This document shows positions 1-64,000 of a stretch of 64,000 nucleotides of DNA, one piece after another. A program made the position numbers and the translations under genes. The notes under the pieces were generated by a model. It saw only the letters and a list, made by a program, of their open reading frames with translations, was not told the DNA's origin and made no database searches. The stretch comes from Hexactinellida sp. DTS-2022 (taxonomy: Eukaryota; Porifera; Hexactinellida): assembly GCA_028753945.1 (NCBI GenBank), contig JAPNXP010000004.1, positions 4,712,001-4,776,000 on the forward strand. Direction: 5' to 3'. The stretch's first letter is position 1. Every line of letters starts with the position of its first letter.

Positions 1-143
1 ATAAGCAAAAAGTGCATAAAGGACTCTAATCAAAAGGTAATAATCAGGTGTATATGTGTACAGGACAGATGAAAATTAGAAATGTCTCTCAGGCCAAACA
101 TTATACAAATTTCCATTGGGCTATCAGGCTACACATAAGGTTG

Positions 144-167
144 TTTCAGGCCGCATGCGGCCTGAAA
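144..167. repeat. 24-bp perfect palindrome
   Basis: Every base pairs around the centre of TTTCAGGCCGCA/TGCGGCCTGAAA. It may be a remnant of an inverted-repeat element end; no target duplication was found. Confidence 0.6.
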
Positions 168-194
168 AACCTAGTTTTCGGAACCCTTTACAGT

Positions 195-1030
195 CAGGGC
201 CGGCTTTAGGCACACGCAACACAAGCAATCGCGTGGGGCGCCATGATTTAGGGGGCGAAAAATTGAGGTCATTTTGTGGAAACTGAATTGAACTGCAATG
301 TTTGGATCCCCATTCTAGTTCTGTTTTATTGCTTTTGAGTAACAATAGCTGTGATTAATTTGTTATTTTCAGAAATTGTTCTTTAAATTTTACAACCTTG
401 ATCAATTTAACATTACTAGCATTGTCCAATAAAAGAGTTAGACAAGTCAAATTCTGACGTTTCACTGACTATTATACCTACTATAGTACCCAAATTATTA
501 GAACTATTGACTAGATTCATCTTCATATTAGTAATTAATTATTAATTATCTATTAGGCCAATGTTAATGGTAACATTGTTTCAGCTCCACACGGAGTCTA
601 TCTGAGGATGCGGGAGGGCGGTATATCATTATCATTATCTCATTATTTGATGACGACATAGGTTAATAATTATCTGAGCAAATTTTCCAATTTGTGAGTG
701 CTTATTAATAAAATACGCAATCGCTGGGTAATAATGATTTTAATTGTTTCTAATTTTGTTAATAACTAATTATGGCTATTTTAATGTGTTTTAATAGTTA
801 ACCCTACCATAAAATTGGCAACGAACAGTGGCCTTACTTTGAAATGTAGGTATAGTAATGGAAATAATGATTATAATGACAATATTCGTGCGGGAGTGAT
901 ACCCTACGCGGGCGGTGGAGCTGAAACAAGATTCCAACTAATAGTGGCCTTAAATTAGTATTTGATGGAAAACGCGGGGCGCCAAGATACCTTTTTGCGT
1001 GGGGCGCCGAAAGAGCTAAAGTCGGCACTG
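195..1030. mobile_element. hAT-type non-autonomous DNA transposon
   Basis: The ends are inverted: CAGGGCCGGCTTTAG on the left and the complement CAGTGCCGACTTTAG on the right. A perfect 8-bp target duplication, TTTACAGT, lies at 187-194 and 1031-1038, as is usual for hAT transposition. The 836-bp interior has no convincing transposase. A second, internal inverted pair (TTGTTTCAGCTCCAC) near 577 and 914 suggests a subterminal hairpin or an older nested insert. Confidence 0.9.
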
Positions 1031-1038
1031 TTTACAGT

Positions 1039-2197
1039 GAATGTACGTTGCATTCTTGTATGGTTCCTGGATTTTGCCTTGAACGCCTCGAATGTGAACA
1101 CTCATGTTTGGCACCATCAGTTCTTGGCCAACAACTTTCCAATGTTTTTAATGACAGAGCAATAATGCAGAAAGCCAACAAAGTGCTCTCCAACAACATA
1201 ATCGTAGGCTGCATTAACGAACACACACAGCAAATTGTTCTTTTTACTGACTTCCTCTGATTCATCAACCAGCACACTAATAAATACGATTACTTCTTTG
1301 GCCTTCTCGCGATGTGTGCTGTGATGTGGTTTCCACAGAGTTCTATTAATTCGTTCTGTTTCCTGTTAATAATATGACATCTGTTTCACCGCGAAAGTAA
1401 ATCAGAGCATTGAATGTTTCACTGGTGTCGGTCTACCTCGCAGAGGCAGATTTTGTCGTCCGCAAATAATAAAAGTATAAATAATCTATAATAATTCCTG
1501 CTTGTTACGCTCCACTTTTTCCTTGTATGCTTTCGAAAGCTTTCTGCAATACGTCTTGTTTCCTCTGACACACTGGTGAAATATGTCTACTGATATGCAG
1601 CAGTCAAGTGAACCGAATGGATATGAGATTACTCCAGTCTGTGATAGGTTTTTGAACAAGCCCACCAGAGACAACTATACATACCGATCAATAGAGACCA
1701 TCTTTAGAATGGCTGTAAGATATCGTGTGATACTGTTCATCACAAATACTTTGTCAGTCACAAGTCGTTTTTTCTTTCCAATCAGTTTCAGTGGTGCTTT
1801 CCATCCTCTCGGCGATTTGAATTTCGATGGATGGATATTTTCAAAGAATCAGTTGGAGAATGAATATCAAATATTTTGACGCTTCCATGCCAATGTCTAC
1901 AAACTCGGAATTATCACTGGCCGAGAGGTCCCGTTGCTATACACCTGCATTCTCTGTCTACTTGCAAAGACGATTACTAGAACTCGGTTGGCCTGTATAG
2001 TTTAGATTTGAATATTTTTTGTGGCTACAGCTAGGCCCAGGCTCAAGACCCTCGCTTGCCACTGTTTGTCCCTGTGCTACATTGGTTCGTTTTGTTTTAC
2101 AGGCAGTTTCTGTACCCAATTTCCTAAGCTCATGAGTCTTATGAGTAATTAACAAAACACCTTTGTCAGAGAAAATAAAATTATCAGAGAAAATTTA
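1039..2197. other. Unclassified intergenic sequence
   Basis: This stretch has a somewhat higher GC content than the surrounding intergenic DNA. It contains small open frames on both strands (about 1048-1260 plus, 1583-1879 plus) that resemble nothing I recognise and have no clear start context or splice structure. It may be an old degraded transposon. No gene is called. Confidence 0.3.
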
Positions 2198-2441
2198 ATA
2201 ACCCTATTTCCCCGACTAAGCGCCGGGTCAATAAAAATGGCATTGGTATGATAAAATTAAAACACATTAGTTGATAACTGGAGTGAAAATTCCATTAATT
2301 TTGGCAACTTCGGTGTGAATACTGTCGGTGAGAACCATTCGAAGACCTAAATATTAGATTCTGGATTTTTCAAAAAAAAATCAGGATAAATTTGACTCAC
2401 GAAAAAATAAGCGCCGGGCGCTTATTTGAAACAATACAGTA
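2198..2441. mobile_element. MITE family P copy
   Basis: The left end matches the P pattern (CCCTATTTCCCCGACTAAGC) and the right end holds the inverted GCGCTTATTTGAAAC. Related copies lie at 24185, 39208 and 54888. Confidence 0.6.
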
Positions 2442-2500
2442 CGCTCGTGCGTATAGTGTGTGACCTGCGGGCCCCTGGAACAGACTGGTTATGTTCTGTA

Positions 2501-2637
2501 CATAGGCGTCGTAACCCGCCCGGGTGCCCGGAAGGGTTGCCCCTATGCTACTAATACTATACCCGGAGTTTACCCGGACATTACCCGGAATTTCCGGGCG
2601 GCCCGAAGGATTGACCTTTGCATTTACGACACCTATG
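2501..2637. mobile_element. GC-rich hAT-like MITE, 137 bp
   Basis: Inverted ends CATAGGCGTCGTAA and CATAGGTGTCGTAA (complement) enclose a GC-rich core with repeated CCCGG units. A perfect 8-bp duplication, GTTCTGTA, lies at 2493-2500 and 2638-2645. The open frame crossing it is incidental. Confidence 0.85.
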
Positions 2638-2645
2638 GTTCTGTA

Positions 2646-3301
2646 GACAGATAGCGTTAATCATGTGACTCGAGAGAACCAGGTCAGACTTCTAAGTGAA
2701 ATAAACTGTACCGCTATAGTGAATGAATAGGTCCCAATATACTGAGACCCTATATGTATACGTATTAGCAATGTATGGTTGGTTATTGTAACATTGGTTT
2801 TTATCATATAATTACCCCCCTGTCAAACCTGTAACTATAACTAGCTTATAACAGATTTATTGGAAAGTGAACTTATTACAAATTTACTTCACTTTGTGTG
2901 AGTGGAGTGAGTCAGTATATGACATTGGACGAACGCGAACGAACTATTGTATGCAAAATAACTTGTCCTAATATTTATTTTTGAGTCAAATAATATTTAG
3001 AGAATTTCACAATCATTTCATTAATTAATTAAGGATGTATTCATGAATCATAATCATAATTCCTACTCTTTAATTAAAACTACTAAACTACTGATATATT
3101 TTGGGGAAATATTTACTGATATAAGGTTCCCTAATTAAGCTCAAACTTTCATTACATACATGGATAAGTGATACACGTTATATATCTATATTTATAAGCT
3201 TTTTTTGTACAAAATTTTTTTCTTCATTTATTTTTACAATTAAAATTTATTAATAATTTTTCACCTTCACATAAGTACCTAACTTTCACTTCACAATCAA
3301 C
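2646..3301. other. Intergenic, nothing recognised
   Basis: AT-rich sequence between the GC-rich MITE and the first small gene. It presumably holds that gene's upstream region. No repeat family of this window was recognised. Confidence 0.4.
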
Positions 3302-3309
3302 TATAAAAG
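3302..3309 (+). promoter_or_regulatory. TATA box of the 3340 gene
   Basis: TATAAAAG lies 31-38 bases before the start codon at 3340. A start of transcription 25-30 bases downstream would leave a 5' UTR of about ten bases. Confidence 0.6.
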
Positions 3310-3339
3310 CATTGATATCATTGGTGTTCAGTAAGTAAG

Positions 3340-3702
3340 ATGTCAAACTTGCAAACAAAACCAACAAATGCCGGATTCCATCCTATTCCGGTTCAACCTA
3401 ATCTCAACAACTCACTTACGCCGAATAATTATTCTTCTTTCATGACTCCTCCACCCTATCAATCCCAAGCAGTATCGAGTGTGACCGTACACACCCCAAT
3501 ACAGTCCCAATATATTATCATCATTCCAGTGTCAACCCTCCAAGAAAAGAACATGGATTCTCAAATTCAACCTCATTCTGGTACAGATACCTCCCTCTAC
3601 CAAATCCCGCCAGACAATTATGTATCATTTTATACTCCGCTACGTCATCCAGTGCAAATAGAAAGCTACGAAAGTAGCTTTGGCAATTCCCCCCATAACT
3701 GA
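3340..3702 (+). CDS. Short P/N/Y/Q-rich protein, member 1 of a three-gene family
   Basis: This is an intronless frame of 120 residues that I do not recognise. The sequence is low in complexity and rich in Pro, Asn, Tyr, Ser and Gln. It carries two versions of a short motif, NNYSSFMTPPPY and DNYVSFYTPL, which matches NNYISYHTPLPL in the genes at 4961 and 12307. The helical C-terminal domain of those two genes is absent, so this is either a short family member or a partial duplicate. No signal peptide or membrane segment is visible. The start is supported by a TATA box just upstream. Function unknown; the family link rests on the repeated motif, the shared intronless structure and proximity. 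Confidence 0.55.
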   Translation: MSNLQTKPTNAGFHPIPVQPNLNNSLTPNNYSSFMTPPPYQSQAVSSVTVHTPIQSQYIIIIPVSTLQEKNMDSQIQPHSGTDTSLYQIPPDNYVSFYTPLRHPVQIESYESSFGNSPHN

Positions 3703-3894
3703 GACAAATATACGTATTATGGCGTAGACACGGTACGACCTTGTGTGTTAAACATAAGTTAGTTTTATGGTCCATACTTCATGAGGTTCCTAGGCCCTGG
3801 ATATTTGCATGTTTTGGTTTCCCCATAAAAACGTGAATTAGTATATTATATCGTCTATTCGAGTACCTTTCTAATTGTATTATTTCTTATTTTC

Positions 3895-4215
3895 TAATTT
3901 GTTTGTTTGTTTGTTTGGAATTGATTAAGCAACTTGACCGAGCTATAGACTTGAAATTTGGTAGGGAGTGGGAGTGGGAGTGGGAGAGTACTGTATCTAG
4001 AAACAAGTTTAAATATCTAAAAAAATATTCACATCTTCCCTCCGAAAAAGTGACAAAACCTTTACCAATTATATTCTAGGTTTGTCCAAGTATGAATTTA
4101 CAGCTAGCATTCAATAAATATTTTAAATTGATTTAATTTCACTATCAGTTAAGTGTGCATTATAGAATGCCTATTTTGAGACTGTAATTTAATAGGGTGA
4201 GAGTAAATTCATGTA
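3895..4215 (+). repeat. Dispersed repeat R1, plus orientation
   Basis: After a GTTTGTTTGTTTG tract it runs through GAATTGATTAAGCAACTTG and CTTGAAATTTGGTAGGGAG to CATTATAGAATGCC. The same order appears inverted at 10545-10747. It may be a Helitron-like or other non-TIR element; the ends are not defined. Confidence 0.6.
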
Positions 4216-4864
4216 TCCTGTCATTAGTTTTGTATTCCGTCTGCTAGTCATACATTCTACAATGCATTGTATCGATTTGATAATCATAAATACCAATCTT
4301 TATAACAGTAGTTACCTGCGGTCCCAAACAGAATAATGGCTTTATGGGTCCACAGGGCTGGACAATTCCTAGTGAGGGTAATTATTATATTTGGAGTCTA
4401 ATCTTAGATTTCCATGTATTTTAAGTTTGAAATATGATTCAAATATCGATGTTTGTACAACAATCAATCAATGGTATTATACAGGACAAGCTCTATAATC
4501 TAGATTCTAGAAAATATCTCTCCTCAAATTAATATTGATATACAAAAAATAACATTTATCAACAACACCGGCAACATCTAGATAAATATTTTCTAATAGA
4601 AATGATGTCTAAATATTGCCCGTATTTATTTTGAAGGAATAGAAATATATAATTTGTACAGCAGCAAAGTACTGGTTCCTTTCAATGCACATAATATGCA
4701 TAATGAAATACGATGCCATTATTGTATATAATTTTCCAATTTAACTTTTTAAGAAATTTTAAGTAATACACAGTCTATTTATAACTTTGTTTAGAAAATA
4801 TAGAACGCACGTATATAAGTGCAACAAAACGTAGTCTACTATCTGCTAAATCTCGCAGTTAATG
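4216..4864. other. Intergenic, nothing recognised
   Basis: AT-rich sequence between repeat R1 and the promoter of the gene at 4961. No coding pattern, tandem array or inverted repeat stands out. Confidence 0.4.
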
Positions 4865-4873
4865 TATATAAAT
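4865..4873 (+). promoter_or_regulatory. Candidate TATA box of the 4961 gene
   Basis: TATATAAAT begins 96 bases before the start codon. A second TATATAAAT at about 4947 is too close to the ATG to serve a usual start. Confidence 0.4.
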
Positions 4874-4960
4874 AGCTTTGTATTAAATATATTTTATTTA
4901 ATATATACTACGGTTTATCTGCAAACTACTTGTCATATTAATTAAATATATAAATTCAAG

Positions 4961-5683
4961 ATGAATTCTCCAAATTTTGTGACCGATTCCTCAATCAGAC
5001 ATACACCCCCTAACTACCATTCAGTACAGCCCACCTGCGTAATCGCCATCATTCCATTTCATGCACAAACTTCCAATCTACAAGATTCAAGAATTATTTA
5101 CAAGCAACCAAACCTCCAATTTCCTCAACCGCTTACCCCAAACCAGGCCCCACCCAACAACTATATCTCATATCATACGCCTCTACCGCTACATGCGCAG
5201 GGACAACTGAATAACTATTACTCCTTTAACACAGAATACCAGCCCCCAGCCCCTCATAGCACTCACGTCTCAGAATGTCCCTACTATATGACAGAGATAG
5301 AGAGTCTAGCTGCGAGAGACAGCAATGTCACCAAACAGCTGATAAGTAGCCTTGCCATGCATAAGGCTCCGGAAGTACTGTCCATTTATTCGAACAGACA
5401 CAACTACAAAAGTCTAGTCAAACAAGCCTTGGCTAAATTCAACCTGGGTACTCTGAAACAGTTCGCGATTAAAGGGATTCGAATGCATGAGAGAACGTTC
5501 AACAGGCTGCTAATTAACTTGGTTGCTAAGTTGCAGAGAGGAGACTCAATCGGTGACTTCGTAGATGTGTTAATAAATAAATGGGAAGCACTGACGGTAG
5601 AAACATCAATCGATAATGTGGTTGACATGACAACAGAAAATTTATATAGGGCTCTAGAGGCTGTCAATTATAAAGTACTGTAG
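4961..5683 (+). CDS. Unknown 240-residue protein, member 2 of a three-gene family
   Basis: Intronless, 240 residues, not recognised. The N-terminal third (about 1-105) is rich in Pro, Asn, Gln and Tyr and contains NNYISYHTPLPLHAQGQ. The C-terminal part (about 106-238) starts at SECPYYMTEIESL, is regular, charged and predicted mainly helical, and looks like a folded domain. No signal peptide or membrane segment is seen. From 5116 to 5667 the DNA matches 12450-13001 without a gap at 546 of 552 positions, but upstream codons, UTRs and the last five codons differ. This fits gene conversion or a moved coding cassette better than a simple gene duplication. Function unknown. Confidence 0.75.
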   Translation: MNSPNFVTDSSIRHTPPNYHSVQPTCVIAIIPFHAQTSNLQDSRIIYKQPNLQFPQPLTPNQAPPNNYISYHTPLPLHAQGQLNNYYSFNTEYQPPAPHSTHVSECPYYMTEIESLAARDSNVTKQLISSLAMHKAPEVLSIYSNRHNYKSLVKQALAKFNLGTLKQFAIKGIRMHERTFNRLLINLVAKLQRGDSIGDFVDVLINKWEALTVETSIDNVVDMTTENLYRALEAVNYKVL

Positions 5684-6558
5684 ATAGGAATTATTAACCA
5701 TATGGCTAATTGGCGAACATGCATGGTCATGTTTTATTAATTACAAACACTATATTTGCATGTTTTTAGAGCCTATATACCCATTTCTATGACACCACTC
5801 ATTTAGGTACTGTCTCTCTTATTGTCTCATTTTATATTATTAATTATATACTACTTACTTGTAAATCATCATTAGAAAGATTGTATTACTTTTCCATTCT
5901 TTTTGGGGTTTTCAGTACATCGATTTCCTATATTTCAACAGACGAAGGCTAGAATTAATATTCGACTAGAAATTCAGTTCCACACGTACACATATAAATT
6001 TAAGTTCTTTCGGGGCGCAATGAAAGTATAGCCAACTTGGCGGCCTCAAAGCATGAGGATGAATTCTGCTACTATGATAAAAATAAACATTGCAGACAAT
6101 TTGAATCCGTTGTTTTGCTGTTGAAGATCAAAACAAAGATTTTATTAAGTCCCTAAAATGCATTTTACTTTATCTTTAGTTTGTGTGATTTTTAACCTTT
6201 ATTTCAGTGGATTATGGCAGGATAAAAATGTGTTTTCAGGTCACTTAAATTAATTGTGAATGAAAGCCCAATAGAACAGTAAATTAGTATCTCCCATTCA
6301 TAACTAAACGCATCAGCTATTAAAGTCAGTCTTCTGATAATGTGTTTGGTTTTAATAAATTCATTTGGTAAGCTAATTTCACTTTCTATAACTAATTTAG
6401 AGTAAGTTACATATAGAATTTTATCAAATTATCATCGTGTAATTATTGAGCCATTGAGCTTTCTATGACGAAACCGAAAGTTATAAATGTGTGGAGTCTC
6501 TTTAGCTTATGTTCCAAAATTAATGTAACTTTAAATTTGACGTATTTCCTCTAACACT
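5684..6558. other. Intergenic with a possible hAT remnant
   Basis: Around 6010-6130, wording such as GGGGCGCAATG and ATTCTGCTACTATGATAAAA resembles the interior of the hAT element at 8961-9317. The copy is too worn to bound. No gene is seen. Confidence 0.3.
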
Positions 6559-7110
6559 TATCTATTGACGAGCCCTTCTGCCTCGGTCGCTTCGCGACGG
6601 TTAATTAAACAGCTACGCCAAGGGTGCTCAAACCGTGGCCCGCGAGACCATTCGCTGTGGCCCGCGGATAATTCGCTTCTTTTCAATTATATATACTCTA
6701 CAAATGCATCAATGTTCCTAGTATGAATACAGTATTTGGTAACTATGGTTTGCATTTACGAATTCTATCAATTATTAGATATTATTAGATATTATTAGAT
6801 TGTCCACTTGCTAGAAAACAAGCTGAGTTCAAAAGAGACATCAAATGATTCGAATCCATTCAAAAGATTATAATTTAATTTTAATTCAATAACTTGAATT
6901 TACAAGTAGAATCCATTGTTAATGCAATATGAGGTCAAATAGTATTGCTTGAAAATTGATTAAACTAAAGCCAGAGGCGATCTATGATTTGTGGCCCGTA
7001 AGGCGGAGCCTAATTTTTAAAGTGGCCCGTAGATTTAAAAGTTTGAGCACCCCTGAGCTACGCGGTCTCGCTTTTTCAATAAACAATAAATATTTATGTT
7101 AATAATATGA
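6559..7110. repeat. GC-hairpin repeat split by a hAT insertion
   Basis: The left part carries GGTCGCTTCGCGACGG and GACGAGCCCTTCTGCC. The same words occur on the other strand at 45710-45835. The hAT element at 6619-7055 sits inside it. Outer boundaries are uncertain. Confidence 0.45.
6619..7055. mobile_element. hAT-type non-autonomous element
   Basis: Ends CAAGGGTGCTCAAA and CAGGGGTGCTCAAA (complement) with subterminal GTGGCCCG repeats. A perfect 8-bp duplication, AGCTACGC, lies at 6611-6618 and 7056-7063. No coding capacity. Confidence 0.9.
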
Positions 7111-7440
7111 AAAGATTGAATTCGTAATCGGCATATTGTTTACCTTTTCAAACATTTGGAAGTCTGTAGGTTCATTTTGAATTTTGAATATTTTGTGTAC
7201 AGATTTTTTGTAAACAACAACAATAAATATTCATATTATAAATTTTTAAATTCGAAATTCGAAATCCGCATACTTCTTTATCTATAATAACATTTGGATG
7301 TTGTTTTTTCTCATAAATAAATGCGGTTTCTATTCCCCTATCACTTTAATACAATCTGGACAAACAAACAACAATCAAGTTTTTAATTAATTTTTTTCCA
7401 TTGCAACGCTGGATTCCATTCTCAAATTGTGTCCTTAGTC

Positions 7441-7587
7441 CAGGGGTTTATCTAGGTACCAGCTAGCATCGGTTTAGGTGCAAAAGTGTTTGCAGTGTGA
7501 TTCCATTTAGGTGTCGGGTTGGCACTTAATTTGGTGCCAGGTCTCTGACAAGATTTTTGGCCATAGAAATTCCTGGATAAATCCCTG
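7441..7587. mobile_element. hAT-like MITE, 147 bp
   Basis: Ends CAGGGGTTTATCTAGG and CAGGGATTTATCCAGG (complement). No target duplication is preserved. A matching right end (CCTAGATAAACCCTTGG) lies near 8566. Confidence 0.65.
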
Positions 7588-7678
7588 TTGGTTGGGTACC
7601 GTACATATTTACCTCCTTAAAATAATGCCTCATCTTTGAATTATACCGTTTATGTATTTTGGCTGATACCTAGTTTAC

Positions 7679-8517
7679 CAGGGTTGCCGTGGATATGGAT
7701 ATATCCATGGAGATCTCCATGGATGGATATCGAGTTTTTGTCATATCCATGGATATTGTGGATATCCATTTCAAATTTAACTTCGAAAATATTTCAAACC
7801 AGGGTTCTAAAAAATGAGTGTGAGAATTAAGTAGCCCTGTTTTTTTTTGTCTACCCCCAATTGGTTTACACGCCTAATTTATTTCATCTAATGAGATTAT
7901 TTACTAGCCTTATTATTCTAAAAGAAGGTGATTTTGACCTTTAGTTACGTCAAAAAGCTCAAAATAGTAACTGAATCGAATTTTTATTTCACCTTTGGAA
8001 ACCTTGCATGTCAAAATATATTTGGGAATGCTAATACAGGAAATGTGTACTTTGTTATATTCCTGAGATTGACCTGTCAATCTCCTTAATTTTTACGTCA
8101 CTCCTGAATATTTACTTGCCATGATTTTTATTCTGGTTTTTTCGTTTATCCTACATGCTATACTTTTAGCTTATTAATTAAGCATAGAGGAGACAATTAA
8201 ATTCAAAAAATTAGTCGCGATGGAATTTCAAAATCTAGGATTTGTCATCGAACTCAATAATCTAGTAGAAGCCATCAATAATGACCCAGAAAGAGATGTT
8301 TTGAGGCTTATAGTGATATTTACGAACTTTGATTATATGGTAGTACAATATTTAGTTGATAAATAATAAATATACATAAATTATAGGACTTAGATCTTCT
8401 GGATATTTTCTTGATATTTGGTGTTAGAAATCTATCAATATTCAATGGATATCCACAAAAATGGTCTGGATATGGATATGGATATGGATGCGATTTTACA
8501 TCTCCACGGCAAGCCTG
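7679..8517. mobile_element. hAT-type element, 839 bp
   Basis: Ends CAGGGTTGCCGTGGA and CAGGCTTGCCGTGGA (complement), followed by GGATAT-rich subterminal repeats on both sides. A perfect 8-bp duplication, TAGTTTAC, lies at 7671-7678 and 8518-8525. It has one short internal frame (8220-8366) but no full transposase. Confidence 0.9.
8220..8366 (+). CDS. Small ORF inside a hAT-type element
   Basis: A 48-codon frame starting MEFQNLGFVIELNNL and ending in VVQYLVDK. Its composition is protein-like, with alternating hydrophobic and charged residues, and the frame is open for about 13 more codons upstream of the ATG. It could be a scrap of a transposase exon, a captured host exon or chance. No known family was recognised. 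Confidence 0.2.
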   Translation: MEFQNLGFVIELNNLVEAINNDPERDVLRLIVIFTNFDYMVVQYLVDK

Positions 8518-8960
8518 TAGTTTACCATAATAATTTATCTTCTATAAAAAAAGTGCCGGCCAAGAAAATCCTAGATAAACCCTTGGTCCTTAACAATCAA
8601 GTAACTCTCTTTCGACTCCATTCAGCTATCTGAGTATAATTATACGCATACCGACCCTCTAAAGCGTGATTTGATAAAATTATTCGATATTTATGGTAAA
8701 TAACGGTAAATCAAAAATAATTTTATCAGATTTTTTATAAGAGCGTAATTGCCAACGTAATCGCGAGCATGCAAAATTATTGAGGAATAATTTTTGAAAT
8801 TATTAGTCAAGACAAACATAACATGATTTCTATTAAGACTACTTTTTCAGAACGTCGAATGAATGATATTACGTACGTATTACCATTTTCATATGAGGTA
8901 GTGTTTAATTAAATAATCTACAAATTGAACTCCAAATACAGTTAAATTATTGAAATAGAG

Positions 8961-9317
8961 CAGGGGTGGGCAAAAGGTTCTGTTTCGGGCCGTTGTGAAA
9001 TTTTAGGCTAACTTAGCGGGCCGCAAAAATTTGATGGTATATTCTGCTACTATTATACATTTAAAGTTTAGTTATAAACTATTAATCACGAACTATTCAT
9101 TGTAGTAGGTGACAATAGATTACAAATTTAACATGTCTGAACACTAAGTATTAACCGTGTACCGAAATTGTTATCTTTCATGTGATGCGTGCGCATCAGC
9201 TATGAGGGATTGATTCTAAAGTGCTATGTAAAGTTCAGCGGGCCGCATTCAGTATGATTTGAAACAACTCTCGCGGGCCGCATAAATTTCTCCAGCGGGC
9301 CGCACTTTGCCCACCTG
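8961..9317. mobile_element. hAT-type MITE with GCGGGCCGC subterminal repeats
   Basis: Ends CAGGGGTGGGCAA and CAGGTGGGCAA (complement), the wording common to hAT MITEs in many animals. Flanks share TGAAATAGAG at 8951-8960 and 9318-9327, which contains the 8-bp duplication. Confidence 0.85.
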
Positions 9318-9639
9318 TGAAATAGAGGATATCCAAACTGCAAACATATATTATTTCAATTTCATTACTTCTATATTTTCTGAATATTGCATGTATTATA
9401 TTGTTATGAACAGGGTCGTAGCAGCCAGATTCTAATTGGTCAGGTTGAAATTTCCTAGTCATTCCAAACATGCTATATTATTTTGCTAAATACGTAGTAA
9501 CATGTTCATTTAACAAAATTGGTCCGAGGGACCATTTTTGTCAAATGAAGTTGCTAGCAATTATTATCTAAAATAATACCTTGGTTACAGAGGAATGTAG
9601 TCACATTTTATTGTTAAATTTGAGATATTATCTATACAA

Positions 9640-9704
9640 GCTGCTCGTCCGCGCTACGCGCGTTCTTACAACTTGCACTCGGGCCTGTGGCCCTCGCTTG
9701 TATT
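9640..9704 (+). repeat. Direct repeat pair, copy 1
   Basis: Contains CTACGCGCGTTCTTACAACTT followed by a Gly/Cys-rich-looking CTCGGGCC hairpin. A second copy lies at 10065-10130 in the same orientation. It may be the end of a larger element. Confidence 0.45.
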
Positions 9705-10064
9705 CATGGCAAATACCTTTTCAAATGTTATGCCAGTTGTATTTAAATACTGTGGAATGTAACGGAAATTTAACGAAAATTATACATCCCTTTCCTTACG
9801 TCAATTTTTTGCCATTTTGGAATAAAAACTACGGTCTGTGACATTCGTAATCCTTCTCCCCCCTCGAAAGCATTACGTAACGTTCGAAAGCCTCATACGC
9901 AGGTTAATTATATTACGGGAAATCTTTTAGGAATTATAATAGCTGGCCGCTAGCCTATGTACAAATGACCGTTGTATAGAGTAACCTTTAGCAGATTCTA
10001 CTATACAGTATGTAGGTAGCAGATCCCTACCTTATTGAGCTGGGTCCCCTAAGAAGTATATTTA

Positions 10065-10130
10065 AGCTGATCGACCGCACTACGCGCGTTCTCACAACTT
10101 ATTCTCGAGCCTTCGGTTCTCGCGTGTATT
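10065..10130 (+). repeat. Direct repeat pair, copy 2
   Basis: Contains CTACGCGCGTTCTCACAACTT and CTCGAGCCTTCGGTTCTCGC, paralleling 9640-9704 with clear divergence. The interval between the copies shows no gene. Confidence 0.45.
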
Positions 10131-10544
10131 TACAACAATTTGATTCATTAATTAGATTAGACAAATTTGTTACTTCAGAAAGATAGTAAACAGCTCAAAC
10201 TTTTAGACTAAATCATAATAATATATGCTCATGATTCTCGGTAAATTAATACGTTAATTCTTCCTAAAAAAGTCATTGATACGAAAATTATTCTTAACTG
10301 ACAAATATATCTTTTTCGGGTTTATGAGTAGCAAATCTGAAATCAAATTGATTAATTAATCAAAAGTTTGGAAATGAAGATTTTATAAGGTGGAATGAAA
10401 GGTTTTAGTTTAACTTTTACTAAATAGACTATTTATGCGATTAATGGGACTATTAAAGTACTAAATTTATTAGTTAAATGTATTGACCCAGAATTATTTG
10501 TGTTTATTTTTTCAGCCAATTAAATTGCAGTCTCAGTTGGGCTT

Positions 10545-10747
10545 TCTATAATGCATACACTTAACAGCTGATAGTTTTGTCACCTTTTGAGAGGGAAGAT
10601 ATGAATATTTTTCTTAGATATTAGAACTTGTTCCTAGATACACTATTTCCCAACTCCCTGCCAAATTTCAAGCCTGTAGCTCTTACCAGTTCCTCAATCA
10701 ATTCTGAACAAACAAACAAAAACAAAAAAAATCATTGTGATTTAATA
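10545..10747 (-). repeat. Dispersed repeat R1, minus orientation
   Basis: On the minus strand it reads ATTAAATCACAATGATTTTT, a GTTTG tract, GAATTGATTGAGGAACTGG, then GAAATTTGGCAGGGAGTTGG, as at 3895. It was later split by the foldback element that starts at 10756. Confidence 0.6.
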
Positions 10748-10755
10748 TATAAGAT

Positions 10756-11314
10756 GGGGCGCATGCTTTTGTCCGAATTTCTAGTATGCATTTGTCCGAA
10801 ATTTTGGAGTATGCATTTGTCCGAATTTGTTGTATGCATTTGTCCGACTGGAGTATGCATTTGTCCGAATTTTGTTGTATGCATTTGTCCGACAGAAGTA
10901 AGCATTTGTCATTGAGTTTTTATGGATCATTGATAAAACACTCGCATTTCTAAGTGTGATTTTATGGTTTATTGTTAAAACGCACGCATTTCTAAGTGCG
11001 TATATATGATTTCGGGGGAAAGCGCGCCCTTTTTAAGCGTGTGGGTATGGTGCCCTGGTGGAAAATCTCAGTGTCTACGTGATCATTGGGAAAACACCGA
11101 CTTTCTAAGTGCCTTGTATTGATTATTGATAAAACACTCGCATTTCTAAGTGTCTTAGTGACAAAATATCATATGAATGACAAATGCTTACATCAATGTA
11201 AATTCGGACAAATGCATACTCCAGTCGGACAAATGCATACGTCAGTCGGACAGATGCATACTTCAAAATTCGGACAAATGAATACTACAAAATTCGGACA
11301 AATGCAGCTTCCCC
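10756..11314. mobile_element. Foldback element with tandem-repeat arms and 8-bp target duplication
   Basis: The left arm holds about six units of GTATGCATTTGTCCGAATTT type. The right arm holds the same units inverted. The centre carries four units of AAAACACTCGCATTTCTAAG type. The ends are GGGGCGCATGC and GGGGAAGCTGC (complement). A perfect duplication, TATAAGAT, lies at 10748-10755 and 11315-11322. The 8-bp length suggests a hAT-like or similar transposase acting in trans. The frames 10628-10915 and 11086-11319 are only translations of the repeats. Confidence 0.85.
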
Positions 11315-11588
11315 TATAAGATAGTGTTCCGAGTTGAGATATATATATGGATTTTAAATTTGTTGCTAAAATGAAATTGAATTAAGTTTAAAGTTTTGAT
11401 TTTAGTTTTCAAAAATATTGGAATATATGTAATAAGTAGAGTGAATCTATTTGAATATCATATCATCTTTTTACTAATGAGTAACAATTGATAATTATAA
11501 TTGATTAATTATCAATAGTTTGCTATTTAATTAAGCATTCATTCTTTATTAATTATCCCAGGGAACTTAATGGACATGTATTGCATTA

Positions 11589-11744
11589 CAGTAGATGTCG
11601 GATATAAGCATACCAGTTATAAGAACATATCGGATATAAGAACACTATGTGGAAAACGGTTGCCATATACTCTCTATAATTTATGTCGGTTATAAGCACA
11701 TTAAGTGCAGTTCCCGACGATGTGCTTATAACCGGCATCCACTG
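11589..11744. mobile_element. MITE-D
   Basis: Both ends match family D (GTAGATGTCGGATATAAGCA, GGCATCCACTG) and TA flanks each side. Confidence 0.85.
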
Positions 11745-12242
11745 TATTTTCCGAGAGCCCTACCTTAGCTAAGACAAGTAACAAAGTAAATTAATTAACA
11801 AAGCTTATCCAGTAATAGCTGTGTACGTGTTGTTAATAAATTTATTTTGAATTTATTTTCTAGATTGTCCTTATTTAAATAATAAATAAACGGTTATTAT
11901 ATTTGAAGAACTGTTGGTATATATGTAATTCCTTTTGTTAAACACGTTTCGTATTTTATTTTATTTAAAAAAGAGAAGAAATTCTCTGAATCGTGCTCCT
12001 TTAATCTGGTAAGTCTAAAACGCATAACAAAATATTTGCTCATCGAATATTAAATAAAAAACTAACGGTTTGAAATATAATATTTCAATGAGAATGGGGG
12101 CTATTTTATCAACAATAATATTCGAAAATTTCATTTTTTGCTCATTGAAATTGAAGTCTATTATTTCTCACCCCAACTGACAACCTACGTTAAGATTTAA
12201 TTAAGTCCTTAATTACTTCATAAGTTCATAGGTAAGTTTAAG
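11745..12242. other. Intergenic, nothing recognised
   Basis: AT-rich sequence upstream of the gene at 12307; presumably holds its upstream control region. No repeat family was recognised. Confidence 0.4.
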
Positions 12243-12250
12243 TATAAATA
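12243..12250 (+). promoter_or_regulatory. TATA box of the 12307 gene
   Basis: TATAAATA lies 57-64 bases before the start codon, leaving room for a 5' UTR of about 30 bases. Confidence 0.6.
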
Positions 12251-12306
12251 GGGTATTGTCAACTTTATACATTATACAAAATCACATTCAGATCAACTAA
12301 AACAAA

Positions 12307-13059
12307 ATGCAATCCAAACATGATGAGACTGATGCCTGTGAGTGGCAGACCAAGTCTAGCAATTATTCATCTCACAATCAATTTAATAACTACAGTTCAA
12401 TCTCCGTAAATTCCACACTCGTATTTCCGCAAACAATTGCTTCCCTTTCCCAATTTCCTCAACCGCTTACCCCAAACCTGGCCCCACCCAACAACTATAT
12501 CTCATACTATACGCCTCTACCGCTACATGCGCAGGGACAACTGAATAACTATTACTCCTTTAACACAGAATACCAGCCCCCAGCCCCTCATAGCACTCAC
12601 GTCTCAGAATGTCCCTACTATATGACAGAGATAGAGAGTCTAGCTGCGAGAGACAGCAATGTCACCAAACAGCTGATAAGTAGCCTTGCCATGCATAAGG
12701 CTCCGGAAGTACTGTCCATTTATTCGAACAGACACAACTACAAAAGTCTAGTCAAACAAGCCTTGGTTAAATTCAACCTGGGTACTCTGAAACAGTTCGC
12801 GATTAAAGGGATTCGAATGCATGAGAGAACGTTCAACAGGCTGCTAATTAACTTGGTTGCTAAGTTGCAGAGAGGAGACTCAATCGATGACTTCGTAGAT
12901 GTGTTAATAAATAAATGGGGAGCACTGACGGTAGAAACATCAATCGATAATGTGGTTGACATGACAACAGAAAATTTATATAGGGCTCTAGAGGCTGTCA
13001 ACTTTAGTGTAATTGTGAACGATGATCCGTTTTGCGAACTGACGTCGATGCTCTATTAA
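12307..13059 (+). CDS. Unknown 250-residue protein, member 3 of a three-gene family
   Basis: Intronless, 250 residues, not recognised. Residues 1-48 are unrelated to the gene at 4961. Residues 49-231 match it at all but five sites (Q/L, H/Y, A/V, G/D, E/G), and the C-terminal tail of about 19 residues (NFSVIVNDDPFCEL and on) is again different. The shared part holds a Pro/Asn/Tyr-rich segment and a helical domain starting at SECPYYMTEIESL. The matching DNA is 12450-13001, with no gap and six differences, five of them changing the residue. Its own TATA box and unlike flanks show it is not a plain tandem duplicate. Function unknown; no signal peptide or membrane segment. Confidence 0.75.
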   Translation: MQSKHDETDACEWQTKSSNYSSHNQFNNYSSISVNSTLVFPQTIASLSQFPQPLTPNLAPPNNYISYYTPLPLHAQGQLNNYYSFNTEYQPPAPHSTHVSECPYYMTEIESLAARDSNVTKQLISSLAMHKAPEVLSIYSNRHNYKSLVKQALVKFNLGTLKQFAIKGIRMHERTFNRLLINLVAKLQRGDSIDDFVDVLINKWGALTVETSIDNVVDMTTENLYRALEAVNFSVIVNDDPFCELTSMLY

Positions 13060-13153
13060 ATTTATTTTGATTTCATGTTTGATTTATTATTTAGAGCTCA
13101 TACCACTTCTATTAGTAATATACTTTTTGTTTCTGTCCATAATTTTCTATATA

Positions 13154-13653
13154 CAGTGCAACCTCTATAAGTGGGGTCTCTATAAATGGGGAACCTCCAT
13201 AAGTGGGGAATTTTTTTACCATATTCGTATATATCCATACAAATGAACCTCTATAAGCGGGGAAGTGGGGAATGGGGGACCATAAATTTCAAGGAGTTTT
13301 TATCTCCATACAAAACAACCTCCATAAATGGGGGGAATGGACAAATCCTAACATGATTCTTATAAAATAATACAATATTTCCAATAAATCGACTCAAAAG
13401 TTCTACAGAAAAAATATTTTCGATTGATCTACTCTGATGTTTTTAGAAGAAATCACCTAGTGTAGATCAGCAGTTAACTAAATTGTCATAATATACAAAT
13501 AAGAACTAGAACGTGCATTAATGTGTGTGTTATATGAATATTTTGTATAATATAGCATATATAATGTTTTTCCAATTGAATTTTATAACCGGGGAATGGG
13601 GGGCAATTGAAATTTTCCCCGTCCCAGCTCCCCCACTTATAGAGGTTCCACTG
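13154..13653. mobile_element. MITE-J, 500 bp
   Basis: Ends CAGTGCAACCTCTATAAG and CAGTGGAACCTCTATAAG (complement) flanked by TA. The arms repeat CTATAAATGGGG-type units. Confidence 0.8.
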
Positions 13654-13730
13654 TATTTCTTAATTCTTCACATTTAAATTTTTTCAAAGAATTAAAATCT
13701 AATACTACTAATAAAAGAAATAACTGATAT

Positions 13731-13885
13731 GTAGACCGTCTATTTCTAGACCAGGTTTTCTTACATATATAATAGTATTACCCTTAGATGGCAGGGCTTT
13801 TGGTCTGCAGAATTTACAGACGGTCTACAAATTTTTGGCTTATTTGTATGGGCTTTATAGACCGTCTAGAAATAGACCGTCTACA
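13731..13885. mobile_element. Inverted-repeat element (GTAGACCGTCTATTTCTAGA)
   Basis: Both ends carry GTAGACCGTCTATTTCTAGA in opposite orientation, with further internal copies of AGACGGTCTA. A single end recurs near 21775. Confidence 0.7.
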
Positions 13886-14716
13886 TAGAAGGATGCTCAA
13901 TATAAAAACGATTCTAGTTACAATTATTTACTTTGGATAGGATAACTCTTTTAATTAATGGATTTAAATATGGCTATTCATATTTCAATAAGATCGTATT
14001 ACGTACCTATTATTTCTGAATAAACTTGATTCTCTTCAAGAATCATGGGTCACAACATCTCAAAATATTTAAGAAAAAACTTCTTTTTATGTTAAAACTT
14101 GAAAAAAAAATACACGTTAGATATTATAATTAGATATTTGTTCCATCAAATAAGTTCATGATTTATTTGATTTCGTGATTTAATTTCAAGATTAATTGTG
14201 GAGAATTTTTGAATAACAGTAATTAATATTGACTTTAAAAGAGGTTGTTATTTAAAATCAAATTTAAACTGCAGGGGATTAATTAAAATGCAAATAATAA
14301 ATATGTATTTTTTTTTAATAGACTAAATAAAAGTTCTGACAAAATTACAAAATGATAGTCGAAATTTTAATTACGTCAAAAGTTTATTATAATTCTAATC
14401 CGATTCAAATTCATTAACCTATCAACTATAATTTAGCTAGCAAATATGCAAATTAGCTCGTGATAGTGTAGGTATTACTCATTCACCCAATTTTATACAA
14501 AACTTCAATTAATTGAATATACGGTGGATTCTAGTACATTTATATTTAGTTCCTATTAACTAATTGGAATGACTTTTCAATTAAGAGACACAAAAAATTA
14601 TGAATTATCTAATTGGTCGACACAAAAAGAAACTTAGAAATTTCCATAAACAAAATATTTTCGTGCGAGGCAACCTGAAAACTTTATTAAACCGAACTAG
14701 TTCAATTAAAGATGTA
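13886..14716. other. AT-rich intergenic or intronic sequence
   Basis: Searched for upstream DHX16 exons (DEAH box, P-loop) and none was found. No repeat was recognised. Confidence 0.4.
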
Positions 14717-14879
14717 CAGTAGAACCTCGTTAGTAAGAACACCAGGAGACCGTCAAAATGCGTTCGCCTTACCAGAATTCGTACAAACCAATATCATTTG
14801 TATTTGAAAAAGCTTTGCAGGGGACTGAAATAGTGTCATATTAACCGGAATTTCGTATTCGCATTAACGATGTTGTATT
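14717..14879. mobile_element. MITE-A, right end worn
   Basis: Starts CAGTAGAACCTCGTTAGTAA; the right end is only partly preserved (CATTAACGATG). Confidence 0.65.
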
Positions 14880-15744
14880 GTGGTTTTACAAAGTTGGTTT
14901 ATAAATTCGTACGTACTAACTGCCCTAAACTTTGGTGATACAAGTGATCTCTGAAAAATTCTCTATTTGTACGGTTATAGGAAATATTTTATTATTATAA
15001 TAAATCTTACCTTTAAATAATATGATTCCAATCAACTTAAAATTCTTAAATCAATCTAATTTATAATTATTTTTTATAACTTATATTTATTTTCTCTTCA
15101 TTTATACAATTTTTTCATTATTTTAACTTAAAAAGTAGAAATTGTTCTAATTAATGCCACGTATTTGATTCGTCTAAATTATATAGACACAGCAATACCA
15201 AACCCATCAAGGTAAGCAAACTTCAAATTTGTAAGTATTTTCTCTACCAATGATAGCGGTTTTGTTACTACATGGGAAATAGTATAACATGAATTAATCA
15301 ATAGACTGGTCAGTCACCACACTATAAGTTAACATATGGGCTTTAAAGTAGAACTTTATTTTGCTTCAGTAATTTTACTTTACAATAATTGAATTACTTA
15401 GGGGTTGATATTGGATATTAATCAATTTATACGTATTAACTTTCTACTTTCTTAAATTGCTTACATTTGGAGCAATATTGTTTAATTTCTATTAAATTAT
15501 AAATTCGCAATTTCCATTAAAGGCTTAATTTTGATTTATAATGTTATAAGGAAGAATGCTTGGGAGTCAAATTGCTAATTATTTCTTGTATAATAAAATA
15601 TCACTTTTCTACAATTAATTTTTTAAAGGGTTGTACATGTATACCACATTATACTCAGTTTTTAATTTTTACTGTGTATTTCTATCATTTATAAACAGTC
15701 TATAAATAACTATATGTTCATTAACTAATATTACTATTCCATAG
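14880..15744. other. Intron-like sequence before the first visible DHX16 exon
   Basis: Ends in an acceptor AG just before 15745. The coding sequence upstream of this splice site, which should hold the P-loop and DEAH motifs, is not found here or elsewhere in the window. Confidence 0.5.
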
Positions 15745-25194
<9,450 letters not shown>

Positions 25195-25230
25195 TTTAAA
25201 TTGAATACATACTATGTGATATTACAATTG

Positions 25231-25236
25231 AATAAA
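25231..25236 (+). terminator. Poly(A) signal of DHX16
   Basis: AATAAA begins 37 bases after the stop codon. Confidence 0.6.
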
Positions 25237-25256
25237 TTATTGATTTATTGTTTAAA

Positions 25257-25357
25257 GTAGTGTTCGCCTAAACAGCAATTGGTCTAATAGAAATATATAT
25301 TATATTGCTCTATTAGTTAGTTATTTTCTTGTCCCAAAAGTTAGCATTTAATGTTAA
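25257..25357. mobile_element. MITE-E fragment
   Basis: GTAGTGTTCGCCTAAACAGC through CCCAAAAGTTAGCATTTAATG; right half missing. Confidence 0.5.
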
Positions 25358-26031
25358 TTAGATACGCATACGTAATCTACCTCGTGAACATTCTATGGTG
25401 TTAGTATGGTCACGTTTTGTTTGATTACGACAAAACTTTAAATGAATAAATTTATATATTTAGATATTTAATTAATTATTTAGGAATTTTTTCAAATAAT
25501 TTAGTTTACTGGAAACATTTTTAATATTAGTATAAAGTACACGAGTGTATGTTATTTAAATAGAGGAATAGGATATATATTATATTATTGGAATTGAATT
25601 AAATTCTCGCTTACTTATATTGGGAAATTTTAAAAAAAATTATGCGAGAATCAGGAATGTAAGCAATTGCATAATTAATATTAAACTCCTGATCAAATAT
25701 AAATTAAGAAATAACTTGTATGTAGTTATTAATGCTTGCAAATCACTAATATAATATTGTTATATTTTGCTGATGCGAATGCCACCAGTCCTGAAGGTGA
25801 ATTTGGATCATAATCATTAAATATATTGTCGTAAGAATAAGATAATAACTTACGATATCGCTTATAACTTACAAACATAGCGTCACTAAAGTAGTAAGTC
25901 TAAGGAGCCATTGAAATTTGATTTTTTAAAGATTAAGATAGTAGAGACGGAAACAAGTTCATACTATTTGTATGTCGCATATTTAGTGATAACTTTACTA
26001 TAAAGCACTCTTCTCTATAGCAACTGGTTTA
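25358..26031. other. Intergenic, nothing recognised
   Basis: AT-rich sequence with no coding pattern or bounded repeat. Confidence 0.35.
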
Positions 26032-26320
26032 GGTCTGTTGTATGACGGATTCACATCTCAAATCCTTTTGGAAAATGTCATTATGGTCCAAAATATCTAT
26101 GCTAATATGGAAATTATTAAATTGATGCAATAACAAAATATGATAGTATAATTAGAATTTGAGATGCGAATCCTTAAGTGTTATAAGTGTAGATGTGTAA
26201 TAGGAAGCATAAAGTGTGAAGCCATAGCAAAGACGTCAAGTAAACTGTCATGGATAGAAAGTATCCATGGTTAATATTCGTTATAGTAATAGAGATCAGT
26301 AAACCGTCATATAACAGGCC
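26032..26320. mobile_element. Inverted-repeat element S, 289 bp
   Basis: Ends GGTCTGTTGTATGACGG and GGCCTGTTATATGACGG (complement). The interior words AACCATGGATACTTTCTATC and GGATTCACATCTCAA recur at 42052-42200. Confidence 0.7.
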
Positions 26321-26794
26321 AGTGAGAGATACGTATCTTAATGTGGATTAAAGTTTATTAATAAGTACCAAAGTAAATAGAATATTAGATGCAAATTATT
26401 TCCATATTATTAGTAGAAATTACTACTACTGAAATATTATACAACATTTTCTTAACCTAACATCACAATGGTATAACTTACGTATAACTATAAGATGGAA
26501 AAAATTTATTGTCTTATTTCTCTAAGCTAAGTAGTATATAGTGCTTCAGAAAATTATTTAATAAAATCTAATAATATCATTGGAATTTAGTTTAGGATGC
26601 TTTAGTAACTATTTATTACCATATAAAGTAATATAGAGTTTAGTTTCAAAGAACTAGACTTGTCTGAACTTTCAATTTTCAATAATTTTGGTAGTTTTAT
26701 AAATATAAACTCCTTGTTTGAAATTTTTGCCTAAATTAAATTTAGATTTGAATTGAGTGGGACAACTAAGCAGTTATAAAATCCACCATTGTTC

Positions 26795-27006
26795 GAATGT
26801 TCCAATGTTGGTTCGAATATCAGTATTTAATATTTGGTTGGAAGACGAATATATTCGGTTGACCAAATATGTTAGTATTCATAGCTACATGTTAGAAAAA
26901 CTATAAATTTGTATTTTGTTAACTATTTGATCAACCGCAGTTCGTATCACTATCCGATTGGAATAATTCGGTTAAATCAGTATTTAGTTGAAGCGGTTTC
27001 AACATT
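26795..27006. mobile_element. Worn relative of the hAT element at 43606
   Basis: Shares CGAATATATTCGGTTGACCA and repeated AACCGAATA words; ends not preserved. Confidence 0.4.
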
Positions 27007-27370
27007 GAAATTGAATACCAATTTTCTCTAAATTATAAGGAATAAAATACGGCTTTCCACGGAGCAAAGCTCGTCCAGCACATAATTACATATCCTTATT
27101 ATATTACAGTAAAACGGTTAGTACTTACCTTGGATATTACTTATACAAAAAAGCGCTCTTCGTTTTAGTACTTAGAATTAATTGTTTCAAGCCATTTCCA
27201 ACTGTGTGCGTATTTTTCGAGTTCTCCTGCATAAAATGCTTGAATTCGATAACTTCTAAATATACGAGTATGTTAAATGTAACCTTGATGATTTCAATAG
27301 ATATTGCCCTCTGTGGAATGTTAAGTTATGTTATTTTAAGATATCGTATTTTGTAATAGAACTTATTGCT

Positions 27371-27537
27371 ATAGTAGAATCTCGTTAATAACTTAAAATA
27401 AACATCAGGGCCCAGGGGATCGTCGAAACGTGTTCGTAATACCAGGAGCCACTTGCATACATTTGTATAGGCTAGGAGAATTAAACTTTGTACTCCTTAC
27501 TCCTTATCCGTGTTCGTATTAACAATAATCTATACTG
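27371..27537. mobile_element. MITE-A
   Basis: TAGTAGAATCTCGTTAATAA to AACAATAATCTATACTG. Confidence 0.65.
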
Positions 27538-27639
27538 TACTAAAATTGATATCGATATTTTCCCAATACTTTAAGGTCAATTTAATATAGATTTTGTACA
27601 ACTTAATTGATGAGGGATTTTTAACATTAAACTTTTGTA

Positions 27640-27732
27640 CAGTTGACTCTCGTAGTATGATCGATTGGAAAGTCTAGTTTGTTTGCATTTTGTAAATCAA
27701 TACTAAACATGCTCGTACTAACGAGTTTACGT
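27640..27732. mobile_element. MITE-A-like short copy
   Basis: CAGTTGACTCTCGTAGTATG to GTACTAACGAGTTTACG. Confidence 0.5.
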
Positions 27733-27791
27733 TATATAGATAAGTTAAAGAGAGATTATTATTGGTCATTATCTCACTTTAGTGTCAACAG

Positions 27792-27840
27792 ATTATTATT
27801 ATTATTATTTTTATTATTATTATTATTATTGTTCTTATTA
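27792..27840. repeat. (ATT)n microsatellite
   Basis: About 15 imperfect TTA units. Confidence 0.8.
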
Positions 27841-28509
27841 CGTGCTAATCAAGAGAGACAATTGATAGTTGTATATGTATTTTTTTAACTTGAATAAAGG
27901 AATTTTGGTCTTCAAATTATGATCATAATAAATATTAATTAATAAGTCTCTCAGGCAAACAAACTTACTCATTTGAGAGAATTGGAAACTATCAGGTTAA
28001 AGTTAAGAAATAATTTTATTTTGTCATATTATGAACAATTTCGGAGGTTGTACTTTTCATAAATGATTATTATTAATACGTAGTATATACTAACATTTGA
28101 TATTACTGCCTTAAATGTAATGATATAACATCCATTACATTATGTTATGATGTCACGTTATAATAACATTCAAAATAAGAGCATAGTCATTAGTCGTTAT
28201 CAAACTCTCGGTTGATTAGTTGCAGAACTTTCTTGGTTTTGTTATTATTCTGTAATTTTGTGGCCATGCTGGAAATAATTGGAAATTACAGTCCGGTTAT
28301 TAAATTCCGAATTTTACCTAATTTTTTTGAAAACTGATTACAGATGAGATTATTCTAATGCAACTGACTGACATGTACATAGTAGTACATACCATTGCTA
28401 ATAGACTGGCTTCCTTACTGGTCAGTTATTTCCTAACAAATGTAATCTTTTTATCACGTCATAGGTTTGTTATAGAACTATACTGATCGAAAATACTTGA
28501 TAATTAATT

Positions 28510-28670
28510 CAGTCAAACCGGTTTTTTTTAGCACCAGGTTTTCTAACTAATTATTATTTAGAATATATTCTAAATGTGTAAGAAATTCCAATTTTATATA
28601 TTTAAATCAGATTTTCTTATTTATTTCCATGCAAAGAATTGGTTAGAAAAAACCGGTTTCAACTTTACTG
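28510..28670. mobile_element. MITE-F
   Basis: CAGTCAAACCGGTTTTTT to CCGGTTTCAACTTTACTG, TA flank right. Confidence 0.75.
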
Positions 28671-30367
28671 TATACTTATTGGTCTGCCTTGAACTCAAAG
28701 TTGAGGGAGTTTATTAATATAATTTTAGAATATGGTAGAGTAGGGCATGTAGCGCAATTCCTATTATTAATTCATTCAGTTCTTATCTCACGTTGTCATT
28801 AAAACTATTAATAATAAGCAAACTATAATTGAAACTATTGCATCGGCAATATATATTTTCCCTATTTAATTAAGATTACATAAGTACGTAACTCCTTACA
28901 ACTAAATTACTTTTCCTAGTATTTACTTAGTAATATTATATATATATTTATATATTATATATTATAATTTTCCTTAAAACAATGAGTCTAAAAGGGTGAA
29001 CATGTATTAAGTTAATGATCTTGAACACATAAAATTATTAAATTAATTAATGCAACTTAAATTTCGGTACTTTTTTGTTGAACTTTAGTATGTACTTATA
29101 ATTTACCTAAATATTCTGATGAAATTTAGTAATTTACCTAAAATAACTTCCATCTATGTAAATTTTAGGTATTATAAGTTGTATAGTGAATAATCAAACC
29201 TGTAAAAACTTTGTATAAACACTTAAATTAAATGATACGTATATTGCGCCATATTACACCATTTATAATTTATGAGAATACCCTTGTAATTAACAGCAAT
29301 ATTATTTGCACGACTAACTGGTCTTTCCCAAATATAAGTAAGCGAATTGTCTTATCTATTATTTCTCAGCTTAGTAATATTCTAACACAATCACACTTTG
29401 AGTACCTATACAAACACAATGGATAAATTTATTAATTTTTTGTCTCAATTGTAATTATTTAGGCCTGGTAAAATAAATAAATTGTTTATCATCCAGATTT
29501 TTTCAGAAAATACGGACGGCGGACGGGATTTATTTAATATGCAAATAATAATAATAATAATAATAATAATTTGTGCAAGAAAAAAAAGTACAATTACAGA
29601 AAGTACTGCCTGAGAAGGCTTATGCACTTCAAAAACTAAATATAGTACCAATAAGAAACAGAAAAAAAAGAGATGAGTAAATAAAGAAGTATAAGAGTAG
29701 GGAATAAAATTAGGGAAACGGGAAAACTTAAATAATAGGCTGGGGTATACAAATTGTTAAGGGGCAATTCAAACGTTACGCGTAGTAAAATTACAAAAAT
29801 TCGACAAATTTAGCTATTTTTGAAGTTATGCTCGGTATCTGTTATAGAATTACCCTGCTCAAATAAAATTTTATAACAATTATATCATAATGGAACATTT
29901 AAATAACGTATGTGTATTATAGATACTTCATTATTACAGCAACAATTTTTCTAGGGTAGATGCTTTACTTCCTTATCCATTCGAAATACAATAATTATAG
30001 AATTATAGTATGTTATAAATCACATTAGCAAATTATTATTATTGCTATCAAATCTTTAAATCTATATTGTGGAATATTATATTACTCAGCATTTCACAGC
30101 AAAATATATCATAGCTAAAATTTAATTTTGTATCAAACAATGGATACAGAAACAATACTGACCCATACATAGTATAGTCGGCACAGTAAAAATTGTATTC
30201 ACTAAATTTGCCCTGGGGTAGTTGCTAGAATATAGCTACTTAAATTTAAAAAATATTTTGATGGTAGAAATAGTTTATCATGGTAACGAGTAGCAAACGA
30301 CAAAAAACACAAATTGTGTTTGTAATAAAGGAATTTTGAATCTTGATTAATCAAATAAACCATTATA
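28671..30367. other. Intergenic, AT-rich, with a (TAA)n tract
   Basis: Contains a TA-rich run near 28930-28970 and a (TAA)n microsatellite at 29546-29571. The frame 29445-29651 (minus) is made by that microsatellite. No gene is supported. Confidence 0.4.
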
Positions 30368-30539
30368 CAGTGGACTCTCGTTAATATGAACACCAAGGAA
30401 CCGTCTAAATTTGTTTGTATTATTTGTATTAGCCGAAGTCATTTGCATGCATTTGTATAGGCTAGGGGAAATAAACTTTGTACTCCTTATGTAAACCGAT
30501 ATTCCCCTAATCCTTATTCGTAATAACGAGAGTCTACTG
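30368..30539. mobile_element. MITE-A
   Basis: CAGTGGACTCTCGTTAATAT to AATAACGAGAGTCTACTG, TA flanks. Confidence 0.8.
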
Positions 30540-30564
30540 TATGTGTTGGTAATATTCGTACATA

Positions 30565-30716
30565 CAGTCACTCCGCTTAATAGAGTCACCTCGGGACCAG
30601 GCTACTTTGACCCGATTAAGCGGAGAAATCTATTAACCGAAAATATTATAAGCCAAACTGTCATTCCGTCCTATATAAATCCTGTGAATTTTGACCCGAT
30701 TAAGCGAAGTCGACTG
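30565..30716. mobile_element. MITE-B upstream of SPT2
   Basis: CAGTCACTCCGCTTAATAG to TTAAGCGAAGTCGACTG. Ends 75 bases before the SPT2 start codon, so it may lie in the promoter or 5' UTR. Confidence 0.8.
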
Positions 30717-30791
30717 TATTTCAATCAATTAATATCGTTCGTAATAAGAGATTTTAAAACTGTAATATTTATATTGCATTTTTAAGCAAAA

Positions 30792-31937
30792 ATGGATTAC
30801 AACAGTCTAATGGAAGAGGCTAGAGCTAAACAAGAAGCGAGAACGAAGAAATATGCCAAAGTGAGAGAACAACAGAAACGAAGTGAAATAGAACAACAAC
30901 GGAAAGTCCAAGAAAAACAAAAGCAAGTACAAACAAATTTACATAAAATAAATAGAATTAAACAAGATTCAAGTCAGTTGCACTATTTTGATAGAAAGAA
31001 ACAAAGCGAATTACAAGTCAAACAGAGCAAAAAACCAATCGAATATAAACATAAAAAAACCGCTGACTATTCAAAGAAAATAACTGATTCAGTGGTAAAA
31101 ACTGTTACAAATACAAACAATTTGAAACCTGTAAATAATATCCATAAAACAACAACAACAACAACAACAACAGAACATCCTCAAAAACACACAAACAAAT
31201 TTGAAATGAGTAAAGTTAGTTCAAAGCCTACACAGTTACCTACCAAGAAACCTCCCCACAGTTATAATGAATTAATGGAAATGGCAAAGAAAAATACAAA
31301 GGACGGACACACAAAAAAGCAAACAGGAAATTCATTGATGAACATACCAATACCTAAGATAAACAAAACAGAGGAAAAGACAACTTTACCGAAAGCAAAT
31401 GAAAAGAGGAAAATAACCGAAGTTCCGTCAACAAAAACACAAACAAAGAAACAAAAAATTAAAGACACAAAAGTAGAAGATAAAAAAAATAAAATTGAAC
31501 CGAAAGAAGAACCTAAGCCCAGGCGCCAAATCGAACCATCGGATTTCTTCAAAAAAACATTTGACAAATCGCCTATACTTAAAAAACCTGTGCCCTCAAT
31601 AGCTAGACTAAAGCAAAAGCAGATCCCCTCGCAGCCTGAAGAGCAAACCTCGGAAGACGATGATTTCATCGTTTCAGACGATGACAATACAGATTTCGAC
31701 GTAAGTGAGTTTATACAGAATATGTTTCGCTATAACAAGAACAAGTTTGCTGACGAGGACGAAGGGACAGCTGGAGAATCCATGGTTTCTAGTTTCACTC
31801 AGCAACAGTACGAGGAGCGGCGTAGCGCCCGTATCGGAAAGTTAGAAGATTTGGAAGACATGCGAAGGGAAGAAGAATTGATAGAAAAAGTTGCGGCAAA
31901 AAAGAAGAAAAATAAAAGTTTAAAGAGATTGCAGTAA
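30792..31937 (+). CDS. SPT2 chromatin protein (SPTY2D1-like)
   Basis: Intronless, 381 residues. SPT2 proteins are histone H3-H4 binding factors acting with transcription elongation. The N-terminal part (1-60) is a charged helix beginning MDYNSLMEEARAKQEARTKK, and a related short block, HSYNELMEMAKKN, recurs near 155. The middle is Lys-rich and disordered. The C-terminal SPT2 domain (about 250-381) is diagnostic: PSDFFKKTF, an acidic DDDFIVSDDD stretch, VSEFIQNMFRYNKNKFAD, and the terminal helix KLEDLEDMRREEELIEK with a basic tail. These match the conserved H3-H4 binding end of the family. Human SPTY2D1 is longer, mainly in the disordered middle. A MITE-B lies in the upstream region and a MITE-C follows the poly(A) signal. 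Confidence 0.9.
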   Translation: MDYNSLMEEARAKQEARTKKYAKVREQQKRSEIEQQRKVQEKQKQVQTNLHKINRIKQDSSQLHYFDRKKQSELQVKQSKKPIEYKHKKTADYSKKITDSVVKTVTNTNNLKPVNNIHKTTTTTTTTEHPQKHTNKFEMSKVSSKPTQLPTKKPPHSYNELMEMAKKNTKDGHTKKQTGNSLMNIPIPKINKTEEKTTLPKANEKRKITEVPSTKTQTKKQKIKDTKVEDKKNKIEPKEEPKPRRQIEPSDFFKKTFDKSPILKKPVPSIARLKQKQIPSQPEEQTSEDDDFIVSDDDNTDFDVSEFIQNMFRYNKNKFADEDEGTAGESMVSSFTQQQYEERRSARIGKLEDLEDMRREEELIEKVAAKKKKNKSLKRLQ

Positions 31938-32103
31938 TTTGTTATCAAGAATTGTATGAATTAATTTGGAACTGTATTGTACACTTTATATGTATGTTTG
32001 GAATCATCTGATAATTAATAACACACCAATATAACAATAATTATATATTCATTGTTAATAGATAAGTAGCTTACTTTAGCACTTTGGGATAGATATTAAA
32101 TTT

Positions 32104-32109
32104 AATAAA
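32104..32109 (+). terminator. Candidate poly(A) signal of SPT2
   Basis: AATAAA 167 bases after the stop, three bases before MITE-C begins. Confidence 0.45.
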
Positions 32110-32111
32110 CT

Positions 32112-32252
32112 AAAGTGAACTCACTTTATAACGAAATAACCGCTTATAATGAAATGGATATTTTCCCCCAGAGCACTGTCTGTGTGACAGTGCCTGTGTG
32201 AAAATTTCCATTTCGTTATAAGCGGTTATTTCGTTATAACGGGACTTCACTG
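32112..32252. mobile_element. MITE-C, near-perfect palindrome
   Basis: AAGTGAACTCACTTTATAAC to ACGGGACTTCACTG; arms pair almost throughout (CCGCTTATAATGAAATGG against CCATTTCGTTATAAGCGG). Confidence 0.85.
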
Positions 32253-32466
32253 TATATTACGATGATTGTATTCAAACCGTGGATTATCATAAAAAAAGGA
32301 ATTATAATTTAATTATTACTTAGTTAAAGTTTTAGTTAATTATATTAACTATGGATGTCTAAAGAATTAGTTCATTAATAATAGGAATATAGGCGTTTTA
32401 ATTAAAGAAAAGACATTGTTTAACTGAAAAATAATGTTTTAACTTAATTATGAGATTACTAAAGTA

Positions 32467-32620
32467 CAGTAAACATTGGATTTACAACACTCGTTTGGGC
32501 AGCTAAAAGGTCACTAATCCGAAGTAGCTCCAAATACTGCTACGGACCTCTGGGCAAGAGAAAAAGTCGTTATTAACGATTTGTCGATAAAGCCAATATC
32601 GTTAAATCCAATGTTTACTA
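32467..32620. mobile_element. MITE, single copy (CAGTAAACATTGGATTTA)
   Basis: Left end CAGTAAACATTGGATTTA, right end TAAATCCAATGTTTACTA. Confidence 0.75.
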
Positions 32621-32784
32621 TAATCCAAAATAACATATTAAACAAATTTATTATATAGAAATCCATGGTTTAATTCCATATTTATATGAATAGAGACTGT
32701 ATTTATGTACTTAGATGTTGCTTGTGTATTTGAAACTAACTTATTCGACAGCAATTTGTGAAATAATAATCTAGGGTTTAAATA

Positions 32785-35700
32785 ATGGAATTTTCAAGAA
32801 CGAGCTCTCCAATGATTGTAGGAAAACATCCAAATCTTTCAGTAAGTTTTATCTAAAAATAGTACCAGTTCAAAATGATGGTGTTGTATAGAAATATTGG
32901 TTGCAAATTTAAAGAATTGAAATTTTCAGCAACGATGATGTGTGTTTAAAGTTGTTGTAATTATTAACATAATTATATGTTCATAACTATTCATAGGCAT
33001 TGCGTAATTTAATAAAAGATAACAGGGATTAATTAAGTCATTTCCGTAATTGTATTACAGGAATTTATTTATAATTTCTTGATAGATAACTCGACAGAGT
33101 TCCGGAGGGTTAGTGGGTCCTGTGAGGAAAGATTCTAAATCCAACTCAAGGCTGAAGAGAATATCTTCAATTTCGAATCCAAAAGTAAGTTCTTACGGAC
33201 AGTTCAAACGTTACGTAACAATTCAATGGGTGGTAACAGACCATCCTTTTGTATTACAAATAGTCAAAAAATTGTGGTGTCTAACTTTCGTTCATTTTGC
33301 GTTACGTAACGTTTGAACGGCCTTTACACTATACATTGAGTGTGACAGATAATATGTGTTATATAGCATATTAGAAGCAGTAGGATCAAAAGACAAGAGC
33401 CAAATCCACCAAAATTTATATTTCTCGTTGATACAGTTGAAGCTGCACTCAAGTAAGCAAGCAATTCAGAACAACTTTGTAGTACAGTCAAACCTGTCTC
33501 TAGTTATACGTCGATTGAGCGAAAATCGAAATATTCATTGTAATATGAAGCTCTGGTTAATGAACACCTCGAAATATCAAAATAATTAAAACACAAAAAA
33601 TGGTATTCAATATAGACAGTTTTGACTGTATTTTTCAAAAAAATCTTATTTAAGGGATAAAATAATTCGTTTTATTTCATCCAATTTAATTTAAGAATTT
33701 ACTTATACAGCGATCATCGGTAGCACCGATGATCGGCGTTTGTTTTAAATAACCTGGTTACTTTCTACCGATGGTGTTTTTTATGTTTATAAAAAAACAA
33801 TCGGTAGAAAGTAGCCAGGTTTTTTAATACAAACGCCGATGATCGGTGGTACCGATGATCGCTGTATAAGTAAATTCTTAATTTAAATATTGTATTAATA
33901 AAACAGTTAAGCATTTAGCTAACAAGTATTTACATCACTTATACCAAAGGAAATATTAAAAGGTTAAAATATACTACAAACACGATATTTATTACAAATT
34001 CAATTAATTTTATAGTAGACTCTCGTTATTACGAACACGAATAAGGCGAACAAAGTTTAATTCCCCTAGCCTATACAAATGCATGCAAAAGACTTTGGTT
34101 AATAACTTAATACTAACAGATTTCGACGGCCCCTGGTGTTCGTACTAACGAGCATACTGTATAATATTAAATATATCATATTTTATAATAAGTATTTGTA
34201 AAGGATTATACTATAACAAATGTAGATATTTGTATAATGATCTAGGATATATTCTGTTAACTTTACCTGTTAATTAATATGTGTGTGTCAATAGAGACGG
34301 CTTAGCATTGGGAGAAGAGAAGAGATTGCTAGATGGAGACAACAGTGAGGTAATACAGTAATGATATCATAACTACACTCTGTACCATTGGTATGTGTAA
34401 TTGTGTGATTTATAACTTTATCCTCCCTTTAGCTAGCTGTCTCTCTTAGGTGGGTGGATATAGTTAGCCCATTCATCAGTGCTTAGGTTGACTACGTATC
34501 CTGGCATTTGGTATGCTAGGTGGAGTGTAACTTGTACATCAATAATAATGGGAGGGTTTAGCATGAGTGTAATAAGTTTACTTTTATTTATCCTATAGTA
34601 TACTCCAAGTTCACTTAGAGCAGGTAAGTCACTGAATTGAGATATTATTTATTGTAGATTTTTAGACCACTTTAAATTTGGGATTTTGTAATTTTCGAAT
34701 AGTTTTCTGGCACTTTCGGGTCTTTATAATACAAAAAAATCACCTTTGCGAAGCCGGGTTTATACTTTAAATATGTTGGCTGATATACACGTACGTATGC
34801 CACATTTAATAATACATACAAGTGGTGTTCGGTTAAAGCAATTGCTCTTTTAGCAAGTTATTTTCAGTCCCCAAGCGAGCATTTAATGTTAAATTTGTTC
34901 CTCTAATATCAAGTTCGCCTATTAGCAAGCAAACTTTGCACAAAATGCGACTTGCTATTATACACGGGTGTATTGTATAATTTGTTGTGTGTAGATTCAG
35001 AAGTTGAGGACTGAGTATATGGTACAGCTTAAAATACACGATGGTTTGTTAATAATATCTCTAGCTAAAGTTATGTAAATTGAAATTAAACGTGCCTAAC
35101 AAATTCCCAACAAATTCTTACAATTGCATTCAAGAAGAAAATATCAAGAGTTTATTGCAATTCCCGAGATGAATCCCTTTTCAGACAATATACAACCATA
35201 CTGTACTGTACATATTGTTAATGAGTTATTCCTTATATGGTCATACCATGACTACGTTAATGACAGTTATAATTAACGTTAGAATAGCGAACTCAATATT
35301 TAACTGAATTCAACACAAACTCTTACACACAGTCCCTTATTAGCGAATTTGTGCAATTATTAATTACGGCTTGCTTTAAGCCCACCAACACAATGCAACA
35401 ATGTTGCATGCAACAATTGCATTGAAGGGAATAGAACATTATTTATTTCCATAGAACAAGTTTAATTCAACAATGTTGCATTAAAATTCAACATACAAGA
35501 AGCAACAATGTTGTATGTAACAGTTGCATACAATTTTGTTGTACCGTGTATGTTGGGCTTAACGAGTGCCCACATTATCGGCGTTTTCAAAATAATAGAA
35601 AACTGATCGACAGACAAAAAGGTGAATTATAATTGCTGAGAAATTAAACCTTACAGTGTTTGAAATTAAACTCGTGTTAATATTAAAGTAGGAGGTCCCA

Positions 35701-36094
35701 AACTATTCCTGACTAATGTAACAGATTAACCTATAGGCCATAATACTGTCAGGTCTGCTTATTGTGAAAAATTCTGCGTATGCTTAATGTGAAATCTTTT
35801 AATTATAAACAAGCCCTATGTTGCCAATTTAACAACTTACATAGTATGTATTTTGTATTAAATTAGTTCACCTATTATGAAGTCTCTCTATTATGTATAC
35901 TTTTGGTCCATTGTATGTTCATAATACAAGAAAATTACTATACATTGGCTAATTACTATTAACTACGCGACCTGACTGTCCTTTATCGCACAGGCGCCTC
36001 TAACCTGGACCAGGCCTACGGGGTACAGCCCGGCACTAGAGCGAAAAAGAAATCAAAAGCGGCACTTAAAACTAATATGAAGAAACTGAATGAG
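32785..36094 (+). CDS. RIPOR exons 1-6, N terminus
   Basis: Exons 32785-32841, 33086-33184, 33367-33452, 34295-34349, 34599-34623 and 35994-36094 (141 residues). Reads [19 protein letters not shown], a Ser/Arg-rich stretch, [44 protein letters not shown], then a Lys-rich helix ending MKKLNE. The 25-base exon 34599-34623 is needed to keep phase between its neighbours and has a GTAAGT donor. Confidence 0.75.
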
Positions 36095-39000
36095 GTAACT
36101 ATACAATGCTGTACTAATGTAGTTACAGTAGAACCTCGCTAATCCGAACAGCGTGTCTGATTCAAAATGTTCTGTTCCGATTAATGAAATAATACATTTC
36201 TATAGGCATCTATAAAATGAGAACCTTGATAATCCGAACCAACATCTAGTGTACTATTTAAAATAGTTGTCCAAGACTTATTAACTTCCATAGTAACATA
36301 TGTTATACGTATTTAAGATTTTTCCCACTTTTATTAGAAATATATTTTTTGTATCTCCCGTTCGGATTACTGTATTGGGATTAAGCTATTTTTCTATAGA
36401 ATTTGTTGGATTTAGAAGATCAGATGTTTGACTGTATGGGGTATCTACAAATAAGTTTTAAAGGTAAATATATAATTTTTACCGAATTTAATTCAATCAA
36501 TATGATTTGTCTTTTAATTATTAAGGGAATTAGCAAACAAATTATTATGTTAATACCATTGTACTATGAATAAATTTATAATTTATACTAGTATACATTT
36601 AATGCTAGGTCTGTTGGACATTCCGAGAATAATTAACAACGACTGCTATGAGGTAACATAACACAATAATAATATTATTAATACTAACTGTATACTACTA
36701 ATAATGGGATAATTATTAGGTGTGTTTTGACCTATCCGAACAGAAATGGAAAACCAAAGGTACCATTAAGAACAAGGAACAGAGATGGCAAGACGAACAT
36801 GTGAGTATTCGAGGGATTAATTCATTTAATATTTCTAAAGAGTAATACTAATACATGTAAAATTATTAATAAAATTTAATAAACTCGTTAATACGAACAC
36901 CAGGGGACCATCGAAATTTATTAATATTATCCGGAATTCGTATTAACCAGAGTCACTGGTATGTATTTGTATAGGTTAGGTGAATTAAGCCTTGTACCCT
37001 TAACAGATATTTCACCTTATCCGTGTTCGTATTAACGAGAGTCTCGATAAAATACAGAATATATGCAAGTTATTTAGATTTAAACTCAAACGAGTACTTA
37101 GTCCGTAATAACAGCAAAGTTATAATATAATCTTGAGCTTTCAAAATAACTTCTTAATTAATTAATTAAATAATTATCCCAGGCACATACTAACCGAATT
37201 CTATTGTATTTAATATAATTGCATTAATTAGCTGATGATGACGATATTAGGAGACAATATGTTGATGGACGTGCAGGTGTGTTCGTATCTCTATTAATTT
37301 GTTTTATAATTTCGAATTATTATTGCTACCGATTTCATAGTTTCAGCCTTAATTAAGCACTTTATTCATAATTAATTTCAAGTAATACAGTTATTTAATT
37401 CTAATTATTCGCGTAGCAAATTTATTTATTTAAACGTACAGACGAAACTGGTTTTTTCTAACAAATTCTTTGCATGGAAATAAAGTAGGAAAAATCCGAT
37501 AGTTAGAATAAACCGATTAAAATACAGTCGACTCCAATTAATAGAGCCACCGCACCGGTTAATAGATTTCACTGCTTAATCGGGTAAAAATTTCACAGGA
37601 TTTATAGTACGGAAAAATATTTTCGGTTAATAGATTTCCGCTTAATCGGGTCAAATCAACTTGGTACCGAGGTGACTCTATTGACTGTATAACAAAATAG
37701 TATTTCTTACACATTTTTAGAATAATGGTTAAGTTACAAAAAACCGATTAATTAGGAAAAACCTGTGTTAGAAAATCCGGTTTCGATTGTAATACTATTA
37801 GGCAGTGCAGAACAGGAGATTCCTTGGAAACGTACTTCTGGGCGCAGCTAAATTCAACGCACACGAATTGATATCTCTGCACCCACAGAACGTAGTGTTG
37901 GTACTGAGAGGGTCTACTCACGTTAAAGTCAACCTGGAAGTTAAATGGAGGTACATAGACTATACAGTAAACCTTTTTACTGTGCCGACTATACTATAGT
38001 GTTGTATAACGACTTTAAGCGGAATCTATTATATAATTTATATTATTACATTGATTACACACTTAGATTACCTTGAATTACAGTGAAATTCTCTATATGT
38101 AACATTTAAGCTGAGATAGTTCCTTTATAAAGGTGTTTCTAAACGAGTTTATATCCAATGTTAAAAAGCTGATTGGAAATTTTGTGGGAGGGAGTTAAAC
38201 CTCTCTTGTATAACAGTTATGATAACCTGCTTCGACTTTACAAAATGTTGCTCTTTAAAAACAATTATTTTTGATTTGAATAAGTAAATATCAAAAGTAA
38301 TTCCCTACAGCTTTGATAATGATAAAGAACCTAATTATTTGATTGTAATATTTTATTGATGATATGATAAGACATCAAATAAATCATCAAAGGATGGTTA
38401 CTATAATGTTTACTTAATTATGATGACAATCCTAAAGAAATAGTGCATGCCCGTAAAAAATTTCTTAAATGGAGTTTGATTGGGCCACTTTGTTCCGAGG
38501 GTAGATTAATCAAATTAAGCGGAAAACGAATTAACCGAAATATTGCATGCCAAACTGTATTTCCATTCAGTAAATCCTGTGAAATGGTGGCAACAGGGTT
38601 TTATCCAGGAGCGCGCCATACGCCTAGAGGCGTATAAATTGGGATATGTTTGCGTTTGGTAGCGCGAAAACTGCCGAAAGTCCCCATAGAGTAATACAAA
38701 CTAACCTTTTAGGCGTACAGAATTTATACTTCTAGTGACCTTAGGAGCGTTCAGTTCTAGCCCTGTATAATACCCTGGGTGGCACAATTACCCGTTGGGT
38801 GTATAAGCGGAGTGTAATATAGATTTGGTTACGATGACCCTGATCACGGACGAATAATGGATCTATCAATGCATGACGTAATCATTGGCTCCGCAAGACA
38901 TGATTATCAGAAGAATCGAGAAAAGTACGTAACACAAGTTGCTTAGAATTATTGATGTTTCCGTATAATATTAATATTATTATTTCAGGCATCTGAGCAT

Positions 39001-42000
39001 ACAGCGAGCGAGACGTGTGCAAGCTAGCGGGGAACAATCACCACCTGAAATATTTGTGAGATTATAGAGCAGGGTTTTTTATGGTGGAGACCTTGGTCCG
39101 AATCGTGGTGTAACTCCAAAATATCTTGGTGCAAATTTTACACCAAGATCGGCCTTAAAAAACCCCTGTAAATATAGAGTAATTCTACACAGTAGAATAA
39201 TTGCTTACCATATTGCCCCGAATAAGGCAGGATCAATATAAATGACATCATATGATAAAATTAATACACATTAGTTGATAAGTGAAGTGTAATTATATTT
39301 ATTTATGCAATTTCGGTATATTTACAATCGCAGAGAACCATTAGAGTCCACCTAAATATCATTTTCTGTTTTGTTTTTTTAATGTGGTTAAATTTGGCCC
39401 ACGAAAACAATAAGCTTATTGGGGAAAATACGGTATGTAAACTGTAGATAGAACCAGATTGGGAAATAGAGTATGTGAATACCATCTGCCCCTGCCATAT
39501 CTAGGTAGACATAGATGACCACGAGAGTGTGGCAGGGGAGATGGACCAGACACTGGTGTCCGCCGGGAAAGACTCGCTTCCCAAGAGCGCCACGCCTCTT
39601 AGCGAGGAGGAACTGACTCAGAGCACCACGAGCCAGGTAGCGGAGCTAACAGCTGATACTTACAACAGAACTGGCGCTGTTAGGAATGTGTGCTCAGTTC
39701 TACACAGATCTCCTTCTCAGTTCAAACGAGGTGCATACGATAATTATATAATGTAGACTTTTATGTAGTGTAATGTCTCCAAGGATAATTCTATAATAGA
39801 TTTTCCAACTAAAAACAGGATATCCCGAAAAATCCCAACATTTGTCTAGTCATTTTACTTCCACACTCGCTCATTTTAACAAAATTATAAAGTAATCCGA
39901 TAAATATAATGTTTCCAATTACAATTTTTACATTTCTAATATATGGCTATGGTAGAATCCCAGACTAAACTTGCCTTTTTTTGGAAATAAAAGACCAGAA
40001 TCGATTTTTTTATGAAAAAAGGCAATTGTTGGAAACAGTGGTCAAAAGTATACTGCATTGATATTATAATTTGTGTGCTAACGAATGGCTTAACACAGTG
40101 CTACTCTAACGAATGCTCCAATAGGACAGGTGGGGTATAAGCCTATTCTGATAGAGTCTGACTCTGCCCGACAGGAGCTCATGAATAACCTGCAGCTGGA
40201 CACGGAGAGCAATATAGACTCAGGGTCGCTAGGCTCCGTGTGCAACCTAATGGAAGCGTTTGACAATCTGTGGGTCTGCATTGAAGACAAGAAAGGTAGA
40301 ACTGTACTGTATACTCGGTTATAACGTATTAACATACCTGGGTTAGTACGTAATTCGGCTTAGACAAGGCTAGTCTTTAATTAACCAAGTTTATAAAGCA
40401 GTATGTATTCCTATGTAGCTTAAACTCAGTTATTACGTAGGATAATACTTATTTACATTCCCGAGGGGTATATTATTAGAGAATTCTACAGTACTAATTT
40501 ATAACTAAGTTTTGCGAGAGACTTACTTAACTCAGTAGAACTCGGTTCTAACGTACCTGGGTTAGTACGTGCTAATCATTAACCAAGTTTATAAAGCAGT
40601 ATGTATATGTTTCTATATAGGGTAAACTCGGATAATACGTACTTATTTCCATTCCCGAGGGGGTATGTTATAAGCGAATTCTACAGTATTAATTTATAAC
40701 CAAGTTTTTCTAGAGTAATTCAGTAGAACTCGGTTTACAAATTTGTTCGTATTATCCGAGTGTACGTACTAACCAGTTTACCCTATTTTAAAAATACATA
40801 CTGCTTTATAAACTTGGTTAATTAAAGATTAGTACGTACTAACTAAGTACGCTATAACCGAGTTCTACTGTATAATCAATTACGGTCGAATTGTCTGTCA
40901 ATTTATGAATATGCTAATTATAGATATCTGTGATAACTCCGTTCTCTACGAGCTAGAAGTTAGACTGAACAAACTCTCCATCCTTACACGGGTAATACGC
41001 GTTATTTATTCAAATGCTAACTGAATAGGTTTGATATATGTGTATAATATAAATGCAGTAGAATCTCGTTACTCATAATAGTAGAACTCGGTTTAACGTA
41101 CCCCCAAAGGAGTTAAAAATAAGTACGTTAATAAGTTATAACCGAGTTCTACTGTACTTTAAAATTCGTACCTGTATTAAGAAGTGTTTAGTAAAATATT
41201 ATTAAACTTGATTTATTATTCTATACAGATGATCATCACAATGCAATGAATAGAAATACTAGTAGGAAAATCACTGGATTAGTATTACTCTGTTCTCTCT
41301 AACAGTCCAACATGCCCCAGTGGGGCAATTGGCCCAAAGTGGACTATTAGAGAACATGAACTATTACACATATAGAAATAGTTGATTTGGACAAGTAGAT
41401 AAGTAGACTATTAGAGAGAACAGACTGTAGTATATTTATGTATTTATTCCACAAAGAACAAAGGCGCAAAGCACGAGCGGAGACAGTCCCTGACTGCCTC
41501 AGAAACAGACGCTCTCGACGCATTCGATTTCTTAAACGAAACGACGAGAATACTCGACCTATCCACACTAACAGATTCGGAATATAAGAATGATATTAAA
41601 GAGGACTTAAAGCGGTCATCTGACAGCGGAATTAACCTGACAGGGCGCAGAGAGAGCTTAACGGAATCTATGACTAGTGGCAACACTTCTACAGAGGGCA
41701 GTATACAGTGTAACCCGTCACAAACTCTAATGCTAGATGATTACTCATCGGATGAGGAGGAACTGAGTTTCATACTGCAAGAGATGGTAGAAATGTCAAC
41801 TGCAGAGCTCAATAAGGGTGAGTAGAAATGCTAGCACTTAATAGCTAACTAATAACCATTGAATCATTTTATTAATATTAATTATTAATACGTATATTAT
41901 GTTACATAATTATTATTTGCTAACTAATAACGTACGAGTAATTTTAAATAATTTTCTTCCTGATATTTACATTCATAACTCATAGAGCAGAATTTAACTA

Positions 42001-45000
42001 TAATTATATTTAGTTTTTTTTTAAAACTATCGACTGAAAAAACTCAAACATTGTTCTGTTGTATGACGGTTTACTTACCTCTATAACTATAACCATAATT
42101 AACCATGGATACTTTCTATCCATGACGGTTTATTTACCGTCTTTGCTATGGCTTCACACTTTATACTACACATCTGCACTTATAAGGATTCACATCTCAA
42201 GTCGGATATAACGAAATACCCGCTTATAACGAAATGGAGATTTTCTCCCAGACCCAGAGCACTAAATACATTCATTTTTATCCGCTTATAACGAATACCC
42301 GGATATAACTAAGGAATTTACAGGTCCCAAGCACTTCGTTATAACGAGAGTTCACTGTAGTAGCTTAAACGAATAACAAACTATCTGTAAAACATTCTGT
42401 GATATGGTCCTGTCAAACAGGATAAGTCGAATCTCAATAAATATGTGGCAAAGCCACACTTTCTAACTTAAATGTCAGGTTTAAAAGATGAAATTGTAAC
42501 AAAATTGTCTGAATAATACGAACACCTGGGGACCGTCAAAGATGGTCGCATTATTCGATATTCGTATTAACCGGAGTCACCTACATGCAATTGTATAGGC
42601 TAGGGGAATTAAGCATCACTGTATATATTTCCTGTAGATCAAGATTCAGATGTGTTCGTGACCACCCCCTGTAGGAAGGATTTGGAGAGAGAGAAGCGAG
42701 TTCCCTCTCTCTCCTCCAAGGGAGACAGTCTCCCAGCTGACGACAGTAGCTTAGAGGGAGCCGTTCTCACAACTGGGTCTGTCAGTCTGGATTTTGTAAG
42801 TCGGTTCTATTTATAGTAAATGGACCCTCGTTACACAAGTTTCAGTTTACATGCTTTTTGTGTAATAATTAGCATACTTTATAACTAGTCCTAAATACGT
42901 ATCTTTTAGCACAAACTATTTATACATTCAAAATCTCTGCTCTATTATGTAACAATCTCGATGCACACAAATACAAATACAGTGAAGCCTCCCATAACGG
43001 ACACTCCAAATAGCGGACAACCTCTAAATAACGGACAACCCTCGTGGCACGGATTTATGTATTTAGCATATGTCTAATAGAAAAGCAACCTCTAAATAGC
43101 GGACAACGGTTCCGGTCCCAAGGTGTCCGTTGTTCAGAGGCTCTATTGTATACACAAATATAATACAGCCTCATAAATTTGAACATGTGTCATAGTCTCT
43201 AATAGTTATTTATCATCAAAATATCTACGGATTAGTAGCGTTTCTCGTCCTAATATGTACTTACTGGCATTGAATTGTTCAAATAATGCTTTTTATAATC
43301 CAAAAAATACAAATTTTACTTATTGTTGTTGGTTGTACATAACTGTTCGGATTAGCGAAATAAGAAAACGCATATTGTGCCCTGGTATACGTCCTAATGA
43401 AAGCCCACTGTACAGTCGAAACCGGTTTTTCTAACCAATTATTTGCATGGAAATTAAGTAAGAAAAATCGGCTAATTAAAAATAAACCGATGGAAATAAA
43501 ACTAAATTGGAATTACCTAACATTTAGAATAAATAGTTAGTTAGAAAAACCGATTAGCAAGAAAGAACCGGTTTCGACTGTACTTGTAATAAAATAGGTA
43601 TTTATCAAGGTTGAAACCGGCTCAACCTGATATCAGTATTCGTGAATATCCGTCTTACCTGATATCAGTATTCGTGAATATCTGTCTTACCTGATATCAG
43701 TATTCGTGAATAGTTCCCTCACCGAATACTGTTATTTGGTCAACCGAATAAAATTGATAATTAGTGAAGAGATCAAGAAATTCAAATAATAATTACGAAT
43801 TTTCTCCGGTTAATCAGGCCAACAGCTTTATCCACTTAATCGGCTCAAAATGACCTTTTTCCCGACGTGACCCAATTAAGCGGAGTCAACTGGTGCATAA
43901 ATATGTATTACTCCGTTGACCAAATATATTCGGTTGACCAAATATATTCGTTTGCTAACCGAATATCAAATACTGATATTCGGAATATAACAAAATATTG
44001 AACTATTTGGCGAATATATTTGATCAAACCGAATATTGAACTATTCGGTTGCAACCCTGGTATTTATGTAAATATACTATGTTTCCTTAGCTCTTAACAA
44101 CACACCTCATATACTGTGAAGGATTGTTACAAGTAAGTTATATCGTGTGTTTAGTTAGATAAATAAATATACATTTAACAATGGTTTGAGCTAATTCTAA
44201 ACTCACAAACTTAATTACAATCGACTCCGCTTAATAGTTAATAGAGCCACAGGTTAATAGATTTCTCCGCTTAATGGGGTCAAAATTTCTCAGGATATAT
44301 TTGACGGAATGACTTTTTAAAATATTTCGGTTAATAGATTTCTCCGCTTAATCGGGTCAAAGTAACCTGGTCCCGCGGTGACTCTATTAAGCGGAGTCGA
44401 CTGTATTTGTATTTTATAAATTGTACTCTTCTGTTTTAGAATATAAAACCTTTGGGACCATTACAATTCAAGGTAAACTAACCGTTAATGATTATTGTTA
44501 TTGTTATAATCTGTTTGTTGGAACTCCGTAATATATTATTTTCATGAGAGTAACAGAAATTAATAGGATACTCAGCAGAATTATTCTTTATTTTCTAGGC
44601 GGATAAGAGCATCAATCTCTTAAGAGGACAAATTCAAGTTATCGACACTATTACAGACAATATCGATAAAGATGAAGTCACATCAACTGACCGTTAGTGC
44701 AATAATACCAACGATATTAGACTCTGGACATGTACAATATTGGACATGTACAATCAATACCAGTTTGTAAATACGTTCCTAATCCTGGTCTGATCCAATT
44801 TTAATACGCCTAAATCACAAATTAATGTTACGGTTAGGAGAAGATTCCAATTTTTCGCGCTCCTAATTAATTTTCCCCCTAAAATCATACTCCAAAAAAG
44901 AGCGTCTCGCGGTCCTGGATAATTCCCTGAGATTCTATACATATACAATCTAGACATGTACAATATAATATACACGTATTAACTATATACACGTACAATC

Positions 45001-48000
45001 TATACGTATACATGTGTGTATAGTGGTACCAGACTTGAAGAAGAGCAGAGAGCTCATGTTGCTGTGGAGAGCTTGTTGTGGAGAAAAAGTGAGTTTAACT
45101 TTTGTATTCTTAACATTAATTATGCTCTTATTTGTAACATATTAAAGAGAATATCTATGTATATACAGGTCGCTCTAGTAAAGCACAGTATTTGAATAAC
45201 TAAGTTCAGGTATTGAGATAGGTCAATTTCTCAAATAAACTCTTTTAATCTATCTATCTCTATATTAAAAGAGGAATTGTTGTGTGTGTGTTTGTTTGTT
45301 TGTTTGTTTGTGTGTTTGTCCAGAATTAATTGGAAAGACTACGAGTCCCAGAAAGCTGAAAATTTGTATACAGGGGTAATTTTGTACTGTGACAACGATC
45401 TATTGGTTTTTGAAGAGAAATATTCACATTTGAAGGTGACAAAATATGTTAGCCAATTAAATTCGAGGGTTTGTTAGTATGGATTATCAGATTTAATCAA
45501 TCAGTATAAATAGATTGTGCATAATAGAAATATTTTCTGAGGCTCCAATTTGATTGATTGAAAATTAATTCATTTAACCAATCAATCATTTGTCTATTCA
45601 ATTGCCTGTTTTTCTTTTAGTATTATTTTGATTCGAGCTTTCTTATCGTGCAACTGAAATTTATTGAGCTATTAAAACTCATTATTAATGTGATTGCTTT
45701 TGGGGAGGGAAAGGCCGCGAAGCGGCCGTTAATTGTATCGCGTAGTGCCTAACACGAACAAACAAAAGTCGCGAAGCGACTTTTGTGAGAGAGTGATCCG
45801 TCGCGAAGCGACCGAGACCGAAGGGCTCGTATTATTAAAATTATCAGCTATTCTCTATACGTATAAAATATTAAAATATATTAAAATACACGCTAATATA
45901 TTCCCCACCAACGCCTCTTAATCTTGCATTACACTCCACATATAATTTCAATAAATAGTTTTCAGTCCGCATTTGTATACAATTAAGCAAATCTGAAACT
46001 ATAATAGCATTAATTACGGCTCGCTAGGTAGCACATTGTAGAAATGGAATACTTCGCTGTCATCGAATACGCCAACTTCTGTTTGGCAGCTGTCACACCT
46101 GACAGGCTGATATAAGTCATATTCTACTGTTTCACTTTTAATATTCTTATTAAATTTTCCCTTCGGTTTTTTCTTTTTATACTTGAGAACTTCTCCCATC
46201 TCGGTTCTACAATGCATTACGAACATAGCTCGAAATTGGTTCTTGTACGTATCATGTTGCTGACAGTCTATACACAGAGTTATCATGCAACCGGGACAAC
46301 TAAGTATAGCGTCAGATTTTGGAATTTCCCTTACTTTAGGCGGGATTCTCTCACCAGTACTGAGATCTGTCAAATCGTAATCTGGGATTTTCATATTCCT
46401 GTAGGCCATTCTCTGTACATTAACCCATTCCTCGTCTTGTTCGTCTGCGTTCGGGTCATACAAAAGCTCGTCGTTACTCAAAACGCGCTTTTTAGAGTCT
46501 CTATTCGCCTCTCCAGTCTCATCATCAGAATCAAAATACACATTATCATAGAATCCTAAACTGGGCACATTCCTAGCGGCACTATCGTTACTAGGAGCTG
46601 GCTCAATACCATTGAGATGACTCAGTAAATAGGCAGGATATCCCATGTATCCAACCATGTCACTCAACTCCCTCTCCATGTCTACCTCAAACTGGTCAGA
46701 CTTAGTTTTGAGTTCTTTCAGTTTGTTCCCCTCCTCGCCCGAGCTGTACCCCCCCTGGTCCGTTGCAGTCTCTCCATCTGTGAGCTCCAATTCGCTGTCA
46801 TTCGTCTCGAAATATCCCGCATTGTGACTGCTGTCAACTCTCTCGAACTGACTCAACTTACTCTCCATCTCTTAGTAGAGTTAATTATTCGTAACATGTT
46901 AATATTGTTATAGTACATAATAAAATAATTATTCAGTTAATCACTAAACAACCATACTATTGTTAAGGACCTTAATTACCTAATACCATTACCATAAAGA
47001 GTATACATATTATTTTGCTAATATAAGTACAGTAGTGTTCGCCTAATAGCAATATTGCTCTATTAGCAAGTTATTTTCTGTCCCCAAGCGAGGATTTAAT
47101 GTTAGTTTTGTTCCTATAATAGCAAGTTCGCCCCTATTAGCAAGCAAATTTCATGCAAAATGCAACTTGCTATTAGCCGAACACCACTGTAACTGATAAA
47201 ATATATATTGTTACTTTTAAATTGACACGCAAACTTTTAAAAAATTTACTTTATCCGTTTTCAAATTGTATAAAATATGGACCAACACTTTTTCGAAAAT
47301 ATAAATTTATTTTCTGAAGATTATTAGCTAGTGTGCCCAATAAAAAACTAGTTTTATTCCATAATTGAGACTATTCTATAATTTCTATTTTTAATAACAA
47401 TAATTATATAATTATATGCTATGATTTGTACCATTAGTAAATGCAAGCTATAAAATAGAGCACACCCCAATTAACCGGTGTCCCAACTAACGGAGTATAC
47501 TGTATTACATAATGAGGCTACACTGAGTATATTATTGTATTTAGGATTTCGTGGCTCCCCTGGACAACTTCTCTCTGGCTCTCGACAGAATGTTTGGAGA
47601 CGTTTGGAAGAACTATCCTGACGTGGCTCACTTCGGTAAGTGCTGCTGTTATATTCTATAGGCCAGCTTCAACCTGTTTATCATATATAACCTATTTATA
47701 TGGTAAATTTGTAATACACTTGTAATACAGCTACTGGGATAAAACATTTACAGTGGTATTCGCCTAATAGCAGATTGCTCTATTAGCTAGTAATTTTTAG
47801 TACCAAGCGAGCATTTAATGTTAATCCTATTCCTCTAATAGCAAGTTCGCCTATTAGTAATTACTCTAATAGCAATATTGCTCTATTAGCTAGTAATTTT
47901 TAGTCCCAAGCGAGCATTTTTAATGTTAATTCTGTTCCTCTAATAGCAAGTTGGCTTATTAGCAGCAAATTTCGAGCAAAATATTTGCTATTACGCGAAC

Positions 48001-51000
48001 ATCACTATATGCACCTGTGGGTTAAAATTAAAAAGAATTAAAGTCAGATAATGAATAAATAATAATCAATAACGATACAGTAAGTACACTGCACACCAAT
48101 CCATATAATACTGAACTCGCTCGCAATGAGCACACTCTAGCTACAATACTGACTACTGTTTACTGTTACGCTATTAATAATAACTACTGTACTGTACTTT
48201 AACACGCGACGGACAAACTACTTACACACAATTACAATACTCACACTCTAGGTAACTAACAGAGAAATAGGAATATCGAATATTGAAAATATATAAGATC
48301 TCTGTACTGTGAGGTTTCAATAGGGCTTGGTTGAGGCTGAAGCTTTCGCTTTCTTAAGTTGAACTTTTAATCTTTTATTGCCGATCTGGAATCCGTTCAT
48401 CGATTGGATCGCAGACCCGGCAGACATTGGATTGTCATAACTGACGAAACCTATACAGACACGTGTTCTCGTTCAGATTAAGTAATTAAACACACGGGAG
48501 TATACTAATCATGGATACAGTGGATGCCGGTTATAAGCACATCGTCGGGAACTGCACTTAATGTTCTGATAACCGACATAAATTATATAGGGTATATGGC
48601 AACCGTTTTCCAACATAGTGTTCTTATAACCGGTGTGCTTATATCCGACGTCTACTGTATCAGTAAATCTGTGGGAAGTTATATCCGTAACAAAGACTCC
48701 ATCATTAAAATAGTTCATGCTCATTCAATATTACATGTAACTTAGTAGCCAATTGGGAATTGCAAATAATTTAAATTAGGTCAATTAGGTCAATTGCCCT
48801 AATATTATATCCTAGTATATAATGATATTACAGTATCTACAAAGTGACTCATAATAACGAAGTAATTGGGACATCTAATATAATTCGATATAATCGAATT
48901 TATACAGTTTGAGTAAATACGAAGTATCTTGCTTGTAATAACAGTATACAGTCAGGTCTGCTTATTGTGAACAATTATTCGTCTGCTTAGTATGAAAACT
49001 GTTTATTATGAACAAGCCCTATGGTCCCAATTTAACAACTTACATAGGGTTTGTATTAAGTTGAGTTCGCTTATTATAAATTCTTTTATTATAACACATT
49101 TTTGTTCCCTTGAATGTTCATAATAAAATAACCTAACTGTACAATCTATAAGAACTTATACAGTGAACTCTCGTTATATCGAAGTGCTTGGGACCTGTAA
49201 ATTCCTTCGTTGTATCCGGATATTCGTTATAAGCGGATAATAAGTAATGTATTTAGTGCTCTGGGGGAAAATATCCATTTCGTTATAAGCGGGTACAGTT
49301 GAAACCGGATATTTTTAACAATCGGATATATTTAACACATTTTCTTTTTAAATAATTAATTATTGTTGTTGTTGTAAAATCGGGTATTTTTAACAATCGG
49401 ATATTTTTAACAAATTTTCGTTAAAAGAATGTGTTAAAAATATCCGGTTTCAACTGTATTTCGTTATATCCGACTTGGTTATAACGAGAGTTCATTAACA
49501 CTCACCGAAACACTTAGAAAGACTGGTTTGTTTATCGATGAACACCTTGGCAGACACAATATTCCCGAATGGGATGAAAGTGGAGAGCAGATCTGTGTCC
49601 GTGAACTCCGGGGGGAGGTGGTATATGAACAGGTTAGACCCGTCCGGCCCGGACCGCTGCGGAGAGGAAGCGGGCGTCACCAGCAGATTCATAGCCGTCT
49701 GGGGCCCCGCGCTGTATATCATTTTCTCCTGCTGTCCCATGCCCGCGTGCATGCCCTCATGTATGCTTATGGGATAGCTCTGTCGGGGGGATATCCCCGG
49801 ACTGGTGACGTCACCTTGGTGCGCTTGTAGGAGGCTCGTGGGGGGCAGCTGTGTGGGTTGGTGCGCGTGGAGAGAGTGCGCGTGGTGGGTGGGCGTGGCG
49901 CCCGTGTGCGGGGAATGCTGGTTGGAAACGAGACTCCCGATTCCTTGGAAGTTCTGTAGTTGCTGCTGGAGGAGCTGGTGGTACACGAGTGCGCCCAACC
50001 GGTACTCTACACACAGAGAGCGTATTATAGTATATAGCGCTGTCAGTACAGTGTATTGTGTATTATAGGGCCATTTGTAAGGACACCCTAATCCCGGTCT
50101 GATACAATTTTCAAACGTCTAAATCACAAATTAATGTACGGTATAGGAGGAGATTCCAAATTTTCGCGCTCCTAATTAATATTTTCCAAGAATCAAACTC
50201 CCATAATTCGCTTAATATCAAGTCGCGTTTTGCACCAAATTCGCTTGTTAAAGCGAACTTGCTATTAGAGGAGCAAAATTAACATTAAATGCTCGCTTGG
50301 GGACTAAAAATAACTTGCTAATAGAGCAATATCGCTACAGTAGAACCTGCATAACCCGATCTTCTATTATCCAGAATTCAGCAGAACCTACGCTTTTCCT
50401 TATCCCAATGAGGGTCGGACAATGCATTAGGCAGGTTCTACTGATTAGATCAATTTTAGGCCAACACCACTGTATTATATTCTCAAATATGGCCCTTATA
50501 ACCGGTATATAGTATATAGTATCGCTCTACTAACCGCTTCCTAGCATGTTTAGCTGTCCCAGCGGATTCCCCATGGCGGGCAGTGTGGGCGTTATGTGTC
50601 CCATGCTAGGCGTGGGCCCCATGGACCCCAGCACATGCAGCGCCTGGTTAAACTGGTGCTGCATCTTCTTAACAGCTTTGTCTCTCTCCGTGTCTGCCAC
50701 TTTAACTACCACAGGTTGGGAACACCCGGGCATAGTCTGGGAATGGTGGATATTCTTGATAGCTTTCTGCGCCATGGATTTGTTGCGGAACTTTAAGAAG
50801 GCACAGCCCTTGCTCTGACCGTCTTGGTATCGGAGTACTGTTATGTTCTCGATCATACCATAGGGAGCGAATAAATTCTTTAGGTCCTCTTCGGTTGTCA
50901 GCTTGCTTATCATGCCGATGAATAGTTTGCATTCCTCAGGGGTGCCTTCGCTGTTCGCAGGTTTAACCTAAGCACAGAATCGTTAAATTCAATACAATAT

Positions 51001-54000
51001 ACTCGATAATTGGTACATAAGTTTATAAGGAGAATGGTCGGTTAAGGAGTACAAGGTTTAATTACACTAGCCTATACAAATGCATGCAAGTGACTCCGGT
51101 TAGAAAACGAATTTCGGATAATAAGAACAAATTTAGACGGTCCTCTTGTTTGTATTAACGAGTCTACTTTAATTAGGAATTTAATCAATAGTGTATCTTT
51201 GAATACTGGATAAGTCTGTCCACGACTATTTCCTTTTCAATTCCTGTACTTTTGAATTTATTATTACACAAAATTATCTACAAATAATGTGAATTCACTA
51301 CGTAACGAAATTTGTTCAATTTAATGATTCAAATGCGTTCGCCATATCCGAAATTCGTATTAAGTTATTAACCAATATCATTTGTATTGAAAAGGCTTTG
51401 AAGGGGACTGAAATAGTGTTTGTATTAACCGTGTTCGTACTAACTACTGTATATAACAATTCCCTGGAATTCATTATAATCTGGGAATGGTTCACTAGTG
51501 TGATAGGTTATATTAATTAGCTATCTTATCTAAGCTAAGTGAGATAACTCTTTTGTTACAGAATAGCAGAGTATAACGGCTGTTGCTCGGAATTTAGTGA
51601 TTCTAGAAATGAGGTAATATCACAGAGCTTATCTTGGTTCGTTAGATTAAAAGCAATCATTTAACTATCCTGTGCATCATAAGAACTTGCCTAATTGCGG
51701 AATATAATTCATATTAATTTATTGACGGCTTACTTATATATCGGTTCGGTCAACTCCTTTGGGGCCGTTCAAACGTTAAGGGATAACTTATCTAATTTCC
51801 GGGAATTTCGCGTTAGGTAATGTTAACGTTTCAATACAAAAATCTAGTATTGCAAAAGTGAACTTTTTTGTTAAAAACTGACCTTGCCTGTGTTGAAAAT
51901 TACATTAGAAAGGTGTTGGCTGATATACAATTATTTAAATACAGTCAACTTGTTATAACGAAGTGCTTGGGACCTGTAAATTCCTTCGTAATATCCGGAT
52001 ATTCGTTATAAGCGGTTATTTCGTTATATCCGACTTCTTATAAACGGGATTTTACTATAGTAATAATTCGTTGAAAGCTAGTCGCTAGGATAATTTAAAT
52101 AATACCAAATTGTCTACTTATAATTTATTATTGACTCCTCAATTTGTTTACTTATAATGAACTCCTCAATTTGTTTACATAAGTATTATAACTCACAATT
52201 TGTTTACCCTATAAGTATTATAACTCACAATTTGTTTACCCTATAAGTATTATAACTCACAATTTGTTTACCTAAGTATTATAACTCACAATTTGTTTAC
52301 ATAAGTATTATAACTCACAATTTGTTTACCTTATAAGTATTATAACTCACAATTTGTTTACCTTATAAGTATTATAACTCACAATTTGTTTACCTTATAA
52401 GTATTATAACTCCTCATTTGTTTACATAAGTATTATTGACAAAACAACTACTACCTGCATGGCGTGCGACATTCCTGGCAGAGTTCTCTTTTCGTGCAAT
52501 TCCATTTGCGCATTGGTGGCAGCCGTGCGGTTGGTGTACGTTATGAACGCACAGCCCTTGTGCTCGTTGGTAATCTTATCCCGAATAACACTGATCTCCA
52601 CAATCTCTCCGAACTCAGACATTATCTCCTCAATGTCCTCGCGCTCGTAGTGCTTCGGAATCTGACCCACGAACAGCTTTATGACGTCATCTTCCTTGGG
52701 TACTCCGTTCTTTTCTGCCATCGGATGTCGATTGATGTTATGGCTAATACGAATACAGTAGATGTCGCATATAAGCACACCGGTTATAAGAACACTATGT
52801 TGGAAAAAGGTTGCCATTTACCCTATATAATTATGTCGGTTATAAGCATATTAAGTGCAGTTCCCGACGATGTGCTTATAACCGGCATCCACTGTATAAT
52901 ACTTACTAATATGTGTGTGTCTCGAAATATAAGGTGAATGACTTTTGAGCAGCTCATTACTAAATACGTAGCAGATTAGGAATATATAATCCTTACTAAA
53001 ATATTTGAAAACCTAACACTAACAGAAGCATGATATTTCGCGAGACATCTTATATTTACTATTTTAGGTACTTAAACTGATTAATTAATCATAAAAATCA
53101 CAAGTAAATCCATATTTGCATAAGTTAATTTAATAAAAGAATTTGTCCTTTAAATAAAATTTAAGATAGTGGAGTTGTAGGGTAGTTAAATACTTTAATT
53201 AATTTCTTGTTATTCTATAAGGGAGTATAATTATCAGTTTTGATGACAAACGTGCCTAAAAACGGGAGAGTATACAGTATACGGAGTTATTATTAATTAT
53301 TAGAAATGTTATTATTGTGTATAAATCGATTATTTCGTATGAATAGTAAGCTACATAATTACAAGTTTGTAAATGAAAGTGATTGGTGTCCGTATCCATG
53401 GTTACACGTCAGTTAAGATATTTTCTTTCTGACTGTGTATCCGCCACCTAAATCTGACACAGTGTCTACAAAATGACTGAATTCCATTCTGGAGTTTTCG
53501 TAGTTAAGTTCAAGCTGTTTAATTTGCTCATCTTTAGAAGATATCTCTTGTTCTAGTTTGTCAATAGTCGCGATTAAAGAGACAATTTCGTTCTGTTTGT
53601 GAGTGAATTTTTCATTAAATTCCGACTCGATCACATCTATTTCCCTTTCAGCTTTAGCTCTCTCTCTCTCTCTTACCTGTTCCAAATGGTTTGCTTCCTC
53701 TTCTCTCAATTCATTGAGTTTCCCTTCCATAATAATATTACTGTTTTCTATAGTTTCCAGTATTCTCTGTTGCATTTCTTCATTCATTTCGTTCTCCAAA
53801 ATAGCGAGCTTTTGCTCAGAATTAATTTGTTCTTCTATCCTTACTTCTTCCACTCGTGCAGTTTGTACTTTTAACGCGGTCTCGTTAGCCTCTGCTATTG
53901 CTGATTCCAAACTGAAATTAATAATTATATAATAACAGTACAGTAAACTCCGTTATAACGAAATTGATATTTCAGCCAAGAGCATTAAATGCATTAATTA

Positions 54001-57000
54001 TTATCCGCTTATAACGAATATCCGGAAATAACGAAGAAATTTACAGGTCCCAAGCACTTCGTTATAACGAGAGTTTACTATACCAATAAGTAATAACAAT
54101 AATTAATCAATACAAAATACGGTATTTATTGAGAGCTTATTATTTATGTAGTCAATTTTCCTTAAATTTACAAAATTATTCAAATTGGAAAAAAAGATTC
54201 AAATTCTAATCGATTCCCCTAGAATTTAAATTGTAATTACTCTTATATTAAAGCCCTATATGTTAGCTATCGTTTAATTTCTTTAAGTGCCATGGATTTG
54301 TTACGGAACTCCGCTTAATAGAGCACGGTTAATAGTTTTCTCCGCTTAATCGGGTCAAAGTAACCTGGTCCCGAGGTGACTCTATTAAGCGGAGTTCACT
54401 GTATGCGAATAAACATAAGTTAATAACAAGAACCTGCTCTTGCCTCTCTCCCGCTCCTCTGATACCAGATATTCCGCTTCGGTCTCCATCTCCCCTCTCA
54501 GCTGTCTCTCTCTCTCCGCCAGAGCCGCGGCGCTCTCCCGGCCCGCCTCCGCCAGAGCTGCGTCCCTCTCGCGCACTCCTAACTCACTTCGTTATACCGT
54601 GTTCGTATATAGTATACCGTGTTATACCGTGTATACAGTCTCGTTATACCGTATTTGTATATAATAATTTATCCAGGAGCGCGAGACGCTCCTTTTGGAG
54701 TAAGATTTTTGGAAAATTTGAATATAGGAGCGCGAAAATTTTGATCTTCTCCTATACCGTAACATTAATTTGTGATTTAGGCGTATTAAAATTGGATCAG
54801 ACCAGGATTAGGAGCGTATTTACAAATGCCTGTATAATACACTAACCGTGTTATACAGTCTCTGTTATACCGTATTTGTACCGTATTGCTTCGAATAACC
54901 GCCCCGACGCTTATGTTTTCGTAGGCCAAATTTATCTGAGAAACCCAGAAAATAATATTTTAGTGGGTTCTAATACTTCTCAGCGACTATATACTATATA
55001 CCGAAGTTGCCAAAATCAATCTAATTACACTCCAGTATACACTACTATTTTTTAACCAGTTATAAAGCAGTATGTATTTCTAAGTGGGATAAACTCGGTT
55101 AGTACGTACACTCGGATAATACGTGCTTATTTTCCATTCCCGAGGTGGTACGTTATACCCGAGTTCTATGTACAGTTGAAACCGGATATTTTAAACACAT
55201 TCTTTTAACGAAAATTTGTTAAAAATATCCGATTGTTAAAAATACCCGATTTTACAACAACAATAATTAATTATTTACAAGAAAATGTGTTAAATATATC
55301 CGATTGTTAAAAATATCCGGTTTCAACTGTATGTACATATTGGAGGAATACGTTATAGGATATATTGTATCTCTCCTGTGAGGGTACAGTCGAGTCACGT
55401 AATTGCAAGTCGCAGTTTCCACGAAATTTGCGAACTTGCTTTTAGAGGAACAGTATCGACATTAAATACTCGCTTGGGGATTGAAAATATTTACTAATAG
55501 AGATTGCTACGTATTTATAAGTTTCAGTCCCTTTGCGTTTCCACGAATTCATTGCATTTAGCAGATTCCTATTAAAGAAATTTTTCAACTCTTGCGCTAA
55601 ACCTCATATGCATACTATATATTAAGGTACAGTAAACTCAGCTTAATTAATTGGTGACTTTGCATATACATAATATTAGTGTTACATTAGGTACAGTTGA
55701 CTCAGCTTAACTTTGGTCCTAGGGTAGTTTTACCCAAGTAACCGACAATATTGCAGCTAAACTGTAATCCTGTTCCGTATATCCTGTATATATTGTCCCA
55801 ATGTCCCTACTACTACTTATGTACATAGAGTATGTCCCTACTACTACTAATGTGCATACAGTGTGTACCTGTCTGTCTTGCCTCTGCCACGGCTAGCTCC
55901 GTGAGCTGCGTGTGATGACGCATCAGTTTATCCTCGCTCTCCCGGAGCGCCCGCTCCGCTCGCTCCTCCCCCGCCTGCTCCCAGCGGCCGAACAGGTCGC
56001 CCCCTATCGAGAGGATGCTCTCGTGAGTTCCCGTCACTCTCTCCAGAATGCTGTCTGCCTCTCTCAGCTGTCTCTTGTAGTCCATGCAGCGAGCCTGATT
56101 AGGCGTTAAGCGTACGCTTATACAAGGTCCTTAAATCGTAATACACTCAAACCTACCAGATCCGGGCACCCTTATTGGTAAAGCCAAACTAAGTACAGGG
56201 GAGTTGCTTTATTAGCAACTCCCCTGTTAGCAATATTATATTACAGTAGAACCTCATTAGTACGAACACATTTAATACGAATTTCCGGATAAGACGAACA
56301 AACAGATCCACAAAATTAAGTCCCTACAATGGCTATTGAATGGGTATTACTTCGGTTAATACGAACTCCGGATAAAGCGAAAATTTTTTTTACCGTCCGT
56401 TGGTGTTCGTATTAACGAGATTCCACTGTATATGTTATTAGCAACCGCTTTTCAGATCCCAAGCATGATAATACTGTTAATTTAATTCCCCTATTAGCAA
56501 CCAGATTTAGTGCCAAACACGGGTTGCTAATAACCGAACTCCACTGTATGTGTTCATTTATCAATGATGGAGTTTGATGACAAATTATATAACAGATACA
56601 TATCTGAAATTATCCACAACCAGTTAAAACATCAGTTTTAAATTTAGAATGAATTTAGAAAATATGGATCAGACACTTTGGAATTGCATGTGTATAACCA
56701 TTGTATTTCTCAGATCCGGGATCGGAAAATTCCGAGTTACGGCACCCCCCGGACCAGTGCCCGATAAGGGAGGTTTGAGTGACTATCGTTAGTAGGAACA
56801 CGGATAAGGCGAAATATCGGTTAAGGAGTCAAGGTTAATTCCCCTAGCCAATACAAATGCATGAAAGTAACTTCGGTTAATACGAACAGATTTCTACGGT
56901 CCCCTTTCCTATTTATGCATTTGTTTGGAAATTAGGTTGGAGAACCAATACATACTAAGCTGAGTATTATCAGGTTTAAGAAGCCTTTTTGCAAATGAGG

Positions 57001-60000
57001 GTCGAATGAGATTCTTGTTAGTAAGAAATGCCGAGTGCGAATTTATTAACTAATTAAAGACAACAAATTGCGAGAATTCCTACTAACGAGAGTAGAATGT
57101 AGTTCGCCTAATAACAATTAATATATTTTGCAAAATGTACTTGCTATATACAATACAAGATAGATTAAAATGTTCCCCATAATATTTAATGGTAAAGTTA
57201 GGAACACTACTTATATGAGTATACAATGGGACCAGAAAATTGTTCCTTTCAATAGTCTAGTTATATGTATAAGAGGTTATACGTACATTTAGTATTCCCA
57301 ACAATCGCTAATCAGATCACGACCACAACATTTGATGACGGAGAGCAGCTGGCTGTCCAGTTTCTAACTATTTTCCAATTCTACACTCACTTCAAGACTA
57401 AGATAATGTAAGAACCGTGTTGTATACAGGTTAAGGCTCTTTATAAGGAATATGGGAATTAACAATATGCATAGTATTCTTGATTCTATAGAAAAAATGC
57501 CAATAATCTCGAGTAAATCTATTACGATTCGAATCGTATCTAATATTTCCCTACTTCGCTAAATTGGGAAAAAATCCAAGAGTTCCAATAAATCAAATCC
57601 CAATGTACTGTCTCATTTTTTTCGGGACACACGTGTTACAATTAAGCGAATTCGATTGTATACTATCATTACTATGTAATAGTATGTATGTATAGTCAAC
57701 TCCCGTTATAACCAAGTCGGATATAACAAACTCCGCTTATAACGAAATGAAACTACGGTCCCGAGCACTTCGTTATAACGGGAGTTGACTGTATGTATAT
57801 GAAATTGGATATCAACGAATATTCGTTTGAAAGAACGGACTAACGCTGTACTTATTCCTTTTATTATATTCTTAGTTCGGGTCTAGAGGAATATGTGTCA
57901 GAGGTAGCAGAAGATTGTAAGTTCGGTATTTACAGCTTATATCGTATAAATACACTATTCTAAATACAATCAACTCCCTTTATATCAAAGTTAGATATAT
58001 TAGAACCTGTCAATAACTGCCACCCAAGGGACTGGTCAAAAATGGCCGTTATGACCGCTATACACAATTGAATTGGTCATCTAATTTCTTACTTACAAGT
58101 TACAATTGACTCCCCTTTTATCGAAGTATACAGTAGAACCTCATTAATACGAAATTCCGGTTAATACAAACACTATGTCAGCCCCATTCAAAGCCTTTCA
58201 ATACAAATGATGTTGGTTAATACGTATTCCGGATAAGGCGAATGCTTTTGACGGTCCCCTGGTGTTCGTACTAACGAGGTTCTACTATATTTAGAGGTAC
58301 AAAGTTCTCCAAACCATTAACTATTACTGGAGTTAACTGTATATGTATATACCCAAACTAACATTAAACTCTATTTAGTGAGCTTATTCGGAGGGCTGAC
58401 ATCAGAAGAGAGATACATTGTAAATGTAACGGTAAGTGCAGAGTAATATTACACAGTAAGAGAGCCTAATGGAATATGTCCTAACAAACACACTATATAC
58501 TTTGGATTGTAGTTATAGACATGTTATCTACTGTTATGCGATAAGGGAAGTTTGAATTAGGTTTCGATTCTTGTTCAGATATAGTTAATTAAATCAGAAA
58601 TACTAAGTTAGTAACAGTCGACTCCGCTTAATAGAGTCACCTCGGGACCAGGTTGTTTTGACACCATTAAGCGGAGAAAACGATTAACCGATAATATTGT
58701 AAGCCAACTGTAATTCTGTCCTATAAATCCTGTGAAATTTTGGCTCTATTAAGCGGAGTTGACTGTATTTCCTAAATGGAACTCTGACAATTCGTTACAC
58801 GAAAATTAGTGCAAATATGTCACAGGAAAAAGAGTAATTATTAAAAAAAAACACAGTTAATAAGTCCAGTCAGTAAGTGTACCATTCAAAGTTTATATAA
58901 TACTTAGTGACACCGTTTATAGGGATAAGTGAGCAAATTTCAAATCTCATTAGTACGAACTTAAAATGCAAAAATCATTCGCCTTATCCGGAATCGTATT
59001 AACCAATATCATTTGTATTGAAAAGGCTTTGAAGGGGACTGAAATAGTGTTCGTATTAACCGGAGTTACGTACTAACCTTGTTCGTACTAACTAAGTTCT
59101 ACTGTAATTATATATTTGTAACGTTATATTATTTTTAGCTGAAACGCATGGCTGGCATGGGCTACAATACAGGAATCCTACGCGCTATTCCACAAATGCT
59201 ACTCAAGCCAAACGAGTCCTGCCAAATAGCAGGTAATAAAACATTATAGTTTAATCGTTAATACAACTCTAGTGATTTGGCTACTATTCTTAATAGAGAT
59301 TAATATTACTATGTAGTGGTGTTGGCAAAGAAACTCCAACAACGTTCATGGAACACTTTCATTGTTCGCGATCGTATTACATCCTCGACTCCCAACTCGC
59401 CCTGTATTAACCGCAGTTTCGTCATTTCCTTTTTAATTTCGAGACTTGCTTTTGTATCCCCTGTTGTATTCTGTTGTGCTAGTTCGTGTAATATCTTTTC
59501 GTTTTCCTTTAAACACTCTGTAATCGCGGTTTTTCTCGCTGCATGGTTCGCCTCTAGATCGACCAGGAGTTCCTTGCACTGTCTAGCCCTGTCCAGTTCG
59601 TTTTCCTTGAGAGCTCTCACGGGCAGAGAGGTGTTCAGTCTGTATACGATGACGTCATCCAGCTTGCGCCACGCGAGTAGCGCCTCTTTAAACTCGAATA
59701 GATTCCGACAGGGCAAACTCGTGCGTCCGGACATTATGCTGTGTATACTCTTGTTGATAAATCGGTATAACTACAGTGGTTTACCCTTATAACAATTGTA
59801 CTAATAGTAATTAATTGAAACCCCAAACGAGCATTTAATGTTAAATATGTTCCTCTAATAGCAAGACAATTTCGTGCTAAATGCGACTTGATATTACGCT
59901 GGCAAAATGAAACTTGATATTAAGCGAACACCACGTTTGTAAATAAAATAATGTCCCTCGAAAATGGCTTTTTTATAAGTGGTTAATTAATGATAACTGA

Positions 60001-61652
60001 CTTTACCGGCGAGTTTTTACAAAGTAAAACCTAGCAAAGATTAATTATACGTGTCTAGAAAACTCCAGATACAAATGCAAAAGGCATAATATTACACATA
60101 GGAACCGATAACATATATTGTTATTTATTAGATAACTACCTCAAGAACATAATACGAGATTCCAGAATAATGGAAGAGGTAAGTAACTCAAACACACAAC
60201 AGTAATATTAAACATAATTACCGTAGAATCTCGTTAGTACGAACACCAAGGGACCGTCAAAACGCGTTCGCCTTATCCGGAATTCGTATTAACCAATATA
60301 ATATCAATACAGTTAGTACGAACACTGTTAATACGAATTTCCGGATAAAACGAACAAACAGTTCCACAAAATCAGGTCCCTACAATGGCTATTCAATGGG
60401 TATTACTCCGGTTAATACGAACTCCGGATAAAGCGAACACATTTTTACCGTCCGTTGGTGTTCTTATTAACGAGGTTCTACTGTATTTGTATTGTAAAGG
60501 CTTTGAAGGGACTGAAATCTTGTTCGTACTAACGAGATTCTACGGTATTTATATACTAATTGTTTGTGTTTGAGTTCTACTTGGTTTGCTAGGTGGGTGC
60601 TTACTTCGTGTCAGTGCTGGAGCACAATGACCAGACTATACGGCAAGGGGCATGTAGGGCCCTAGGTAGAATAAAGGTAAGTTCTAAGTTATAAGTTATA
60701 ATTAGACCCAATAGTAAGTTATACAGTGGATACGGTTATAATAACATGGTTGGGAAGTAGATAAATATGTTCTTTATGAGTTAAAACCGATATGTACTGT
60801 AATAGAGTTTGATTGTTTAAGATACGTACTACTTTATCCATTGGGGAATATAAATAGGCTTTGATTAATACGAACACTTATAAGGCGAAATATTTGTGAA
60901 GGAAACAAAGTATAATTCACCTAGCTAATACAAATACATGCAAGTGACTCCGGTTAATACAAATACCGAATAATGTGAACAGATTTAGACGGTACCCTGG
61001 TGTTCATATTAACGAGAGTCTACTATACAGTGAACTCTCGTTATAACGAAGTGCTTGGAACCTGTAAATTCCTTCGTTATCCGGATATTCGTTATAAGCG
61101 GATAATAATTAATGCATTTAGTGCTCAGGGGAAAATCTCCATTTCGTTATATCCGACTGAATTTAACCTGAGTTTACTATACAATAGATGTCGGATATAA
61201 GCACACCGGTTATAAGAACACTATGTTGGAAAACGGTTGCCATATAGTACCCTATAAAATTATGTCGGTTATAAGCACATTAAGTGCAGTTCCCAGACGA
61301 TGTGCTTATAACCGGCATCCACTGTACTGTTTTATTATTATTATTATTAATTTAACCTGAGTTGACTATACTTGTTTGTACACACTGTTCTCTCTAATAG
61401 TCCACCAGTGGGCAATTGGCCCAATGTGGACTATTAGAGAATATGGACTATTACAGATATATAAATAGTTGATTTGGACAAGTAAATAAGTGGACTATTA
61501 GAGAGAAGAGACTGAACATTAATTTAAGTTAACAGTTGAATGTACTTTAGTTCGCAGCGTCGATAGAGCCGTTAAAGTACATAAGAGACGTGGACGTGTC
61601 AGCTGTGAGACAGGAAGCAAAGCAAGCGCTCAACAGATTCTGTCCTGAATAG
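32785..61652 (+). CDS. RIPOR/FAM65-family Rho-effector homologue, 31 exons
   Basis: RIPOR proteins bind active Rho GTPases and steer polarity, adhesion and cytoskeleton. I joined 31 exons with GT-AG borders. Every junction keeps phase and the total is 2844 nt (947 codons and a stop). An in-frame stop lies just before the ATG at 32785. Residues 1-303 are the conserved N-terminal (PL48-type) part: helical start, then a beta-rich stretch with [30 protein letters not shown] and VKVNLEVKW. Residues 304-653 are Ser/Asp/Glu-rich and disordered. Residues 654-947 are an ARM/HEAT-like helical end beginning [25 protein letters not shown] and ending [26 protein letters not shown], as in the vertebrate family (about 1050-1220 residues). 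Introns host four antisense genes. Family assignment is firm; individual micro-exons are less so. Confidence 0.88.
33196..33322. mobile_element. Inverted-repeat element U
   Basis: GGACAGTTCAAACGTTACGT and GGCCGTTCAAACGTTACGTA (complement). Related scraps at 29762 and 51763. Confidence 0.7.
33485..33628. mobile_element. MITE, single copy (CAGTCAAACCTGTC)
   Basis: CAGTCAAAAC-type ends flanked by TA (left CAGTCAAACCTG, right CAGTTTTGACTG). Confidence 0.55.
33708..33864. mobile_element. Long palindromic MITE (CAGCGATCATCGG)
   Basis: Arms pair almost completely: CAGCGATCATCGGTAGCACC at one end, its complement with few changes at the other, then CGGCGTTTG and ACTTTCTACCGAT pairs. The flanks TTAAGAATTTACTTA and TAAGTAAATTCTTAA also pair, extending the palindrome to about 33691-33881. 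Confidence 0.85.
34013..34159. mobile_element. MITE-A
   Basis: TAGTAGACTCTCGTTATTAC to TACTAACGAGCATACTG. Confidence 0.7.
34819..34974. mobile_element. MITE-E
   Basis: AAGTGGTGTTCGGTTAAAGC through CCCCAAGCGAGCATTTAATG; right end worn. Confidence 0.65.
35380..35558. mobile_element. TTAA-flanked element with GCAACAATGTTGC units
   Basis: Ends GCCCACCAACAC and GCCCAACATACAC (complement) directly flanked by TTAA at 35376-35379 and 35559-35562. The interior repeats the palindrome GCAACAATGTTGC. TTAA targets suggest a piggyBac- or Kolobok-type transposase. Confidence 0.7.
35746..35978. mobile_element. MITE-G ending at a RIPOR acceptor
   Basis: CTGTCAGGTCTGCTTATTGT to GCGACCTGACTG; the exon starts 15 bases later. 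Confidence 0.75.
36126..36372. mobile_element. MITE-O with a shortened right end
   Basis: CAGTAGAACCTCGCTAATCC to CCGTTCGGATTACTG; 27 bases before a RIPOR exon. Confidence 0.7.
36400..38924 (+). CDS. RIPOR exons 7-12, conserved beta-rich region
   Basis: Exons 36400-36463, 36609-36652, 36720-36800, 37232-37276, 37802-37950 and 38823-38924. This is the best family match: [39 protein letters not shown], then [20 protein letters not shown] and LEVKWRFGYDD. It parallels the vertebrate order of a glycine-rich strand, a QRWKTRGR-like strand and an LEVQW-like strand. Confidence 0.88.
36882..37045. mobile_element. MITE-A, worn ends
   Basis: AACTCGTTAATACGAACACC to GTATTAACGAGAGTCTCG. Confidence 0.6.
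37439..37789. mobile_element. MITE-F interrupted by MITE-B
   Basis: CAGACGAAACTGGTTTTTTC to CCGGTTTCGATTG. It ends 12 bases before a RIPOR exon. Confidence 0.75.
37524..37687. mobile_element. MITE-B inside MITE-F
   Basis: CAGTCGACTCCAATTAATAG to GACTCTATTGACTG, at a TA of the F copy. Confidence 0.75.
38470..38590. mobile_element. MITE-B remnant
   Basis: Retains AAATTAAGCGGAAAACGAAT, AACCGAAATATTGCATGCCA and AAATCCTGTGAAAT; ends lost. Confidence 0.5.
38595..38765. mobile_element. hAT-like element related to Q
   Basis: CAGGGTTTTATCCAGGAGCG to GGAGCGTTCAGTTCTAGCCC; no clean duplication. Confidence 0.5.
38989..42795 (+). CDS. RIPOR exons 13-18, disordered middle
   Basis: Exons 38989-39055, 39505-39730, 40125-40295, 40924-40991, 41457-41817 and 42638-42795. 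Rich in Ser, Asp, Glu and Thr, with [19 protein letters not shown] and a charged segment [17 protein letters not shown]. Low conservation is expected here. Confidence 0.8.
39070..39168. mobile_element. hAT-like MITE, 99 bp
   Basis: CAGGGTTTTTTATGG and CAGGGGTTTTTTAAGG (complement); flanks share TATAGAG imperfectly. Confidence 0.65.
39208..39433. mobile_element. MITE-P
   Basis: CCATATTGCCCCGAATAAGG to TTATTGGGGAAAATACGG, flanked by TA. Confidence 0.8.
40300..40870. mobile_element. Cluster of three MITE-H copies
   Basis: Copies at about 40302-40492, 40530-40688 and 40730-40870, each built of GTACGTACTAAC, ACCAAGTTTATAAAGCAGTA and TACCGAGTTCTACTG words. Lies in one RIPOR intron. Confidence 0.75.
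41084..41153. mobile_element. Short MITE-H
   Basis: TAGTAGAACTCGGTTTAACG to TAACCGAGTTCTACTG. Confidence 0.75.
41289..41423. mobile_element. Inverted-repeat element (TGTTCTCTCTAAYAGTCC)
   Basis: CTGTTCTCTCTAACAGTCC to GACTATTAGAGAGAACAG. Sister copy at 61388. Confidence 0.75.
42052..42200. mobile_element. Element S fragment, cut by MITE-C
   Basis: Starts CTGTTGTATGACGGTTTAC and ends GGATTCACATCTCAA where the C element begins. Confidence 0.6.
42201..42357. mobile_element. MITE-C, left end short
   Basis: GTCGGATATAACGAAATACC to TAACGAGAGTTCACTG. Confidence 0.7.
42510..42625. mobile_element. MITE-A fragment
   Basis: GAATAATACGAACACCTGGG through CACCTACATGCAATTGTATAG; right end missing. Confidence 0.5.
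42980..43148. mobile_element. MITE-N
   Basis: CAGTGAAGCCTCCCATAACG to GTTCAGAGGCTCTATTG. Confidence 0.75.
43413..43580. mobile_element. MITE-F
   Basis: CAGTCGAAACCGGTTTTTCT to ACCGGTTTCGACTG, TA both sides. Confidence 0.85.
43606..44059. mobile_element. hAT-type element with tandem repeats in the arm
   Basis: Ends CAAGGTTGAAACCGG and CAGGGTTGCAACCG (complement). A perfect duplication, GTATTTAT, lies at 43598-43605 and 44060-44067. The left arm has three units containing CCTGATATCAGTATTCGTGA, the right arm repeated ACCAAATATATTCGG, and a MITE-B remnant sits near 43795-43890. Confidence 0.88.
44091..47635 (+). CDS. RIPOR exons 19-23, start of ARM/HEAT-like domain
   Basis: Exons 44091-44132, 44440-44472, 44599-44692, 45024-45088 and 47545-47635. 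Reads [80 protein letters not shown]. The donor after exon 21 is GTTAGT at 44693. Confidence 0.82.
44218..44403. mobile_element. MITE-B
   Basis: CAATCGACTCCGCTTAATAG to TTAAGCGGAGTCGACTG; 36 bases before a RIPOR exon. Confidence 0.8.
44755..44937. mobile_element. Dispersed element Q
   Basis: AATACCAGTTTGTAAATACG, CGCCTAAATCACAAATTAAT, then AGAGCGTCTCGCGGTCCTGG. Confidence 0.65.
45259..45480 (+). repeat. R1-like repeat
   Basis: Starts TCTCTATATTAAAAGAGG, has a GTTTG tract, then GAATTAATTGGAAAGACTAC. It matches the plan of the R1 copies at 3895 and 10545 (and a scrap at 23160). A TC start fits a Helitron but the 3' end is not proven. Confidence 0.5.
45710..45835. repeat. GC hairpin cluster
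   Basis: Three hairpins: GGCCGCGAAGCGGCC, AAAAGTCGCGAAGCGACTTT and CGTCGCGAAGCGACC followed by GAGACCGAAGGGCTCG. The last words match the other strand at 6559-6618. Confidence 0.6.
46014..46868 (-). CDS. EAPP: EAPP (E2F-associated phosphoprotein) homologue
   Basis: Intronless, 284 residues, nearly the human length (285). EAPP is a nuclear phosphoprotein reported to bind E2F factors and influence E2F-driven transcription. The N-terminal half is acidic, with [15 protein letters not shown]. The conserved C-terminal half reads [20 protein letters not shown], then [36 protein letters not shown], and a second CxxC in [20 protein letters not shown]; the two CxxC pairs suggest a zinc-binding fold. 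The gene is antisense within a RIPOR intron (45089-47544). The intronless form suggests retrocopy origin or intron loss. Confidence 0.95.
   Translation of the reverse strand: MESKLSQFERVDSSHNAGYFETNDSELELTDGETATDQGGYSSGEEGNKLKELKTKSDQFEVDMERELSDMVGYMGYPAYLLSHLNGIEPAPSNDSAARNVPSLGFYDNVYFDSDDETGEANRDSKKRVLSNDELLYDPNADEQDEEWVNVQRMAYRNMKIPDYDLTDLSTGERIPPKVREIPKSDAILSCPGCMITLCIDCQQHDTYKNQFRAMFVMHCRTEMGEVLKYKKKKPKGKFNKNIKSETVEYDLYQPVRCDSCQTEVGVFDDSEVFHFYNVLPSEP
47030..47189. mobile_element. MITE-E
   Basis: CAGTAGTGTTCGCCTAATAG to TTAGCCGAACACCACTG; complete. Confidence 0.85.
47751..48007. mobile_element. MITE-E with internal duplication
   Basis: CAGTGGTATTCGCCTAATAG to TTACGCGAACATCACTA. The block with CCAAGCGAGCATTT occurs twice. 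Confidence 0.75.
48317..48450 (-). CDS. CELF exon 4, end of RRM3
   Basis: 134 bases: [20 protein letters not shown] to the stop after STKPY. Too short to stand out as an open frame, but exact by family and phase. Confidence 0.93.
48317..52721 (-). CDS. CELF/Bruno-family RNA-binding protein
   Basis: Four exons (52455-52721, 50535-50967, 49506-50006, 48317-48450) join in phase to 1335 nt, 444 residues and a stop. CELF proteins bind GU-rich RNA and control splicing, translation and decay. RRM1 (about 12-89) has LFVGQI and [11 protein letters not shown]2 (about 102-180) has LFIGMI and KGCAFLKF. A Gln/His/Pro-rich linker follows. RRM3 (about 356-440) has LFIYHL and KCFGFVSY and ends [14 protein letters not shown], close to the family's usual end. 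Splitting RNP1 of RRM3 between the last two exons is also usual. The start is the ATG before [15 protein letters not shown]; an upstream ATG in the same frame lies in a MITE-D and is not used here. The whole gene is antisense inside RIPOR, and a RIPOR exon lies in its first intron. Which vertebrate CELF it matches best is not decided. Confidence 0.96.
48518..48658. mobile_element. MITE-D in CELF intron 3
   Basis: CAGTGGATGCCGGTTATAAG to ATCCGACGTCTACTG. Confidence 0.85.
48949..49139. mobile_element. MITE-G
   Basis: CAGTCAGGTCTGCTTATTGT to ATAAAATAACCTAACTG. Confidence 0.75.
49161..49495. mobile_element. MITE-C interrupted by MITE-I
   Basis: CAGTGAACTCTCGTTATATC to ATAACGAGAGTTCATTA, ending beside the CELF exon 3 donor. 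Confidence 0.8.
49295..49456. mobile_element. MITE-I inside MITE-C
   Basis: CAGTTGAAACCGGATATTTT to ATCCGGTTTCAACTG, inserted at a TA of the C copy. Confidence 0.85.
49506..50006 (-). CDS. CELF exon 3, linker and start of RRM3
   Basis: 501 bases from [14 protein letters not shown] through a His/Gln/Pro-rich linker to [15 protein letters not shown] ends about ten bases past the donor. Confidence 0.93.
50066..50200. mobile_element. Dispersed element Q
   Basis: GGGCCATTTGTAAGGACACC through AAATCACAAATTAATGTACG to TTTCGCGCTCCTAATTAAT. Confidence 0.6.
50206..50472. mobile_element. MITE-E interrupted by MITE-O
   Basis: Right end TAGGCCAACACCACTG is intact; left end CGCTTAATATCAAGTCG worn. The O copy splits it. 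Confidence 0.65.
50338..50443. mobile_element. MITE-O variant, 106 bp
   Basis: CAGTAGAACCTGCATAACCC to TTAGGCAGGTTCTACTG. Confidence 0.8.
50535..50967 (-). CDS. CELF exon 2, RRM2
   Basis: 433 bases from [18 protein letters not shown] to LNMLGSG, ending with one base of a split codon before GTTAGT. Confidence 0.93.
51010..51168. mobile_element. MITE-A fragment
   Basis: Retains CTAGCCTATACAAATGCATG and AAGTGACTCCGGTTAG; ends worn. Confidence 0.5.
51330..51449. mobile_element. MITE-A fragment
   Basis: ATGCGTTCGCCATATCCG to TTCGTACTAACTACTG. Confidence 0.5.
51567..51613 (+). CDS. RIPOR exon 24, inside a CELF intron
   Basis: 47 bases coding [16 protein letters not shown], acceptor GAATAG, donor GTAATA. 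Phase 1 in and phase 0 out fits both neighbours, and the base composition is coding-like. The AG four bases earlier would bring a stop. Confidence 0.65.
51942..52057. mobile_element. MITE-C
   Basis: CAGTCAACTTGTTATAACG to CGGGATTTTACTA. Confidence 0.7.
52110..52440. repeat. Minisatellite in CELF intron 1
   Basis: About ten units of roughly 30 bases, CTCACAATTTGTTTACCTTA followed by TAAGTATTATAA, with small length changes. It ends 13 bases from the exon 1 splice donor. Confidence 0.9.
52455..52721 (-). CDS. CELF exon 1, RRM1
   Basis: 89 codons ending ATGCAG/GTAGTA. The minisatellite at 52110-52440 begins a few bases beyond the donor. Confidence 0.93.
52755..52894. mobile_element. MITE-D just upstream of CELF
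   Basis: CAGTAGATGTCGCATATAAG to CCGGCATCCACTG. Its edge is 33 bases before the CELF start codon, so it lies in the 5' UTR or core promoter. Confidence 0.85.
53413..56085 (-). CDS. Coiled-coil protein, possibly C6orf163-like
   Basis: Three exons (55869-56085, 54434-54578, 53413-53911) join in phase to 286 residues. It is almost all coiled coil, rich in Glu, Arg, Ala and Gln, with [19 protein letters not shown]. By memory, [13 protein letters not shown] near the start and [12 protein letters not shown] near the end resemble matching parts of vertebrate C6orf163; I cannot check this, and coiled coils mislead. The frame stays open upstream of the ATG ([12 protein letters not shown]) and an acceptor-like CTAATCAG lies there, so an earlier exon may exist. 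It is antisense in a RIPOR intron. Function unknown. Confidence 0.75.
53941..54080. mobile_element. MITE-C
   Basis: CAGTAAACTCCGTTATAACG to ATAACGAGAGTTTACTA. Confidence 0.8.
54304..54401. mobile_element. Short MITE-B
   Basis: GAACTCCGCTTAATAGAGC to TTAAGCGGAGTTCACTG; directly follows the coiled-coil gene's exon 2 downstream side. Confidence 0.7.
54664..54832. mobile_element. Dispersed element Q, most complete copy
   Basis: ATCCAGGAGCGCGAGACGCT to GCGTATTTACAAATGCCTG. Flanked by related GTTATACCGTATTTGTA words on both sides. Confidence 0.7.
54888..55025. mobile_element. MITE-P fragment
   Basis: CCGTATTGCTTCGAATAACC through TTTTCGTAGGCCAAATTTA; right end missing. Confidence 0.5.
55050..55169. 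mobile_element. MITE-H fragment
   Basis: ACCAGTTATAAAGCAGTATG to CGTTATACCCGAGTTCTA. Confidence 0.6.
55173..55329. mobile_element. MITE-I
   Basis: CAGTTGAAACCGGATATTTT to ATCCGGTTTCAACTG, TA both sides. Confidence 0.85.
55402..55510. mobile_element. MITE-E remnant
   Basis: Keeps GCAAGTCGCAGTTTCC, GAACTTGCTTTTAGAGGAAC and ACTCGCTTGGGGA; ends lost. Confidence 0.45.
56194..56546. mobile_element. MITE-E-like element hosting MITE-A
   Basis: Left CAGGGGAGTTGCTTTATTAG, right ACCGAACTCCACTG; interior TTCCCCTATTAGCAACC. A variant of family E. Confidence 0.65.
56243..56428. mobile_element. MITE-A
   Basis: CAGTAGAACCTCATTAGTAC to ATTAACGAGATTCCACTG at a TA. Confidence 0.85.
56778..57102. mobile_element. 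MITE-A, enlarged and worn
   Basis: GACTATCGTTAGTAGGAAC to CCTACTAACGAGAGTAGAA, with unrelated sequence between the halves. Confidence 0.5.
57316..61652 (+). CDS. RIPOR exons 25-31, C-terminal helical repeats
   Basis: Exons 57316-57407, 57876-57916, 58379-58431, 59139-59232, 60132-60178, 60593-60676 and 61551-61652. Reads [102 protein letters not shown] and ends with ALNRFCPE. The last two exons align well with the end of vertebrate RIPOR proteins. Confidence 0.88.
57693..57791. mobile_element. MITE-C, 99 bp
   Basis: TAGTCAACTCCCGTTATAAC to TAACGGGAGTTGACTG; near-perfect ends. Confidence 0.85.
58131..58287. mobile_element. MITE-A
   Basis: CAGTAGAACCTCATTAATAC to CTAACGAGGTTCTACTA. Confidence 0.8.
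58615..58765. mobile_element. MITE-B
   Basis: CAGTCGACTCCGCTTAATAG to TTAAGCGGAGTTGACTG. Confidence 0.85.
58944..59104. mobile_element. MITE-A
   Basis: AATCTCATTAGTACGAAC to ACTAAGTTCTACTG; ends 34 bases before a RIPOR exon. Confidence 0.7.
59309..59734 (-). CDS. MIX23: MIX23 (CCDC58) mitochondrial intermembrane-space protein
   Basis: Intronless, 141 residues against about 144 in human. MIX23 is a small helical protein of the mitochondrial intermembrane space tied to Mia40-dependent import. Matches along the whole length: [20 protein letters not shown], then [18 protein letters not shown] with a second Cys 21 residues after the first as in the family, [20 protein letters not shown], and [15 protein letters not shown] at the end. 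The gene is antisense in a RIPOR intron (59233-60131) of about 900 bases. The intronless form fits a retrocopy origin or intron loss. Confidence 0.93.
   Translation of the reverse strand: MSGRTSLPCRNLFEFKEALLAWRKLDDVIVYRLNTSLPVRALKENELDRARQCKELLVDLEANHAARKTAITECLKENEKILHELAQQNTTGDTKASLEIKKEMTKLRLIQGELGVEDVIRSRTMKVFHERCWSFFANTTT
59774..59931. mobile_element. MITE-E
   Basis: CAGTGGTTTACCCTTATAAC to TATTAAGCGAACACCAC; 40 bases upstream of the MIX23 start. Confidence 0.7.
60221..60544. mobile_element. MITE-A interrupted by a second A-type copy
   Basis: CCGTAGAATCTCGTTAGTAC to ACTAACGAGATTCTACGG. Confidence 0.75.
60310..60483. mobile_element. A-type MITE inside MITE-A
   Basis: CAGTTAGTACGAACACTG to TTAACGAGGTTCTACTG, at a TA of the outer copy. 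Confidence 0.75.
60846..61026. mobile_element. MITE-A
   Basis: GCTTTGATTAATACGAACAC to TATTAACGAGAGTCTACTA; only TA-type spacing separates it from the next element. Confidence 0.65.
61028..61179. mobile_element. MITE-C
   Basis: CAGTGAACTCTCGTTATAAC to AACCTGAGTTTACTA. Confidence 0.8.
61182..61324. mobile_element. MITE-D
   Basis: CAATAGATGTCGGATATAAG to CCGGCATCCACTG. Confidence 0.85.
61388..61512. mobile_element. Inverted-repeat element, sister of 41289
   Basis: TGTTCTCTCTAATAGTCC to GGACTATTAGAGAGAA, enclosing the same GATTTGGACAAGTA word. Confidence 0.75.
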
Positions 61653-61824
61653 ATATATACGTAGTTTATACATTTTTATTCTAGCCATGCCAGTTTGTAT
61701 ATACTTGCTTATATCAATTGTAACTGTAAGCTGTAATATTATTGTATCTTGCATGATGATGTACTGTACTTTTGGATAATTTTCAGGTTTTTGATTGAGT
61801 TAATTAATTTCACTTTTAGCTAGA

Positions 61825-61830
61825 AATAAA
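61825..61830 (+). terminator. Candidate poly(A) signal of RIPOR
   Basis: AATAAA 173 bases after the stop codon. Confidence 0.5.
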
Positions 61831-62000
61831 CAGACTGGGCTTAAAGGAGTTTATTCTATTAGAAAATTAGAAATAAGTTTACTTATATATTTGCCTACAC
61901 CTTCAATATAAAAATCCGGATTCACAAAGTGAAAAGGTTGTTAAAATGATCTTGTCAGTGTCTGAAAATACATTATAAAGGTGTGGCGACCATAGAACTA

Positions 62001-62184
62001 CAGTCGACTCCGCTTAATAGAGTCACCTCGGGACCAGGTTGCTTTGACACCATTAAGCGGAGAAACCGATTAACCGAAAATATTGTAAGCCAAACTGTAA
62101 TTCCGTCCTATAAATCCTGTGAAATTTTGACCCGATAAGCGGAGAAACCGATTAACCGGTGGCTCTATTAAGCGGAGTTGACTG
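62001..62184. mobile_element. MITE-B
   Basis: CAGTCGACTCCGCTTAATAG to TTAAGCGGAGTTGACTG; complete. Confidence 0.85.
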
Positions 62185-62747
62185 TAATCAGAGAAATAAT
62201 TTAGCATTTCCCTATCGACGAATAATCGGAAATTGTATTTAATATTCGAAATTCGTTGTTGCATTGGAGAATATGCACACACAATTGCGTGAACAAAATT
62301 GAATAATTTTATTTGATTCAGTACACTTTAGGCCTTTCTCAGGGCTTTTAACAATTTAGTGACACATTTAATACTATTTTCGGTTAAGGGCCTTAAGGCG
62401 AACAAATTTCGACGGTTTCGCATTAACTAGAACAGAATTAGTGCCAGGAATTCTCCGACAAGTAATTCTGGAAAATTTCATAATTTTAAACTCCGGTTAA
62501 AACGAAGTCTAAAGGACCCTTGGTTTACTTTGATATAAACGGAGTGAAATTAACTATTATCCGTATGGGGATTATAACTCGAATAAACATATTTATCTAA
62601 TATAAGCATTAATACGATTATCAACCAACTATAATAAATAAATAGTAATAAAATGTGATATTCTCGAAAATTCACAAACATGAGTCCCAAAATGGCGAAA
62701 AAACAATAATCGCCAGATTACTATTCGAGTAAATAGGGTATGTAGTA

Positions 62748-62807
62748 TACTTTCGTTATAAGCGGGTATCTCGTTATATCCAACTTCGTTATAACGAGAG
62801 TTTACTG
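62748..62807. mobile_element. MITE-C fragment, 60 bp
   Basis: CTTTCGTTATAAGCGGG to TAACGAGAGTTTACTG. Confidence 0.65.
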
Positions 62808-62823
62808 TAAACTAAATAGAACT

Positions 62824-62967
62824 ACAGTAGAAACTCGTTAGTACGAACACTATTTCACTCCCCTTTCAAAGCTTTTTCAGTACAAATGACACCGGTAAAT
62901 ACGAATTCCAGATAAGGCGAACGTATTTTGACGGTCCCCTGGTGTTCGTACTAATGAGGTTCTACTG
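62824..62967. mobile_element. MITE-A upstream of the NPAT-like gene
   Basis: CAGTAGAAACTCGTTAGTAC to CTAATGAGGTTCTACTG; 49 bases before the start codon. Confidence 0.85.
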
Positions 62968-63016
62968 TATTTACAGGTTAGTATTAATAGAGACATTAAT
63001 ATAAATACAATTTCCG

Positions 63017-63826
63017 ATGCAATCGAATTCTCCGCAACAGACCACTGACACCGCGATTCACCAGCTGTCAGCTCGACTGGTTAGCGACTATCTACAGAGA
63101 GAGGGGTGCCACAAAGCGCAACAACATTTCCATTTGGAATCTCCATTAAAATCTATATTTACTCATTCTTGTACGAACTGTGCACCCCCCAGTTCCCTAC
63201 ACACACTCCTAACTGACTACTATAAACTGTTATCCATGGTTAATAACGAAAATAGTCGCATTCCTCACTGCGATAACTCAATGCAGATTATAAAGGCGTC
63301 GACCAGTAAGAAAAGGAAGCCAACTCGATTAGACCAATTAGCTTGTATCCCATTGCAATATACTAATGGGAAAAACAACACAATTAATGAAGGTGAATAT
63401 TTAGGTGAGGAACTTGAAAATCATAAAATATTATTAGACAAGCATGATAGTTCGATACAGAACTTAATACATTTAGCGAATATGCAACAGAAAACTCTAC
63501 AAAGCCTAGTATTAGCATCTATAAGGCAAAACACTTTAATTGATCCTGAAAATAATTCTCCGAGGAAAAAAGCTAAACTTATGCCAGAAACGAAATCTCC
63601 GAAGAAAAAAGATAAATCAGGAATAGCAACAAAAGACTCAGAAAGAGATGAATATATGACTCAGTTAATCGACACTATCCTTAATGACCAGTCGCTACTC
63701 GATAAACTGGTTAACTACATAAACCTGTCATTGGACACTCCGAATACCGAGGATGCCATAGCGGAGAATGTTATGCGTCTAACCGAGAGCGATCCACAAT
63801 TCGGAGACATTCTATGGCCCAGCTAG
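63017..63826 (+). CDS. Compact NPAT-like protein with LisH domain
   Basis: Intronless, 269 residues. NPAT is the histone-locus coactivator that links cyclin E-CDK2 to histone gene transcription. The N terminus (about 15-75) is a LisH-type helix pair, LSARLVSDYLQREGCHKAQQ then HLESPLKSI, in line with the start of NPAT. Near the end, QLIDTILNDQSLLDKLVNYI parallels NPAT's block of helices, and EDAIAENVMRLTESDPQFGD parallels its conserved TESDP motif. A basic, nuclear-signal-like patch (PRKKAKLMPETKSPKKKDK) lies between them. Vertebrate NPAT exceeds 1400 residues; here everything after the TESDP block is missing and a stop and poly(A) signal follow. So this is either a natural short form or a remnant of a larger gene. 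No other family fits better. Confidence 0.75.
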   Translation: MQSNSPQQTTDTAIHQLSARLVSDYLQREGCHKAQQHFHLESPLKSIFTHSCTNCAPPSSLHTLLTDYYKLLSMVNNENSRIPHCDNSMQIIKASTSKKRKPTRLDQLACIPLQYTNGKNNTINEGEYLGEELENHKILLDKHDSSIQNLIHLANMQQKTLQSLVLASIRQNTLIDPENNSPRKKAKLMPETKSPKKKDKSGIATKDSERDEYMTQLIDTILNDQSLLDKLVNYINLSLDTPNTEDAIAENVMRLTESDPQFGDILWPS

Positions 63827-63962
63827 CTATCTGAGATAATAAGGTCTTGTAATAAGTAATAATACATTCATATTAAGGAATTAATTAAACTATCAGTTAA
63901 TTGTTCATAATATTATCAGAAATGTTGGTGGTTTAACATTAAATTGTGTGGTATTCAACACA

Positions 63963-63968
63963 AATAAA
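63963..63968 (+). terminator. Poly(A) signal of the NPAT-like gene
   Basis: AATAAA 137 bases after the stop codon. Confidence 0.6.
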
Positions 63969-64000
63969 GTCATATAAAGTAGAAATAACTTATACGAGCC

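Follow-up and report, generated by a model that had tools for sequence, protein, structure and literature searches.

Two genes nested in an intron of a DHX16-like helicase gene, which we call B and C, carry the same 552-bp block of coding sequence between flanks that do not align. The silent sites are nearly identical within the block and the flanks are unalignable, which argues for the copying of a segment and not for the duplication of a whole gene. The reading that we prefer, and to which we give about an even chance, is ectopic gene conversion between tandem paralogs, with B and C as members of a small tandem family in the helicase intron; a partial duplication captured by C comes close behind. 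All positions are those of the window, by which we mean the whole 64,000-nt stretch of DNA that was analysed.

Two open frames share a 552-bp block

Gene B is an open frame of 240 aa (4961-5683, + strand) made up of a unique first ~52 codons, the block and a 4-codon tail, and gene C is an open frame of 250 aa (12307-13059, + strand) with a unique first ~48 codons, the block and an 18-codon tail. Each frame is uninterrupted, consistent with the intronless structure that a preliminary description of this DNA had proposed for both. That description also reported a gapless match of 5116-5667 with 12450-13001 at 546 of 552 sites, and an ungapped alignment of the two intervals reproduced it (98.9% identity, zero gaps). 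These intervals are the B and C copies of the block; both are on the + strand, 7,334 bp apart from start to start. Using the block DNA as a query against the 112-Mb genome, we recovered 2 places, which are the B and C copies, and a search with protein C returned the same two places only. The genome is probably that of an animal. Its rRNA region resembled that of sponges when judged by eye; the ascidian spliced-leader sequence was present just once, making Ciona unlikely, and COX1 had no match, so that the assembly probably lacks a mitochondrial contig. In B the block runs from codon 52/53 to 4 codons before the stop, and in C from codon 48/49 to 18 codons before the stop. Both edges fall inside the open frames of B and C and in the same reading frame, and with 4961-5683 and 12307-13059 both open, the block does lie wholly within the coding frame, as had been claimed.

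The six differences between the copies (B/C coordinates) comprise one silent change at 5173/12507 and five that change an amino acid: Q>L at 5145/12479, H>Y at 5174/12508, A>V at 5433/12767, G>D at 5553/12887 and E>G at 5586/12920. Over the block's 183 complete codons this corresponds to a dS of ~0.007 and a dN of ~0.012. Because the silent sites are nearly unchanged, the likeness of the two copies is due to recent copying and not to conservation. Five changing sites to one silent site is a ratio compatible with neutrality (P 0.52); strong purifying selection acting after the copying is mildly disfavoured (P 0.028 at omega 0.2, on six changes only).

Similarity ends at the edges of the block

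Measured without gaps in seven 20-nt steps outward, the identity of B and C is 28/140 on the left of the block and 42/140 on the right, which is about the level of chance. The drop is total at the left edge (2/20 in the B/C comparison). The first 20-nt step on the right has 10/20 identical sites, and the proteins there read NYKVL followed by the stop in B and NFSVIVN... in C, a weak likeness that covers five residues (NYKVL/NFSVI, shuffle p 0.01). The flanks and unique DNA of B and C were compared using dinucleotide shuffles (n=200), in which the value given is the fraction of shuffles reaching the observed score. We found no significant similarity between the 5′ flanks (0.73), the unique coding DNA (0.11), the 5′ flanks and unique coding DNA together (0.17) or the 3′ flanks (0.16). 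Across ten DNA flank comparisons among B, C and a third open frame in the same intron, A, none fell below 0.05, the lowest being 0.065 for the 3′ flanks of A and C. The promoters, 5′ coding ends, last codons and 3′ flanks, which had been called unrelated, do differ between the two genes, with flank shuffles that are non-significant. Upstream of B the candidate promoter elements are TATATAA at -149, -96 and -14 from the ATG, and upstream of C there is a TATAAAT at -64 from the ATG, all of them pattern matches only.

The unique N-terminal coding parts of B (4961-5115, + strand) and C (12307-12449, + strand) are similar in length, with 155 nt and 143 nt ahead of the block, respectively. In genome searches each of them matched only itself as protein, and each combined with its 5′ flank matched only itself as DNA. 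On the other side, a high-copy repeat starts ~135 bp after the C block and outside it (40 matches scored including the self-match, of 271 candidates). Among these 40 scored matches of 271 candidates, the self-match alone covers the C tail and the ~76 bp that follow it, and the other matches scored lie in the repeat further downstream.

These boundaries bear on several ways in which the pair could have arisen. A tandem duplication of the whole gene, with both flanks lost or replaced afterwards, would agree with the tandem same-strand layout; however, at ~1% divergence the flanks should align and they do not, making this a very improbable origin. The preliminary description had named an assembly duplicate as one outcome that would undo its claim. 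Such an artefact, whether a haplotype duplicated in error or a single segment placed at two sites, is highly unlikely, as both frames are open with different flanks, the flanks are not repeated, each 5′ flank matches only itself, and the copies differ at six sites.

The same description had set recent gene conversion or a movable coding cassette against ordinary tandem duplication. The recent copying of a segment, as opposed to a whole gene, is supported, and the movable cassette is not. The sharp edges, a 4-bp direct repeat (CTTT) at the edges of the C copy and the high-copy repeat that follows it could be taken as marks of a mobile or retroposed coding cassette. However, a 5-bp direct repeat (CAATT) is found at the edges of the B copy too, suggesting that such short repeats mean little, and the neighbouring high-copy repeat lies outside the block. 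The genome search returned just two linked copies, 7.3 kb apart on one strand, and the block edges, when read in sequence, have no terminal repeats and no poly-A tract. We consider a cassette of this kind to have hardly any likelihood.

A DHX16-like intron contains A, B and C

All three frames lie on the host strand within one intron of the DHX16-like DEAH-box helicase gene. The intron is 17,449 bp long, starts 1,705 bases ahead of the window and occupies positions 1-15744 (+ strand), as placed by the splice junction and by matches of the flanking exons. Its splice sites (AG/GTATAT and CATAG/GTCAG) have GT-AG ends and join the exons in frame. The exon just upstream of the window (positions 8042-8295 of the upstream segment L010) has human DHX16 as its best PDB match (E 8.2e-43). 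DHX16 is also the best PDB match of the next exon (15745-16123, + strand, E 5e-57), whose 3′ end was set by eye at a donor-like AAG/GTTAAA, and of a further exon at 23483 (E 1.2e-60). Genes nested in the introns of host genes are a known arrangement. The case described here resembles it in having small frames with TATA-like sites (pattern matches) inside an intron, and differs in having three same-strand frames in a single DHX16-like intron.

ORF A is an open frame of 120 aa (3340-3702, + strand) that contains a PxNYxSxxTP-like motif twice and is without the helical C-terminal part; a TATAAAA lies at -38 (pattern match). The motif occurs once each in B and C, where it is inside the block. A is similar to residues 1-110 of B (shuffle p 0.001) and to residues 1-106 of C (shuffle p 0.014), and this similarity is largely due to the motif that lies within the block. 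Extending the match into the unique part of B gave no significant result (p 0.098), and into the unique part of C there was no match extension at all. Judged from these comparisons, A is probably related to the N-terminal part of B and C, and its position beside them suggests a small tandem family. A motif scan over 40 kb upstream and window positions 1-20000 found the motif nowhere outside these three frames. With A, B and C as tblastn queries, the whole window yielded only weak matches elsewhere (best E 0.19), and genome searches with proteins C and A and with the N-termini of B and C returned no further family member. A match for A on another contig was dropped as chance (E 1.19, two stops).

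Composition and codon usage of the N-termini

Judged by amino-acid composition, the N-terminal part of C was probably coding already before the copying, because none of 1340 overlapping open intron segments reaches the score of its first 48 residues in a composition model built from A and the B N-terminus. In addition, the ~1% divergence of the block would leave little time for the C N-terminus to turn coding afterwards. The composition signal is not specific, since, among 423 overlapping segments taken from ten further frames in the window, 36 scored equally high. Codon usage opposes the composition result. For the block it is that of coding sequence (0 of 3000 noncoding segments of <=150 nt were as high), whereas the C N-terminus falls within the noncoding range (fraction 0.156), and the B N-terminus (fraction 0.378) and A (0.150) also do not stand out from noncoding sequence. 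This weakens the coding claim for the N-termini and for A. In GC content the N-termini are unremarkable (0.21 to 0.23 of intron windows), and a run of 48 open codons is found at 4.7% of positions in the intron. The two unique N-terminal parts are similar in amino-acid composition, and comparing them gave no significant homology (local p 0.86, global p 0.066).

Gene conversion or capture of a partial duplicate

The conversion reading requires that C was a paralogue whose C-terminal region was homologous to that of B. Before the event C would already have existed as a gene, complete with a promoter, N-terminus and tail of its own, and its C-terminal region would have been overwritten by B sequence, or the other way round, by ectopic gene conversion. 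The exchange would have taken place between neighbouring same-strand paralogs and halted where homology ended on each side, and it might have left the same C-terminal part beneath two promoters and two N-termini.

Several observations argue for conversion: the near-identity of silent sites beside flanks that do not align, the location of both genes on one strand of one intron at a distance of 7,334 bp and with agreeing frames, the similar unique coding lengths before the block (155/143 nt) and the weak five-residue likeness of the tails (p 0.01). The composition of the C N-terminus (0/1340 intron segments as high) and the nearby probable relative A also fit. Against conversion, B and C show no significant homology in their unique N-termini, which leaves paralogy outside the block unproven, and identity at the left edge is 2/20. 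The composition signal is non-specific (36/423), N-terminal codon usage is in the noncoding range, and the A match is not significant into the unique part of B (p 0.098) and absent in that of C. The length of the block is also large: surviving conversion tracts in Caenorhabditis are described as tending to 50-200 nt, yet 552 bp is within the 12-2,958 range given for one survey (PMC3966223).

Partial (internal) duplication with capture is a substantial possibility to which we give somewhat less than an even chance. A 552-bp piece would have been copied 7.3 kb away, for example as a templated insertion at break repair, into a gene or stretch lacking this domain, and the frame would have been completed with local sequence to yield a chimeric-looking duplicate. 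The abrupt block edges point in this direction, as do the unique coding ends (the N-termini and the C tail), which have no second place in the genome, a sign of recruitment as described in PMC3449122. A, the probable relative without the C-terminal part, makes a domain-less recipient conceivable. The frequency of 48 open codons in the intron (4.7% of positions) and the codon usage of the C N-terminus, which is in the noncoding range, would also leave room for a capture, and PMC3966223 includes a warning that incomplete duplication can produce such a pattern. However, the copied piece must land on the same strand, in frame at both ends and downstream of a TATA-like site. The composition of the C N-terminus is unlike that of translated intron (0/1340 overlapping segments), and the slight similarity of the B and C tails (p 0.01, five residues) likewise speaks against capture.

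Beyond the single event that we prefer to read as gene conversion, the helicase intron might act as a nursery where a helical domain is copied again and again under various promoters and N-termini belonging to a young family of orphan genes. We regard this as unlikely; if true, new proteins would arise there by local domain swapping, not by whole-gene duplication.

Predicted features of the encoded proteins

Pfam gave no match for B or C and PDB gave none for C, and in PHROGs there was one chance-level match for B (E 0.065). The predicted folds are of low confidence (pLDDT 34 and 55), and Foldseek with the predicted fold returned no match at E<=0.001. In the low-confidence models, helices extend over approximately the 130 residues that precede the tail of C, with none earlier. 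Each protein may perhaps combine a flexible, P/N/Q/S/T/Y-rich N-terminal region with a helical C-terminal part. Our best guess is that B and C represent a lineage-specific protein in which the flexible N-terminus varies and the helical part is kept.

Parallels in other genomes

The copying event is of an ordinary and well-known kind in gene evolution, to which the nested setting in the same intron adds interest. As a clean and young case of one coding module with different upstream regions and N-termini, the B/C pair could help to tell gene conversion from partial duplication, given sequence from another individual or a relative.

The col-12 and col-13 genes of C. elegans are reported to have ORFs that are 99.5% identical with extremely low flank similarity, which is read as conversion and supported by orthologues in two relatives (PMC3966223). 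As described there, they resemble B and C in being neighbouring tandem genes with ~99% identity (of the ORFs in their case), unrelated flanks and different leader sequences. The identical stretch of col-12 and col-13 is the ORF including its intron, whereas the block of B and C is internal to the frames and is read from one genome. Partial and chimeric duplicates are reported to make up 56-86% of duplicates in worm and fly (PMC3449122). The chimeric and recruiting partial duplicates of that account are like B and C in having unique coding ends for each copy with no donor in the genome. In B and C, by comparison, each copy differs at both of its ends, and the amino-acid composition of the C start favours pre-existing coding sequence, although its codon usage does not.

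The central Mup genes of mouse are described as sharing one exon sequence with divergent upstream sequences and promoters, which is read as conversion (PMC4777540). They are like B and C in combining one sequence with divergent upstream regions, and differ in forming a multi-gene cluster where only two copies are found here. Tandem, single-exon genes under concerted evolution are also reported for the photoproteins of a ctenophore (PMC3570280).

Genomic context of genes B and C and open frame A

Genes B (window 4961-5683) and C (12307-13059), together with the open frame A (3340-3702), all lie within one 17.4 kb intron of a DHX16-like splicing helicase gene and are encoded on the same strand as that gene. 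Exons of the helicase were placed at L010:8042-8295, in the DNA directly upstream of the window, and at window 15745-16123 and 23483-23914. Frame A is probably a relative of the N-terminal part of the B and C proteins, without their predicted helical C-terminal region.

Repeats were observed around these genes. Between B and C, at window 10763-11306, a TGCATTTGTCCGAATTT-like unit occurs in two inverted arrays with perfect 41-nt arms. Directly downstream of C, window 13136-13656 holds a high-copy dispersed repeat with AACCTCTATAAGTGGGG units and inverted arms, for which 40 matches were scored from among 271 candidates.

Repeats also occur within other frames. The frame at window 20259-21302 carries the short tandem repeat NMTVAP and, judged from its translation, we read it as tetraspanin-like. 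A 177-aa frame at L012:3933-4466 consists mostly of two near-identical repeats of ~50 residues each.
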